Positions 1 to 64,000 are shown, numbered from the stretch's first letter. The stretch: DNA of 64,000 nt from Bacillota bacterium (GCA_012689375.1 JAAZLO010000021.1:1-64000); one strand, 5' to 3'. The notes: generated from the sequence alone by a model not told the origin. Translations and numbers: made by a program.

Positions 1-300
1 ATCTTAGTGGACGCCGAAACAATACCTGTCCCTACCCCACAAACCGGGCTTATCAAGGGGGATATCATATCTTACAGTATTTCCGCTGCATCCATAATAG
101 CTAAGGTCACAAGAGACAGAATGTGTACGCTTTGGCATGAGGAGTTCCCTAATTACGGTATTGCCTCAAATAAAGGTTATTATACAAAGGAACATCTAGA
201 ATCCCTTTTGAAATATGGGCCTTGTCCGATACACAGAAGATCCTTCATAAGAAAACCGCTTTTGAAACATTCCAATCTCACCTTCAATTTCGGTTCTTAA
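1..300 (+). CDS. rnhB: Ribonuclease HII, C-terminal part (5' end outside window)
   Basis: Frame open from base 1; motif ISYSISAASIIAKVTRDRM...GYYTKEHLESLLKYGPCPIHRRSF typical of RNase HII; position upstream of yraN/comM. Confidence 0.9.
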   Translation: MLVDAETIPVPTPQTGLIKGDIISYSISAASIIAKVTRDRMCTLWHEEFPNYGIASNKGYYTKEHLESLLKYGPCPIHRRSFIRKPLLKHSNLTFNFGS

Positions 301-414
301 AATAAAACTCCCGATAAGTGCTAACCTAATATATGGAAGGAAAACCAAGCCATTCCGGAGAAATAACAATTCCCGGGAATTTCTGGTTATTGCATATATA
401 AAAGGGGTGCATAA

Positions 415-786
415 ATGACCTTGCACAACAGGGAAATAGGTCTGTACGGTGAAAATATTGCCGCGGAATATTTAAAAATATCAGGGCTTTCAATTCTTTG
501 TAGAAATTACCGTTCCAGATGTGGGGAAATTGATCTCATTGCCAAGGACGGCGACACTATTGTATTTGTTGAAGTTAAAACAAGAAGAAGCCTAAAATTT
601 GGGGAAGCTACAGAGCAGATTACGGGAGTAAAGCAAAGAAAGATAATGGCGGTGGCAAATGAGTATCTCTCGAAGACAGGGTGCTTAGGATATAACGGGA
701 GGTTTGATGTACTGGCCGTCCGGGTATTACCGGGCGGCGGAATAAAGATAAAGTGGATAAAAAGTGCCTTTGACGGGTGGAGGTGA
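415..786 (+). CDS. yraN: YraN/UPF0102 family endonuclease-like protein
   Basis: GEIDLIAKDGDTIVFVEVKTRRS nuclease-like motif; gene context. Confidence 0.9.
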   Translation: MTLHNREIGLYGENIAAEYLKISGLSILCRNYRSRCGEIDLIAKDGDTIVFVEVKTRRSLKFGEATEQITGVKQRKIMAVANEYLSKTGCLGYNGRFDVLAVRVLPGGGIKIKWIKSAFDGWR

Positions 787-791
787 ATCTT

Positions 792-2342
792 ATGCCTGCA
801 AAGATCCCCGGTGGTGCCATATTAGGTATTGACGGATGCTTAGTTTATGTTGAAGTTGATGTTGCACCGGGGTTGCCTTCCTTTGAAATAGTAGGGTTAC
901 CTGATGCGGCTATACGTGAAGCCAGAGAAAGGGTCAGGTCTGCCCTTAGAAATTCCGGTTATGATTTCCCTTTGGGAAGGATAACCGTAAACTTGGCACC
1001 TGCCATGATGCGTAAAGGAGGGGCAGGTTTTGATCTGCCGATAGCGATTGGTATTCTGTCGGCAGTTGGTAAGATTGATAAGAAAAAAGCCGCAAATTGT
1101 GTATTTGCAGGGGAATTATCCTTGGACGGTAGTGTAAAAGGTACATCAGGCGTACTATCGATTGCCCTAGCTACAAAAAAGCAAGGATTTCGCCAGATGA
1201 TAGTTGCCAAGCCTAATATGGGTGAGGCTGCGTTTATTGATGGATTAGATGTATATGGTGTAGGTACCCTGAATGAGGCACTTCAGCATCTGAGCGGTGT
1301 AAAATTCATAGAAAAAACAAAACAAACAGATGTTTTATCATTGTCGGTACCTCCGGGAAATGTAGACTTCCAAGATGTGGCAGGCCAGGAGCATGCAAAG
1401 CGTGTATTGGAAATAGCTGCAGCGGGAGGCCATAATGTCCTGATGGTCGGCCCGCCCGGCTCAGGCAAGACTATGTTGGCTAGGAGACTTTATACTATTC
1501 TTCCACCTTTATCCCGGGATGAAGCCATAGAAGTTACTAAGGTATATAGTGCCTTAGGATTATTACCTTCAGGTAGCAGTGTAATTTCTGAACGCCCTTT
1601 TCGAAGTCCCCATCATACGATTTCTCCTGCAGGCCTTATCGGAGGGGGCCGCCTTCCGAAACCGGGAGAGATATCCCTTGCACACAGGGGGGTCCTTTTC
1701 CTTGATGAACTCCCCGAATTTGGCAGCCATGTATTGGATGCATTAAGGCAGCCTATGGAAGATGGGTTTGTGACTGTGGCAAGGGTCGGGAGTGTAGCTG
1801 TGTTTCCAAGCAGATTTATGCTTTTAGGGGCTATGAATCCTTGCCTGTGTTTTAAGAGAGCCGATATTGAAGGAGTAAATTTTTGTACATGTTCACCTGC
1901 TGCAATAAGAAGGTACCTTCGTAGATTATCAGGGCCTTTGCTTGATAGGATTGATCTTCATATTGAAGTTGGGCAAATTGGAGTTTATGATCTTACCACG
2001 ATAAAGGCCGGTGAAAAATCAATAGATATAAGGGAAAGGGTTATGAGAGTGCGGGATATACAGACTGAAAGATTCTTGGGAACACAGATCCGTTTCAATG
2101 CGGAAATGGGATCAAACGAGATCAAAGTTTATTGTGACTTAACTGAGAGTGCCGAATCTCTCCTTTATTCTGCAATTGCCGGCCTTGGGTTATCCGTTCG
2201 TTCATATATCAGGACTATAAAAGTTTCCAGGACCATAGCAGATCTTGAGGGGAGCCGAAAAATACACGAACATCACATAACTGAAGCTACCGGCTACAGA
2301 ATGCCAGTTTTCGGTGCCTCATTACCGAACTTCCCTAATTAA
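792..2342 (+). CDS. comM: YifB/ComM family Mg-chelatase-like AAA ATPase
   Basis: Walker A GPPGSGKTMLARRL, FRSPHHTIS, GEISLAHRGVLFLDELPEF; ATG at 792 preferred over track start 777. Confidence 0.92.
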   Translation: MPAKIPGGAILGIDGCLVYVEVDVAPGLPSFEIVGLPDAAIREARERVRSALRNSGYDFPLGRITVNLAPAMMRKGGAGFDLPIAIGILSAVGKIDKKKAANCVFAGELSLDGSVKGTSGVLSIALATKKQGFRQMIVAKPNMGEAAFIDGLDVYGVGTLNEALQHLSGVKFIEKTKQTDVLSLSVPPGNVDFQDVAGQEHAKRVLEIAAAGGHNVLMVGPPGSGKTMLARRLYTILPPLSRDEAIEVTKVYSALGLLPSGSSVISERPFRSPHHTISPAGLIGGGRLPKPGEISLAHRGVLFLDELPEFGSHVLDALRQPMEDGFVTVARVGSVAVFPSRFMLLGAMNPCLCFKRADIEGVNFCTCSPAAIRRYLRRLSGPLLDRIDLHIEVGQIGVYDLTTIKAGEKSIDIRERVMRVRDIQTERFLGTQIRFNAEMGSNEIKVYCDLTESAESLLYSAIAGLGLSVRSYIRTIKVSRTIADLEGSRKIHEHHITEATGYRMPVFGASLPNFPN

Positions 2343-2351
2343 TAACCCGGG

Positions 2352-3449
2352 GTGTTGTCTGTGAAGGAAAGAGAAAGTATTATTGCCCTTAATACCATAG
2401 CAACAATCGGAGGTTACAGGCTTGCCAATCTTCTGAAACGATTCGGTTCAGCCAAATCGGCAATAAATGCCTCAGAACGGGATTTATGTCAGGTAAGAGG
2501 GATCGGTAAAAAAACCGCGCGGCGCATTATGGCCTTAAGAGACGGGCAAACAGCCATAGAGGAGACGCGAAAAGCCAAAGAGTCAGGGGTGGATATAGTT
2601 ATTCAAGGAGATACTTTATATCCTTCAGCCCTGCTTAATATCACGTACCCACCTCCTGTTATTTATATTCTTGGGGACATTTTACCGTCTGATGCCTTTT
2701 CAATAGCAGTTGTAGGTTCAAGAAAGCCGGGTTATTATGGAACATGTACTGCTTGGAATTTATCAAAAAATGCAGCAGAGGAAGGTTTCACAGTTGTATC
2801 AGGTATGGCCAGGGGTATTGATTCCGCTGCACACCGTGGAGCCATTGCCGGAGGCGGAAGGACCATAGCCGTTCTGGGTTGTGGTGTTGACGTCGTATAC
2901 CCCCCGGAAAATAATGAACTTGCCGATAGAATAAAGAGGAATGGAGCAATAATAAGTGAATTCCCCTTTGGTACATGCCCGTTTCCACAAAACTTTCCAA
3001 GGCGCAACAGAATTATCAGCGGGTTAGCCATGGGTGTAGTTATAGTGCAAGCCGGGAAATCAAGTGGTGCCCTTATCACTGCAGATTTTGCCTTAGAACA
3101 AGGGAAGGAAGTTTTTGCTGTTCCCGGTGAAATAAAAAACCCCCTTTCTTGTGGGACTCATAGTCTTATTAAGCAAGGTGCGGTACTCATAGAAGGAATC
3201 AGTGATATCCTTGAGGAACTCCGGATACCAATAACAAGAGAACACAGCATAGGGAATAACCCAAAACAGAAGGATATATCTCCATATGAAGAGAAAGTCT
3301 TGACAGTGTTGGGCTTTTCACCTATGACTACTGATGATATAGTGATTGCAACAGGGCTTTCCGCACCAACCGTTACCTGTACCCTTGTTGATTTGCAATT
3401 GAGAGCTATGATATCACGGGTTGCAGGTGGCTATATAAGTCTTGGGTAA
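2352..3449 (+). CDS. dprA: DNA processing protein DprA
   Basis: SGMARGIDSAAHRGAI, GCGVDVVYPPEN, FPRRNRIISGLA motifs. Confidence 0.93.
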   Translation: MLSVKERESIIALNTIATIGGYRLANLLKRFGSAKSAINASERDLCQVRGIGKKTARRIMALRDGQTAIEETRKAKESGVDIVIQGDTLYPSALLNITYPPPVIYILGDILPSDAFSIAVVGSRKPGYYGTCTAWNLSKNAAEEGFTVVSGMARGIDSAAHRGAIAGGGRTIAVLGCGVDVVYPPENNELADRIKRNGAIISEFPFGTCPFPQNFPRRNRIISGLAMGVVIVQAGKSSGALITADFALEQGKEVFAVPGEIKNPLSCGTHSLIKQGAVLIEGISDILEELRIPITREHSIGNNPKQKDISPYEEKVLTVLGFSPMTTDDIVIATGLSAPTVTCTLVDLQLRAMISRVAGGYISLG

Positions 3450-3498
3450 TATGGAGGGAAAGCCCGGGGGTGCCGAGTATTAGGGGAGTGTAATAACA

Positions 3499-5598
3499 TT
3501 GAAAAATCTTATTATTGTGGAATCACCTGCTAAAGCAAAAACAATAGAAAGATTGCTTGGTTCAAATTATCAGGTGAAAGCATCTGTCGGTCATGTACGG
3601 GATTTGCCTAAAAGTAGGCTTGGTGTGGATATAGAAAATAACTATGCACCCCATTATATTACTATCCGCGGTAAAGGCGGTACTATCCGTAAGCTCAAAA
3701 ATGCAGTCGGGAAATCAGATCAAGTACTGCTTGCAACCGACCCTGACAGGGAAGGGGAGGCAATATCCTGGCATTTGGCACAGGCTCTGGGCCTTGAATC
3801 CGGCGTACCCTGCCGGATTGAATTTCATGAAGTAACTGAAAAGGCCGTAAAAAATGCACTCAAGAATCCCAGGCCTATTCATATGGAAAGAGTTAATGCT
3901 CAACAGGCGCGAAGAATACTTGATCGTCTTGTGGGATATACTCTTAGCCCTTTTTTGTGGAAAAAAGTCCGCAAAGGGTTATCTGCAGGCAGAGTCCAAT
4001 CAGTTGCTGTAAGATTGATTTGTGACAGGGAGAAAGAAATCCAAGCTTTCAAACCTGAAGAATACTGGTCAATCATTGCCTTTTTAAAGAAGGACGGAGA
4101 AAGGCAGGAGTTTCCTGCAAAACTCCTTAGGAAGGCCGGAAGAAAAATCAAAATTCATAATGCGAAGGAAGCCCAATCGGTTCTTGGGGATTTAAAAAAC
4201 GAAACATTTGTTGTTTCTAAAGTGCTGGAGAGGGAAAGAAGGCGGAATCCGGCACCTCCTTTTACCACAAGTACGCTTCAACAGGAGGCTTCAAGAAAAC
4301 TAGGATATGGAGCCCGCAAAACAATGAGGATTGCCCAAGAGTTATATGAAGGGTTGGAAATTGATTCCCTGGGCAATACAGGCCTCATAACATACATTCG
4401 AACTGATTCAGTGAGGATTGCATCTGAGGCTGAATCAGATGCCAGATCCTTCATTAAAAACATGTATGGAGATGATTATGTTCCTAAAAAACCTAGACGA
4501 TATAGGAGGAAGGCTGCAGCCCAAGATGCCCACGAGGCCATCCGCCCAACATCAGTCACGCGTCTTCCTGACGATTTAAAGAAACATCTATCTGGAGATC
4601 AATACAGGTTATACAAACTCATTTGGGATAGATTTTTAGCAAGTCAGATGGAATCAGCGGTTTTCGATACCGTCCGCGTAGATATTAGAGCTAAGGATTA
4701 TTTATTCAGAGCAACAGGTTCCAAGGTGAAGTTCCCTGGGTTTACCATTGTGTATTTGGAAGGAACGGACAATCGTGAGGAAAATGAATCGATTCTGCCT
4801 GAACTTTCCGAGGCTGAAAGCCTGCATTTATCAAGACTTGAGGATAAACAACACTTTACCGAACCGCCGGCACGTTTTAATGAGGCTACACTTGTAAAGG
4901 CCCTTGAAGAAAACGGTATAGGCAGACCCAGCACATATGCGCCTATAATTGAAACAATCTTAAGGCGGGACTATGTTGTTGTTGAGGACAAGAGATTCCA
5001 CCCGACACAATTAGGGTTTGTTGTGGTGGATGTCTTAAACCAAGCCTATCCGAATGTTGTGGACGTAGCCTTCACTGCTGATATGGAAACTAAACTGGAT
5101 AAAATCGCCGAAGGTAAACTTGAATGGGTGGATGTTATTGATGAATTTTATCCGCCCTTTAAAAAGACAGTGGATGAAGCCGAGGAGCGGGTTGAAAGGG
5201 TAAAAATGCCGGAGGAGGTCACAAGCGAGCTTTGTCCCGAATGTGGCCGCAATCTTGTGGTAAAACACGGTAGATTCGGAGCGTTTTTAGGGTGTCAAGG
5301 CTATCCTGATTGTAAATTTACCAAGGCAATTCGCCGTTCCACAGGGGTTAATTGTCCCTTATGCGGAGAAGAAATAGTTGAGCGAAAGACAAAAAAAGGC
5401 AGAAGATTTTATGGGTGTGCCGGGTATCCCGAATGTAAGTTTTCCACATGGTATGTACCAGTTAAGAAATCGTGCCCCAAATGTCAGGCTTTCCTTGTTA
5501 AACGTGGAGGTAAAAAAGGGTATCTTGCATGTATCAGGGAGGATTGCGATTATAGGGAAGGCGATAAGCCCAAGGCGTCTTCTGATTCAGATACTTAA
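3499..5598 (+). CDS. topA: DNA topoisomerase I, with three C-terminal Cys4 zinc-finger-like repeats
   Basis: KNLIIVESPAKAKTIERLL N-terminus; GLITYIRTDS active site; CPECG/CPLCG/CPKC repeats. Confidence 0.96.
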   Translation: MKNLIIVESPAKAKTIERLLGSNYQVKASVGHVRDLPKSRLGVDIENNYAPHYITIRGKGGTIRKLKNAVGKSDQVLLATDPDREGEAISWHLAQALGLESGVPCRIEFHEVTEKAVKNALKNPRPIHMERVNAQQARRILDRLVGYTLSPFLWKKVRKGLSAGRVQSVAVRLICDREKEIQAFKPEEYWSIIAFLKKDGERQEFPAKLLRKAGRKIKIHNAKEAQSVLGDLKNETFVVSKVLERERRRNPAPPFTTSTLQQEASRKLGYGARKTMRIAQELYEGLEIDSLGNTGLITYIRTDSVRIASEAESDARSFIKNMYGDDYVPKKPRRYRRKAAAQDAHEAIRPTSVTRLPDDLKKHLSGDQYRLYKLIWDRFLASQMESAVFDTVRVDIRAKDYLFRATGSKVKFPGFTIVYLEGTDNREENESILPELSEAESLHLSRLEDKQHFTEPPARFNEATLVKALEENGIGRPSTYAPIIETILRRDYVVVEDKRFHPTQLGFVVVDVLNQAYPNVVDVAFTADMETKLDKIAEGKLEWVDVIDEFYPPFKKTVDEAEERVERVKMPEEVTSELCPECGRNLVVKHGRFGAFLGCQGYPDCKFTKAIRRSTGVNCPLCGEEIVERKTKKGRRFYGCAGYPECKFSTWYVPVKKSCPKCQAFLVKRGGKKGYLACIREDCDYREGDKPKASSDSDT

Positions 5599-5602
5599 TA
5601 TT

Positions 5603-6943
5603 GTGGTAGGTGTAGATGAATTGATAAACGGAAAAGGGGTTCTTGTAATAGGAGGTGGGATTGCGGGCAGTGAAGCTGCCTGGCAAATGGCTAGGAAGAA
5701 CATTAAGGTTGTTCTTGCAGAAATGAGGCCCCATGTAATGACCCCTGCTCATACCACTTCTGATTTTGCGGAACTAATATGTTCAAATTCGTTGGGATCT
5801 GACAGCATCCGAAATGCCTCAGGTATTCTCAAAGAAGAATTAAGAACCTATGGATCTTTAATTATGAGATGTGCAGAAAGTGCAAGAATCCCTGCAGGGT
5901 CCGCATTAGCCGTGGAAAGAAAAAAGTTTTCATATCTCGTTACTTCTTATATTAAAAGATCCCCGAATATTCATATATTAAGGGAGGAAATCACGGATAT
6001 TCCTAATCACAGACCTTTAATAATTGCCGGTGGTCCGTTGATATCCCCGGGTCTTGCCCGATCTGTCACAGAATTTACAGGCAAAAATAACCTTTACTTT
6101 TATGATGCGGTAGCCCCTATTGTTACTTTGGAATCCTGTGATATGTCCAGGATGTTTTGGGGTTCTAGATACGGACGGGGCGGTGATGATTATCTTAATT
6201 GTCCAATGACAAAAGAAGAATATGAACAGTTCCATGATGCCTTGATTTCCGCGGAAACTGCCCCGTTACATGAATTTGAGGACATGAAAATTTTTGAGGC
6301 ATGTATGCCTGTGGAGACTTTGGCTAAACGAGGGCGGGAATCCCTTGCATATGGACCCTTAAGGCCTGTCGGGCTTAAGGATCCGAATACAGGAAAGCGT
6401 CCGTACGCAGTAGTACAATTAAGGCCTGAGAATGTCAGGAGATCCCTTTTAAATATGGTAGGTTTTCAAACACGGCTTACATGGGGTGAACAGCGTCGGG
6501 TTTTCCGTATGATTCCGGGGTTGGAGAAAGCTGAATTTGTCAGATACGGGGTAATGCATAGAAATACTTTTGTTAATTCACCTGAAATCCTTACCCCTAC
6601 ACTACAGTGCAAGTTTGACAAAGCCCTGTTTTTTGCAGGCCAAATCTCCGGAGTTGAAGGGTACCTAGAGTCTGCGGCATCAGGGCTTGTCGCAGGAATA
6701 AATGCAGCCTATGAGGTGCTTGGCCTACCATGTCGCCAGTTCCCGAGGGAGACGATGATAGGTGCGCTTTGCAACTATATTACAACAAACCAAACCAGGA
6801 CATTTCAACCTATGAATGCAAACTTTGGAATTTTACCGGGAACCGATATGAGGCGCCGTAAAAAACCTGACAGGCTTGCTGTTGCTGTATCCTCTTTTGA
6901 GATCGCACACGATTTCGTGAAGACCCTCCGGGACAATGCATGA
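5603..6943 (+). CDS. trmFO: Methylenetetrahydrofolate--tRNA-(uracil-5-)-methyltransferase TrmFO
   Basis: VLVIGGGIAGSEAAWQMA FAD motif, LICSNSLGSD, GQISGVEGYLESAASGL; start moved to GTG 5603 because the track ORF overlaps topA by about 220 bp. Confidence 0.93.
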   Translation: MVGVDELINGKGVLVIGGGIAGSEAAWQMARKNIKVVLAEMRPHVMTPAHTTSDFAELICSNSLGSDSIRNASGILKEELRTYGSLIMRCAESARIPAGSALAVERKKFSYLVTSYIKRSPNIHILREEITDIPNHRPLIIAGGPLISPGLARSVTEFTGKNNLYFYDAVAPIVTLESCDMSRMFWGSRYGRGGDDYLNCPMTKEEYEQFHDALISAETAPLHEFEDMKIFEACMPVETLAKRGRESLAYGPLRPVGLKDPNTGKRPYAVVQLRPENVRRSLLNMVGFQTRLTWGEQRRVFRMIPGLEKAEFVRYGVMHRNTFVNSPEILTPTLQCKFDKALFFAGQISGVEGYLESAASGLVAGINAAYEVLGLPCRQFPRETMIGALCNYITTNQTRTFQPMNANFGILPGTDMRRRKKPDRLAVAVSSFEIAHDFVKTLRDNA

Positions 6944-6978
6944 AAAAACTACAGCACAAATGTCCCTCAAAGGAGGGG

Positions 6979-7007
6979 TTGATTGGCAATTCCTATTGTG
7001 ATACAAT
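6979..7007 (+). promoter_or_regulatory. Candidate sigma-A promoter for xerC-hslVU: TTGATT - 17 bp - TACAAT with extended -10 TGA
   Basis: TTGATT 6979-6984, TACAAT 7002-7007, TG at 6999-7000. Confidence 0.55.
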
Positions 7008-7070
7008 TCTGAAATGGAGAGGCTCATATAATTAATGTAATGTTTTGTTCTCCGTGAGGGAGAGATATTT

Positions 7071-7976
7071 GTGGCGGCCGGTGAGATTGATGATTTTCTT
7101 GGATATATTTCTATTATAAAGGGCTATTCATCCAATACGGTTATTGCATATGCCCATGATATTCAAACATTCGTCAGGTTTGCAGAGGATATCTGTGATG
7201 ATAAAGGGGATTTGGATTTATCCAGTATAACGCACCTCGAAATTAGAGCCTACCTTGCGAATCTTCAAAAAAAAGGCTACTCTCGGCGTACCATAGCCAG
7301 GAGAATTGCAGCTATCCGAGGTTTTTTCTCTTATCTTTGCAGAAAGGGAATTCTATCTCGAAATCCCGCGGAAAGCATTAAAATTCCAAGGGAAGGGCGT
7401 AAGATACCGCCTTTTCTCCGTGAGGATGAAGTTGTGTCACTTCTGCAATGCCCACCAAAGGATACCCCTTTCGGTATACGGGATCGCGCAATTTTGGAAG
7501 TGCTCTATGCTGCAGGCCTTCGTGTTGGAGAGCTGGTTGGTCTTAATCTTGATAGTATCGATCTTTCCACCGATTTTGTCAGGGTTCGCGGAAAGGGAGC
7601 CAAGGAAAGAATAGTCCCGATAGGTATAAAGGCTGTAGAGGCACTTAAAACTTACTTGGAGTATGGAAGGCCGAGGCTTGCATCTCAAGGGGAAGATTCC
7701 CTTGCCCTTTTTCTAAACTGTAACGGAACCAGGCTTTCTAAGCGTGCCATCGAAATCATGGTGGATAAATATATAGAAAAGGCGTCCATTGATAAAAACA
7801 TCAGTCCCCATGCCCTGAGGCATTCCTTTGCCACACATCTCCTAGATCGCGGGGCGGATCTTCGCGTCGTTCAGGAATTATTAGGTCATGCAACTGTCTC
7901 TACAACTCAAATCTATACACATATGACAAGAAAACGGCTTCGTACAGTATACGATAAAGCCCATCCACGGGCATAG
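7071..7976 (+). CDS. xerC: Tyrosine recombinase XerC/XerD family
   Basis: LYAAGLRVGELVGL...HALRHSFATHLLDRGADLRVVQELLGHATVSTTQIYTH catalytic motif; position between trmFO and hslV. Confidence 0.92.
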   Translation: MAAGEIDDFLGYISIIKGYSSNTVIAYAHDIQTFVRFAEDICDDKGDLDLSSITHLEIRAYLANLQKKGYSRRTIARRIAAIRGFFSYLCRKGILSRNPAESIKIPREGRKIPPFLREDEVVSLLQCPPKDTPFGIRDRAILEVLYAAGLRVGELVGLNLDSIDLSTDFVRVRGKGAKERIVPIGIKAVEALKTYLEYGRPRLASQGEDSLALFLNCNGTRLSKRAIEIMVDKYIEKASIDKNISPHALRHSFATHLLDRGADLRVVQELLGHATVSTTQIYTHMTRKRLRTVYDKAHPRA

Positions 7977-7991
7977 TATAGAAGGGCGGGG

Positions 7992-8540
7992 ATGTGTGTT
8001 TTGGTGAAACATGGATTACATGCTACGACGATAGTTGCGGTGAAGCTTGGTAATAATGTGGCTATTGCCGGCGATGGGCAGGTTACATTAGGTAATACCG
8101 TTATGAAGCATAAGGCGAAAAAAATTCGAAGGCTGTATGAGGGCAAGGTTATTGCAGGGTTTGCAGGGACCGCAGCCGATGCTTTTGCTTTATTTGAGCG
8201 ATTTGAGATAAAACTTGAGGAGTACCATGGGAATCTACCTAGGGCTGCAGTGGAGTTGGTGAAAGAATGGCGGCTTGATCGCGCGTTAAGGAGGCTTGAG
8301 GCCTTTTTGGTTGTTGCAGATAAATCTAACTTACTTATTATTTCAGGAAACGGGGATCTCATTGAACCTGATGACGGTATTGCAGCAGTGGGTTCAGGCG
8401 GGCCTATGGCTTTGGCAGCTGCTAAGGCTCTTATCAGCCATACAAACCTGGGCTGTGGTGAAATCGTAAAAGAAGCATTGAAAATTGTATCTTCCATATG
8501 CATATATACAAATAAGGAGATCTTGTGTGAGGAAATATGA
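7992..8540 (+). CDS. hslV: ATP-dependent protease subunit HslV
   Basis: [39 protein letters not shown]. Confidence 0.95.
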
Positions 8541-8553
8541 AGGGGGCTTACAT

Positions 8554-9954
8554 GTGGGATGCCTTGAAGAATTAACACCCCGCGCAATCGTTGCAGAACT
8601 CGATAAATTTATAGTCGGACAAAACCAGGCCAAGAAATCGGTAGCGATTGCACTTCGTAACAGATACCGGCGTCTAAGCCTTGAGGGGTCGCTCCGTGAT
8701 GAAGTGATCCCTAAAAATATTTTAATGATAGGTCCTACAGGTGTGGGTAAGACTGAAATTGCCCGTAGATTGGCGAAGTTAGTTAATGCACCCTTTGCTA
8801 AAGTCGAAGCTACAAAATTTACTGAGGTCGGATATGTGGGAAGAGATGTAGATTCTATTGTTAGGGGCCTGGTGGAAAATGCAATTCGTATGGTGAGATC
8901 TGAAAAATTGTCTAAGGTTTACGATAAGGCAGAATCATCTGTTAATGAAAAGCTTTTAGATATTATGGCGCCTTTGCCTTCCCGGGAATCTACTAAAAAT
9001 CCTTTTGCCGTGATTATGGGGGAATTTACCGGACAACGAGACGATGAAGATTTTAAAAATGAATTAGAAAAAGTCGAGAAAAAAAGAATGGAGATCAGGG
9101 CAGAACTCCTTGCCGGCAAACTGGAAGATAAGATTATTGAAATATCTGTAGAAGACAAAACCCCCCCTATGCTTGAGGTTTTCAGTGGTGCCGGTGTAGA
9201 GGAAATGGGCATAAATATACAAGACCTTTTTGGTGGAAATTTCCCGGGAAAGACCCGGCGGAGACGGGTTCCGGTGCGGGAAGCCAGGAAGATCATAATC
9301 CATGAAGAGGCACAAAAGTTAATTGATATGGCAGAGGTTGAGCAAGAGGCTGTTGCCCGGGTTGAGCAGACAGGGATAGTCTTTATAGATGAATTAGACA
9401 AAATTGCAGGGAAAGAGAGAAGTGCGGGCCCCGATGTGTCCAGGGAAGGAGTCCAAAGGGATATATTACCTATTGTTGAGGGTTGTACAGTTACGACAAA
9501 ATATGGCCCTGTAAAAACAGATCATATATTGTTTATTGCTGCAGGGGCTTTTCATATGTCAAAGCCTTCAGACCTCATCCCTGAACTTCAGGGAAGATTC
9601 CCAATCCGTGTTGAACTTGACAATTTGACAAAAGAGGATTTTAAACGTATCCTTTGCGAACCTGATAATGCTTTGGTTAAGCAATATACTGCACTCTTAG
9701 CCACTGAAGATATTAAACTGGTCTTTACTGCGGACGCTATAGATGAAATTGCATCTATAGCCAGTGAAGTTAATGAAGAAACGGAAAATATAGGTGCAAG
9801 ACGGCTTCACACTGTAATGGAGAAACTTCTTGAAGACATATCTTTTAATGCCCCCGACTTGGGTTCGGAGGAAATTGAAATCGACAGGGATTATGTCAGG
9901 GAGAAACTCAGGGGTATTGTAATCAATAAGGATTTAAGCAGGTTTATCTTATAA
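8554..9954 (+). CDS. hslU: HslU ATPase subunit of HslUV
   Basis: [49 protein letters not shown]; start moved to GTG 8554 with RBS AGGGGG. Confidence 0.94.
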
Positions 9955-10133
9955 TTTCCCATCAAGGTTTATTTTTATCTCAGAGGATATAGTCGGGGGT
10001 CATACAAATTCCGGTATTATATTTAAATCCGGGTCACTTTGATTTACCGATAGGACAAGCCTTGGGGAAGATCATCAGCCCGGGGCCTTAAAGACAAGGG
10101 AAGGGTTCGAAGCAGTTGAAGGAGGTTGTGTTT

Positions 10134-10919
10134 ATGAAAGCGCTACTAGAGAAATCACGGAGAATTAATCGCTTTATTCAGGATTCCCCTGAGTATCCAC
10201 TGAATTTGAAGGAATTTGCGGAAACACTGTCTGAAGAAACCGCGGCAAATATTTATATAGTAAGCCGCAGGGGCAAACTACTTGGATGTGCAACAATAAA
10301 TGGATTTGAATGTGATATAGTTGCCCGCCTTGTGGGTAACGGGGAATCCTTTCCCAAGGAATGTATGGATTGGCTTCTCAGAATAATCGAAACATCCGAC
10401 AACCTTCATCAGGATGAGGGAAAGTGTTTTCTGGATATGCACAGCCGGTGTATGCTTGGAAAAGCTTTGATAACTGTAATTCCAGTTTATTCAGGCGGTG
10501 ACAGACTTGCCACCTTAATGATGGCCAGGTTCGGTCAAGAATTTGATGGGAACGAGTTAGTTCTCGGGGAGTTTGCCGCCACGATTATTGGGATGGAAAT
10601 CTTACGTTCAAAAACTGATAAGGTTGAAGAAGAGGCAAGAAAGGAAGCTGCCGTCCAGATGGCTATGGATACCCTCTCATTTTCTGAACAGGAAGCAGTG
10701 GAACATATTTTCCGGGAACTTAACGGAGAGGAAGGCCTGCTTATAGCTAGTAAAATTGCAGATAAAGTAGGAATAACAAGATCAGTCATTGTTAATGCGC
10801 TCCGTAAATTCGAAAGTGCAGGTGTAATAGAATCCAGATCTTTAGGAATGAAAGGTACGTATATCCGTGTACTCAATGATAAGCTTCTGGATGAATTAGA
10901 AAGACTGCGAATCAGATAA
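10134..10919 (+). CDS. codY: GTP-sensing transcriptional repressor CodY
   Basis: LLEKSRRINRFIQ...; C-terminal winged HTH SKIADKVGITRSVIVNALRKFESAGVIESRSLGMKGTYIRVLN; ATG 10134 with RBS GAAGGAGG. Confidence 0.95.
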   Translation: MKALLEKSRRINRFIQDSPEYPLNLKEFAETLSEETAANIYIVSRRGKLLGCATINGFECDIVARLVGNGESFPKECMDWLLRIIETSDNLHQDEGKCFLDMHSRCMLGKALITVIPVYSGGDRLATLMMARFGQEFDGNELVLGEFAATIIGMEILRSKTDKVEEEARKEAAVQMAMDTLSFSEQEAVEHIFRELNGEEGLLIASKIADKVGITRSVIVNALRKFESAGVIESRSLGMKGTYIRVLNDKLLDELERLRIR

Positions 10920-10928
10920 ATTTGTAGG

Positions 10929-11108
10929 TTATCCTTTAAGCAACATGAGTATAAGGGGGGCTATGATGCAGACTGCGGCGACGATAATTACGCCGATGGC
11001 CCCTCGGGTATTCCCGGCTTTTCCGAGTTTATATCCATAATTTATTGTATAGATACATATCACTGCCGGTACAATCATCAGTATAAGGACAGTACTGAAT
11101 TTCAACAT
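10929..11108 (-). CDS. Small (59 aa) two-transmembrane protein, candidate germinant-receptor D-type subunit; absent from the supplied ORF track
   Basis: Manual translation MLKFSTVLILMIVPAVICIYTINYGYKLGKAGNTRGAIGVIIVAAVCIIAPLILMLLKG*; RBS-like GAGAGGGG upstream; immediately downstream of gerC on the same strand. Confidence 0.6.
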   Translation of the reverse strand: MLKFSTVLILMIVPAVICIYTINYGYKLGKAGNTRGAIGVIIVAAVCIIAPLILMLLKG

Positions 11109-11128
11109 ATTTCCCCTCTCTCTTATTC

Positions 11129-12451
11129 CTAAGGGTTATTTGAATCTGCAGTTGTTTGTGGCGATCTAAACAGCAGGCCGGTTCTGCGTAATTCGATTTT
11201 TACGCTTGCCTCAATTTCGGCATAGGGAAATTTCTCTGGCCAATTCAGATCTAGCCATTCCTGCCATGTTGTAGTCAGACGTCTGGCTTTATTTCCGAAG
11301 GCGAAAATATCAGCCAAAAACAATGTTTGGGCTTTTTCTATAATGTTATTACAGCCCTTTTCAATTTCAGTTGATAATTGCCTTTCAATAACTTTAAGTA
11401 TTCCCGGGTTTGTATAATCCTCCTCACCTTGACTGCCGATGAGGCCTCCCTCGAGAGTAATAAGGATTTTAATGTGAAACTTGCTCCCGTTCCTTGTCAA
11501 ACGGATTTGTACAGGTCGACCGAAACGTAGATCTGCAGCAATGAATTTACCGTCTGCGAAAGGATCTTCTATAATAGTTATACCCTGTTTAAAGGCTCCC
11601 TTAAGGTAAAGAACATACCTCATTTCTTCTCCGGTGATTTCCCCCACCATTTTATCCTTTCTGAAAACAGCTGCACCCAGAAGCTCAACTGGGTTGCCTC
11701 CTACTGACGGGGAACTTCCTGCAATATAGTGAGTATCTGATTTGGTTATAGGGGATAATCCTGAATGTAGAATGTTATCGTTATCCTCATATTTGTTTTC
11801 ATTTGATTCATTTTCTTGTTTAGATTGTTCCCTTTCATTGACCCCGGCGAGGATTACCAGGGATTCTTCACCGAGGGATTGCATTTCCACTAAGAATCTA
11901 TGGATATGGGAGGTAGGGATGAGACCGGTTTTTTCACCGGCAAGTGTAAGCATTTCCAGATCTTTCGCCGGATTTTGTTCAAGGACAGGCTTGTTTTTGG
12001 TGATAAATTCGCGGGCTGTACCCTTCGCTATAATTAGAAACATTGTTCTTCTGATCTCATGGAATCTTACAAGTTCTGAAATATATGGAGTTAAACCCTC
12101 TCTGGCAAGCTCCTCACCGATAATCAATACCTTACCATGTACAAAAGAAAGGCGGCGATCTATGAATGTATTTGCCAAATCAATAAGCCCCAGGATTGAT
12201 TTACCCCTCATTGTAGTGATAAGGCTGGTCTTATTATTATTTCCGCCCCCTCCCCCTCCTTCCCCGCCTGCTACAGCTCGGGGGACTGTCACCTGCAACG
12301 TGAGATATAAGGAATTATCCTCTCCCCTGTCCAGGCCTATGGCTGTTACAAACGCAAGATCATCTACCTCAGTTCTGCCCCAGCATCCTCCAGTTGTTAC
12401 TGTACATAAGGAAAGGAGGGCGACAACCAATATTAGTTTTGTATAATACAA
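11129..12451 (-). CDS. Ger(x)C family spore germination lipoprotein
   Basis: Lipobox-type N-terminus ...TVTTGGCWGRTEVDDLAFVTAIGLDR; operon with gerA/gerB. Confidence 0.92.
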   Translation of the reverse strand: MYYTKLILVVALLSLCTVTTGGCWGRTEVDDLAFVTAIGLDRGEDNSLYLTLQVTVPRAVAGGEGGGGGGNNNKTSLITTMRGKSILGLIDLANTFIDRRLSFVHGKVLIIGEELAREGLTPYISELVRFHEIRRTMFLIIAKGTAREFITKNKPVLEQNPAKDLEMLTLAGEKTGLIPTSHIHRFLVEMQSLGEESLVILAGVNEREQSKQENESNENKYEDNDNILHSGLSPITKSDTHYIAGSSPSVGGNPVELLGAAVFRKDKMVGEITGEEMRYVLYLKGAFKQGITIIEDPFADGKFIAADLRFGRPVQIRLTRNGSKFHIKILITLEGGLIGSQGEEDYTNPGILKVIERQLSTEIEKGCNNIIEKAQTLFLADIFAFGNKARRLTTTWQEWLDLNWPEKFPYAEIEASVKIELRRTGLLFRSPQTTADSNNP

Positions 12452-12459
12452 ACTATTGC

Positions 12460-13566
12460 TTACCTCCTGTCAGCCTTAGCGAATGATCTCAGCCTAGAAA
12501 TTAGAAGCAGTATCAAAGGCATAACAAATACTACAAGCCCACCGTAGGTTTTCACAATCATGAAATCAACATGCATAGCCTGGGGAATATCTGAAGGTGC
12601 AAGTGCAAAAGTGAATGCAAGGACTGCAAAAGCTGGTAGAAGAGGCCTATATGACGGAAGTTTAAATATGTTTTGGACAATTGCAACCGCTGTATACCCA
12701 CTGAGTGCAATATGAATACATGCACTTATAACCCAAAGAAAAACAAATGCCACTTCGATACGTTGGAGGAACCGTCCCATATATATCAGAGTTGAGGATT
12801 CGTACCCGGGATATGTTATGTGCAAACTTAAAGGATACGGGAAAACTGCACAGTACGTTAATGTAGACATGACCATAAAAAAGCCGGCCACTGCGAGACT
12901 TATCAATCCCGCAGACTGCATTTTATGTCTTCCGTCCAGGTTATTTGCTATAACACCCAGAAACAGGATTTCACCTGCAATTCCCGAATGGCTTATTCCT
13001 CTTGAAATAAGTGTCCGAAGTCCGGGCCCGAACAAAGGAAATATGACATCAAAGTTGCTTTGGGGTAACAATAAAAAATTAAGTAGAATAAGTGTGACAG
13101 TAATAAGAGGCATGCCTATTAGAGCAGTCCCGGCTATAGCACCGAGTCCCATGTGGACGGCGGAAAACGTTGAGATGATAAAAACCCCCATAATGACTGA
13201 AAGGGGGGTGCGGGGAAGCAGAGCCGTGCTGACCGTTTCAGAGAATTCCCGGATTAAAAGGACTGTCGTTGCAAAGAAGAAACTAAAATATCCTATTGAA
13301 GCAATGATCCCTAATACAGAGCCGCCGGCCTCTTCGCTTGCTTCTACAATATTCATAGTAGGGTACCGCCTAATTAATGCCATTACAACCAAGAATCCTA
13401 CAGTTGCGGTTATAAAGCTTATTATGATAACAATCCAAGCCGCAGTCTCACCCATTTCAGCCATATGCTGAGGGAAGGATATTAAAAGTTTTGTTGATAA
13501 AAAGTAAATGGTAGCTGCTATGGCTTCCCGAATTCCTATTTTCTTTTCAGTTGCCATGTTTATCAC
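12460..13566 (-). CDS. GerB-family spore germination permease
   Basis: KIGIREAIAATIYFLSTKLLISFPQ, multiple TM segments; operon context. Confidence 0.9.
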   Translation of the reverse strand: MINMATEKKIGIREAIAATIYFLSTKLLISFPQHMAEMGETAAWIVIIISFITATVGFLVVMALIRRYPTMNIVEASEEAGGSVLGIIASIGYFSFFFATTVLLIREFSETVSTALLPRTPLSVIMGVFIISTFSAVHMGLGAIAGTALIGMPLITVTLILLNFLLLPQSNFDVIFPLFGPGLRTLISRGISHSGIAGEILFLGVIANNLDGRHKMQSAGLISLAVAGFFMVMSTLTYCAVFPYPLSLHITYPGYESSTLIYMGRFLQRIEVAFVFLWVISACIHIALSGYTAVAIVQNIFKLPSYRPLLPAFAVLAFTFALAPSDIPQAMHVDFMIVKTYGGLVVFVMPLILLLISRLRSFAKADRR

Positions 13567-13576
13567 CTTTTTATTG

Positions 13577-15292
13577 TCAGGGTTTCATTTTATTTGTGAT
13601 TTTTTCATCATTATCTTTTAATTTGTCGTTTTTGTTGTTTTTATTTTCATGCTTAGACCATCGGCGGGATATCAGAGGCTGTCTTTTTATTTGTTGAGGC
13701 TTAAGAAAGAAAGGCCGGATCTCCAGCTTCCATAAGGGATATCGAAAGAGGGCATCTCCGCTCGATTTTGTATATGGGGCAACCGGTGACATGTAAGGCA
13801 CGCCGAACGAATTGAGATTTACATATACCATAAGTTGTGTGAATACTCCGATGGCAACTCCGTAGAAACCCAGGACTGCCGCAAGTATTATATATATAAA
13901 TCTGTAAATACGAATTGCAAATGCCATATTAAAGTTAGGGACAGCAAATGCTCCTAAGGCCGTGATAGCCACTATTACCACTAGTATGGGACTGACTATT
14001 GAAGCAGCAACGGCTGCCTGACCTAGGATTAAAGCACCGACTATCCCCAAGGTTGATCCTATTACACCTGGGATTCTGATTCCTGCTTCTCTTATTAATT
14101 CAATGGAAAGTTCCATTATCAGCACTTCAACAATGGTGGGGAAAGGGACTCTTTCGCGGCTTGCTGTTATTGACAGTAAAAGATCAGTAGGGATCATTTC
14201 CGGGTGATAATTCGTTAATGCAAGATAAATTGCAGGCAACAGTATTGCCAGTACTAATGCTAGGACCCTGATTATCCTTAAAAAAGCACCAAAGGGCCAC
14301 CTGAGAAAATAATCTTCTGCGGATTGTAGAAGTGACCAGAAAGTTGCCGGAAGAATAAGCCCGAAAGGGCTTCCGTCCAGCATGATACCGACATACCCTT
14401 CTGCAAGAAATGCTGCCATCCTATCTGGCCGTTCCGTAGAAAGTGTTTGTGGCGCCAAAACATAGGGTTTATCTTCTATGAACTGTTCGAGGATTCCCGT
14501 GTCCTGTATATGATCTGACTCTGTTCTTGTTATGCGTCTTTTAGCTTCTCTTACTAATTGTGGATTAGTTAAACCCTCTATGTAAAGGAGGGCACAGTCA
14601 GTTCTTGAAAGTGTCCCTACCTTCAAAATTTCAATAATGAGGTCAGGTGTTTGCATTCTCCGCCTTATTAACGCTAAGTTGCTCTTCAAAGTTTCATTAA
14701 AAGCCTCCTGCGGACCGCGGACTACCATTTCAGAGGAGGGCTTATCTATACTTCTATGCTCCCAAGATCTCGTATCTATCGTGAGGGCAATATCGTACCC
14801 CTCTATAAGTAGGCAAGTAACACCTGAGAGAATATCCTCAATTGCGGCCCTATAATTATCCTGTTCCACTACTTGATTCCCGGGAAGCAATCGCCTTTTA
14901 ACTTGATTAAGGTGATCCTTTGTTTCGCTGGTATCTAAATTGGCTATTAGCATGAGGGGTTGGAGTATTGCAAGATTTATCAGGTCTCCCGCGACCAGAC
15001 CGTCTATAAATAAGATCGCCGCTTTTACTTTTGGAACAGTAGGTATATCAAATGTTCTCACAATTACGTCTGAATTAATTTCGTAGTGAAGGATATGTTT
15101 TAGTGTTTCGAGATTTTCATCAATGTTTTTTGAAAGGGTTGTTGTTTCATTATTGTATTCTTCCCCATTAGGGGGGGAATCTTTCGACGGTGATCGAAAG
15201 CTAAAGCTTTTTTTAATTTTTTTCGGTAGTACCCAATTTACCCTTGGGCTATATTTGCGTTTTTTTCGGGGACCCATATTGGTTGATCTCAT
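13577..15292 (-). CDS. GerA-family spore germination protein
   Basis: VRTFDIPTVPKVKAAILFIDGL, EGYVGIMLDGSPFGLILPATFWSLLQSAEDYF; start placed at 15292 (RBS GGAGGGG) because the longer track ORF overlaps rpsB. Confidence 0.9.
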   Translation of the reverse strand: MRSTNMGPRKKRKYSPRVNWVLPKKIKKSFSFRSPSKDSPPNGEEYNNETTTLSKNIDENLETLKHILHYEINSDVIVRTFDIPTVPKVKAAILFIDGLVAGDLINLAILQPLMLIANLDTSETKDHLNQVKRRLLPGNQVVEQDNYRAAIEDILSGVTCLLIEGYDIALTIDTRSWEHRSIDKPSSEMVVRGPQEAFNETLKSNLALIRRRMQTPDLIIEILKVGTLSRTDCALLYIEGLTNPQLVREAKRRITRTESDHIQDTGILEQFIEDKPYVLAPQTLSTERPDRMAAFLAEGYVGIMLDGSPFGLILPATFWSLLQSAEDYFLRWPFGAFLRIIRVLALVLAILLPAIYLALTNYHPEMIPTDLLLSITASRERVPFPTIVEVLIMELSIELIREAGIRIPGVIGSTLGIVGALILGQAAVAASIVSPILVVIVAITALGAFAVPNFNMAFAIRIYRFIYIILAAVLGFYGVAIGVFTQLMVYVNLNSFGVPYMSPVAPYTKSSGDALFRYPLWKLEIRPFFLKPQQIKRQPLISRRWSKHENKNNKNDKLKDNDEKITNKMKP

Positions 15293-15321
15293 TTGAGGTT
15301 TATCCCCTCCGGATGTGTGTA

Positions 15322-15351
15322 TAGTTTGAATATCGCTTAACTTAGGTATTC
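15322..15351 (-). promoter_or_regulatory. Candidate sigma-G-type promoter for the ger operon: GAATA - 18 bp - CAAACTA
   Basis: Minus strand GAATA (15351-15347), 18-bp spacer, CAAACTA (15328-15322); one mismatch to CATNNTA; about 30 bp upstream of gerA start. Confidence 0.4.
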
Positions 15352-15431
15352 CCCGGGGCGGGTCAAGTATTCTTGAATAAAACGGGGAATAACAAACGCC
15401 GGACTCTGATTCAGAACTGTTGTCGGACTCG

Positions 15432-15460
15432 TTGATATGGCTGCTGTAGTATGGTATACT
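15432..15460 (+). promoter_or_regulatory. Sigma-A promoter for rpsB operon: TTGATA - 17 bp - TATACT
   Basis: TTGATA 15432-15437, TATACT 15455-15460, ideal 17-bp spacing. Confidence 0.7.
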
Positions 15461-15495
15461 ACGCATTGGCGTTATCACGCACGCCTCTTGACCTT

Positions 15496-15525
15496 GGTAC
15501 CGGTGCCCTTCATATGGGTTGTACC
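15496..15525 (+). promoter_or_regulatory. Hairpin in rpsB 5' leader, candidate autoregulatory ribosomal-protein leader
   Basis: GGTAC...GTACC outer stem with inner CCC/GGG pairing: GGTACCGGTGCCCTTCATATGGGTTGTACC. Confidence 0.4.
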
Positions 15526-15574
15526 TGGGAATGAGAGATGCGGAGGAAAAACCGAACAGGGAGGAGGTGAGATT

Positions 15575-16444
15575 ATGGCAGTAGTCACTATGAAACAATT
15601 ACTTGAAGCAGGTGTTCATTTCGGGCACCAAACTAGACGTTGGAATCCTAAGATGAAGCCGTATATCTTCACCGAGCGCAATGGAATTTACATCATTGAT
15701 TTACAGAAAACTGTAAAGATGATGGAGGACGCGTACGTATTCGTCAAGGATCTAGTAGCAGACGGCGGTTTTATTTTGTTTATAGGTACAAAAAAACAGG
15801 CACAAGGCACTATCAGAGAAGAAGCTGAAAGATGTGGAATGTTTTATGTTAACGTACGTTGGCTGGGCGGGATGCTCACCAACTTCCGCACCATAAGAAA
15901 GCGTGTCAAGCGTCTCCAGGAAATTGAACAGATGGGAAATGACGGTTCATTCGATGTGCTGCCTAAAAAGGAAGTGCTTCAGCTTATAAAAGAAAAAGAG
16001 AAGCTTGAGAAATTCTTGGGTGGTGTACGTGAAATGGAGAAATTGCCTGACGCAGTTTTCATAGTAGATCCTCGTAAGGAGCGGATAGCAGTGCAAGAAG
16101 CAAGAAAACTGGAAATACCGGTAATTTCCATAGTAGATACAAACTGTGATCCTGATGAAATTGATTATATAATTCCCGGAAATGATGATGCTATCCGTGC
16201 TATTAAACTTATATCCGGCAAGATTGCAGATGCTGTCATCGAAGGGCTTGAGGGTCTGGATGCAGTACCCGGGGAGGCGGAAAGCAGTATAGATGAATCT
16301 TTGATTGGGGAAATCAAAGAGGACGGGATTATCAGTGAAATAGAGGATAGAGTTTCCGATGTGGTGGAAATGCCCCTTGATAACGATGTGGTGGAGGTTG
16401 TTGAGATAGATCAGGCTGACACCGGCAGGGGTGGGGACTTTTAG
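15575..16444 (+). CDS. rpsB: 30S ribosomal protein S2 with acidic C-terminal extension
   Basis: [57 protein letters not shown]; start 15575. Confidence 0.97.
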
Positions 16445-16469
16445 TGTTGAGCATGAGGAGGTAGGACTT

Positions 16470-17105
16470 TTGGCTATTAAAGCTGAATACGTTAAAGAAC
16501 TAAGGGAAAGAACCGGCGCCGGTATAATGGATTGTAAGAAGGCTCTTATTGAATCCGGCGGTGATAAGGAAAAGGCCGTGGCCTATCTCCGCGAGAAGGG
16601 CCTGGCGAAAATGGTTGAGAGGGCCAGAAGAGTGGCTGCAGAAGGGGTAATAGAATCCTATATTCATCATGGGAGCAAAATCGGGGTTCTTGTTGAGGTT
16701 AACTGTGAGACTGATTTTGTGGCCCGTACAGGCGATTTCCAAACATTTTCGAAAGAAATCGCCCTTCAAATCGCAGCATCCAAACCTCTTTTTGTATCAA
16801 GGGAGGATATTCCAGAATCAGTGTTGGCGAAAGAACGGGAAATCCTAAAAACTCAGGCTTTGAATGAGGGAAAGCCAGAAGAAATTGCTGAAAAGATTGT
16901 GGAGGGGAGAATCCGGAAGTTTTACGGTGAAATATGCCTTTTGGAGCAGCCCTATATTCGCGATCCAGAAAGGACCGTTCAGGATCTTTTAATGGAAGTC
17001 TCGGCAAGGACAGGTGAAAAAATAGAAATAAGCCGGTTTACCAGGTACGAAATAGGAAAAGAGAGCCTGGACGAATCTAATAAGGAAGAATGTGCAATTA
17101 GCTAA
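16470..17105 (+). CDS. tsf: Elongation factor Ts
   Basis: VKELRERTGAGIMDCKKALIESGGDKEKAVAYLREKGL; TTG start 16470 after GAGGAGG. Confidence 0.96.
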   Translation: MAIKAEYVKELRERTGAGIMDCKKALIESGGDKEKAVAYLREKGLAKMVERARRVAAEGVIESYIHHGSKIGVLVEVNCETDFVARTGDFQTFSKEIALQIAASKPLFVSREDIPESVLAKEREILKTQALNEGKPEEIAEKIVEGRIRKFYGEICLLEQPYIRDPERTVQDLLMEVSARTGEKIEISRFTRYEIGKESLDESNKEECAIS

Positions 17106-17138
17106 TAATTGCCGTTTTAGGGAAAGGAATGGCGGGGA

Positions 17139-17870
17139 GTGGAGGAGTCCCGGAGCGGTCCTAAGTATAAAAGGATTGTATTGAAATTATCCGGTGAAGC
17201 AATGGCCGGATCAAGGGCGTACGGTATAGATTTAGATACTGTGCGGATAATTGCAAAAGAAGTTTATGATGTTCATAATCTTGGTGTTGAGACTGCAGTT
17301 GTGGTTGGCGGGGGGAATATCTGGCGTGGCCTTCAAGCCCAAAAGGCAGGTATGGACAGAGCCACTGCGGATTATATGGGGATGCTTGCAACAATAATCA
17401 ATGCTTTGTCCTTGCAGGATTGCTTGGAGAAACTTGGCGTTGATACAAGGGTTCAAACTGCTATAGAAATGAGAGAAGTTGCAGAACCCTACATCCGGAG
17501 GAGGGCCATCCGTCACTTAGAAAAAGGTAGAGTTGTAATATTTGCAGGTGGAACAGGCAACCCGTATTTTTCAACGGATACGGCTGCCTCTCTTCGTGCT
17601 GCTGAAATTGAGGCTGAGGCCTTATTGATGGCAAAAAGGGTTGATGGGGTATATGACAAAGATCCACTCTTTGATCCCAGTGCAAAGCAATTTAAATACC
17701 TGACATACCTCGAGGTAATAGAAAAGGGACTTGGGGTAATGGATTCAACAGCAGCCTCTTTATGTATGGATAACAGTATTCCCATCGTTGTCTTTAATCT
17801 GATGCAGTCGGGTAATGTCAAAAGGGCGGTTCTCGGTGAGGATATCGGCACTGAAATCGGGGGGGATTAA
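17139..17870 (+). CDS. pyrH: Uridylate kinase
   Basis: [15 protein letters not shown]...[10 protein letters not shown]...[31 protein letters not shown]. Confidence 0.96.
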
Positions 17871-17871
17871 T

Positions 17872-18429
17872 ATGCCGAACGGCGATTATCGCGAAACTGA
17901 AAAGAAAATGGATGATGTCCTTGAAGCGACCCGGAAGGAATTTGCATCAATTAGAACAGGCAGGGCTAATCCGGCTTTGCTGGACAGAATCAATGTGGAA
18001 GCATATGGTGATATTCTTCCTATAAATCAAGTTGCCAATGTCTCTGTACCTGAACCCCGTCTTCTTGTGATTCAACCATGGGATCAGAATCTTATATCTG
18101 ATATCGAACGTGCTATTTTAAAATCTGATCTGGCGTTGACTCCTATGAGTGATGGTTCTGTTATCAGAATATCCATTCCTACACTTACTGAAGAAAGACG
18201 TCGGGATTTAGTGAAGGTTGCGGGAAAGACTGCTGAAGAAATGCGGATTCGCATAAGAAACATCAGACGGGAAGCCATTGATGTCCTGCGGGAAAAGGAA
18301 AAAAACAAGGAAATAACTGAAGATGAATTAAGGCGGGGACAAAACAAAATTCAAAAGATAACCGATACATTCATTGCTAAAATTGACAATCTGCTTGGAG
18401 ATAAGGAAGCTGAAATTATGGAGTTCTGA
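17872..18429 (+). CDS. frr: Ribosome recycling factor
   Basis: EFASIRTGRANPALLDRI...VQPWDQ...RRDLVKVAGKTAEEMRIRIRNIRRE. Confidence 0.96.
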   Translation: MPNGDYRETEKKMDDVLEATRKEFASIRTGRANPALLDRINVEAYGDILPINQVANVSVPEPRLLVIQPWDQNLISDIERAILKSDLALTPMSDGSVIRISIPTLTEERRRDLVKVAGKTAEEMRIRIRNIRREAIDVLREKEKNKEITEDELRRGQNKIQKITDTFIAKIDNLLGDKEAEIMEF

Positions 18430-18444
18430 GAGGAGGTGGCCGGG

Positions 18445-18618
18445 TTGCCTCATTTTATTACAGACAAATGTACAAAGTGCGGAGTTTGTGCTGATGTATG
18501 CCCTTTTGAAGCAATCAGTGAGGGAGAAGACAAATATGTGATAGATCCCGATATTTGCACAGATTGCGGAATATGTGCAGATGAATGTCCGGAGGATGCG
18601 ATTATAGAAGGGGAATAA
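18445..18618 (+). CDS. 2[4Fe-4S] bacterial-type ferredoxin
   Basis: CTKCGVCADVCPFEAI...CTDCGICADECPEDAI; TTG start after GAGGAGG. Confidence 0.92.
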   Translation: MPHFITDKCTKCGVCADVCPFEAISEGEDKYVIDPDICTDCGICADECPEDAIIEGE

Positions 18619-18639
18619 TTTACACGATTTTAACTTTCG

Positions 18640-18667
18640 GGGGAGGCGCACCTCCCCTAAAAATTTT
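18640..18667 (+). terminator. Candidate intrinsic terminator after ferredoxin
   Basis: GGGGAGG-CGCA-CCTCCCC followed by TAAAAATTTTT. Confidence 0.6.
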
Positions 18668-18717
18668 TCAAGGGTCCTGTTTTCATACATTGGATAACGG
18701 AGGGATAAAACCTAAAG

Positions 18718-19515
18718 GTGCTTAACAGTAGTTTCTTTCGTTTATTTTCAGGCGCCAAAAAACGTCCAATCCATGAGGAAACGGATGTTCAATCCCTGGA
18801 AAATAAAATTGATCGTCGAAGACTACCTATGCATGTGGCTATAATCATGGATGGCAATGGAAGGTGGGCTTCACGGCAAGGTCTCCCTAGGTTGTCTGGA
18901 CATGCGGTAGGGAGCAGGAAGGCAGAAGAAATCGTTAAGATCGCCCAAGATATCGGAATAAGGCATATAACCTTGTATGTATTTTCTACTGAAAATTGGA
19001 AAAGGCCTCGTAAAGAAGTAGAAGGGCTTATGAGTCTTCTTGTGGAATTATTTGAAAGAAGATTACAGGATTTAATTAATTACGGGGCTAATATAAAAAT
19101 AATCGGGCGTAGAGACAGACTGCCCGGACCCGTACTTGCGGCAATAATTAATGCCGAAAACAAAACAGCGGATAATGAAAGAATCTTTGTAAACCTTGCT
19201 ATAGATTACGGAGGCCGTGATGAAATAAGAAGAGCAGTGCAGGAGCTGGTGATGAAAGCTCTCATGGGCAAAATAGAGGCCGATGCAATTTCTGAGGAAG
19301 ATATTAGTCTCCATCTTTATACTGCAGGTAGTCCTGATCCTGATCTCATAATACGTACAGGGGGAGAGATGAGGATGTCCAATTTTCTCACCTGGCAATC
19401 CGCCTATTCTGAACTGGTGGTCACTTCCCGACTTTGGCCGGATTTTTCCAAGGGGGATCTTCTTTTAGCAATTCTGGAATACCAGCGAAGGAAGAGGAAA
19501 TTCGGGGGTCTATAA
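18718..19515 (+). CDS. uppS: Isoprenyl transferase (undecaprenyl diphosphate synthase)
   Basis: HVAIIMDGNGRWASRQGLPRLSGHAVG...DPDLIIRTGGEMRMSNFLTWQSAYSE. Confidence 0.95.
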   Translation: MLNSSFFRLFSGAKKRPIHEETDVQSLENKIDRRRLPMHVAIIMDGNGRWASRQGLPRLSGHAVGSRKAEEIVKIAQDIGIRHITLYVFSTENWKRPRKEVEGLMSLLVELFERRLQDLINYGANIKIIGRRDRLPGPVLAAIINAENKTADNERIFVNLAIDYGGRDEIRRAVQELVMKALMGKIEADAISEEDISLHLYTAGSPDPDLIIRTGGEMRMSNFLTWQSAYSELVVTSRLWPDFSKGDLLLAILEYQRRKRKFGGL

Positions 19516-19549
19516 AATTTCCGCCATCCCCTGCTGGGAGGGTTTTAGT

Positions 19550-20365
19550 TTGAACCCAAGGGTTTCAAGTGCACTTATAATCATCCCTTTTGTATTATTG
19601 ATCATAGTCTTAGGTAGAATCTATTTGGCTGTAATGATATTTATCCTTGGAATGATGTGCATTAATGAATTCTATAAACTGGCTGAACTGTCCGGCTATT
19701 CCCCTTTAGACAAAGTGGGGATTATCGGTGTAGCGGCTTTTACAGTTATCGGTTATCTAGGCCTGCAACAGGCTGTGGATATTGTTGTAGCAGTGGTTTT
19801 TATCGCGAGTATGGTTTGGCAGGTGCTGACTTTTGAAGATCGGAATCCTATTGCTGATTCGGCAATTACCTTATTCGGATCAATATATGTAGGTTTGCCT
19901 TTGGCTACAGGCCTTCTTTTACGCTGCAGCGGGGATAATAAAACCGGGCTGGGATACTTTTTGACGGCTATTCTCACTATATGGGCAACTGATATAGGAG
20001 CGTATTATGGAGGAAGGACCTTCGGTAAGCATAAGCTTTCACCTAAAATAAGCCCGAATAAGACTTATGAGGGGGCAATTTCCGGTCTGGTTTGCGGTAT
20101 TATCGTGGGGGTTGCCGCAAGATCGTTTGGTGCTGTCTATATGTGGTGGCCTAATCTTAACCCCGTCCATAGTATTATGCTTGCGCTTATAGCATCAGTC
20201 TTCGGCCAAATAGGTGACTTATCAGAATCAGCATTTAAGCGAAATGCGAGAGTTAAGGATTCCGGGGTCTTTATGCCGGGCCATGGGGGGGTCTTAGACA
20301 GACTTGATAGCTTGCTTCTCGCCATTCCCATGGTGTACTATTATGTAAGGCTCTTCCTATCCTAG
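19550..20365 (+). CDS. cdsA: Phosphatidate cytidylyltransferase
   Basis: ATDIGAYYGGRTFGKHKLSPKISPNKTYEGAISG...GQIGDLSESAFKRNARVKDSGVFMPGHGGVLDRLDSLL. Confidence 0.95.
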   Translation: MNPRVSSALIIIPFVLLIIVLGRIYLAVMIFILGMMCINEFYKLAELSGYSPLDKVGIIGVAAFTVIGYLGLQQAVDIVVAVVFIASMVWQVLTFEDRNPIADSAITLFGSIYVGLPLATGLLLRCSGDNKTGLGYFLTAILTIWATDIGAYYGGRTFGKHKLSPKISPNKTYEGAISGLVCGIIVGVAARSFGAVYMWWPNLNPVHSIMLALIASVFGQIGDLSESAFKRNARVKDSGVFMPGHGGVLDRLDSLLLAIPMVYYYVRLFLS

Positions 20366-20397
20366 GAGGCTCATTCTTTATTTTTGAGGTAAATGAT

Positions 20398-21444
20398 TTG
20401 AAAAAGGTGCCGGAGTTTTGGAGGTACTTGATTATATGGGGTGGCGTACTTACCGCATGCTATCTCGCGGCTAAATATGTATTACCTCTTTTCGCCCCAT
20501 TTATTGTTGCCGTCATTTTAGCTTCCATTATTGATCCTATTGTAGTTTTTACTACGAAACGTTCCCGGTTTAGTAGAGGCGTATGTGCCTTTATTTGTCT
20601 TTTATGTGTTTTTATTTTATTGTCAATTATTATTGCTTTTATAGTTATAAGAATAATTTCTGAAGCCCAAGATCTCTATCGTGAGTTACCCATTTATAAT
20701 ATGACCGTTGAGGAAATTCTGGGTAGGGTTATTTTTCTTATGAGGAGTATCACTGAGGATATGCCGGATTCTGTAATAAATGCGATAAAAAGCGTCCAAT
20801 CCAGATTATATTGGGGGCTTGAAAAGATTATTTTAAATCTAACTGGTGTTATTATGAGTCTTCCCCGGCTTAGCATTAATATAATTGTTAGTTTTTTTGC
20901 TGCGTTTTTTATCAGTCGGGATAAGGAAGAGATCTCTGAATTCTTTGCAAACCTTGCACCTATAAAATGGCGCGATAAAGCGAGTAAAGCGAAATCAGAA
21001 TTGGTTTCTGTAATCCTTGGGTTTATCAGGGCTTATTTAATCCTTATAAGTGTGACAATTGCTGTGAGCGTTGTCGGCTTTACGGTAGCCGGTGTTAAAT
21101 ATGCTTGGATCTTGGGGATTATCGCGGGTGTGCTTGATCTTATCCCCCTGGTGGGACCGGGCCTGTTGTATATATCCCTGATTATCGTATACATCATCAC
21201 AAAGCAATTTTACCAAGCCATAGTAATTGCAGTTCTTCTTATAGTCCAATTTTTTATTCGTAAGGGGATGGAGCCGAGAGTCCTCGGAGGCAGTTTAGGT
21301 ATTCACCCTATTGCAGTACTTGTATCAATGTACCTGGGATATAGATTCCTCGGTGCTGCCGGAATGTTTATCGGTCCGTTTTTTGCAGTCATGTTAAAAA
21401 TCATGGTTAAGCTGAATATTTTGCCTTCATGGCCTAAGGAATGA
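20398..21444 (+). CDS. AI-2E/YtvI-like sporulation membrane permease
   Basis: Multi-TM protein with GVLDLIPLVGPGLLY and PRVLGGSLGIHPIAVL motifs. Confidence 0.8.
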   Translation: MKKVPEFWRYLIIWGGVLTACYLAAKYVLPLFAPFIVAVILASIIDPIVVFTTKRSRFSRGVCAFICLLCVFILLSIIIAFIVIRIISEAQDLYRELPIYNMTVEEILGRVIFLMRSITEDMPDSVINAIKSVQSRLYWGLEKIILNLTGVIMSLPRLSINIIVSFFAAFFISRDKEEISEFFANLAPIKWRDKASKAKSELVSVILGFIRAYLILISVTIAVSVVGFTVAGVKYAWILGIIAGVLDLIPLVGPGLLYISLIIVYIITKQFYQAIVIAVLLIVQFFIRKGMEPRVLGGSLGIHPIAVLVSMYLGYRFLGAAGMFIGPFFAVMLKIMVKLNILPSWPKE

Positions 21445-22622
21445 AAGGGGATTTATTATTGGCTCGCTCTGTTGTGATATTAGGTTCTACAGGATCCATC
21501 GGAACTCAAACACTTGATGTTATCAAATGGCACCATGATGATATTAAAGTAGTGGGGCTTGCGGCAAATAAAAATATAGATATTTTGGAAAAGCAGATAC
21601 GGATCTGGCGTCCTCATATTGTAGGGGTGGCTCACCCTGGCGCTGCTAGGTTGCTTAAGAGTAGAATTCGGGATACTAATGTTGAGGTTGTATCAGGACA
21701 AAATGCGGCATCTACTGTTGCATCCTGTGATTTTGCAGATTTCGCAGTCAGTGCTATTGTGGGAATGGAAGGCCTCATGCCCACAATTCGTGCTATTGAG
21801 AGCGGGAAGACTGTAGCGCTTGCCACAAAGGAGGCATTGGTTGCAGCCGGGGAAATTGTAATGAGCAAGGCATCCCGCCATGGTGTGAATATTTTACCTA
21901 TTGACAGTGAGCATTCTGCGATATTCCAGTGCCTTCAAGGGCACGATATAAAAGGCGTGGAAAGGTTAATCCTAACTGCGTCCGGAGGTCCCTTTCTTAG
22001 GTTTTCCAAAGAAAAAATGAAAGGTGTAACCCTTGAAGACGCCTTGCGTCACCCTACATGGTCAATGGGTGTGAAGGTCACAATAGATTCTGCAACTCTT
22101 ATGAATAAGGGGCTTGAACTCATAGAGGCAAGGTGGCTTTTTGGAATTGATCCCATGAAAATTTGTGCAATAATTCATCCTGAAAGTATTGTCCATTCTA
22201 TGGTGGAATTTGTTGACGGTTCAATCTTGGCCCAGCTGGGCGCACAGGATATGAGGCTCCCAATCCAGTACGCTCTTAGTTTCCCTGAACGGACTAAGGG
22301 ATTTTGTGATAAGATTAATCTTACAAAAGCGGGAAGCTTAACATTTGAAGAACCTGATTTAGAAAGATTTCCCGCCTTGCGCCTTGGTTACGAGGCCCTT
22401 AAAACAGGGGGGACTCTTCCCTGTGTCCTTAATTCTGCTAACGAGAAGGCTGTAGATTTATTTATAGCAGGCAAGATTGGGTTTTGTGATATTGCCGGAC
22501 TTGTTGAGGGCGTTATGGAAAGCCATAATGTAACGGAAGGAGCCTCACTGGAACAAATTTTAGTTGCTGACTCCTGGGCAAGGGAGCAAGTTTCCAAGCA
22601 AGCCGGAAGGATAAGGGGGTAG
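21441..22622 (+). CDS. dxr: 1-deoxy-D-xylulose-5-phosphate reductoisomerase
   Basis: VILGSTGSIGTQTLDVI...LPIDSEHSAIFQCLQG...TASGGPF...HPTWSMGVKVTIDSATLMNKGLE. Confidence 0.96.
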   Translation: MKGDLLLARSVVILGSTGSIGTQTLDVIKWHHDDIKVVGLAANKNIDILEKQIRIWRPHIVGVAHPGAARLLKSRIRDTNVEVVSGQNAASTVASCDFADFAVSAIVGMEGLMPTIRAIESGKTVALATKEALVAAGEIVMSKASRHGVNILPIDSEHSAIFQCLQGHDIKGVERLILTASGGPFLRFSKEKMKGVTLEDALRHPTWSMGVKVTIDSATLMNKGLELIEARWLFGIDPMKICAIIHPESIVHSMVEFVDGSILAQLGAQDMRLPIQYALSFPERTKGFCDKINLTKAGSLTFEEPDLERFPALRLGYEALKTGGTLPCVLNSANEKAVDLFIAGKIGFCDIAGLVEGVMESHNVTEGASLEQILVADSWAREQVSKQAGRIRG

Positions 22623-22626
22623 TCCC

Positions 22627-23685
22627 GTGCTTGGTTCTGCAATACTGATAATTATCTCTTTCATATTTGTATTCCTTACATTTGCTCTGTCTCATGAATT
22701 TGGGCATTTTATAGTAGGTAAGGCCAGCGGGGTATGGGTGTACGAATTTAGTTTAGGTTTCGGTCCGATCATTAAACAATTTAAGCGAAAGGAAACTTTA
22801 TATTCTATAAGGATTCTCCCCCTTGGAGCATTTGTAAAATTTGCAGGCCTTGATCAGCCTCCTGATTCTACAGATGATGTTACGGATGAAGACCCGGGAA
22901 GTTTTCGTTCTAAACCTATTATTCTAAGGCTTTTTACTATTTTGGCGGGCCCCTTCATGAATTTTATTGTAGCGTTTATTTTGTTTTCCATAGTGTTTAC
23001 TGCAGCGGGTGTACCCTCGGCTATAATTGCGGAAGTTTTTCCTGGGACTCCTGCTTGGCATGGGGGTGTTATCGCAGGAGATCGAATTATTTCCATCGAT
23101 GGTGCCCGTGCTGATTCTATTGCTGATGTAAAAGATAAAATATGGCAGAACCCCGGTCAACCCCTAAACCTTAAAATTGAGCGGGAGGGGGAAATAATTG
23201 AGCGTACGGTGACCCCTGAATCGGATCCTGATGCTCAAGGGGGCGCCATAGGGGTTATGCTTTCAGAAATCTGGGTGCGGAGGGGTTTTTTAGAATCTGT
23301 AAGTCGTGGTATGAGTTTCACCGGGAAAATGTCATGGAACCTTCTTCTTACCCTATGGAGGATGATTACCGGGAAGATAAAGCCTGATGTGGCAGGGCCT
23401 ATAGGGATTGTTCAGGCAGTAGGGCAAACTGCACGGTTGGGGTTTATAAACGTTTTTTATCTTGCAGGGTTATTAAATGTAAACCTGGGGCTTTTAAATC
23501 TTCTTCCTATACCTGTCCTTGACGGCGGATGGGTTGTGTTTCTTTTAATTGAAGCAATTCGGAGAAAGCCCCTCAGCGTAGAACAGGAAACATTCGCCCG
23601 TATGGTTGGCATGGCAATCCTTGGGGTCTTAATAGTCTTTGCTACATTTTCGGACATTATCAGGTTAGGTACATCGGGGGGCTGA
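22627..23685 (+). CDS. rseP: RIP metalloprotease (site-2 protease) with PDZ domain
   Basis: HEFGHF, LNLLPIPVLDGG, PDZ-like GDRIISIDGARADSI. Confidence 0.93.
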   Translation: MLGSAILIIISFIFVFLTFALSHEFGHFIVGKASGVWVYEFSLGFGPIIKQFKRKETLYSIRILPLGAFVKFAGLDQPPDSTDDVTDEDPGSFRSKPIILRLFTILAGPFMNFIVAFILFSIVFTAAGVPSAIIAEVFPGTPAWHGGVIAGDRIISIDGARADSIADVKDKIWQNPGQPLNLKIEREGEIIERTVTPESDPDAQGGAIGVMLSEIWVRRGFLESVSRGMSFTGKMSWNLLLTLWRMITGKIKPDVAGPIGIVQAVGQTARLGFINVFYLAGLLNVNLGLLNLLPIPVLDGGWVVFLLIEAIRRKPLSVEQETFARMVGMAILGVLIVFATFSDIIRLGTSGG

Positions 23686-23705
23686 ATCGGAGGGATTATG
23701 TTTAT

Positions 23706-24791
23706 ATGGAATATAAAAGGCGCATATCCAAAAAAATCAGGGTCGGGGCTGTAAATATAGGCGGGGACGCCCCTATCTCTGTTCAATCGATGACAAAGAC
23801 TGATACAAGAGATGTGAAAGCGACCATATCCCAAATATCAAGGCTTAAAAATGCAGGCTGTGATATAGTAAGATGTGCAGTCCCCGATATGGAAGCAGCT
23901 TTAGCCTTAAAGGATATAAAAAGGCATTCCCCACTCCCCCTAGTAGCAGATATTCATTTCGATTATAGACTGGCTTTAGCTGCCTTGGATGCAGGAGTCG
24001 ACAAGCTCAGGATTAATCCCGGGAATATCGGGGGGAAAGACAGGCTCCGGAAAATTGCAGAGGCTGCCAAGGATCGTGGGATCCCCATAAGGGTCGGTGT
24101 GAATTCCGGTTCCGTACCAAAGGATGTTTTATCGGAGTATTCAGGACCTACCTGGGAAGCCCTGGTCGAAAGTGCCAAGAGGAGTATTTCCCTTCTTACA
24201 AATGGGGATTTTGACGATATAGTAGTATCATTAAAATCCTCGGATGTTATGACTACAATCCAAGCTTACCGCGGGATGGCCGGATTATGTGACTTTCCGT
24301 TTCACTTAGGTGTTACTGAGGCGGGTGGCTTAAGGGAAGGTACAATAAAATCCTCGATTGCACTGGGAATACTTCTTATGGAGGGTATAGGTGATACGAT
24401 CCGCGTATCATTAACCTATGAGCCTGAGGAGGAAGTAAAAGTAGGCATTGCTATACTGTCTGGGGTAGGAATTACAAAAGATAATATAGAAATTATATCA
24501 TGCCCCACATGCGGACGTTGCCAAGGGGATCTTATTAAGATCTACGATGACGTTAAGAAGAAACTTGAAGGGTTTGAATTTCCAATTAAAATTGCTGTAA
24601 TGGGATGCGAAGTTAACGGTCCGGGAGAAGCAAAGGAAGCAGATGTAGGGGTAGCATTGGGAGACAAATCAGGATTGATCTTTTCGAAAGGCCGGCCCTT
24701 AGAACGTGTTTTATTGGATGATATAGTTCCAAGGCTGGTAGAGGAAGCTAAAAGAGTCGGGGAAGAAAAACTGAAGTGCAAGATCTTTTAG
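23706..24791 (+). CDS. ispG: (E)-4-hydroxy-3-methylbut-2-enyl-diphosphate synthase
   Basis: PISVQSMTKTDTRDV...ISCPTCGRCQGDL...MGCEVNGPGEAKEADVG. Confidence 0.96.
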   Translation: MEYKRRISKKIRVGAVNIGGDAPISVQSMTKTDTRDVKATISQISRLKNAGCDIVRCAVPDMEAALALKDIKRHSPLPLVADIHFDYRLALAALDAGVDKLRINPGNIGGKDRLRKIAEAAKDRGIPIRVGVNSGSVPKDVLSEYSGPTWEALVESAKRSISLLTNGDFDDIVVSLKSSDVMTTIQAYRGMAGLCDFPFHLGVTEAGGLREGTIKSSIALGILLMEGIGDTIRVSLTYEPEEEVKVGIAILSGVGITKDNIEIISCPTCGRCQGDLIKIYDDVKKKLEGFEFPIKIAVMGCEVNGPGEAKEADVGVALGDKSGLIFSKGRPLERVLLDDIVPRLVEEAKRVGEEKLKCKIF

Positions 24792-24815
24792 AGCCTTTTA
24801 GGGAGATGGATTTAA

Positions 24816-25439
24816 TTGAAAGTGTCTGTGATAATACCTGCTTATAATGAAGGTGCCCGTATAAGAAGGGTGATCTCTGCAGTAAAGAGGGCAGGCCTGC
24901 CCTCGGAGATTATCGTAGTAAGTGATGGCTCTACTGATGATACCGTTAAAATAGCACGTTCTGAAGGAGTGGCTGTCGTAGAACTCCTGAATAATCAAGG
25001 GAAAGGGGCAGCTTTGAAGGCGGGTGTGTGCTCCACTGATGCAGAAGTCTACGTATTTATTGATGCCGATCTGGTGGGATTGACACCGGATCATGTTGAT
25101 AGTTTAATTCGTCCTGTTGTTGAAGGTGCGGCTGATGCAACTCTTGGAGTCTTCGGGGGTGGCCGGCCTACAACTAACCTCGCCCATAAGATGACACCGG
25201 GGCTTTCAGGCCAACGTGCAGTAAAGGCTTCGTTCCTTAAGAATCTTCCGAGTATTGAAGAGTCGGGGTTCGGGGTGGAAGTCATGCTTAATAAACATCT
25301 TGAAAAACATAGTGCTAAGGTTGAGCGAGTTGAATTTTTTGGGGTATCTCAGATTCACAAGGAAGAAAAAATGGGGGGATTGGAAGGTTTCGCCGCCCGT
25401 ATTAAAATGTATAAGGATATTGTGACACATATAAAATAG
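24816..25439 (+). CDS. Glycosyltransferase family 2 protein
   Basis: VSVIIPAYNEGARIRRVI...VVSDGSTDDT...NQGKGAALKAG...FIDADL. Confidence 0.85.
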   Translation: MKVSVIIPAYNEGARIRRVISAVKRAGLPSEIIVVSDGSTDDTVKIARSEGVAVVELLNNQGKGAALKAGVCSTDAEVYVFIDADLVGLTPDHVDSLIRPVVEGAADATLGVFGGGRPTTNLAHKMTPGLSGQRAVKASFLKNLPSIEESGFGVEVMLNKHLEKHSAKVERVEFFGVSQIHKEEKMGGLEGFAARIKMYKDIVTHIK

Positions 25440-25468
25440 CGCCTGTCGAAATCCTATTTTTAGGGCAC

Positions 25469-25498
25469 TTGACGTGGAGACTGAGTTTAGGCTATTAT
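25469..25498 (+). promoter_or_regulatory. Candidate sigma-A promoter for T-box/valS: TTGACG - 18 bp - TATTAT
   Basis: TTGACG 25469-25474; TATTAT 25493-25498. Confidence 0.5.
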
Positions 25499-25530
25499 AA
25501 CTACAATTAAATACATAATAAACATAAATC

Positions 25531-25815
25531 CGCTGATGAAGAAGAGTAGAGTGGGGCCGCCCAAAGAGAGGGAGGTATAATTAAAGGTGGAAACTTCCTG
25601 GGATGTGCACACATCGAAGGTCGCTTCTGAGGATCAGTACCCAAAGGGATATATTCGTATGAATATCCCCGGTAGGTGCTGACGGGAAGGCCCGTTACAG
25701 CTGAAAGAGTGCTCATAATATTGGCTTTGGGGATTTGTACCAATATATGAGAAGCAAGGTGGTACCGCGAAATAAGCCCTTTTCGCCCTTGGTGTGGTGG
25801 AGGGGGCTTTTATAA
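25531..25815 (+). promoter_or_regulatory. T-box leader controlling valS (specifier candidate GUC, Val)
   Basis: Antiterminator T-box AAGGTGGTACCGCG at 25756-25769; terminator AAGCCC...GGGCTTTT; Stem I signature GATGAAGAAGAGTA; specifier context CGAAG-GTC-GCTTCTGAG. Confidence 0.88.
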
Positions 25816-25865
25816 TTCAGGAATTGATTGTTCCGTGAAATGGAAAAGGAGGAATAGGTAAGGTC

Positions 25866-28562
25866 ATGGAGAACCCAACCGAAACCGGCTTGGAAAAGTC
25901 GGAGGATATGCCTACTGTCTATACACCTTTAGAGTTTGAGGAAAATACTTATAAAAAATGGGTTTCTGCAGGCCTGTTTCATCAGGAAGTGGATCCTTTC
26001 CGGAAACCTTTTTGTATAGTAATTCCCCCGCCTAATATTACCGGGGCTCTCCATATTGGGCATGCCCTTGATAATACTCTCCAGGATATTCTGATCAGAT
26101 GGCATAGAATGCTGGGACACAATACAATATGGATTCCGGGGACGGATCATGCTGGTATTGCGACACAAGTGAAAGTTGAAGCTTCACTGCAGGAAGAGGG
26201 TTTGACCAGGCATGATTTAGGGCGGGAAGAATTCATAAAACGCGTATGGGATTGGAAGCAAAAGTATGGGGGGGCTATCAGAGATCAACTGGAAAAGCTG
26301 GGGGCATCGTGTGATTGGGATAGGGAAAGGTTCACCATGGATGAAGGCCTTTCTAAGGCTGTCCGCCGGGTTTTCGTAAGTTTATATAAAAAAGGCCTTA
26401 TATATAGGGGTGCCTATATTGTAAACTGGTGTCCAAGGTGTCATACATCTTTATCAGATCTTGAAGTCGAACATGAAGAGCGAAAGGGCGCCTTATATTA
26501 TATTAATTATCCTTTTCCTGACAGGGAAAATTATGTGCAAATCGCTACAACCCGGCCTGAAACAATGCTGGGAGATACTGCAATTGCTGTAAACCCCAAT
26601 GATAAACGGTACCGGGACATTATAGGCAAATATGTAATTCTTCCTATTGTGAACAAGAAGATACCGGTTATTGCAGATGAATGGGCGGATCCTGAATTTG
26701 GTACCGGGGCTGTAAAAGTAACTCCTGCACATGATCAGAATGACTTTCAGATTGGGCTCAGACACTCCTTGCCTTTGGTTAGAGTTATTGATGAAGATGG
26801 ACGCATGACAAAAGAGGCAGGGAAATATGAGGGGCTGGACAGATATAAGTGCCGGGAGGAAGTAGTATTTGAGCTCCAACGTCTTGGATATCTCGCAAAA
26901 ATCGAGGAAAGAACCCACTCTGTAGGGCATTGCCAAAGATGCCATACTTCAGTTGAGCCTCTCGTTTCGAAACAATGGTTCGTCAAAATGAAGCCTCTTG
27001 CAGAACCGGCCATTAAGGCTGTTAAGGAAGGTAAAATTAAGTTTGTACCTGACAGATTTCGTAAAATCTACCTTAATTGGATGGAAAATGTCCATGATTG
27101 GTGTATCTCGAGGCAGCTTTGGTGGGGGCACCGCATTCCTGTATGGTATTGTGAAGATTGCGGCGAAACAATTGTGTCTTCGAATACCCCCCACAAATGT
27201 ACGAAGTGCGGCGGGGGTAGCCTGGTGCAAGACCCGGACGTTTTGGATACATGGTTTTCTTCAGCTTTATGGCCGTTTTCCACAATGGGGTGGCCTGAAG
27301 AAACCTGCGAACTAAAACATTTTTATCCTACTTCCGTTCTGGTTACTGCTTATGATATTATTTTCTTTTGGGTAGCTAGAATGATAGTAATGGGCTTGGA
27401 ATTTATGGATGATGTCCCATTTTCGGATGTGCTAATCCATGGTTTGGTAAGGGCTTCCAGCGGTAAGAAAATGAGTAAGTCCCTGGGTACAGGGATAGAT
27501 CCCTTAGAAATAATTGATGAATACGGTGCAGATGTCCTTAGGTTTGCATTAATTATGGGCAACACTCCGGGTAATGACATTACGTTCAGGGAGGAGAGGC
27601 TGGAAGCAAGCAGAAACTTTACAAATAAACTTTGGAATGCCTCAAGATTTACAATTATGAACCTTCGAGGTTTCCAACTTGATATACCTGCAAGTAACCA
27701 ATCTTTGAATTCCGTGGAGGATTCAGATTTAATACTGGCGGATAAGTGGATAAGAAGCAGGATTAATAAAATATGCAAGGAAGTATCCATGCATTTAGAG
27801 GATTATGAAATCGGTGAGGCGGCCCGGACCCTTTATAACTTCACATGGAATGAATTTTGTGATTGGTATATTGAGATTGTTAAAGAAAGGCTGTATTCGG
27901 AAGATATAAAAGCCCGGGGATGTGCCCAGTACGTTCTATGGGAAACATTGGGGAAACTATTAAGGCTTCTCCACCCGTTTCTCCCGTTCATAACTGAGGT
28001 TGTGTGGGATTTATTACCCCATACTGAAGGCAGCATTATGATCTCTCAGTGGCCGGAATATAAAAGTGATATTAACAATCCCGGGGCTGAAAAGGCTATG
28101 AATCTTTTAATGGAGACTATAGGAGGGATTAGAAACATACGTTCAGAAATGAGCATTCCTCCCCATAAAAAAATTAAGGCTGTCATTGTTGCAGAAGATA
28201 CGATTGGTGAAATCTTAAGGGATAATAATACCCTTGTATCTGTGCTTTCCGGGCTTTCGGATATGGTTGTAAGAGAACACTTAGACATGCCCCCTGAAAA
28301 AGCAGTTTCCCAAATTGTGCCCGGGGCTGAAATTTATGTACCTCTTGTCGGGATTATTGATTTAGATGCAGAAATTCAAAAACTTGAAAAAGACCTAATT
28401 TCTACACAGGATATGATTTTAAGATCCCAGAAGAAACTTTGCAATAAAGGGTTCCTGGAGAAAGCAAAAAAAGAAATTATAGAAAAAGAGAAAGGGAGAT
28501 TAGCGGACTCCCGGGAAAAGGAGGCAAGGCTCCAAAAGCGCCTGAGTGAGCTCAGGGAGTAA
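25866..28562 (+). CDS. valS: Valyl-tRNA synthetase
   Basis: PPPNITGALHIGHALDNTLQD, PGTDHAGIATQ, SGKKMSKSLGTGIDPLEIIDEYGADVLRF. Confidence 0.97.
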   Translation: MENPTETGLEKSEDMPTVYTPLEFEENTYKKWVSAGLFHQEVDPFRKPFCIVIPPPNITGALHIGHALDNTLQDILIRWHRMLGHNTIWIPGTDHAGIATQVKVEASLQEEGLTRHDLGREEFIKRVWDWKQKYGGAIRDQLEKLGASCDWDRERFTMDEGLSKAVRRVFVSLYKKGLIYRGAYIVNWCPRCHTSLSDLEVEHEERKGALYYINYPFPDRENYVQIATTRPETMLGDTAIAVNPNDKRYRDIIGKYVILPIVNKKIPVIADEWADPEFGTGAVKVTPAHDQNDFQIGLRHSLPLVRVIDEDGRMTKEAGKYEGLDRYKCREEVVFELQRLGYLAKIEERTHSVGHCQRCHTSVEPLVSKQWFVKMKPLAEPAIKAVKEGKIKFVPDRFRKIYLNWMENVHDWCISRQLWWGHRIPVWYCEDCGETIVSSNTPHKCTKCGGGSLVQDPDVLDTWFSSALWPFSTMGWPEETCELKHFYPTSVLVTAYDIIFFWVARMIVMGLEFMDDVPFSDVLIHGLVRASSGKKMSKSLGTGIDPLEIIDEYGADVLRFALIMGNTPGNDITFREERLEASRNFTNKLWNASRFTIMNLRGFQLDIPASNQSLNSVEDSDLILADKWIRSRINKICKEVSMHLEDYEIGEAARTLYNFTWNEFCDWYIEIVKERLYSEDIKARGCAQYVLWETLGKLLRLLHPFLPFITEVVWDLLPHTEGSIMISQWPEYKSDINNPGAEKAMNLLMETIGGIRNIRSEMSIPPHKKIKAVIVAEDTIGEILRDNNTLVSVLSGLSDMVVREHLDMPPEKAVSQIVPGAEIYVPLVGIIDLDAEIQKLEKDLISTQDMILRSQKKLCNKGFLEKAKKEIIEKEKGRLADSREKEARLQKRLSELRE

Positions 28563-28566
28563 GTAT

Positions 28567-30555
28567 ATGAATTATAAAGAAGCAATAATTTTCCTACGAG
28601 AACTAGGTAAATTTGGTATGCGTACAGGGCTTGGGCGCAGCCTTGCATTATCTCATGAAACAGGCAAGCCTGAGCGGAAATTCCCAATAATTCACATAGC
28701 GGGCACCAACGGTAAAGGTTCAGTGGCGGCGATGATTGAATCTATTCTGAGACATTCAGGGTTTCATGTAGGGCTTTATACATCTCCGCATCTTTCATCG
28801 TACAACGAGCGAATTCGGGTAGGGGGGCGCCCTATTCCCAAACTCGCGCTGGCTAATCTAATGACTGAATTGAAGCCTATTTTTGAAAGAATCGCAAGTG
28901 ATGATTCGTTGGGGGCCCCGACTGAATTTGAGATAGGGACTGCACTTGCCTTTTCATATTTTGCACATGAAAAGGTGGATTTTGCAGTAGTCGAAGTGGG
29001 ATTGGGCGGAAGATTGGACTCCACTAATATTGTGACACCCCGGGTTTCAGTGATCACAAGTATAAGCCGGGAGCATACAAGTGTTCTGGGGGATACTCCG
29101 GAAGAGATTGCCTGGGAGAAAGCAGGAATTATTAAACAGGGTGTTCCTGTTGTCATAGGGCCGCAAAATCCTGCTGTTCTTGAGATAATAAAGAAAATTG
29201 CACATGAAAAACATTCACCGACTGTAATTTTCGGTGAAGATATAAAATGCTATAGAAAATACCGGTCCATTGATGGGCAGGTTTTTGCGGCGGAAGTCAA
29301 AGGGCAAAGCTTTGATTCTCTCAGAATCCCCCTCCTTGGGGCGCATCAGGTTGAAAATGCGGGTATCGCAGTAGGAGTAATAAAGACCCTATGTGATCTT
29401 GGAATAAAAATAAAGGGGAAAGCGATTATAAGCGGCCTTAAATCTGTTTCGTGGCCGGGGAGGCTGGAAGTGCTGCAGAAAAAGCCTCTGGTTTTAGTTG
29501 ACGGTGCCCATAATGAAGAAGGTATTGCTCGGTTGAAAGAGGCAATTCGTGAAATTAAAGATGATCAGGCTGTGACGGCAGTAGTAGGTATATCCCGAGG
29601 GAAGCCTGTTGGGAATATGATATCCGGGATTTCAGGATTTGCCGACAATATTATCGCTACAGGTGCTTTATCATCAAGAAGCGGAATAACGGATCCCGGT
29701 GTACTCTGGGATTTTGCAAAAAGGGAAGGGATCCCCGCTGAAATTATACGGGATCCGCTTCAGGCTGTAAATAAAGGATTGGAAAATGCTGGGGAATCAG
29801 GTGCCTTGGTGGTTTGCGGGTCTATTTATCTCGTCGGTAATGTGCGTAGGCATCTTCTGCAAACAGCAGGTGTATTACCTATGAGCCAAAGACTAGTTAT
29901 ATTTGTCGGGGCCTTTGGTTCCGGAAAAACTGAGGTTGCACTGAATTATGCAAAACTTATGCGTTTCCAGAGCAAGAAAGTTGCTATTATTGATTTTGAT
30001 ATTGTAAATCCCTATTTCAGATCTCGTGAGGTTGCCTCAGCTATGAAGGATCTCGGAATAAGCGTGATTTCGTCTGCACCTCGGATGGAAGCGGCTGATT
30101 TGCCTTCAATTTCTCCCTCTGTATTCCAGGCATTTCAGGATTTCTCGCTTCAGGCCGTGTTTGATGTAGGGGGAGATCCAACAGGTGCAAAAGCGCTTTC
30201 CGGGTTTAGGAGGCAGTTTAAGGAAGCAGGTTATGATATGTATTTTGTCTTAAATACAAACCGGCCCTTTACCAAAGACTTGGAAGATGCCAGGATAATG
30301 CTGGAGTCTATCGAAGAAATATCCCAACTCTCGGTTACGGGGATAGTAAGCAATACTCATTTAGGCAAAGAAACAACAACAGAGGATGTCTTAAAAGGGG
30401 TAAGGATTTCAGAGGCTCTTGGCCGTGAGCTGGATCTTCCCCTGGTATTTGCATGTGCCGATCAGGATATCATTGAAGATATCGGTAAACTTCCCCATAC
30501 GAGACTGGTAGGGCTTGATCTGCATATGAGACCCTTGTGGGAGAGGATTTCGTAA
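28567..30555 (+). CDS. folC: Fusion: folylpolyglutamate/dihydrofolate synthase (FolC) N-terminal part + P-loop (SIMIBI-like) ATPase C-terminal part
   Basis: IHIAGTNGKGSVAAMIESIL...YTSPHL (FolC); from about residue 439, SQRLVIFVGAFGSGKTEVALNYAKLMRFQSKKVAIIDFDIVNPYFRSREV (P-loop); no stop codon between. Confidence 0.88.
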   Translation: MNYKEAIIFLRELGKFGMRTGLGRSLALSHETGKPERKFPIIHIAGTNGKGSVAAMIESILRHSGFHVGLYTSPHLSSYNERIRVGGRPIPKLALANLMTELKPIFERIASDDSLGAPTEFEIGTALAFSYFAHEKVDFAVVEVGLGGRLDSTNIVTPRVSVITSISREHTSVLGDTPEEIAWEKAGIIKQGVPVVIGPQNPAVLEIIKKIAHEKHSPTVIFGEDIKCYRKYRSIDGQVFAAEVKGQSFDSLRIPLLGAHQVENAGIAVGVIKTLCDLGIKIKGKAIISGLKSVSWPGRLEVLQKKPLVLVDGAHNEEGIARLKEAIREIKDDQAVTAVVGISRGKPVGNMISGISGFADNIIATGALSSRSGITDPGVLWDFAKREGIPAEIIRDPLQAVNKGLENAGESGALVVCGSIYLVGNVRRHLLQTAGVLPMSQRLVIFVGAFGSGKTEVALNYAKLMRFQSKKVAIIDFDIVNPYFRSREVASAMKDLGISVISSAPRMEAADLPSISPSVFQAFQDFSLQAVFDVGGDPTGAKALSGFRRQFKEAGYDMYFVLNTNRPFTKDLEDARIMLESIEEISQLSVTGIVSNTHLGKETTTEDVLKGVRISEALGRELDLPLVFACADQDIIEDIGKLPHTRLVGLDLHMRPLWERIS

Positions 30556-30625
30556 ATGCTCAGGAGGAAAAACAGACAGCGCCAGGTAATATTAGTAGAT
30601 AGATGACTCTAAGGAGGGGTGCAGG

Positions 30626-31174
30626 ATGTCGGAGCGGGCAGGCAGAACCAAAGAAAGATCCCTATGGTTTGTGTTAGTATGGATTGTGACGCTTGGGGCA
30701 ATGGTGGGACTTGGTATCTTGCTTGGGAAGTACGTTTTGAGTTATTATGCATCATCATTGCAATCGTCGCGTACTAACGAGGTTTCAATAGCCGAATTAA
30801 GTCCGTCGGAGCACGATAATTCACAGAGTGTTGCGATTCCCGTATCCCCGATTTCCCCTGAACCACAGGAAAAACAGAAGGGAGTTTTATCTAAGGATCC
30901 TACTGTCAGTGCACCTGGCGAAGCAGGGATTACCCGTGGATCTACCGGAATTTCAGAAGAACCGATCCTTTATAAGGTTCAAGTCGGGGAATTTCATAAC
31001 AGGGAAGAGGCGGAAGATCTCGGGCGTAAATTAGAGGAAGCGGGATATCCTGTATTTATAACACCGGTTGCCCCTCACAGGATTCAAATAGGTGCGTTTC
31101 AGAATAAAGCCAATGCAGATGCACTTGTAAAAGAAATTGAAACGCAGGGGTATCCTGTAATTGTTCAGCAATAA
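30626..31174 (+). CDS. Membrane-anchored SPOR-domain protein
   Basis: N-terminal TM; C-terminal YKVQVGEFHNREEAEDLGRKLEEAGYPVFI...IQIGAFQNKANADALVKEIETQGYPV repeat. Confidence 0.85.
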   Translation: MSERAGRTKERSLWFVLVWIVTLGAMVGLGILLGKYVLSYYASSLQSSRTNEVSIAELSPSEHDNSQSVAIPVSPISPEPQEKQKGVLSKDPTVSAPGEAGITRGSTGISEEPILYKVQVGEFHNREEAEDLGRKLEEAGYPVFITPVAPHRIQIGAFQNKANADALVKEIETQGYPVIVQQ

Positions 31175-31210
31175 ATTATATTATAATTGTGGACGGAGGG
31201 TCAAAACCAG

Positions 31211-31594
31211 ATGCAATTGAGGGAGATTGTCAGAATACTTGATGCAGAGGTCCTCACCGGTAAAGATAAATTGGACATGCACGTTGAAGCAGGTTGCGGA
31301 TGTGATTTAATAAGTGATCTTCTGGCATTTACTAAAGAAAAGATGCTTATTCTTACCGGGTTGATATCACCCCAAATCATCCGTGCCGCGGAAATGGCGG
31401 ATTCAGCTGCCATTGTTTTTGTGCGGGGTAAACGGCCTACCCGTGATATTATTGATATGGGTGAAGAATTAGGTTTACCGATTCTATGTACATCTTATCC
31501 GTTATACGAATGTGCCGGTCTTCTGTTTACAGCAGGGTTACCGGGCTGGCGTCATTGGCCCCGTATCGTTAACGGAGTACAGAATGTACCTTGA
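31211..31594 (+). CDS. DRTGG-domain-like protein (first copy)
   Basis: LREIVRILDAEVLTGKDKLDMHVEAGCGCDLISDLLAF...; similar to the copy at 33369-33731. Confidence 0.7.
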   Translation: MQLREIVRILDAEVLTGKDKLDMHVEAGCGCDLISDLLAFTKEKMLILTGLISPQIIRAAEMADSAAIVFVRGKRPTRDIIDMGEELGLPILCTSYPLYECAGLLFTAGLPGWRHWPRIVNGVQNVP

Positions 31595-32012
31595 GTATCG
31601 TGTTGACGGGGGAGATTTCCAGGCATCAGGGCAAGCCGCGGCAGGAATTAAAAGAACGCTTCGCCAAATAGGTATAGATGCGGAAGTTGCCAGGCGGGCA
31701 GCTATTGTGACTTACGAAGCCGAAATGAATATTGCTATACATGCTTACCTCGGTACTATCAGTATTGAAATATTACCGGAACGAATTATTATTCAAGCTG
31801 ATGATGAAGGCCCGGGTATCGCTGATATCCCTGCGGCAATGCAGGTAGGGTATTCTACAGCGACAGAAGACATAAGGGAAATGGGATTTGGTGCAGGCCT
31901 CGGCCTTCCTAATATGAGGCGGTATTCCGATGAGTTTGAAATTGAATCACAAGTGGGGGTTGGGACAAGCGTCAGAGCGGTGATAATCTTGCCGGCGAAA
32001 GAAGGAAACTAA
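31584..32012 (+). CDS. Anti-sigma regulatory factor-like ATP-binding protein (HATPase, RsbW/SpoIIAB-type)
   Basis: AAIVTYEAEMNIAIHAYLGTISIEI...IIIQADDEGPGIADI...GFGAGLGLPNMRRYSDEFEIES. Confidence 0.82.
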   Translation: MYLEYRVDGGDFQASGQAAAGIKRTLRQIGIDAEVARRAAIVTYEAEMNIAIHAYLGTISIEILPERIIIQADDEGPGIADIPAAMQVGYSTATEDIREMGFGAGLGLPNMRRYSDEFEIESQVGVGTSVRAVIILPAKEGN

Positions 32013-32014
32013 TT

Positions 32015-33364
32015 ATGACCCAGCTGTTTCACTCGGTATTATTGATTGAGGAAAAATGTCGTGGTTGCACCAGATGCATCAGGAATTGCCCAACTGAAGC
32101 CATTAGGGTCAGAGGTGGCAAAGCCAGAATTAACGTAGAAAGGTGTATTGATTGCGGCGAATGTATCAGGACTTGTGATAATCATGCGAAGACTGCTGTA
32201 ACAGATCCTTTGTCAAAACTGGAAGAGTTTGATTACACTATTGCATTACCCGCCCCGTCTTTATATGCTCAATTTGGGAAAGAAACTGACAGAAGAAAAA
32301 TACTAGCTTCCCTTATTGATATGGGATTTAATGATGTTTTTGAGGTAGCGTACGGTGCGGATATAGCTACCTTTTTAACATTAGAATATCTAAAAAATCC
32401 AAACTGCAAGTTTCCTGCAATTTCAGCAGCCTGTCCCGCTGTTGTGAGATTAATTCAAGTGCGTTTTCCTTCATTGATAGATCACTTAATTCCGGTGGAA
32501 TCACCTATGGCATGTGCCGGAAAACTGGCTAAAGAGAAAACAAGTGAGAGGCTTGGAATCCCGGAAGATAAAATAGGGACTTTTTTTATTACTCCGTGCC
32601 CTGCAAAGGTTACTTGGGTGCGTGAGGCAAACAGTCGTGGAACTTTTTTTGTCGATGGTGCTATATCCATGTTTGATGCGTACGGTGAGATTATGAAAAG
32701 GCTTCTGACGATTCCTCCCCCTTACCCGCAGCTTAAGGCATCTCCGGACGGGGTCGGCTGGGGACGCACAGGTGGGGAACGTATTGCATCAAAAATTAAG
32801 AATTCCCTCGTAGTGGACGGAATCCATAATGTAATAAATGTTCTGGAAGAGGTTGAAATGGGCAGGCTGGACGATGTGGAGTTCTTAGAGGCCCAGGCAT
32901 GTGTAGGTGGGTGTATCGGCGGTGCCCTTACTGTATTAAATCCATTTATAGGCAAGATGAATTTAGAGTCTGTTGTTGATAAATCAAAGGATCGATCTGA
33001 ACCGCCTGAGGATTTTGTTAAGGAGTTCCGCCTCAAGGAACGCCTTGATGAATTTATAATGAAACTTGATATTATGGCAGTACCTGCTTTTAGGCTTGAT
33101 CAGGATGTATCCCGGGCAATTATCAAGGCCGAAATGATAGAAAAGGTAGTCAATGAACTGCCAGGGTTAGATTGTGGTTCGTGTGGCAGTCCTCATTGCC
33201 GTGCTTTGGCTGAGGATATTGTTCAAGGTCTTGCCGTTGATACTGATTGTATTTTAAAGCTACGTGAAGAAATTGAGATTCTTGCGGAACAACTTCTGGA
33301 GATGGCAAAAAAGAGTCCTTCAGCATTAAAAAGGGATGATAATTCTGGAGAATCCGGAGAGTGA
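32015..33364 (+). CDS. [FeFe]-hydrogenase-family protein, HydS-type putative sensory/regulatory hydrogenase
   Basis: N-terminal 2x4Fe-4S (CRGCTRCIRNCP, CIDCGECIRTC); H-cluster-like motifs SAACPAVV, TPCPAK, EAQACVGGCIGG; C-terminal CGSCGSPHCRALAEDIVQG...C Fe-S domain. Confidence 0.85.
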   Translation: MTQLFHSVLLIEEKCRGCTRCIRNCPTEAIRVRGGKARINVERCIDCGECIRTCDNHAKTAVTDPLSKLEEFDYTIALPAPSLYAQFGKETDRRKILASLIDMGFNDVFEVAYGADIATFLTLEYLKNPNCKFPAISAACPAVVRLIQVRFPSLIDHLIPVESPMACAGKLAKEKTSERLGIPEDKIGTFFITPCPAKVTWVREANSRGTFFVDGAISMFDAYGEIMKRLLTIPPPYPQLKASPDGVGWGRTGGERIASKIKNSLVVDGIHNVINVLEEVEMGRLDDVEFLEAQACVGGCIGGALTVLNPFIGKMNLESVVDKSKDRSEPPEDFVKEFRLKERLDEFIMKLDIMAVPAFRLDQDVSRAIIKAEMIEKVVNELPGLDCGSCGSPHCRALAEDIVQGLAVDTDCILKLREEIEILAEQLLEMAKKSPSALKRDDNSGESGE

Positions 33365-33368
33365 CGAT

Positions 33369-33731
33369 ATGAATCATGGAGTTACAATGAGGGATATTGT
33401 TGTTAAGCTCGGATGTGAAGTAATGGCCGGCTCGGAGCATTTGGATAATCCGGTGGCGTTTGGATATTCCTCAGATCTCTTAAGTGATGTTATGGCGAAA
33501 GTTGGTTTAGGCGATGTCTGGGTTACGGTACAGACACATGAAAATATTATAGCTGTAGGAAGCATTACAGGCGTTTCCGGGATTATAATTGCCGGGGGTG
33601 CTGCTCCTCTGCCTCCTACTGTGCGTAGGGCTAATGAAGAAGGTATTCCTTTGCTCGTTACCGTTAAACCTTCTTTTGAGGTTATCGGTATCCTTTACCA
33701 TATGGGTATAAAAGGTAGATCGGAGAAGTAG
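33369..33731 (+). CDS. DRTGG-domain-like protein (second copy)
   Basis: TMRDIVVKLGCEVMAGSEHLDNPVAFGYSSDLLSDVMAKV; similar to 31211-31594. Confidence 0.75.
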   Translation: MNHGVTMRDIVVKLGCEVMAGSEHLDNPVAFGYSSDLLSDVMAKVGLGDVWVTVQTHENIIAVGSITGVSGIIIAGGAAPLPPTVRRANEEGIPLLVTVKPSFEVIGILYHMGIKGRSEK

Positions 33732-33746
33732 AAGGGAAGAAATCAG

Positions 33747-34499
33747 GTGAGGTTCTTTTTGGCGGACTTTCATATCCATACGGCCCTTTCTCCATGTGCA
33801 GAAAATGAAATGACTCCGCCCGCCATAATTGCAGCTGCGAAGGATAAAGGCTTAGAGGTTATAGGTATTTGCGATCATAATTCAGCAGAAAATGTCATGG
33901 CAGTTATGGAGGCGGGAAAAGCTGAGGGGATAATGGTTATCGGTGGAGCTGAAGTCCAGACTGCAGAGGATGTGCATATCCTCACATTCTTTCGGGATTA
34001 TGGAAATCTAATTCTCTGGCAGGAAGAAATTTATGCTGCATTGCCCGGAATTAAAAACGATGAGGTGAAATTCGGGGAACAATTAATAATGAATTCGCAT
34101 GGAGAAATAACAGGTAGGTTAACTGCCTTTCTCTTAAGCTCCACATTCATGAGTATTGATTATGTAGGCAAGCGGGTACGGGAATTAGGAGGCTTCGTTA
34201 TTCCGGCGCATGTAGACAGGCCATCGTTTAGTCTTATAAGGAATCTTGGGTTTGTGCCGGCCGGACTTGAACCCTGCTGTGTGGAACTGTCAAAAAATAT
34301 CAGCATAGAGCAGGCTAAGAAGAAGTTCCCGTCCATTGCACAGTTCCCTCTCATTAAATCATCAGATGCTCATAGGTTAAATGAGATATCACCATATACA
34401 AAAATTTGGATGAAGGACAAGATCTGGGATGAGCTTTTGCTTGCCCTCAATTTCGCCGGAGGGAGGTACATTTTACCTTCTGATACTTGTCTACGATAA
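33747..34499 (+). CDS. PHP-domain phosphoesterase
   Basis: LADFHIHTALSPCAENEMTPPAII...GICDHNSAEN...VIPAHVDRPSF...IKSSDAH. Confidence 0.88.
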   Translation: MRFFLADFHIHTALSPCAENEMTPPAIIAAAKDKGLEVIGICDHNSAENVMAVMEAGKAEGIMVIGGAEVQTAEDVHILTFFRDYGNLILWQEEIYAALPGIKNDEVKFGEQLIMNSHGEITGRLTAFLLSSTFMSIDYVGKRVRELGGFVIPAHVDRPSFSLIRNLGFVPAGLEPCCVELSKNISIEQAKKKFPSIAQFPLIKSSDAHRLNEISPYTKIWMKDKIWDELLLALNFAGGRYILPSDTCLR

Positions 34500-34547
34500 T
34501 TATTATTCAATTAGTTCGTAAAGCAATATAAAAATAGGAGTGGGAAT

Positions 34548-35093
34548 GTGCGGGAACTTTCACTTCATATTCTTGATATAGCCCAGAACTCAATAGAGGC
34601 AGGGGCGGACAGCATAGAAATAATAATTACTGAAAACGAATCGTCTGATACTCTGACCATATGTATTCTGGATAACGGATCAGGGATTCCTGCAGAAGCC
34701 CTCGATAATATCACTGATCCCTTTGTAACATCTAGAAAAACCCGCCGGGTGGGGCTGGGGATCCCTTTATTTAAAGAAGCAGCCAGAGCAGCAGGAGGAG
34801 GTTTACAAATCCGGTCTGCAGTAGGTAAAGGAACGGAAATTAAAGCTGACTTTTCCCTAAGCAGTATTGACAGGGCACCTCTCGGGAATATAGCGGAAAC
34901 CATGGCTCTTCTTATGGTTTGTAATCCGGAGGTACATTTTAAATATGAACATATCAGGGGGAATACTAAATTCATGTGCAGTACAAGCAGCTTAGAAGAG
35001 ATACTTAACGGTATACCCCTTGGAAGCCCGGGTGCAGTATCTGTAATACGCAGTTTTATTGATGGCGGCCTTGAGGATATCAGAGTATCATAA
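34548..35093 (+). CDS. HATPase_c (histidine-kinase-like ATPase) domain protein
   Basis: LHILDIAQNSIEAGADSIEI...ILDNGSGIPAEALDNITDPFVTSRKTRRVGLGIPLFKEAARAAGG. Confidence 0.87.
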   Translation: MRELSLHILDIAQNSIEAGADSIEIIITENESSDTLTICILDNGSGIPAEALDNITDPFVTSRKTRRVGLGIPLFKEAARAAGGGLQIRSAVGKGTEIKADFSLSSIDRAPLGNIAETMALLMVCNPEVHFKYEHIRGNTKFMCSTSSLEEILNGIPLGSPGAVSVIRSFIDGGLEDIRVS

Positions 35094-35120
35094 GCCGACT
35101 GCAACTAATGCGCCGGAGGC

Positions 35121-35579
35121 ATGAGTATTGTGAAAGAGCGAGGCAAAGTAATTGATATCAGCGGAGACACTGCCAAAGTTGAAATTATCCGAAGAGACGA
35201 ATGCAGCCGATGTAAAGTGTGTGGTTTTGGATCAAGGGACACAATAACTGTTATTGCGGACAACGCTGTAAAGGCTGAAAAGCAAGACGAGGTAGAGCTG
35301 GAACTGAAAGGATCGCAGGTACTGAAAGCTGCGGCAATTATGTATCTCATACCCCTTGCCTTTTTTTTAATAGGGCTTCATTTAGGAAACATTTTTACAT
35401 CGTATATTGATCGGCAAGATATGATGTCTTTTTGGTCAGCTGTCTTCGGGTTTGTATTTTTGGGGCTTTCATATGTGGGGATATCTATATATAGCAGGCG
35501 TTCTGCAATATCAAAGTATCGGGCAAAGATTACCAGAATCTTGATTCCTTATAAATCAGGCAGGGGCGAAAATGAATAA
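35121..35579 (+). CDS. RseC/SoxR-reducing-system family membrane protein
   Basis: GKVIDISGDTAKVEIIRRDECSRCKVCGFG followed by two TM helices. Confidence 0.82.
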   Translation: MSIVKERGKVIDISGDTAKVEIIRRDECSRCKVCGFGSRDTITVIADNAVKAEKQDEVELELKGSQVLKAAAIMYLIPLAFFLIGLHLGNIFTSYIDRQDMMSFWSAVFGFVFLGLSYVGISIYSRRSAISKYRAKITRILIPYKSGRGENE

Positions 35580-35614
35580 GTAATAAATGAGTCTGAAAAA
35601 ATCCAAAAAAGGGA

Positions 35615-35632
35615 TTGTGAAAAATCGCACAA
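35615..35632. promoter_or_regulatory. Candidate Rex operator TTGTGAAAAATCGCACAA
   Basis: TTGTG-N8-CACAA inverted repeat in the intergenic region ahead of the hydrogenase-type diaphorase/rex gene set. Confidence 0.7.
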
Positions 35633-35732
35633 GGTAGTAAGCTAGTAGAAGGGAAGGAGAGCGGAGAAACACACCAAATAAACTATCTAATTCAATACTG
35701 AACTGATGGGTAGGTTTTGGGAGGTATTAAAA

Positions 35733-36095
35733 ATGAAAACAGTTGAGGATTTGGAACGGATCAGAAAGCAAGCCAAAGTAATGACTAAACTGAGGGAAGG
35801 CGGAGAAACAACTAAAGTAGTGGTTGGTATGGGAACTTGTGGAATTGCGGCAGGGGCACGTGAGACTCTGTCAGCTATTATGGATGAACTGGCACGCCGT
35901 AATATTCAGGACGTTATTGTAACACAGACAGGCTGTATCGGATTGTGTGAGCAGGAACCTATCATCACTGTAGAAAGGCCTGGTGAAGGGAAAGTTTCCT
36001 ACGGTAAAGTTTCCGGTGAAAGGGCGCGTAAAATTGTTGCCTCTCATGTAATAAACGGTCAAGTGGTCGGGGAGTGGGTAATCCCCGCAAGTTAA
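35733..36095 (+). CDS. HndB-like (2Fe-2S) ferredoxin-domain subunit
   Basis: VVVGMGTCGIAAGARETL...VTQTGCIGLCEQEPIITVE. Confidence 0.82.
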   Translation: MKTVEDLERIRKQAKVMTKLREGGETTKVVVGMGTCGIAAGARETLSAIMDELARRNIQDVIVTQTGCIGLCEQEPIITVERPGEGKVSYGKVSGERARKIVASHVINGQVVGEWVIPAS

Positions 36096-36130
36096 ATAAA
36101 CTGGAGCCTCTATGAGAAGGAGGATACGAG

Positions 36131-36610
36131 ATGAATGTTGTTCCTGCAGACTTAAACAACGTGGAATCAATTGTTAATGAAATTGTCACGAGGCATGAAG
36201 GAAACAAACACGAACTCGTCGCGGTCCTTAATGATGTTCAGAAGACACTGGGATATCTTCCTGAGAGTGCGCTTATTCAAGTTGCGGACGGTCTGGATAT
36301 TCCGCTCTCAAAGGTTTATGGTGTTGCTACTTTTTATACCCTTCTTTCCATAAAACCTATGGGGAAACATGTAATTAGGGTATGTGAAAGTGCACCTTGC
36401 CATTTGCTTGGTGCAAACTCGTTAATTGATGTTCTTCGGAAGGAACTTAGAATCTCTATCGGTGAAACTACAAAATGCGGCACATTTACATTAGAACATA
36501 CCAGCTGTCTGGGATTATGTGGTGTAGCTCCTGCAATAATGATAGATGATGAGGTATTTGGCAATCTCATGCCCGATGATATACCGGCTATTCTTGAAAA
36601 ATATAAGTGA
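36131..36610 (+). CDS. NuoE/HydC-like 2Fe-2S subunit
   Basis: GYLPESALIQVADGLDIPLSKVYGVATFY...CESAPCHLLGA...TSCLGLCGVAPAI. Confidence 0.9.
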   Translation: MNVVPADLNNVESIVNEIVTRHEGNKHELVAVLNDVQKTLGYLPESALIQVADGLDIPLSKVYGVATFYTLLSIKPMGKHVIRVCESAPCHLLGANSLIDVLRKELRISIGETTKCGTFTLEHTSCLGLCGVAPAIMIDDEVFGNLMPDDIPAILEKYK

Positions 36611-36633
36611 TATCTTTGAGGGAGGTGGCAATC

Positions 36634-38244
36634 TTGCAATTTTACCGTTCACATGTGTTAATTTGCGCGGGGACTCCATGTATTCTCAAAGGATGCGGAG
36701 CGGTGCGTGACGCATTCATTACAGAATTAAAAAATCAAGGGTTGGAAGAAGAAGTAAGAGTAGTTGAAACAGGCTGTCTCGGGCCATGTGATCTTGGTCC
36801 TGTGATTGTAATTTACCCTGAAGGAACACTGTATGAGAAAGTAAAAATTTCGGATGTACCCAAAATTGTTGACGAACACCTTCTAAAAGGAAGAATAGTC
36901 CGTGATCTTATAAGTGAAGGCTCCATCCCCGGAATTATTCCTTATAAGGAACCTGTTTATTTTGGAATTCAGGAAAGGATTGTCCTCAGGAACTGCGGAA
37001 TTATTGATCCTTCTTCCATTGAGGAATATATTGCCCGTGACGGATATCAGGCCTTGGCAAAGTGCCTGACTGAAATGAAGCCTTCCGAAGTTATAGAAAT
37101 TGTAAAACAATCAGGACTTGTAGGAAGGGGTGGGGCTGCATTTCCCACAGGCCTGAAATGGAGTTTTACGGCGAATACGAAAGATGATCAGAAATACATG
37201 ATATGTAATGCTGATGAAGGGGAGCCCGGGACTTTTAAGGATCGTTTAATCTTAGAAGGGGATCCCCATAGTATAATTGAAGCAATGACTATTGCCGGGT
37301 ATGCAGTTGGTGCTACCCGTGGCTTTGTGTACATAAGGGGTGAATATGGGCTTTCCATCGATCGAATAAACCAGGGGATTCAACAAGCTGAATCCATGGG
37401 ATTATTAGGAGATAATATCTTTGGATCCGGTTTTTCTTTTAAACTGGAAGTAAAAAAGGGGGCAGGAGCCTACGTATGCGGTGAGGAGACTGCGCTTATT
37501 GAATCTATGGAAGGCAACAGAGGAGAACCCAGGGTTAAACCTCCATACCCGGGTACCCATGGTTTTTTGGGGAAGCCCACTGTTGTAAATAATGTGGAAA
37601 CACTTGCAAACGTTCCTCAGATAATACTTAACGGCGCTGATTGGTACAGGGGGTATGGTACTCCGAAATGCCCAGGCACAAAAGTGTTTACCATGACAGG
37701 GGATATTAACAATAAGGGCCTCATTGAGGTGCCTATGGGTATTACCCTCCGTGAGATTATTTATGAGATCGGAGGGGGGATCCCGGAGGGCAGGGAATTT
37801 AAGATGGCCCAGACCGGGGGGACTTCAGGGGGGTGTTTGTCCGGCGAAATGTTGGATGTACCTATGGATTACTTTACTCTCCCTGAAAAAGGATCCGCCC
37901 TTGGATCCGGTGCATTATTAATAATGGATGACAGTCATTGTATAGTTGATATCGCAGAATCCTTTATGAGATTTTTTGTCAGGGAGTCATGTGGGAAATG
38001 TGCTCCCTGCAGGGTAGGTACAGTAAGGTTACATGAGATCGTGAAAAAAGTCGCCTGTGGCGACGGGACCTATGAGGATCTGGAAATCTTAGAAGATTTG
38101 GGACGCACCATGCGGGAGACTTCTCTTTGTGGGTTGGGCCAATCTGCGCCTGTACCTATTATGACTATGCTTAGATATTTTAAAGATGAGTTCATGGCCC
38201 ATATTGAAGAGAAGCGGTGTCCTTCTGAAACATGCAAATTATGA
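36634..38244 (+). CDS. NuoF/HydB-like NADH-binding (FMN) subunit, ending without C-terminal ferredoxin domain
   Basis: GLVGRGGAAFPTGLKW, ICNADEGEPGTFKDR, ESCGKCAPCRVGT...ETSLCGLGQSAPVP; terminates at RCPSETCKL*. Confidence 0.9.
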   Translation: MQFYRSHVLICAGTPCILKGCGAVRDAFITELKNQGLEEEVRVVETGCLGPCDLGPVIVIYPEGTLYEKVKISDVPKIVDEHLLKGRIVRDLISEGSIPGIIPYKEPVYFGIQERIVLRNCGIIDPSSIEEYIARDGYQALAKCLTEMKPSEVIEIVKQSGLVGRGGAAFPTGLKWSFTANTKDDQKYMICNADEGEPGTFKDRLILEGDPHSIIEAMTIAGYAVGATRGFVYIRGEYGLSIDRINQGIQQAESMGLLGDNIFGSGFSFKLEVKKGAGAYVCGEETALIESMEGNRGEPRVKPPYPGTHGFLGKPTVVNNVETLANVPQIILNGADWYRGYGTPKCPGTKVFTMTGDINNKGLIEVPMGITLREIIYEIGGGIPEGREFKMAQTGGTSGGCLSGEMLDVPMDYFTLPEKGSALGSGALLIMDDSHCIVDIAESFMRFFVRESCGKCAPCRVGTVRLHEIVKKVACGDGTYEDLEILEDLGRTMRETSLCGLGQSAPVPIMTMLRYFKDEFMAHIEEKRCPSETCKL

Positions 38245-38269
38245 TCGTATTGTTGGTACGTTGAGGGGG

Positions 38270-38911
38270 ATGATGATGGGAAAGCAAAATATTCCGGATG
38301 TTATTATCAGACGCTTGCCCATATACCTCCGAGTTCTTGAAGGCCTTTATGAAGATTCCCCCGGGGATGTGGTTTCCTCCTTCGAATTGGGTGAAAAATC
38401 GGGAGTAACCCCTGCCCAGGTTAGGAAAGATTTAAGTGCTATTGGTGCAGTCGGCAAGCCCGGGCTCGGTTATAATATCGAGGCATTGCGTGATAAATTA
38501 AAAAACATTCTTAATCTGGACAAGGAAATAAGGGTCGGAATTATCGGTGTAGGTAACCTTGGCCATGCGGTTGCCAGGTATATAATTCAAAGATATCGTA
38601 CTGAAAGGGATTATCATCTTAAACTCGTTGCCTTATTTGATTCTAATCCCGAAATAGTAGGACAATGTATTAACGGGATAGCCATAGATGATATGAAGGG
38701 ATTTTCCGGAAAGGCTTCCGAACTTGGCTTTAGAATGGTTATCCTGGCAGTTCCTGCAGAAGAAGCTCAAACTGTGATAAATCAGTGTAGCACTGCAGGG
38801 ATCGAGGCTGTACTAAACTTTGCGCCTATACACCTAAGAGCACCGCGCGGAATCAGAATCCATGATACGGATCTTAGTGTAGATTTAATGCATCTGGCTT
38901 ATTATCTTTAG
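38270..38911 (+). CDS. rex: Redox-sensing transcriptional repressor Rex
   Basis: IIRRLPIYLRVLEGL...GVTPAQVRKDLSAIGAVGKPGLGYN...VGIIGVGNLGHAVARY. Confidence 0.94.
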   Translation: MMMGKQNIPDVIIRRLPIYLRVLEGLYEDSPGDVVSSFELGEKSGVTPAQVRKDLSAIGAVGKPGLGYNIEALRDKLKNILNLDKEIRVGIIGVGNLGHAVARYIIQRYRTERDYHLKLVALFDSNPEIVGQCINGIAIDDMKGFSGKASELGFRMVILAVPAEEAQTVINQCSTAGIEAVLNFAPIHLRAPRGIRIHDTDLSVDLMHLAYYL

Positions 38912-39016
38912 AAGTATTAAAAGGATTAATTGAAGTCTTATCGAATATACTACGTAGTTATTTTAGGCGTACTAACAATTATGTTATATACAAGGCCATG
39001 GGCGAGGAGGAATAAA

Positions 39017-39862
39017 ATGTATAGGATTCTGGAAAAGGAAGTCCTGGCGCCTAAGATTAAGTTAATTAAGGTGGATGCCCCTGAGATATGCGCCGGTGCA
39101 CGTCCCGGGCAATTTGTTGTGTTTAGAATACACGAAAAAGGGGAACGTATACCTCTTACAATAGCAGATAGTGACCCTAAGAGCGGGCTTTTAACCTTGG
39201 TATTTCAGGAGGTTGGGAAAAGCACGACAGAATTAGGTATGTTAAATAAAGGTGATACCATTCAGGATATGGTAGGCCCCCTTGGGACTCCGCGGGATAT
39301 AGAGAAATTAGATTATGTTATTTGCGTAGGGGGGGGTGTAGGTGTTGCCCCTATTTACCCTGAAGCAAAGGCTTATTATAGGTTAGGGACAAGGGTAGTA
39401 TCTTTAATTGGAGCACAGACAAAGGAAATGTTAATATTTAAGAATAGAATGGAACAAGTAAGTGATGAAATCTACTTTAGCACAGATGATGGGAGTTTCG
39501 GGCATAAAGGCTTTATTACTGAAGTCCTTGACGATCTGTTGGAAAAGGGACCCCACCCAGATGAAGTAATAGCAATCGGGCCCCTTTTGATGATGCGGGA
39601 GGCATCCAAGGTTACCGCAAAATATGGTGTGAAAACAGTTGTAAGCCTAAATACGATTATGGTGGACGGCACAGGGATGTGCGGTTCATGCCGGGTGACT
39701 GTTGACAGCGAGGTTAAATTTTCTTGTGTTGAAGGTCCTGCATTTGACGGTCACAAGGTAGATTTTGATGAACTGATAGCCAGACAGAATCGTTTTCTTG
39801 CTGAGGAAAGGCTTGCCATGGATCGTTATTTAGCCGGTGCGGGGGGATGTAAATGTCAGTAA
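39017..39862 (+). CDS. nfnA: NfnA-like NAD(P)H/ferredoxin oxidoreductase small subunit (SudB-like)
   Basis: GQFVVFRIHEKGERIPLTIAD...GGGVGVAPIYPEAKAYY...MCGSCRVTVDSEVKFSCVEGPAFDGHKVDF; start ATG 39017 with RBS GAGGAGG. Confidence 0.88.
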   Translation: MYRILEKEVLAPKIKLIKVDAPEICAGARPGQFVVFRIHEKGERIPLTIADSDPKSGLLTLVFQEVGKSTTELGMLNKGDTIQDMVGPLGTPRDIEKLDYVICVGGGVGVAPIYPEAKAYYRLGTRVVSLIGAQTKEMLIFKNRMEQVSDEIYFSTDDGSFGHKGFITEVLDDLLEKGPHPDEVIAIGPLLMMREASKVTAKYGVKTVVSLNTIMVDGTGMCGSCRVTVDSEVKFSCVEGPAFDGHKVDFDELIARQNRFLAEERLAMDRYLAGAGGCKCQ

Positions 39863-41268
39863 AGATAAGCAAAGAAAAACACGAAATGCCGAAACAGCCG
39901 GCGGATACACGTATAAAAAACTTTGAAGAAGTCGCATTAGGCTATACACCGGAACTTGCTATGGCAGAGGCTGCGCGTTGTATTCAGTGCCCGAAAAAGC
40001 CTTGTGTTGCTGGTTGTCCCGTAGGTATAGATATTCCGGAATTTATTAAGCTTGTAGCAAAGGGTGATTTCCTCGGAGCGGCGAAAAAAATAAAGGAAAA
40101 GAATAGTCTGCCTGCAATGTGTGGCCGTGTATGTCCCCAGGAAAGCCAATGTGAAGCAGTTTGTACCCTCGGTAAAAGGGGGGAGCCTGTTGCTATAGGC
40201 GCACTTGAACGTTTTTGCGCCGATTATGAAAGAATACACGGTGAGCCATTGGCCGAAATGAAAACCTCCGATTCATCCTCAGGGATGGTTGCAGTTGTCG
40301 GTTCAGGCCCTGCCGGCTTATCATGTGCTTCAGAACTTGCAAAACTTGGGTATAGGGTTGTTCTCTTTGAATCACTGCATGCAACAGGTGGTGTGCTCCG
40401 ATATGGTATTCCGGAATTTCGTCTTCCTAAATCCATTGTTGATAAGGAGGTGGAATACATTAAGAGCCAAGGCGTAGAAATACGCCTTAATGTACTAGTA
40501 GGTACAACGGTAACAGTAGATGAGCTTTTTGAACAAGGGTTTGATGCTGTATTTCTGGGTACAGGTGCAGGTTTGCCTTATTTTTTAGGGATACCGGGCG
40601 AGAATTTAAACGGTGTATATTCTGCCAATGAATTTCTGACCAGGGCAAATTTAATGAAAGCCTATTTATTTCCGGAATATGACACCCCGATTTGGGTCGG
40701 TAAGCGCGTCGCAGTTATAGGCGGAGGAAATGTAGCAATGGATTCTGCCAGAACCGCACTTCGATTAGGTGCAGATGAAGTTACTGTTGTCTATAGGAGA
40801 TCAAGGACTGAAATGCCTGCACGTCTTGAGGAAATCGAAAATGCTGAGGAAGAGGGTATTAAACTTATGCTCCTTCGGAACCCAGTACGTATCCTTGAGG
40901 ATGGTGAGGGCTGGGTCAAAGGAATGGAATGTATTAAGATGGAACTAGGCAAGCCGGATGACAGCGGAAGACGAAGGCCGATACCAATCCCAGATTCAGA
41001 GTTCATACTGGATGTCGATACTGTAATATCTGCTGTCGGCACAAATCCTAACCCTCTTTTGATTAGGACCATATCAGGGCTTGCTTTGGGTAGGCGGGGA
41101 AATGTAATTGCCGATGAACAAACCGGTAAAACCAATATCCCGGGAATATTTGCAGGTGGTGATATTGTTACCGGATCTGCCACTGTAATTGCAGCGATGG
41201 GTGCAGGCAAACTGGCTGCCCACGGAATCGATGAGTATATTCGTAGAAAAAACGGAAGGGGTATGTAA
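39853..41268 (+). CDS. nfnB: NfnB-like large subunit / glutamate-synthase-small-subunit-type flavoprotein
   Basis: ARCIQCPKKPCVAGCPVGIDIPEFI...VAVVGSGPAGLSCASELAKLGY...VAVIGGGNVAMDSARTA. Confidence 0.88.
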   Translation: MSVKISKEKHEMPKQPADTRIKNFEEVALGYTPELAMAEAARCIQCPKKPCVAGCPVGIDIPEFIKLVAKGDFLGAAKKIKEKNSLPAMCGRVCPQESQCEAVCTLGKRGEPVAIGALERFCADYERIHGEPLAEMKTSDSSSGMVAVVGSGPAGLSCASELAKLGYRVVLFESLHATGGVLRYGIPEFRLPKSIVDKEVEYIKSQGVEIRLNVLVGTTVTVDELFEQGFDAVFLGTGAGLPYFLGIPGENLNGVYSANEFLTRANLMKAYLFPEYDTPIWVGKRVAVIGGGNVAMDSARTALRLGADEVTVVYRRSRTEMPARLEEIENAEEEGIKLMLLRNPVRILEDGEGWVKGMECIKMELGKPDDSGRRRPIPIPDSEFILDVDTVISAVGTNPNPLLIRTISGLALGRRGNVIADEQTGKTNIPGIFAGGDIVTGSATVIAAMGAGKLAAHGIDEYIRRKNGRGM

Positions 41269-41270
41269 AT

Positions 41271-42968
41271 ATGTCAAAAGAAGCTTACGGTAGAATTCCT
41301 CCTGATATTGAAATTGCACAGAATGCAAAGTTAAAACCTATCTTGGAAGTTGCGGAAAATATTGGACTTACTGAAGATGATCTTGAATTCTACGGTAAGT
41401 ATATGGCGAAAGTTAGCCTGGAGACTATAGAAAGGCTTAAGTCACGTCCTTACGGAAAACTGATTTATACAACTGCAATAACTGCTACGCCTGCTGGTGA
41501 AGGAAAAACCTGTACAGCAGTGGGGCTCGCCCAGGCTTTAGGGAAAATGGATAAGAGCGTTATGGTTGCTATGAGAGAGCCATCGCTTGGTCCTACTTTT
41601 GGAATTAAGGGGGGAGCTGCGGGCGGTGGATATTCTCAGGTGCTTCCGATGGAAGATATTAACCTTCATTTCACCGGGGATATTCATGCTGTAGGTGCAG
41701 CCCACAACCTCCTTTCAGCTATGGTGGAAAATCATATCCATCAAGGCAATGATTTAGGGATTGATCCCAGAAGACTTGCATGGCGGCGTGTTATGGATAT
41801 CAGTGACAGACAACTCCGCAATATAGTAGTCGGCCTCGGCGGTAGAGCCAATGGTACTCCTATAGAAAGCGGATTTGATATTACTGTTGCTTCAGAAATT
41901 ATGGCGTGTTTTGGATTGTCACCTTCAATAAGTGTTTTGAAAGAGCGTTTCGCTAAACTTATTGTTGGATATACCTATGACAGGAAACCCGTCACGGCTT
42001 CTGATTTAAATGCAGTAGGGGCTATGGCAGTCATCATGAAAGAGGCAATAAAACCTAACCTTGTTCAGACTCTCGAGGGACAGCCTGCCTTTGTACACTG
42101 TGGACCCTTTGCAAATATTGCATATGGCAATAATAGTATTGTGGCAACAGAAACTGCCCTCAGATTAGCTGATTATGCTATCACAGAAGGTGGGTTTGCA
42201 GCCGATCTCGGTGCTGAGAAGTTCTTTGATATAGTATGTCGTATGACAGATGTCAGGCCTGACGTAGTAGTGCTTGTAGCATCTGCCCGTGCCCTTAATC
42301 ACCATGGCGGAGCTGCAAGGGATAAACTTGCCGAAACAAACCTTGCTTTCCTTGAAAAAGGTTGCGAAAACTTGGATAAACATGTTGAAAATATAAGAGA
42401 TAAATTTGGGCTCCCGGTCGTCGTTGCTATCAATAGGTTCCCTACTGATGATATGGAAGAACTGGAATTCCTGAAGAAACACTGTGATAAACTTGGAGTC
42501 CGTTCCGCTATTTCAGAAGTGGTAGGAAGAGGCGGTGTGGGTGGTATTGAATTGGCAGAGGAGATCTTAGATTCTCTTGAACATGAGAAACCTAATTTCA
42601 GATTCCTATATGAGCTTGATATCCCGGTAAAAGATAAAATTGAAAAACTGGCTAAAGAGATTTATGGTGCTAAGGGAGTAATCTATTCAGGAACCTCAGA
42701 ACGTGACATTAGAACCATAGAGAGCCAGGGACTTGGAAACCTGCCTATTTGCACTGCGAAAACACAGCTTTCGCTTACTGATGACCCGGCATTAAGAGGG
42801 GCGCCCAGTGATTGGGAACTCAATGTGCGGGAAGTGCGGGTGTCTGCAGGAGCCGGATTCATTGTACCTCTTTGTGGTCAAATGATGACTATGCCCGGTC
42901 TTCCTAAGCGGCCTTCTGCAGAGAATGTTGACATCGATGACGAAGGGAATATTGTCGGTCTGTTTTAA
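41271..42968 (+). CDS. fhs: Formate--tetrahydrofolate ligase
   Basis: TAITATPAGEGKTCTAVGLAQAL...REPSLGPTFGIKGGAAGGGYSQVLPMEDINLHFTGD. Confidence 0.96.
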   Translation: MSKEAYGRIPPDIEIAQNAKLKPILEVAENIGLTEDDLEFYGKYMAKVSLETIERLKSRPYGKLIYTTAITATPAGEGKTCTAVGLAQALGKMDKSVMVAMREPSLGPTFGIKGGAAGGGYSQVLPMEDINLHFTGDIHAVGAAHNLLSAMVENHIHQGNDLGIDPRRLAWRRVMDISDRQLRNIVVGLGGRANGTPIESGFDITVASEIMACFGLSPSISVLKERFAKLIVGYTYDRKPVTASDLNAVGAMAVIMKEAIKPNLVQTLEGQPAFVHCGPFANIAYGNNSIVATETALRLADYAITEGGFAADLGAEKFFDIVCRMTDVRPDVVVLVASARALNHHGGAARDKLAETNLAFLEKGCENLDKHVENIRDKFGLPVVVAINRFPTDDMEELEFLKKHCDKLGVRSAISEVVGRGGVGGIELAEEILDSLEHEKPNFRFLYELDIPVKDKIEKLAKEIYGAKGVIYSGTSERDIRTIESQGLGNLPICTAKTQLSLTDDPALRGAPSDWELNVREVRVSAGAGFIVPLCGQMMTMPGLPKRPSAENVDIDDEGNIVGLF

Positions 42969-43009
42969 AGAAAGGTTGTCAGAATAATTAAGCGGGTATT
43001 CCATAATTT

Positions 43010-43043
43010 GTTCAGGGGCGTAGGATGTTTGCGCCCCTTGAAC
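43010..43043 (+). terminator. Candidate intrinsic terminator after fhs
   Basis: GTTCA-GGGGCG ... CGCCCC-TTGAAC stem (one bulge), followed by CACTAATTTTT. Confidence 0.55.
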
Positions 43044-43230
43044 GTTTCACTAATTTTTGCAGGTTAATATATAAGGCTTCTGTCTGCATATTACAATTAA
43101 TTGTGATAATATCTTATAGGAACAAAACTAGTTGTTTAAACTGGACTGCGTTGTTTTTACGTACCCAGGTTTTAGGTTGTCAATTAATTGTGGGGAATTT
43201 CAGGATCATTTAAGGGGGGTGTTTTAAAAT

Positions 43231-44553
43231 ATGGCACTTGGAACCTTCAAGGGGGGGGGTCATCCATGTTATAACAAAGATGCAACATTGGGGAAACCCA
43301 TTGAATCCATATCTCTGCCGGAGAAAGTTGTGATCCCCCTCCATCAGCATACCGGCGCTCCCTGTAAGCCAGTGGTAAACGTGGGGGATGAAGTTAAAAT
43401 CGGACAAAAAATAGGTGATAGTGATGCGACCTTGACTGCCCCTATCCATGCCAGTATTTCGGGGAAAGTAAAAGCTATCACTGAGCACCCACAATCAACC
43501 GGTATGGATGGCATGTCTGTTATCATTGAATCTGATTCCTTTGGTACCTTAGACGAAAGTATAAGGCCGAGGGATAACGTTGATAGGCTGAATCCAGAAG
43601 AACTTATCGGGATTATTAAGGAAGCCGGTATAGTAGGGCTCGGTGGGGCGGCATTTCCCACATATTTTAAACTTTCACCGCCTAAGGGTAAATCCTTTGA
43701 TTGTCTGTTGCTTAACGGGGCTGAATGTGAACCTTACCTTTCCGCTGATCACAGGCTTATGGTAGAGCGCCCGAATGACGTTGTTGACGGGGCAAAGCTG
43801 CTTATGAAAGCTACAGGTGTAAAACGGGTGATTATAGGTATTGAAAACAACAAGCCCGATGCAATTTCCGCATTAAATAAAGTTGCAAAGGACGAAGAGG
43901 GAATTGAAATTGCGGGCCTTGATGTTAAATATCCCCAAGGTGCTGAAAAGCAGTTGATTTGGGCGATTTTACGGAGGGAGGTGCCTTCAGGCGGTCTTCC
44001 GGTGGACGTTGGTGTGGTAGTAAACAATGTAGGTACTGCAGTTGCAGTTAAAGAAGCAGTTATCCACGGTTCACCCCTTGTTAGGCGAGTAATTACTGTA
44101 ACCGGAAGTTGTATCAGGGAACCAAAGAATCTAATGGTTCCCATAGGTACCCTCGTCAGTGATATTATTGAAATATGCGGTGGAACCCAGGCACCTTTGA
44201 AGAAGCTGGTAGTAGGTGGGCCGATGATGGGCATAGCACAACATACCACGGAAATCCCGGTTACAAAGGGAACATCGGGGATATTACTTCTTTCAGGGGA
44301 GGAAGTAGTCCTAAAAGATGTTCTTCCATGCATAAGATGTGGTAAATGCATTGAAGCATGCCCAATGAATCTCATGCCTTTATGGCTTGCGGATTATGAG
44401 GAAGCCTCACGGTTTGATGATTGCGAAAGATTAGGTGCACTTGATTGTATAGAATGCGGGTGCTGTAGTTTTATTTGTCCATCACATAGACGATTGGTGG
44501 AAGGAATACGGTTGGCTAAGGCAGAAATTGTAGCAAGGCGCAATGCAGGGTAA
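43231..44553 (+). CDS. rnfC: Rnf complex subunit RnfC
   Basis: TFKGGGHP...GLGGAAFPTYFKLSPP...LPCIRCGKCIEACPMNLMP...CIECGCCSFICPSHRRL. Confidence 0.95.
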   Translation: MALGTFKGGGHPCYNKDATLGKPIESISLPEKVVIPLHQHTGAPCKPVVNVGDEVKIGQKIGDSDATLTAPIHASISGKVKAITEHPQSTGMDGMSVIIESDSFGTLDESIRPRDNVDRLNPEELIGIIKEAGIVGLGGAAFPTYFKLSPPKGKSFDCLLLNGAECEPYLSADHRLMVERPNDVVDGAKLLMKATGVKRVIIGIENNKPDAISALNKVAKDEEGIEIAGLDVKYPQGAEKQLIWAILRREVPSGGLPVDVGVVVNNVGTAVAVKEAVIHGSPLVRRVITVTGSCIREPKNLMVPIGTLVSDIIEICGGTQAPLKKLVVGGPMMGIAQHTTEIPVTKGTSGILLLSGEEVVLKDVLPCIRCGKCIEACPMNLMPLWLADYEEASRFDDCERLGALDCIECGCCSFICPSHRRLVEGIRLAKAEIVARRNAG

Positions 44554-44609
44554 ATAAGGCTCCTAATTATAATTTGGGAAGTTTGTACCAGTGGGAGTTC
44601 GGGGGGATT

Positions 44610-45569
44610 ATGGAAATGGAAAGCGGTAAACTCATTGTGTCTTCATCTCCGCATCAATTTACGGCTATCTCAACCCCAATAATAATGAGTGATGTTCTTT
44701 TTGCCCTTATGCCCGCATGTTTTGCAGGCGTATGGTTTTTTGGGTTGAGGGCACTCGGTATGATAGCAGCATGTGTAGGGTCGGCTGTTGTGACAGAGGC
44801 ATTGCTCCAAAAACTTTGTGGGAAGCCAATAACAGTAAGTGATTACAGCGCAGCAGTTACCGGATTATTACTTGCCCTTGTCGTTCCCCCGGATTTACCG
44901 ATATGGGTAGGGGTATTCGGATCCGTGTTTTCCATATCAATAGCCAAATTTACTTTTGGGGGTTTAGGCCATAATATCTTTAATCCTGCACTTATAGGCA
45001 GGGCTTTTCTTTTGGCTTCCTGGCCTGTATTTATGACAAAATGGCGGTGGCCTATACAAGAGGCACCTTGGATGCCCGGGTTTGATGCGGTAACTACTGC
45101 AACCCCCTTAGTTCTAATGAAGCATTTTAATGTTAAGGTACCTTATAATATGCTATTCTTCGGTAAGGTTGCAGGTACCATAGGGGAAACTTCTGCTATT
45201 GCAATTTTGCTGGGTGCGGCGTATCTTATGTATCGGGGTCATATAGGTATTAGGATCCCTTTTAGTTTCATAGGAACCGTGGTAGTTATAACGGCACTTT
45301 TCGGTCAGGATCCGTTATTCCATGTTTTAACAGGCGGGCTTCTCCTGGGTGCATTTTTTATGGCCACTGACTATGTTACGAGCCCCGTAACACCAAAAGG
45401 CAAGGTAGCCTATGGTATCGGGTGCGGTGTACTTGTGGCTTTAATAAGGCTTTACGGCGGATATCCGGAAGGTGTTTGTTATGCAATTTTGATAATGAAT
45501 GCTGCCACCGCTCTTATAGAAAGGTATACTTTACCACGGAAGTTCGGAGAGGTGAAGAAGCTTGCGTGA
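44610..45569 (+). CDS. rnfD: Rnf complex subunit RnfD
   Basis: SSPHQFTAISTPIIMSDVLFALMPA...GLGHNIFNPALIGRAFLL...ATDYVTSPVTPKGKVAYG. Confidence 0.95.
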   Translation: MEMESGKLIVSSSPHQFTAISTPIIMSDVLFALMPACFAGVWFFGLRALGMIAACVGSAVVTEALLQKLCGKPITVSDYSAAVTGLLLALVVPPDLPIWVGVFGSVFSISIAKFTFGGLGHNIFNPALIGRAFLLASWPVFMTKWRWPIQEAPWMPGFDAVTTATPLVLMKHFNVKVPYNMLFFGKVAGTIGETSAIAILLGAAYLMYRGHIGIRIPFSFIGTVVVITALFGQDPLFHVLTGGLLLGAFFMATDYVTSPVTPKGKVAYGIGCGVLVALIRLYGGYPEGVCYAILIMNAATALIERYTLPRKFGEVKKLA

Positions 45570-46170
45570 AGTATTGCGGTTAGGTTTTGTCCTTCTTGTG
45601 GTATGTGCGATCGGTGGTGCTGTTTTAGCCTTTGTAGATGGAATTACCAGTGACCGTATTGCAGCACAGGCAGCTATTCGTCTGCAAAAAGCACTTGAAG
45701 ATGTGCTTCCGGGTGCTGCCGAATTCCAAGATGCGGAAGAATTGTTACAGGAAGTTAAGGCTGAGGCTTCCAAGGAAGGGAGGCCTGGGCTTACCGTTAT
45801 TGATAAGATGTACCTAGGTTATTTTCAGGATGAATGTACTGGCCTTGTATTTACGTGTTCTCCACCTGGGTACGGCGGGCCTATTGAGACTGTTGTAGGA
45901 GTATCCCTCAAAGGCGAAATATCAGGTGTTTCCGTTATCCGACATGCAGAAACCCCCGGTCTGGGTTCTAACATTACAAACCCAGAATTCCAAATGAGGT
46001 TTATCGGTATTTCCAAGGGGACGGAAGTAAAGGTCAGAGAGGACGGGGGACAGATTGATGCTATCACAGGTGCTACAATTTCTTCGAGGGCAATAGCAGA
46101 TGCGGTAAACGGGGCTCTCTTGATGTTTGAGATAGTATATGATAAGGAGGCTCCGGGAAATGAGCTTTAA
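45562..46170 (+). CDS. rnfG: Rnf complex subunit RnfG
   Basis: FMN-binding domain; ETPGLGSNI...GGQIDAITGATISSRAIADAVN. Confidence 0.95.
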   Translation: MREVLRLGFVLLVVCAIGGAVLAFVDGITSDRIAAQAAIRLQKALEDVLPGAAEFQDAEELLQEVKAEASKEGRPGLTVIDKMYLGYFQDECTGLVFTCSPPGYGGPIETVVGVSLKGEISGVSVIRHAETPGLGSNITNPEFQMRFIGISKGTEVKVREDGGQIDAITGATISSRAIADAVNGALLMFEIVYDKEAPGNEL

Positions 46171-46792
46171 ATCTGAATTTAATAAAGGGATTATAAATGA
46201 AAACCCTGCCTTCCGGATGCTTCTGGGAATGTGCCCTACTTTGGCAATAAGCTTAGCCATATCCAACGGAATAGGTATGGGGCTTGCAGCCACATTTGTA
46301 CTTGTTGGATCGAACGTTATAATTTCCGCACTTAGAAAAGTTACACCCGGGAGAATTAGGATACCCATTTTTATTGTAGTCATCGCAACGTTTGTTACAA
46401 CTGTGGATTTAATTATGGCAGCTTTTCTGCCTGATCTCCACGAGGTGCTCGGAATATTTATCCCTTTGATAGTGGTAAATTGTATTATATTTGCAAGAGC
46501 GGAGGCTTTTGCTTCTCAGCGTGGAATAATTGATTCCTTGGCTGATGGTCTTGGCATGGGCATTGGTTGGACATTAGCCTTATGCGGGCTTAGTGCTATA
46601 AGGGAGCTTCTTGGTACAGGTACTCTTTTAGCAATCCCGGATTTTGGGTTTGCCGGAATTCGCATTTTCAGTCAGGGCTTGGCTGCAGTTATGGCAATCC
46701 TTCCGCCGGGCGGATTCATTACCTTGGGACTTCTAATTGGGTTATTGAATTTAATAACAAACAGAAGAAAGACAAAACGGCAACAAGTATAG
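46160..46792 (+). CDS. rnfE: Rnf complex subunit RnfE
   Basis: NPAFRMLLGMCPTLAIS...GLGMGIGWTLALCGLSAIRELLGTG. Confidence 0.94.
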   Translation: MSFKSEFNKGIINENPAFRMLLGMCPTLAISLAISNGIGMGLAATFVLVGSNVIISALRKVTPGRIRIPIFIVVIATFVTTVDLIMAAFLPDLHEVLGIFIPLIVVNCIIFARAEAFASQRGIIDSLADGLGMGIGWTLALCGLSAIRELLGTGTLLAIPDFGFAGIRIFSQGLAAVMAILPPGGFITLGLLIGLLNLITNRRKTKRQQV

Positions 46793-46838
46793 GACCTGTG
46801 GATCTGCCAAGTTCAGTTGAGACCAAGGGGGAAAGTAG

Positions 46839-47438
46839 ATGACAAAACTTCTTGTCATATTTTTCGGAGGTGTACTGTTAAATAATTTTGTTCTATCCAG
46901 ATTTCTCGGGATTTGTCCGTTTTTAGGGATATCCCAGCGTGTGGATACAGCTGCAGGCATGAGTATAGCCGTGATTTTTGTAATGGGGCTTGCGTCTGTG
47001 GTTACATGGTTTTTCCATAATATGATTTTAGTCCCGATGGGCTTGGAGTACCTGCAGACGATAGGATTTATTCTTATTATTGCAGCTTTGGTGCAACTTG
47101 TTGAAATGGTTATACAGAAATCAAGTCCAACATTGTATCAGGCCTTAGGGATTTATCTCCCGCTTATTACAACGAATTGTGCAGTTCTCGGTGTAACAAT
47201 TTTGAATATATCAGAAAGTTACAATTTATTGGAGGCTGCAGTTAACGGTATAGCGGGTTCATCCGGGTTTGCCCTTGCAATAATATTATTTGCTGCAATC
47301 AGGGAGCGAATGGAATTCAGTGATATTCCCGAATCCCTAAAAGGTTTTCCTATAGCCCTGATAACCGCAGGTCTTATGTCTATGGCGTTTTTAGGATTTT
47401 CAGGTTTTAAATTAGGTGCTCTCTTTGGGATGATGTAG
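46839..47438 (+). CDS. rnfA: Rnf complex subunit RnfA
   Basis: LLNNFVLSRFLGICPFLGISQRVDTAAGMS...YLPLITTNCAVLGV. Confidence 0.95.
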   Translation: MTKLLVIFFGGVLLNNFVLSRFLGICPFLGISQRVDTAAGMSIAVIFVMGLASVVTWFFHNMILVPMGLEYLQTIGFILIIAALVQLVEMVIQKSSPTLYQALGIYLPLITTNCAVLGVTILNISESYNLLEAAVNGIAGSSGFALAIILFAAIRERMEFSDIPESLKGFPIALITAGLMSMAFLGFSGFKLGALFGMM

Positions 47439-47461
47439 GTGACATTGAGAGGTGATATAGA

Positions 47462-48292
47462 ATGACAGTTATTCCGGCAGTATTAACCCTCGGGTTAACT
47501 GGGGCAGTTTTTGGAATTGTCCTTGCCGCTGCGGCTAAGAAATTCCATGTGGAGCAGGATCCACGGCAGGATAAAATATGTTTATGTTTACCCGGGGCTA
47601 ATTGTGGAGCATGCGGATTCCCTGGGTGTGCCGGATTAGCTCAGGCAATAGCGGCAGGTGATGCAGCCTGCAATGCATGTCCTGCCTGCGGTGGTGAAAT
47701 GGTATCCAAAATTGCGTCTATCATGGGTATTGAACTTCCGATTCAAACTGAAAAAAAGGTTGCAAGGGTTCTTTGCCAAGGAAGTGATGATAAAAGTGGG
47801 CTCAGATATATTTATGACGGGATCCACAGATGTAAAGCTATGAATGAGATTGCAGGCGGGGCTAAATCGTGTGTTTATGGATGTCTTGGGCTCGGATCCT
47901 GTGTTGATGCCTGCGCGTTTGATGCTATTCATATGGGACCCCTCGGCTTGCCGGTTGTCGATGATTTGAATTGTACATCGTGCGGTTTATGCGTTGAGGC
48001 ATGTCCCAGAGATATAATTCAACTTATGCCTATATCGCAACAGGTAGTGGTAGCCTGCAATTCAAAAGAGAAAGGTGCCAAGGTCAGGAGAGTTTGTAAG
48101 ATTGGGTGTATAGGATGCGGAATATGTGTAAAAGTATGTCCGAACGGGGCTATCACACTCCGGGATAATCTGGCAATTATTGATCCTGAAAAATGTGATG
48201 CTTGTGGTATCTGTGTAGAAAAATGCCCGACTAAATGTATTGTGATGACTAAGGAACCGAATGCAATAAATGGGGTTGCAAATGCTGGTTAA
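47462..48292 (+). CDS. rnfB: Rnf complex subunit RnfB
   Basis: LPGANCGACGFPGCAGLAQAIAAG plus multiple CxxCxxCxxxC clusters. Confidence 0.95.
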   Translation: MTVIPAVLTLGLTGAVFGIVLAAAAKKFHVEQDPRQDKICLCLPGANCGACGFPGCAGLAQAIAAGDAACNACPACGGEMVSKIASIMGIELPIQTEKKVARVLCQGSDDKSGLRYIYDGIHRCKAMNEIAGGAKSCVYGCLGLGSCVDACAFDAIHMGPLGLPVVDDLNCTSCGLCVEACPRDIIQLMPISQQVVVACNSKEKGAKVRRVCKIGCIGCGICVKVCPNGAITLRDNLAIIDPEKCDACGICVEKCPTKCIVMTKEPNAINGVANAG

Positions 48293-48334
48293 AAAGCAGT
48301 GCTGCATTAAAAATCTAGACTGTAAAAGCGGAAA

Positions 48335-48367
48335 TTACCGGCCCCAAGGCATGCCTGGGGCCGGTAA
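48335..48367. terminator. Perfect 12-bp inverted repeat between convergent rnfB and SASP gene, candidate bidirectional terminator
   Basis: TTACCGGCCCCA-AGGCATGCC-TGGGGCCGGTAA. Confidence 0.55.
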
Positions 48368-48389
48368 ATCCTTATTACCCGGGAATCCC

Positions 48390-48608
48390 TTAAGGTTTCT
48401 TTGATTTTTTCTCTGAAACAGCTTGTTTCCCCAGCTTTACATACCTTCTTACCATTTCTCCGCCGATTTTCCCTGCCTCCCTTGCTGTGAGCCCATCTGA
48501 ATCTTCTAATTCGTCATCAAGGCCGAGTTGTTCTGCAGTTTCAAATTTAAATTTATCGGGTTCCTTTACTTTTTTTCGACGTTCCTTGCTTTTCTTTTTC
48601 TTTGCCAT
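48390..48608 (-). CDS. Small acid-soluble spore protein, alpha/beta type-like
   Basis: FKFETAEQLGLDDELEDSDGLTAREAGKIGGEMVRRYVKLGKQAV; RBS GGAGGGAGG; start 48608. Confidence 0.85.
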   Translation of the reverse strand: MAKKKKSKERRKKVKEPDKFKFETAEQLGLDDELEDSDGLTAREAGKIGGEMVRRYVKLGKQAVSEKKSKKP

Positions 48609-48780
48609 AAAATCTACCTCCCTCCGGGAGTGTTTACAATTAGCATTACCAACATCTATTAACCTAAACATTATCATTCTTTGGTATTTCGTAATCCGGA
48701 ACTAGCCTAAAATAGCTGCTTGTCACTGTATAGGAGAAGTGATACACTGAATTTGAACGGTGCAAAGGGGAGATCCTCGC

Positions 48781-49890
48781 TTGAAATGGGAGTATGGTGG
48801 AAAATATGGGCGGAGTAAATCGCGTAGGCGTTGGTTTCTAGGTGGCATATTGGTGGCAATAATCCTTATTGTTGGGTGTATATTTTTCTGTTTTGGCTTT
48901 TTCGATTTTATGCCTGTTTTAAAGAGACCGTCCTTGAAGTCACTCCATGTTTTGGTGGGGGGAGGCATTAAGGAAAGCTCCGGAAGTAAATTCCTAATGA
49001 ACACATTTGTTTCTATCAGAGCGGCGGGGACAAGCCCGGATGAGCCAATTCAAGCAGCATTTGATGAAATGCAAAGAATTGAATCCCTTATGAGCAGGCA
49101 CATCCCGGGCAGCGATGTCTTTCGTATAAACCAAGGAGCCGGCGGCAGACCTGTTAAGATAAGTGATGAGACGTTCCACGTTATTTGGGAATCAATTAAA
49201 TATGCAGATATTACAGGAGGGGCCTTCGATATCAGCATAGGTCCACTTATGGATGTGTGGAATTTTGGAGCTACGGATCCCTCCGTTCCTGAGCCTGAGC
49301 AGATAAACCAAGCCCGCTCCCTTGTGGGGTGGGAGTTAATAGAACTTAATTCTGAGGATGTTACAGTGAGGTTACCTCTGCATGGGATGTCCATTGATCT
49401 TGGAGGGGTCGCCAAAGGATATGCAGCGCAGGAAGGGGCGAGGGTACTCAGAGAGCACGGAATCTCCCACGCATTGATTGATGTGGGGGGAAACATTGTT
49501 ACGATTGGTTCCCGTCCTGACGGGGAAGCCTGGCAGATAGGGATCAGGGATCCCAGGGGTAAAAGTATAGAAAATACAATTGGGCCGACATTATATGTAA
49601 GCGATTGTGCAATTGCCACTTCCGGGGATTACGAAAGATTCTTTATATATGCCGGTAAAAGGTATCATCACATTTTACATCCGGAAACAGGGATGCCGGC
49701 GGATACGGTACAAAGCGTTACTGTGATTGCAAAAGATTCATTATACGCTGATATATTATCTACTGCTGTCTTTGTTATGGGGCCTGATAAAGGAATGGAC
49801 CTTATCGAAGCCCTTGATGGAGTCTCCGCTATGATTGTGACAGGCAGCGGGGATACTTTGTTTTCTGCAGAATTTGGCGAGGCAAGTTAG
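48781..49890 (+). CDS. apbE: ApbE family FAD:protein FMN transferase
   Basis: FDISIGPLMDVWNFG...MSIDLGGVAKGYAAQEG...HALIDVGGNIVTIGSRPDG...YHHILHPETGMPAD; N-terminal TM. Confidence 0.92.
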   Translation: MKWEYGGKYGRSKSRRRWFLGGILVAIILIVGCIFFCFGFFDFMPVLKRPSLKSLHVLVGGGIKESSGSKFLMNTFVSIRAAGTSPDEPIQAAFDEMQRIESLMSRHIPGSDVFRINQGAGGRPVKISDETFHVIWESIKYADITGGAFDISIGPLMDVWNFGATDPSVPEPEQINQARSLVGWELIELNSEDVTVRLPLHGMSIDLGGVAKGYAAQEGARVLREHGISHALIDVGGNIVTIGSRPDGEAWQIGIRDPRGKSIENTIGPTLYVSDCAIATSGDYERFFIYAGKRYHHILHPETGMPADTVQSVTVIAKDSLYADILSTAVFVMGPDKGMDLIEALDGVSAMIVTGSGDTLFSAEFGEAS

Positions 49891-49902
49891 AAGGATAGGT
49901 GT

Positions 49903-50565
49903 ATGTCCAATATTTTAAAGGATAATTTGCAGGAGGCACACAGGGTAGGTTTTCATAGTGCGGATCAGGGGAATCTTGGGTTTGTGTTAGCTTCAGCATC
50001 ACCTGCACGTGCTGCCTTATTGAAACAGATCGGTTTAAAATTTGAAATTGTCCCCAGCAGAATTCGGGAGGATGATATCACCGGAGATTGCCCTGTTGAT
50101 AAGGTAATGTATCTCTCTAAAGCAAAAGCCGGGTATGTATCAGAGCTCTTAACAAATAAAGTAGTAATAGCAGCCGATACAGTTGTTGTTTTGAATAATA
50201 AGATTCTTGGCAAGCCTGAAGATAAAAATATGGCTGAGGATATGTTGAGCCTTTTATCAGGTTGCCGGCATCAAGTCATAACAGGCCTGACTGTAGTTAA
50301 TACCCGAACAGGTGAAAGCAGTACGTCTCATGAAATTACTGAAGTGCAAATGGAAGAGCTTTCCCCGGAATCAATAAGTGCTTATGTCGGGAGCGGTGAG
50401 CCTTTAGGGAAGGCCGGTGCCTATGCTATACAGGGGAAGGGCGGAATATTTATAAAAAGTATAAAAGGTTGCTATTTTAATGTTGTCGGCCTCCCGTTGG
50501 CAAAACTGGCAGATACCCTCAAAAATATTGGAATTAACGTATATGATGAGATATTTAGGAGGTGA
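49903..50565 (+). CDS. maf: Maf family nucleotide pyrophosphatase
   Basis: FVLASASPARAALLKQIG...VVIAADTVVVLNNKILGKPEDKNMAEDML. Confidence 0.94.
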   Translation: MSNILKDNLQEAHRVGFHSADQGNLGFVLASASPARAALLKQIGLKFEIVPSRIREDDITGDCPVDKVMYLSKAKAGYVSELLTNKVVIAADTVVVLNNKILGKPEDKNMAEDMLSLLSGCRHQVITGLTVVNTRTGESSTSHEITEVQMEELSPESISAYVGSGEPLGKAGAYAIQGKGGIFIKSIKGCYFNVVGLPLAKLADTLKNIGINVYDEIFRR

Positions 50566-50571
50566 CGGCGC

Positions 50572-51318
50572 TTGCCGGTAAAATCTATGAGGGAAGTATC
50601 ACCTACTATCAAAGATATGCCTGCAAGGGAAAGACCGAGGGAGCGCCTTCTTCGGATCGGGCCCTCCGCCCTTTCTTCAGCGGAGCTTATATCAATTATT
50701 TTGCGTACCGGAATACAGGGGCAATCTGCTTTGGCCCTTGCAGCCTCCGTGTTACAGGCCTTTGGGGGTGTTCGGGGTATAGCAGGTACTTCGACACAGG
50801 ATTTGTCTACGCATAAGGGGATTGGACCTGCAAAAGCAGTCCAAATGAAAGCTGCTTTAGAATTAGGCAGAAGAGCCTTTATGCTTGGGCCTGAGGATCT
50901 CACTGAAATAAATAATCCTAAGGATGTAGCGGAGATGGTAATCGGTGATATGCGCTATTTAGACAGGGAACACTTTAAAATAGTAATACTAAATGCTAAG
51001 AACAGAGTAGAGGACTTGGTTACAATTTCTGTAGGATGTCTTGATAGCTCCCTTGCCCACCCTAGGGAGGTATTTAAGGAATGTGTAAGAAGAAATTGTG
51101 CCAGGATTATTCTTGTTCATAATCATCCCAGTGGAGATCCTACTCCCAGTGATGCTGATATTGCTATCACGCATCGGTTGGCAAATTGCGGGGTAATCCT
51201 GGGAATTGAAGTTGTGGATCATATAATCGTCGGGGACAACAAATACCAAAGTCTTAGGGAACTTGGCCTTATGGAAAAGGGGCAAACTGAACATAGATCA
51301 ATAGCCTCAATCAATTAA
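50572..51318 (+). CDS. radC: RadC family JAB/MPN protein
   Basis: DMPARERPRERLLRIGPSALSSAELISIILRTG...RIILVHNHPSGDPTPSDADI. Confidence 0.94.
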   Translation: MPVKSMREVSPTIKDMPARERPRERLLRIGPSALSSAELISIILRTGIQGQSALALAASVLQAFGGVRGIAGTSTQDLSTHKGIGPAKAVQMKAALELGRRAFMLGPEDLTEINNPKDVAEMVIGDMRYLDREHFKIVILNAKNRVEDLVTISVGCLDSSLAHPREVFKECVRRNCARIILVHNHPSGDPTPSDADIAITHRLANCGVILGIEVVDHIIVGDNKYQSLRELGLMEKGQTEHRSIASIN

Positions 51319-51376
51319 AAGCTACCCGGGCTTTGTAATCCCCGGTTTAATGCATGAGGAAAGGGGAATAAGCGGC

Positions 51377-52417
51377 ATGATTTTTGATCGGATATTTGCA
51401 CTGTTTTCTAAAGATCTTGCTATTGATCTGGGAACCGCGAATTCCTTAGTTTACATAAAGGGTGCAGGTGTAGTGCTCAGAGAGCCCTCAGTTGTGGCTA
51501 TTCGTAAAGATTCAAGGAGTTTGTTAAAAGCGGGGGCGGAGGCCCACCTGATGGTAGGGAAAACTCCAGGCAATATCAATGTGGTTCGTCCCCTCAAGGA
51601 CGGTGTAATAGCTGACTTTGATATGACCGAGATTATGCTGCGCCATTTTATTGTTAAAGCCCATAATGGAAGGGGATTTGTCAGGCCCAGGGTAATTATA
51701 GGGGTACCGTCAGGTGTAACCGAAGTTGAAAAGAGAGCAGTGGTTGATGCCGCATTGCAGGCAGGGGCGAGGGAAGCGTATGTAATTGAAGAATCTCTTG
51801 CTGCGGCCATAGGTGCAGGTCTGTCCGTATTTATGCCATCAGGCAATATGATTGTTGATATCGGGGGAGGAACAACGGAAATTGCTGTGATTTCTTTAGG
51901 CGGGATAGTAATATCTAGGTCTATTCGCATTGCAGGAGATGAAATGGATGATGCCATAATGCAATATGCAAAAAGAGTACATAACGTCATAATTGGACTT
52001 GCAACTGCCGAAAACGTGAAAAAGACTATAGGTTCCGCATTATGCAGTGATCCGGAAATGTCCATGAAAATCAAGGGGAGGGATATGGTTACAGGCTTGC
52101 CCAAAGCTGTACAAGTATCATCCGGTGAAATCGAGCAAGCCCTTCAGGGGCCCCTTGCTGAAATCATTGAGGGTGTAAAACAGACGTTAGAAAAGACTCC
52201 CCCTGAACTTGCAGCTGATATTATAGATAAAGGTATAATATTGTCAGGGGGCGGATCGCTTATCGAGGGCACTGATTTAATATTACAGGAGATAACCGGA
52301 ATATCTGTAACCCGCGCCGAAGACCCTCTCACCTGTGTTGTGCGTGGTGCAGGCGTAGCCCTGGAGGATTTTAGGAAATATAAACGATTGCTTACCAGTT
52401 CTTCAAGGGTTGGATAA
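51377..52417 (+). CDS. mreB: Rod shape-determining protein MreB
   Basis: LAIDLGTANSLVYIKGAGVVLREPSVVAI...NMIVDIGGGTTEIAVISLGGIV. Confidence 0.96.
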   Translation: MIFDRIFALFSKDLAIDLGTANSLVYIKGAGVVLREPSVVAIRKDSRSLLKAGAEAHLMVGKTPGNINVVRPLKDGVIADFDMTEIMLRHFIVKAHNGRGFVRPRVIIGVPSGVTEVEKRAVVDAALQAGAREAYVIEESLAAAIGAGLSVFMPSGNMIVDIGGGTTEIAVISLGGIVISRSIRIAGDEMDDAIMQYAKRVHNVIIGLATAENVKKTIGSALCSDPEMSMKIKGRDMVTGLPKAVQVSSGEIEQALQGPLAEIIEGVKQTLEKTPPELAADIIDKGIILSGGGSLIEGTDLILQEITGISVTRAEDPLTCVVRGAGVALEDFRKYKRLLTSSSRVG

Positions 52418-52440
52418 GAAAAGAGTACAGCAGGGGTGAC

Positions 52441-53310
52441 TTGTTTGTGCAACATGAATCCGGACGTAGAATCAGTGCAATAATCCTGGCTTTGGCAGTG
52501 CTGGCTTTAATAGCTGTTATTTACATAACTGTAGGTGAGCGGGATCAGTTGACACCGGTTGAATATGTTGTACGTGAAGCTCTAAGGCCTTTGCAAGTAG
52601 GTTTATCTTCTATTACAGGTTGGATCGGCAATATCGGAAGGACCCTTGGAAATCTAAGTACTCTTATACATGAAAACCATGCTTTAATGCGGGAAATTGC
52701 GGAGCTCCGTGCTGAGAATGTGTATCTCGGGGAACAAAGGCTTGAAAACTTAAGGCTTAGGAAACTCCTGGCTTTCCAGGATAAAATAGGTTACAGGACG
52801 CTGGCAGCGGAAGTTATTGCAAGGGGTTCGGGGGGTTGGTTAAATACACTGACAGTAAATAAAGGGGCCTGTGACGGTATTGAAAAGGATATGGCTGTTG
52901 TATCCTGTGAAGGGCTCCTTGGGCGGGTGGTATCAGTGACTGCAAATACCGCCAATGTGCTTTTAATTATAGATCCAAGAAGTGCTGTGGGTGGAGTTGT
53001 GCAGCGCAATCGGTGTTTGGCTCTTGTTGAGGGTGATCCGGGGTCTCCAGGCATGTGTTTGGTAAAATGCCTGACAATGGAACCTGATTTGGAAGTTGGG
53101 GACAGGGTTTTATCTTCAGGGCTGGGGGGGATTTATCCAAAAGGCCTCATAATAGGTGAAATTACTGAGGTTATTCCCGGGGAATATGGGATGGGATCCC
53201 GTGCGCGCCTTGAACCCGGCGCAGATTTTGCACGATTGGAAGAAATACTTATTATATTGGATTCGTCTTCATTGCCTGATGTACCTGAGTTCCGGCGGGA
53301 GGCCCACTGA
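52441..53310 (+). CDS. mreC: Rod shape-determining protein MreC
   Basis: N-terminal TM, coiled coil, AEVIARGSGGWLNTLTVNKGACDGIEKDMAVVS. Confidence 0.93.
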   Translation: MFVQHESGRRISAIILALAVLALIAVIYITVGERDQLTPVEYVVREALRPLQVGLSSITGWIGNIGRTLGNLSTLIHENHALMREIAELRAENVYLGEQRLENLRLRKLLAFQDKIGYRTLAAEVIARGSGGWLNTLTVNKGACDGIEKDMAVVSCEGLLGRVVSVTANTANVLLIIDPRSAVGGVVQRNRCLALVEGDPGSPGMCLVKCLTMEPDLEVGDRVLSSGLGGIYPKGLIIGEITEVIPGEYGMGSRARLEPGADFARLEEILIILDSSSLPDVPEFRREAH

Positions 53311-53312
53311 TA

Positions 53313-53822
53313 ATGAAATATTGGATCTTAGGTGCTATGTCTGTATTAATAGTAGCGGTTGGGACAACTGTTATTCCCCACATCTCCATTAATAGTATAA
53401 GACCTGACATCGTTGGGAGCTTCGTTGTGCTCATGAGTATGCTAAGCGGTAGGCAGGATGGGGTTTTCGTGGCGGTTATAACTGGCTTTTTGGAGGATAT
53501 GGTATCAGGGCAGTACTTAGGCTTATATACTGTTACCCGGTTGATAATAGCGTATATATCAGGAGTTACATACCAAAAAGTATTCCAGGATTGGGTCCTC
53601 GTCCCGATAATCCTTGTATTTGTTATGGGGCTTGCCGGTGGATGTATTCAAGTGTTCTTGTTAGCTTCATTCGGTATGCCTTTCGGATCATTTTGGACAG
53701 TTTTAAGTACAGTGATTTTTCAGGCAATGTATTCTGCCTTATTGTCACCTTTTGTGATGCATGCAATTCACCGTTCAACTATATGGATCCGGCGAACTTC
53801 AGAATCACGTAAATCATTATGA
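53313..53822 (+). CDS. mreD: Rod shape-determining protein MreD
   Basis: Multi-TM protein between mreC and PBP2; ITGFLEDMVSGQYLGLYTVTRLIIAYISG. Confidence 0.9.
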   Translation: MKYWILGAMSVLIVAVGTTVIPHISINSIRPDIVGSFVVLMSMLSGRQDGVFVAVITGFLEDMVSGQYLGLYTVTRLIIAYISGVTYQKVFQDWVLVPIILVFVMGLAGGCIQVFLLASFGMPFGSFWTVLSTVIFQAMYSALLSPFVMHAIHRSTIWIRRTSESRKSL

Positions 53823-55654
53823 TGCCAAAGGAGAGCATTGTGTCTTTATCTTTTGCGCAAACAAGAATAAGGCGCTTGGGATACCTGGTCTTGGCAGTGC
53901 TTATAATCTTAGCGGCCCGCCTTTGGTATTTGCAGATAATACACGGCAGTGTATATGAAGCATTATCCGAAGGTAACAGAGTCAGGGTTATACCTGTTGC
54001 AGCCCCGCGTGGTAAAGTCCTTGATCGGAACGGTGTCCCCCTTTCTTCGAACAGGCTCGCTTTATGCGTATCTGTAGTTCCCCAGGACATATCCGATAAG
54101 AATAAAACTGTGACATGGCTCAGTGAAGTATTAGGCATGGCACCTGAATCTATAGAAGAAAAGCTTGCTTCCCCCGGACGTCCGTTTGAACCTATAAGGA
54201 TTAAGGCAGATACGGATCCATCAACAGTTATGGTTATAGGTGAGAGGCGAACGGAATTTCCAGGTGTTGTTATTGAGGAGATTCCTGTGAGACATTATGC
54301 CTTCGGTGATTTTGCAAGCCATATATTGGGATACACAAGGGAAATTAATGCGGAGGAATTAAAGGCACGCAAAGGCGAAGGATACAAGCTCGGGGATCTT
54401 ATAGGTAAAGTAGGAATCGAGAGAACCTTTGAAGCGTATTTAAGGGGAACAGATGGTGGGGAGCAGGTGGAAGTCAACAGTCTATCGCAGCCTATCAGAA
54501 TCCTTGGTAGGGTGGCACCTGTGCCCGGCTGTGATGTTGTACTGACTATTGACGGTAATATCCAGGCTGCAGCAGAAAAGGCCCTTGAATCCCGGCTCAG
54601 GATTCTTTCTGGATCTGAAAAAACCAGGAAGGCTCAGGCAGGTGTTGTTATCGTAATTGATCCGCGCTCCGGGGAGATTCTGGCAATGACGAGTAAGCCC
54701 TCGTATGATCCTAATATGTTCGTAGGTGAGCTCTCCCTGAAAGATATGGAATCTCTTACATCCTCACCTAGCCCACAACCTAACAGGGCGATTAGCCATA
54801 CATATGCTCCTGGATCCACTTTTAAGTTTGTTCCTGCTTTGGCTGCTCTTGAACAGGGCGAAGTAAATCTTGATACCAGATTTTTTTGTTCGGGCAGGGA
54901 TTCTGACTCGGGGAAGTTATGCTGGGTTATGGAACAGGGTAGAGGTCATGGCAGGCTTGATATCATAGGGGGGATTAGTGAGTCGTGTAATATAGTCTTT
55001 TATGAACTTGGGAGGCGTGTAGGAATCGATAATCTGGCTTCAACTGCGAGAATGTTCGGTTTCGGACAACCTACAGGGATTACTGTGTCTCCTAAGGATC
55101 AGGCGGGATTAGTGCCAGACAAGGAATGGAAAAAACGAAATTTTAAAGGGTATGATCAAAAATGGTACCCTACAGAGACTCTCGATGTTGCAATCGGGCA
55201 AGGGGCCTTGCTTGTTACACCGTTGCAACTTGCCATTGCATATTCAGCCATTGCCGGGAAGGGTTCCCTGTATCAGCCTATGATAGTCAAGGCTGTAATT
55301 GATTCTGACGGAAACATCGTTGAGGAATATAAACCTGTCATTGTGAACCATTTACCCATATCAAAAACATCATGGGATATTCTGGGCCAGGGATTGGAAA
55401 GAGTTATCTCTCATGGTACCGCGAAGGAGGCCTTTAAAGGGTTTCCCTTAAAGGCGGCGGGAAAAACAGGGACAGCGGAAAATCCCCATGGCCCAAGCCA
55501 CGCATGGTTTGCATGCTATGCACCTGCAGAAAATCCCGAAATAGTGGTTTTGGTAATGATAGAACACGGGATCAGCGGTGCTACGCATGCTGCCCCTATA
55601 GCCAGGCAAGTGCTGGAAGAATACTTCAGAATTTCTTACGAAGGCTCAGAATAG
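53819..55654 (+). CDS. mrdA: Penicillin-binding protein 2 (transpeptidase)
   Basis: RGKVLDRNGVPLSSNR...YAPGSTFKFVPALAALEQG...GISESCNIVFYELG...AAGKTGTAENP. Confidence 0.94.
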   Translation: MMPKESIVSLSFAQTRIRRLGYLVLAVLIILAARLWYLQIIHGSVYEALSEGNRVRVIPVAAPRGKVLDRNGVPLSSNRLALCVSVVPQDISDKNKTVTWLSEVLGMAPESIEEKLASPGRPFEPIRIKADTDPSTVMVIGERRTEFPGVVIEEIPVRHYAFGDFASHILGYTREINAEELKARKGEGYKLGDLIGKVGIERTFEAYLRGTDGGEQVEVNSLSQPIRILGRVAPVPGCDVVLTIDGNIQAAAEKALESRLRILSGSEKTRKAQAGVVIVIDPRSGEILAMTSKPSYDPNMFVGELSLKDMESLTSSPSPQPNRAISHTYAPGSTFKFVPALAALEQGEVNLDTRFFCSGRDSDSGKLCWVMEQGRGHGRLDIIGGISESCNIVFYELGRRVGIDNLASTARMFGFGQPTGITVSPKDQAGLVPDKEWKKRNFKGYDQKWYPTETLDVAIGQGALLVTPLQLAIAYSAIAGKGSLYQPMIVKAVIDSDGNIVEEYKPVIVNHLPISKTSWDILGQGLERVISHGTAKEAFKGFPLKAAGKTGTAENPHGPSHAWFACYAPAENPEIVVLVMIEHGISGATHAAPIARQVLEEYFRISYEGSE

Positions 55655-55739
55655 GCAGGACTTTCTGTATTCCCCGGTGAATTTATGACTGGGCAAAGGA
55701 TATGAATTCTGTTGCCCTTGGAGGCGTGTTTATCCTGTT

Positions 55740-56474
55740 ATGAAAACAGAGGATGTTATTTTTAAGGGAACAGGACATGGAATTTGGATAATTCTCCCCT
55801 ATGATGAAGATTTCGTGAGGCTTAAGAACAAGCTTGTCGCGAAACTGGAGGGTACCAACGGGTTCTTTGCCGGGGCTACCCGTGGGATTCTTGATATAGG
55901 CGAACTTAACCTTGAAGAAGATGATATCAGGGAGTTAGTTGGTATAATTGAATCCTTCGGGATTTCCGTTTCCAGAGTTGCAGGGGGCATAGAAGATAGC
56001 TTTCCTGCTATCGCAGGAGAGCGGGGAAGAAAAGGAATCTTCAGGGAAGTCGGCGGAAAACTTAGCGGCCGTAGGGGCCCGATCAGAAAGAAACGGCAAC
56101 CTTCCATTCCCAAAGGCGAGGCTATGCTGGTAGGAAGAACCCTACGTTCAGGTCAACGTATTACCGGTCCTGAAAATGTGGTATTGCTGGGAGATATCAA
56201 TCCCGGTGCTGAGGTGGTGGCCGGGGGTAATATTATCGTTGTAGGATCCTTGCGTGGGGTTGCCCATGCAGGGGTGCCTAATAATTTAAATGCAGTGGTG
56301 GTGGCTTTAAAATTTATGCCTACCCAGCTGAGAATTGCGGATCTCATAGCCCGTCCGCCTGATGATGAACATAAAGTACCGGGAAGTCCTGAAGTGGCCA
56401 GGGTTAAAAACGGGCGTATTGTGATTGAAGCCTATTCCGGGTGGAAACCTGAACTGGAGGAGGAACCTACATGA
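55740..56474 (+). CDS. minC: Septum site-determining protein MinC
   Basis: RSGQRITGPENVVLLGDINPGAEVVAGGNIIVVGSLRGVAHAG. Confidence 0.94.
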   Translation: MKTEDVIFKGTGHGIWIILPYDEDFVRLKNKLVAKLEGTNGFFAGATRGILDIGELNLEEDDIRELVGIIESFGISVSRVAGGIEDSFPAIAGERGRKGIFREVGGKLSGRRGPIRKKRQPSIPKGEAMLVGRTLRSGQRITGPENVVLLGDINPGAEVVAGGNIIVVGSLRGVAHAGVPNNLNAVVVALKFMPTQLRIADLIARPPDDEHKVPGSPEVARVKNGRIVIEAYSGWKPELEEEPT

Positions 56475-57268
56475 GTGGAAAGGTGATGGTAGTCACCTCA
56501 GGTAAGGGTGGTGTCGGTAAGACGACAGCAGCAGCGAATATCGGTTGTGCCCTTGCTGTCCGTGGCAAAAAAGTAGCTTTGGTTGATGCAGACATTGGAC
56601 TACGAAACCTCGATATAGTGCTTGGCCTGGAAAACAGGATAGTATTTGATATTATCCATGCAATGGAAGGCAGATGCAGACTTAGGCAGGCACTTATAAG
56701 GGATAAAAGGGTACAGACGCTGTTTCTTCTTCCTGCGGCTCAATCTAAGGACAAGGACGCTATTCAGCCTGAACAGATGAAGGGGCTTACAAGCGAACTT
56801 GCGGATGACTTTGATTATGTGATATTAGATTGCCCTGCAGGCATAGAGAGGGGATTCAAAAATGCTATAGCAGGTGCAGGCACTGCATTGATAATAACAA
56901 CACCTGAAGTATCGGCAGTGAGGGATGCAGATCGAATTGTCGGGCTTTTAGAGGCTGAAGGTATTGAAAAGCCGAAGCTTGTAATTAACAGGCTGCGTCC
57001 GGATATGGTGAAACGCGGTGATATGTTGGACATTGAAGATGTCATAGATATTCTAGCCATAGATCTCGTAGGTGTCGTGCCTGATGATGAGGCTGTTATT
57101 ACATCTACAAACAGGGGTGAACCTGTTGTTTTAAACGGGGCATCTCGGGCGGGCGAAGCATTTCGGAGAATCGCGGCTCGTATTGAGGGTGAAGATGTGC
57201 CATTCTTATCAATGGAAATTCCGAGTTTCTGGGTAAGAATTAAACGGTTCCTAGGTGCAGGTAAATGA
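56471..57268 (+). CDS. minD: Septum site-determining ATPase MinD
   Basis: VTSGKGGVGKTTAAANIGCALA...DADIGLRNLDIVLGLENRIVFD. Confidence 0.96.
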   Translation: MSGKVMVVTSGKGGVGKTTAAANIGCALAVRGKKVALVDADIGLRNLDIVLGLENRIVFDIIHAMEGRCRLRQALIRDKRVQTLFLLPAAQSKDKDAIQPEQMKGLTSELADDFDYVILDCPAGIERGFKNAIAGAGTALIITTPEVSAVRDADRIVGLLEAEGIEKPKLVINRLRPDMVKRGDMLDIEDVIDILAIDLVGVVPDDEAVITSTNRGEPVVLNGASRAGEAFRRIAARIEGEDVPFLSMEIPSFWVRIKRFLGAGK

Positions 57269-57286
57269 TTTTAGGAGGCTCATTCG

Positions 57287-57586
57287 GTGTTTGAATTTAT
57301 GTCTTGGATCCTGGGCGGGAGAGGCAGGAAGAAGAGTAAAGACCTGGCTAAGGAGCGTTTGAAGCTCGTATTGGCACATGACAGAGTTGAAATTTCACCC
57401 CAGGCATTTGAGAAGCTGAGACGGGATCTAGCAAGTGCATGTGCCAAATATGTGGACATAGATGAAACAGGTATGGATATCCGGTTCGATTCAAGGGACC
57501 GGGCACTTGCTCTTGTTGCCAGCGTGCCGGTAATCGGGATGAAAAGAGGCCCTTATGCCTCAAAACGTAGAGGCAATATGAATTGA
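57287..57586 (+). CDS. minE: MinE topological specificity factor
   Basis: AKERLKLVLAHDRVEISPQAFEKLRRDLASACAKYVDID; context. Confidence 0.92.
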   Translation: MFEFMSWILGGRGRKKSKDLAKERLKLVLAHDRVEISPQAFEKLRRDLASACAKYVDIDETGMDIRFDSRDRALALVASVPVIGMKRGPYASKRRGNMN

Positions 57587-58698
57587 GTCTTGATCGGCGC
57601 CTTCTTAAAAAATTAGATTTCACGCTTATCACTGCTGTGCTGGTCATGTGTGGGATCGGGCTTGTTTTTGTGTACAGCGCAACACATAGGGGGGTCGGTT
57701 ATGGACAACCGGAAGACCCCTTTGCTTATTCTAAACGGCAGCTTACAATAGTTTTTGCCGGGCTTGCTTGCATTGCAGTAATTCTTACGCTTGATTATAA
57801 TCTAATTAGACGGGTCCATTTTTTCCTTTACTGGGGAAATATCGCAATCCTTATTTTAGTGCTTATTGTCGGACGGCGTATCTCAGGTGCTGAAAGATGG
57901 TTGAAGATAGGAGCTGTCGCTGTCCAGCCTTCTGAGTTTTCAAAGGTTATTATTATCCTGACTTTATCGAATTTTATTGCAGATGCAAATATCAATTCCG
58001 GACGTGATTTAATAATCGCTTTTCTTCATGTAATCTTACCTATGGGACTTGTTCTTCTGCAAAACGATCTTGGGACTGCTATGGTTTTTGCAGGTATCAC
58101 AATATCTATGTTATTTGTAGCCGGCATAAGGGCTAAGAATTTACTAACCATTGCCGCTGTCGGTGCTTTGGCTTCCCCGGCGGTGTTTTTTTTGGGTCTT
58201 AAAGGCTATCAACGTGCCCGCATATTGACTTTTCTCAACCCCTATACGGATCCTACCGGTACAGGCTATAATGTAATTCAATCTACGATTGCCATTGGTT
58301 CCGGGGGGTTTTTCGGTAAAGGGCTCTTCCGAAGTACCCAGGTAAGGCTGAATTTTCTTCCGGCTCATCATACAGATTTCATTTTCTCAGTTATCGGTGA
58401 AGAATTGGGGTTTTTAGGGGGTGTTGCGATCCTGGTCTTATATGCAATAATACTCTGGAGATGTTTTCAGGCGGCTTCAACTGCCAAAGATTCCTTTGGT
58501 CAATTGGTAGCGGCGGGAATTACTTCAATGATTTTTATTCATATTCTCATTAATATCGGTATGACAATGGGTTTGATGCCTGTGACAGGTATTCCCCTTC
58601 CCTTTTTAAGCTACGGCGGCAGCTCTCTTATGGCAAACCTTATTGCCATAGGTTTTGTTCTTAATATCAACATGCGATGCCGGAAGATCCTTTTTTAG
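57583..58698 (+). CDS. rodA: RodA/FtsW SEDS-family glycosyltransferase
   Basis: ISGAERWLKIGAVAVQPSEFSKV...FLPAHHTDFIFSVIGEELGFLGG...PVTGIPLPFLSYGGSSLMANLIAIG. Confidence 0.94.
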   Translation: MSLDRRLLKKLDFTLITAVLVMCGIGLVFVYSATHRGVGYGQPEDPFAYSKRQLTIVFAGLACIAVILTLDYNLIRRVHFFLYWGNIAILILVLIVGRRISGAERWLKIGAVAVQPSEFSKVIIILTLSNFIADANINSGRDLIIAFLHVILPMGLVLLQNDLGTAMVFAGITISMLFVAGIRAKNLLTIAAVGALASPAVFFLGLKGYQRARILTFLNPYTDPTGTGYNVIQSTIAIGSGGFFGKGLFRSTQVRLNFLPAHHTDFIFSVIGEELGFLGGVAILVLYAIILWRCFQAASTAKDSFGQLVAAGITSMIFIHILINIGMTMGLMPVTGIPLPFLSYGGSSLMANLIAIGFVLNINMRCRKILF

Positions 58699-58851
58699 AT
58701 CTCAGTGGTTTGGGCGTTTTCTACAGATGCCTCCTTCCAATTTATTTATTGACCCTCTTATTGGACAGATAAGGTGCATAGCAAATCCGGGGAATCAATA
58801 TATTTATGATAATAGATTAAACATGCTTATCTTTTAAGAGGGGGAACTATT

Positions 58852-59085
58852 GTGTGGTCAAGGTTTCTTCAGAGAGCAATCATAGCGCTGGTAATTTATT
58901 GTTGTATTGTCGGGGTATTGTATTGGAGCCCCGGTATTACACAAAGGATTGAACCTTATTTGTGTGAAGTGCTCACGAAGGATACGGATTTCCAAAGGGT
59001 TAAGGCTGTTATTTCAGATTTTCTTCTACATCCTGCCCCCCTATCCCAATCCGGTTATACAGAATACTTTAAATTCAAAGACTAG
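58852..59085 (+). CDS. Small single-TM protein in the SpoIVFA position (possible minimal SpoIVFA)
   Basis: 77-aa ORF with one N-terminal TM, directly upstream of the M50 protease; no LytM/M23 domain. Confidence 0.55.
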   Translation: MWSRFLQRAIIALVIYCCIVGVLYWSPGITQRIEPYLCEVLTKDTDFQRVKAVISDFLLHPAPLSQSGYTEYFKFKD

Positions 59086-59088
59086 ATC

Positions 59089-59961
59089 GTGAGAATTCTC
59101 CGTATATGCGGGGTAGATATCCATATTAATCCCTTCTTTATTCTCGTGTTGCTTATGTATGCTTCAGTAGGCCTCCTCCTGGAAACACTTTTTGCCTTTT
59201 GGGTGGTAGCCCTTCATGAACTTGCTCATATTATTGTTGCGGCGGGTATGGGGTTCAAGGTAGTGAAGCTTGAATTATTGCCTTTCGGTGGTGTTGTTCA
59301 ATTTGACGAGCCCTTTTTTAGGACCCGCCGTGCAGAAATAATCATAGCCTTGGCAGGTCCGGTTCATAATTTCATTTTCGCAGGTTTGTCCTTCTATCTT
59401 TTACATAAAGGTATTATCCCTGTAAGTTTCGGTAAATTCATATTTGAAATTAATCTTGCGATGGGTTTATTTAATCTTCTTCCTGCAATTCCCCTTGATG
59501 GCGGCCGTGTATTTAGGGCTATTCTCAGTGAAAGTATCGGCATTGTGCGGGCCACTGAAATTGCGGTGAATTTAGGACGGATATTAGGGTTGGTGATTCT
59601 CGTAAGTGGTGTTTTTTTTGTTATTACAGGTAAGGGTAACATCCTTCTTCCATCTTTAGGGGGATTTCTCATATTTGCAGCAACGCGTGAGCCTGAAAAG
59701 GCACTATATTTGCACATGAGGGATAGTCTTCGGAAAAAGGAAAGATTGATAGACAGGGGATTATCACATGCAAATATTATTATTTCATATAAGGAGACTG
59801 CCATGGTAAAAATCGCAAGAAAATTTAGGCCCGGGAAGATCAGCATCGTAGCAGTTGTTGATGATAAATTAGATATAATCGGATTTATTACAGAAACTAG
59901 TGTGTTGGAAGGGATGAGCAGGTACGGACCGGGCAGCCCTGTTTACCGTGTAGTTATGTGA
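59089..59961 (+). CDS. SpoIVFB-like M50 site-2 protease
   Basis: ALHELAHIIVAAGMGFKVVKLELLPFGGVVQF; NLLPAIPLDGGRVFRA. Confidence 0.9.
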   Translation: MRILRICGVDIHINPFFILVLLMYASVGLLLETLFAFWVVALHELAHIIVAAGMGFKVVKLELLPFGGVVQFDEPFFRTRRAEIIIALAGPVHNFIFAGLSFYLLHKGIIPVSFGKFIFEINLAMGLFNLLPAIPLDGGRVFRAILSESIGIVRATEIAVNLGRILGLVILVSGVFFVITGKGNILLPSLGGFLIFAATREPEKALYLHMRDSLRKKERLIDRGLSHANIIISYKETAMVKIARKFRPGKISIVAVVDDKLDIIGFITETSVLEGMSRYGPGSPVYRVVM

Positions 59962-60083
59962 AATATTGCAGTATCATGGCGTAGGCGTGGGAAGTTTGAT
60001 AGAATAATGAATGAACCCTATAATGGCTGGGAATACCGGGGCGGGAAGGGATATAAGGGGTTTAAAAGAAGGTATCGTTAAAA

Positions 60084-61949
60084 ATGGAAATAGATTTGAA
60101 GCTGCTTGAAAGGCTTTTGGTTAATGTTGAGAAGCCAATACGTTACGTCGGCGGTGAATGGAATGCCATAAAAAAAGATCATGATTGTGTTGATGTCAGT
60201 GTACTGCTGGCTTTTCCCGACACATATGAAATCGGTATGTCCCACCTTGGGCTGAGAATCCTATATTCAATTCTTAATAAACGAAATGATGTTGCGTGTG
60301 AAAGAACATTTATGCCGTGGATTGATATGTATAAAGCTATGACAGATGCAGGTATTCCTTTGTATTCTCTGGAATCTCGTATTCCCGCCGGGGAATTTGA
60401 TATTATTGGTTTTAGCCTCCAATATGAGCTTTCATATACCAATGTTTTAGCCATGCTAGATCTCGCAGATATTCCCTTGTTTTCCACAAACAGGTCTGAA
60501 AGTGATCCACTGGTAATTGCAGGGGGCCCGTGCGTGTATAATCCGGAACCAATTGCAGATTTTATGGACGCTATTCTTATCGGTGAAGGGGAGGAGGCAA
60601 TAGAGGAGATTATCGATGTCTGTAAGGAAGTTAAAGGAAAGCGTCTTTCACGCAAAGAGATGCTAAAAGAGTATGCTGTCATACCCGGTATTTATGTGCC
60701 TTCATTCTATAAAGTACATTATTATCCCGGCGGAAACATAAAGAGTATTGAGCCTGAGAATTCTGTTGCGCAGTATCCTGTGAAGAAAAGGGCAATAAAA
60801 GATTTAAGTCAAATCCATTACCCTGATGATATAATTGTGCCTAATACGGAGATTATTCATGATCGTGCCGTCCTTGAGATATTTCGCGGGTGTACAAGGG
60901 GATGTCGTTTTTGTCAGGCGGGAATGATATACAGGCCTGTCAGGGAACGTCAGCCTAATAGTATTATTGGCCTTGCGGAACGGCTTTTGGATAACACTGG
61001 TTATGATGAAGTTTCGCTGATGTCACTTTCAAGTGCGGATTATCCGTATATTTATGAGGTTTGTAAGGATCTGCTTGATAAATACAAAAATCAAGGAATC
61101 TCCATAAGTCTCCCGTCTCTCCGTGTTGATTCGTTTTCCGTTGAACTTGCAAAAGAAGTCCAAAGGGGAAAAAGAACAGGTTTAACTTTTGCGCCTGAGG
61201 CCGGCACAGAAAGACTCAGGAACGTAATCAATAAAGGAGTAACTTATGATGATTTAATTACTGCAGCTACCCATGTATTTTCTGAGGGGTGGCATAGTCT
61301 CAAGCTTTATTTTATGATCGGTTTGCCTACTGAAACTCAGGATGATGTTTCGGGAATCGTTGATATGGCTATGGAGACATTAGCACGTGGCAGAAGTGAA
61401 CTCAAAAAAGCGGGGATTAAGAAGAGGCCGGAGATAACCGTAAGTGTCGGATCTTTTGTACCAAAGGCTCATACGCCTTTTCAATGGCAACCACAAATGC
61501 CTAGGGAGGAACTTATCGAAAAGCAAGTATATCTTAAGAAACACCTTCGTGCCAGGGGGCTTAGGCTTACTTGGCATGATGTCAATGCCAGTTTTTTAGA
61601 AGCAGTTTTATCCAGGGGATCAAGAAGGCTAAGCCGGGTTATTGAGTATGCTTACCATCAAGGATGCAAATTTGATTCGTGGGATTCTGAGCTACGTTTT
61701 GATAAATGGATGGATGGATTCCAAGCAGCCGATATCTCTCCGGAATTCTATGGGAATACTAAGTGGGAATACGATCGTATACTACCATGGGATCATATTA
61801 ATTCAGGGGTATCAAAAGAATTTTTAATGCGCGAGGCGGAACAAGCACTGCATGGTATGTTTACACCTGACTGCCGATTAGGGCAGTGCCCTGATTGCGG
61901 GGTCTGTAAACACTTGGGGATTTTGCCAAAAACTACGTCCAAAACTTGA
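60084..61949 (+). CDS. Radical SAM protein (TIGR03960-like, B12-binding/radical SAM)
   Basis: EIFRGCTRGCRFCQAGMIYRPVRER; DTYEIGMSHLGLRILY; C-terminal CRLGQCPDCGVC. Confidence 0.9.
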   Translation: MEIDLKLLERLLVNVEKPIRYVGGEWNAIKKDHDCVDVSVLLAFPDTYEIGMSHLGLRILYSILNKRNDVACERTFMPWIDMYKAMTDAGIPLYSLESRIPAGEFDIIGFSLQYELSYTNVLAMLDLADIPLFSTNRSESDPLVIAGGPCVYNPEPIADFMDAILIGEGEEAIEEIIDVCKEVKGKRLSRKEMLKEYAVIPGIYVPSFYKVHYYPGGNIKSIEPENSVAQYPVKKRAIKDLSQIHYPDDIIVPNTEIIHDRAVLEIFRGCTRGCRFCQAGMIYRPVRERQPNSIIGLAERLLDNTGYDEVSLMSLSSADYPYIYEVCKDLLDKYKNQGISISLPSLRVDSFSVELAKEVQRGKRTGLTFAPEAGTERLRNVINKGVTYDDLITAATHVFSEGWHSLKLYFMIGLPTETQDDVSGIVDMAMETLARGRSELKKAGIKKRPEITVSVGSFVPKAHTPFQWQPQMPREELIEKQVYLKKHLRARGLRLTWHDVNASFLEAVLSRGSRRLSRVIEYAYHQGCKFDSWDSELRFDKWMDGFQAADISPEFYGNTKWEYDRILPWDHINSGVSKEFLMREAEQALHGMFTPDCRLGQCPDCGVCKHLGILPKTTSKT

Positions 61950-62695
61950 ACGGGGGTAATAATTTGGGCCCTTCCCGAAGAATTCGGTATGAATATGAAG
62001 CCCCGGTTTGTATTTGGAGAATCCGTATAACAAAAACCGGCATTACAAAGTATATGTCCCATTTAGATTTCATAAGGACTGTGGAAAGATCAGCGAGGCG
62101 GGCAGGGTTACCTCTTACGTTATCAGGTGGGTTTAATCCCCGTCCCCGAATGTCTTTTTCTCCGGCTTTGCCTGTGGGTGTATCAAGTCATTCTGAATTT
62201 GTCGATCTTTTTCTCAAGGAATCCGTAGATATCGATGTGGCATCCTGGAAGTTAAATAAATCCTTCCCTTCCGGGATAAGGGTTATCGCCTCACGGATTC
62301 TTTCCCCGAATGTATCTGCTCTTTCAGCTGTTATTGAGGCTGCATCGTACAGATTGGCCTTGCATGCCGAGGTAAAAATAGATCCCGGTAGTATTGCAAA
62401 GGCTGTTACTGAAATTTTATCGGAAGATTCCATCGAGATTGTGCGTACAACGCCTAAGGGTACCCGAAGGATTAACTTGCGTCCGTTAATCTATGATATA
62501 CGGACAGAGCCAGAAAACTTGCCTCTGTCTGTTTATTCCGTTGTTGCTTCAGGCTCATCAGGGAATGTAAGAATATTAGATTTGGCTGATATTATCCTTA
62601 AATTTGCCGGAATCCGGAATAACGGTGTTTTCATGGATATTACCCGAGAGGGCCTTTATAAATTTTGCAATGAATCATTATGTTTGCCCTGGTGA
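61946..62695 (+). CDS. TIGR03936/DUF2344 family radical SAM-linked protein
   Basis: RIRITKTGITKYMSHLDFIRTVERSARRAGLPLTLSGGFNPRPRMSFSPALPVGVSSHSEFVDL. Confidence 0.92.
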   Translation: MNGGNNLGPSRRIRYEYEAPVCIWRIRITKTGITKYMSHLDFIRTVERSARRAGLPLTLSGGFNPRPRMSFSPALPVGVSSHSEFVDLFLKESVDIDVASWKLNKSFPSGIRVIASRILSPNVSALSAVIEAASYRLALHAEVKIDPGSIAKAVTEILSEDSIEIVRTTPKGTRRINLRPLIYDIRTEPENLPLSVYSVVASGSSGNVRILDLADIILKFAGIRNNGVFMDITREGLYKFCNESLCLPW

Positions 62696-62759
62696 ATATT
62701 GCTATGTTTTGAATGTTGGTATTTTCCCCATTGGGGACTTATTTGAGGAGTGAGGACGA

Positions 62760-64000
62760 GTGTCCAAAGAGATTGTTGTTAGCATTGGGCCGGGCGAAAC
62801 CCGTGCCGCCGTTGTAGAAAACGGCAGGCTGGAGGAAGTATATATTGAAAGATCAGCCCACCAGAGACATGTTGGTAATATATATAAGGGTAAGGTTAAA
62901 AATGTGCTCCCCGGTATGCAGGCGGCTTTTGTAGATATAGGCCTTGAACGAAATGCTTTTCTTTATGTTGATGATGCATTGAAAGCCAGGGAAACACAAT
63001 ATGATGATGTTGATATAGAAGATTTAAAAGCACTTTCGATCAGGGATATTCTCAAAGAAAATCAGGATGTTATTGTTCAGGTTACGAAAGAGCCTATAGG
63101 TACAAAAGGGGCCAGAGTAGTCACTCAGGTTACTTTGCCCGGTAGGAATGTGGTGCTTATGCCTACTGTGGATTACGTAGGGGTAAGCAGACGAATCACA
63201 GATGATAATGAAAGAACCAGATTAAAAGCAGGTGCAAGCAAAGCCAAACCCAGGGGATGTGGTGTTATTGTTCGTACTGCGGCAGAAGGTAAGAAGGAAA
63301 ATGAAATCAGTTCCGAAATTAAATTTTTAGTTAAGCTATGGCGACGAATAAAACAAAAAGCGCGTCGGGTAGCCGCCCCCAGCCTTTTGCATCGGGATTA
63401 TAACTTAATATACAGGATCATGAGGGATCTTTTATCCGAAGACGTCGACGCCTTTATCATTGATAATAAAAGGGAGTTTTTGAAGGCCGAAGATATTATA
63501 GAAATGATGTCCCCAAAATTAAGAAGGAAATTAAAACTTTATCGGAATGAGACTCCTATTTTAGAAGCCTACGGTATTGAAAGTGAAATTGAAAAGGCTT
63601 TGCACCGTAAAGTGTGGTTATCATGCGGGGGGTACATTATTTTCGATGAAACTGAGGCCTTGACAAGTATTGATGTGAACACCGGCCGTTATACCGGTAC
63701 AATAAATCTCCAAGATACTGTTTTAAAAACTAACCTCGAGGCAGCCAGTGCAATAGCCCACCAATTAAGGTTGAGAAATATTGGTGGAATCATTATTATT
63801 GATTTTATAGATATGGATTCCGCGGAAGCCCGGGAAGAAGTTGCAAAACGGCTTGAGGAAGAATTAAAAAAAGATAAGACTAAGGCAACAGTCCTCGGTT
63901 TTACTCACCTTGGTCTTCTGGAGATGACACGTAAAAAAACCCGGCCGGGACTCCGGGAGGCCCTCACGAGATCTTGTCCGTACTGTGATGGGAAAGGAAT
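62760..64000 (+). CDS. rng: Ribonuclease E/G family protein (3' end beyond window; not in ORF track)
   Basis: Manual translation VSKEIVVSIGPGETRAAVVENGRLEEVYIER...GNIYKGKVKNVLPGMQAAFVDIGLERNAFLYVDD...TSIDVNTGRYTG...CPYCDGKG; GTG 62760. Confidence 0.93.
   Translation, partial: MSKEIVVSIGPGETRAAVVENGRLEEVYIERSAHQRHVGNIYKGKVKNVLPGMQAAFVDIGLERNAFLYVDDALKARETQYDDVDIEDLKALSIRDILKENQDVIVQVTKEPIGTKGARVVTQVTLPGRNVVLMPTVDYVGVSRRITDDNERTRLKAGASKAKPRGCGVIVRTAAEGKKENEISSEIKFLVKLWRRIKQKARRVAAPSLLHRDYNLIYRIMRDLLSEDVDAFIIDNKREFLKAEDIIEMMSPKLRRKLKLYRNETPILEAYGIESEIEKALHRKVWLSCGGYIIFDETEALTSIDVNTGRYTGTINLQDTVLKTNLEAASAIAHQLRLRNIGGIIIIDFIDMDSAEAREEVAKRLEEELKKDKTKATVLGFTHLGLLEMTRKKTRPGLREALTRSCPYCDGKG

Follow-up and report, generated by a model that had tools for sequence, protein, structure and literature searches.

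The [FeFe]-hydrogenase homologue HydS encoded here belongs to a genuine and deeply conserved module, built of known components whose combination we have not found described. We lean, with slightly better than even confidence, toward the view that this is a HydS-centered signaling module working by SpoIIAB-like partner switching. What is established at the level of sequence is the gene order, the co-occurrence of the genes, their fusions, the intact ATP and metal sites, and the presence of a CBS pair on the adjoining ATPase, HATPase1, where HydS is absent. In the window (the whole 64,000-nt stretch of DNA analyzed), seven co-directional genes at 31211-35579 are separated by gaps of at most 48 bp or overlap slightly, the reading frames of the first two by 8 bp. 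The first-pass annotation had described this tight packing, and it was borne out: all seven genes lie where it had placed them, and the family assignments are backed by Pfam, which was used with NCBIfam to identify the domains. These genes and the adjacent features are as follows.

31211-31594, + strand: DRTGG1, a DRTGG-domain protein with an invariant D-x-x-S (PF07085, 36.3 bits against a cut-off of 25.2)
31587-32012, + strand: HATPase1, a SpoIIAB/RsbW-like GHKL ATPase (ATG start at 31587; HATPase_c_2/HATPase_c)
32015-33364, + strand: HydS, a putative group D (M2e) [FeFe]-hydrogenase homologue (PF02906, PF04060, Fer4)
33363-33731, + strand: DRTGG2, another DRTGG-domain protein, in which DLLS and WxT are invariant (GTG start at 33363)
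33747-34499, + strand: a PHP-family metal-dependent phosphoesterase (PF02811)
34548-35093, + strand: HATPase2, a solitary histidine-kinase-type ATPase domain (PF02518, 60 bits)
35121-35579, + strand: an RseC/MucC-family membrane protein (PF04246, RseC_MucC, 86.8 bits)
35615-35632, no strand assigned: a Rex-operator-like inverted repeat, TTGTGAAAAATCGCACAA, upstream of the hyd operon
35706-38244, + strand: the neighboring hyd operon, which has no hydA (2Fe-2S thioredoxin-like, NuoE/HydC-like and NuoF/HydB-like proteins)

We read the gene order of 98 loci, comprising 80 from a contig scan of genomes, 17 from relatives and the window itself, while a separate sample of 249 genomes was searched for HATPase1 and HydS and their neighborhoods were fetched. 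In this second sample, which is spread over the phylum and whose counts ignore relatedness, 70 of the 81 loci that could be assessed had the whole five-gene core DRTGG1–HATPase1–HydS–DRTGG2–PHP. HATPase1 was immediately upstream of HydS in all 86 assessable loci and DRTGG2 downstream of HydS in 84 of 87 loci, while DRTGG1 (upstream), PHP and HATPase2 were kept in 74/85, 78/84 and 74/81 assessable loci, respectively. The same order is seen in Clostridia, Atribacteria, Armatimonadetes, Syntrophorhabdales and Spirochaetes, far beyond chance, and the conservation across genomes that had been proposed as a check on the module is upheld. HATPase1 and HydS were both found in 91 of the 249 genomes, HATPase1 only in 7, HydS only in 1 and neither in 150 (Fisher p 2.4e-58, relatedness ignored); in the sole genome with HydS only, the locus is truncated at the end of a contig. 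A few loci (L114, L117) contain HATPase1 and HydS alone, an arrangement that speaks against partner switching.

The proposal that all seven genes form one module held only in part. The five-gene core is conserved, whereas HATPase2 belongs mostly to the hydABC operon, inside which it lies in most genomes, and the RseC-like protein, which had been counted as a member, is present at just 13 of the 98 loci and was rejected as a core part because it is lineage-specific. The other widely conserved flanking families are valS/folC/SPOR upstream, the hyd operon and rex. No response regulator, sigma factor or STAS protein was conserved next to the module among the 98 loci, which agrees with the earlier remark that no classical response regulator or sigma factor is adjacent, and no hidden conserved output gene was found among the unassigned neighbors in these loci. 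A sensor kinase with an OmpR-type regulator (named on visual inspection of the sequence) was considered as a conserved output and rejected, being confined to a variant without DRTGG and PHP (G138, G167, G192, L109 and L113).

Functional coupling of HydS to its neighbors is supported by this phyletic co-occurrence together with natural fusions. In stop-free open frames, DRTGG1 is fused to HATPase1 in 7 genomes, HATPase1 to HydS in G241 (626 aa), HydS to DRTGG2 in G124 and G048, and PHP to HATPase2 in 5 genomes, one example of each fusion type having been verified with Pfam. Within a HydS fusion, the DRTGG2 portion reaches a score of 30.1 for PF07085; DRTGG2 alone, at 24.0 bits, is just under the cut-off of 25.2, and the family is conserved at its position. 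In three further genomes (G102, G130 and G162), HydS is absent and the order DRTGG1-(CBS-CBS-HATPase1)-DRTGG2-PHP-HATPase2 is retained, with the CBS pair N-terminal on HATPase1 (CBS E about 1e-30). Since these genomes possess HydA and HydG, the loss does not concern H2 metabolism, and because a CBS pair sits on HATPase1 where HydS is absent and the other genes are kept, HydS would seem to be an interchangeable input of HATPase1. Another genome, G054, encodes CBS-HATPase1 as well as HydS.

HydS itself (449 aa; Fe_hyd_lg_C match of 121 bits in Pfam) carries the sequence marks of group D (M2e), so the HydS-type assignment made at first pass can be kept and assigned to that group. As expected of group D, it has two [4Fe-4S] motifs at the N-terminus, a C-terminal Cx2Cx4Cx16C (C387, C390, C395, C412) and no PAS domain, and in the alignment C299 is replaced by Ala (SAACP) and M353 by Thr (TPCPAK); Ser or Thr occupies the latter position in 90 of 91 aligned HydS. 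Loss of C299, change of M353 and the Cx2Cx4Cx16C motif are group D/M2e marks according to Land et al. (PMC8163306). The four cluster cysteines of the H-domain are all kept (SAACP, TPC, ACVGGC), and all 16 cluster cysteines are present in the window's HydS. In a tree taken without the TamHydS sequence, the HydS family forms a clade apart from the group A HydA of neighboring operons and from group C-like rows (support 100/99); PAS, histidine kinase or sigma-54 activator domains were found in the six C-like rows scanned.

In the mechanism we favor, group D HydS would be the input, seated on HATPase1, and HATPase1 the transducer, with its activity controlled by the state of HydS; the module proteins of the window organism would be in direct contact. 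DRTGG1 would be the regulated partner of HATPase1 and DRTGG2 that of HydS, the invariant DxxS serine of DRTGG would be phosphorylated by HATPase1, and PHP would act as the opposing metal-dependent phosphoesterase that undoes this phosphorylation. HATPase2 would tie the module to the operon for the electron-bifurcating hydrogenase, and the output may act on hydrogenase activity or expression. In favor of partner switching, no other conserved neighbor is suited as a target.

The properties of the individual proteins bear on this mechanism in both directions. The HATPase1 profile matches SpoIIAB structures at 7e-12, and across 84 sequences the SpoIIAB-type N-box Glu, Asn and His are invariant and the G1 and G2 boxes intact. 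Against partner switching, its match to TIGR01925 (3e-13, 49.8 bits) is below the family cut-off of 135 bits, and an adjoining STAS antagonist or sigma factor, a criterion for SpoIIAB/RsbW proteins, is not conserved in the 98 loci. Nor do the DRTGG proteins have a STAS-like fold, a candidate that was rejected when the fold search returned DRTGG, HPrK and Mur N-domains; the AF2 model of DRTGG1 (pLDDT 90.7) matches the DRTGG structures 2IOJ (TM 0.75) and 3L2B. The Ser of DLxS is 100% conserved among the aligned sequences of both DRTGG families. In the DRTGG1 model, D-x-x-S lies at a helix start following a strand, so its conservation could be explained equally well by a structural capping role, which is a further point against partner switching. 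The metal-ligand motifs of PHP are invariant, and its AF2 model (pLDDT 96.5) matches the folds of EndoQ, TM0559 and RNase AM. Given these ligands and an EndoQ/TM0559-type fold, PHP may reverse a DRTGG modification or cleave a nucleotide; its relatives in our searches were nucleases and nucleotide phosphatases, not protein phosphatases, and this too weighs against partner switching. HATPase2 consists of a kinase ATP-binding domain with a conserved C-terminal extension and no phospho-acceptor domain.

In the window organism, whose assembly is 96% complete in 140 contigs, family searches of the assembly returned no match for HydG or HydE and nothing over the cut-off for HydF, and consequently the H-cluster and H2 reactivity of HydS are doubtful here. 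A hyd operon adjoins the module, but the catalytic hydA is missing from it: NuoF is followed by Rex with no hydA between, and the order NuoF-HydA-Rex is found in four same-genus genomes. The only other Fe_hyd_lg_C protein in the assembly is encoded on a 2.4-kb contig. This HydA has ISCSPGW at L1, PGEC at L3 and MPYTAKK at L2, where Tyr replaces a ligand that is Cys in all 62 other aligned hydrogenases. Loss of [FeFe]-hydrogenase activity in this organism would explain the HydEFG, hydA and ligand findings together; sequencing error or assembly gaps are a possible cause of the missing HydE, HydG and hydA and of the ligand change. The window's HydS has kept all of its cysteines and its lysine, with 38 unique changes versus 21 in a sister, and HATPase1 has no such excess. 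The Rex-operator-like repeat matches the Rex consensus perfectly and is the only match in the window, located just before the hyd operon; with 1.6 matches expected by chance at ≤1 mismatch, it is not significant alone. As the repeat is perfect at the equivalent place in four same-genus genomes and has one mismatch in the sister genus, the hyd operon is probably a Rex-controlled unit apart from the sensor module.

H2 sensing by the module, as proposed, is unproven, and it is unlikely for a portion of the HydS family, given the absence of HydG and HydA and the loss of a lysine. HydG was absent (E 1e-100) from 28 of 92 HydS genomes, many of these at least 97% complete. Five HydG-less HydS genomes are also without HydA (PF02906, E 1e-60), and three of them (G043, G184 and G232) are near-complete members of one family in which the K358-equivalent lysine is gone (CPAQ in place of CPAK) and the 16 cluster cysteines are kept. 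These cysteines are intact in every aligned HydS, in genomes with and without HydG alike. The CPAK lysine, equivalent by motif to K358 of CpI, is present in 65/65 HydS of genomes with HydG and in 21/26 of those without (p 0.0014 with relatedness ignored, three of the five changes coming from one family). This pattern fits a requirement for the Fe-S cubanes and not for the [2Fe] site. HydG missing from drafts is weak evidence alone, since 56 genomes with a HydA match likewise lack it, as do G001 and G004, of the same genus as the window organism, despite several HydA genes. We put forward tentatively, as a possibility that we would not yet call probable, that several lineages, perhaps the window organism among them, mature no H-cluster and use HydS as a low-potential redox sensor with cubane clusters only, plugged into a new partner-switching system of DRTGG and PHP proteins in which CBS domains can take the place of this input.

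Rather unlikely, in our judgment, is a nucleotide second messenger, in which HydS would control a signal bound by DRTGG (and by CBS in the variants) and hydrolyzed by PHP, with HATPase1 only gating the binding. The model matches indicate that DRTGG occurs together with nucleotide-binding CBS domains in pyrophosphatases, CBS domains are joined to HATPase1, and the relatives of PHP include an AMP-bound amidohydrolase and a 3',5'-nucleoside bisphosphate phosphatase; however, no synthetase gene is conserved in the neighborhood, and the invariant partner is a SpoIIAB-like ATPase. We regard as a little less likely still that the ATPases, DRTGG proteins and PHP build or gate HydABC, in assembly or quality control of the bifurcating hydrogenase, with HydS as a structural homologue. 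The location of HATPase2 within the hydABC operon would suit such a role, and so would the greater number of changes in HATPase2, NuoE and NuoF than in HATPase1 or PHP in the hydA-less window lineage; the HydE homologue of A. woodii, which does not belong to the enzyme, has been proposed to function in assembly or signaling (PMC3315566). Yet the module is retained in near-complete G043, G184 and G232, which have neither a HydA match (E 1e-60) nor HydG. Slow H+/H2 conversion by TamHydS (PMC8163306) could suggest that HydS is simply a slow catalytic or electron-transfer enzyme with unrelated neighbors, but the fusions, co-occurrence and conserved order, as well as the disappearance of the K358-equivalent lysine from lineages that lack maturation genes, largely refute this view, which we consider very improbable.

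The HydS-centered partner-switching module would offer candidates for signal transfer from PAS-less group D sensory hydrogenases: a likely transducer in HATPase1, likely partners and an antagonist. Its natural fusions can be expressed and assayed, and the HydS lineages without hydrogenase maturation genes make the question of H2 or redox sensing directly testable. Many gut, rumen and digester anaerobes are concerned, with relevance to the control of fermentation and H2 output.

A group D HydS beside a histidine-kinase-like ATPase has already been published. A literature search for DRTGG with hydrogenase found nothing relevant, and parts of the neighborhood may have been mentioned earlier. TamHydS of Thermoanaerobacter mathranii (group D/M2e) resembles the window's HydS in domain layout, in Cx2Cx4Cx16C without PAS, in the missing C299 and in the change of M353 to Ser/Thr. 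Its accounts describe no DRTGG pair, PHP, fusions or HydS without maturation genes, and the AraC regulator reported for it has no conserved counterpart at the present module. The C-terminal cluster of group D was unresponsive to H2 in a 2026 study (PMC13104023). A. woodii HydE, like HATPase2, is a histidine-kinase ATPase-domain protein of a bifurcating hydrogenase operon and is absent from the purified enzyme (PMC3315566), but its account does not include the DRTGG-HATPase1-HydS-DRTGG-PHP set. The SpoIIAB/SpoIIAA/SpoIIE and RsbW/RsbV/RsbU systems share with the module a GHKL serine-kinase-like ATPase, the SpoIIAB N-box, small partners and a phosphoesterase, whereas the module lacks a sigma factor and has DRTGG in place of STAS partners and PHP in place of PP2C. 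The group C sensory hydrogenases (R. albus HydS, HfsB and T. maritima HydS) are alike in the H-domain, the C-terminal FeS domain and the proposed signaling role, and some are paired with a Ser/Thr phosphatase (PMC6776011, PMC11837493). While group C has its PAS, kinase or sigma-54 activator domains on the hydrogenase polypeptide itself, group D appears to signal via a separate SpoIIAB-like ATPase.

Between NuoF/HydB and the regulator gene Rex (window 38244-38260) we found no hydA, the gene for the catalytic hydrogenase subunit, whereas same-genus relatives have hydA there. The sole HydA of the assembly is encoded on contig C74 of the window's own genome (locus L003:490-2238); in it MPC is replaced by MPY, and it carries further changes in the H-cluster motifs. 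In this organism, lineage-specific changes are more numerous in HATPase2, NuoE and NuoF (window 34548-38244) than in HATPase1 or PHP, a pattern that looks as if the first three genes had undergone relaxation following hydA loss. One candidate regulatory element lies upstream of the hyd operon:

35615-35632, Rex-operator-like inverted repeat

The position of this repeat is kept across the genus, and Rex itself is encoded downstream of it, within the hyd operon.

Upstream of the module, an apparent fusion of FolC with a second P-loop ATPase-like domain was observed (28546-30555, 669 aa), whereas in genome G051 these are two distinct genes.

Among the compared loci, HATPase1-HydS also occurs without DRTGG/PHP (L205 in G138, L216 in G167, L225 in G192, L109 and L113), with a response regulator, OmpR-type by eye, directly upstream. 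A large sensor kinase precedes this regulator in most of these variants. In G138 and L109 there is an additional CheW-like protein between these upstream genes and HATPase1-HydS. In L260, L261 and L264, group C-like [FeFe]-hydrogenases are fused to a sigma-54 activator (AAA+) domain and to an HTH domain of the Fis type, so that hydrogenase and transcription factor form a single chain.
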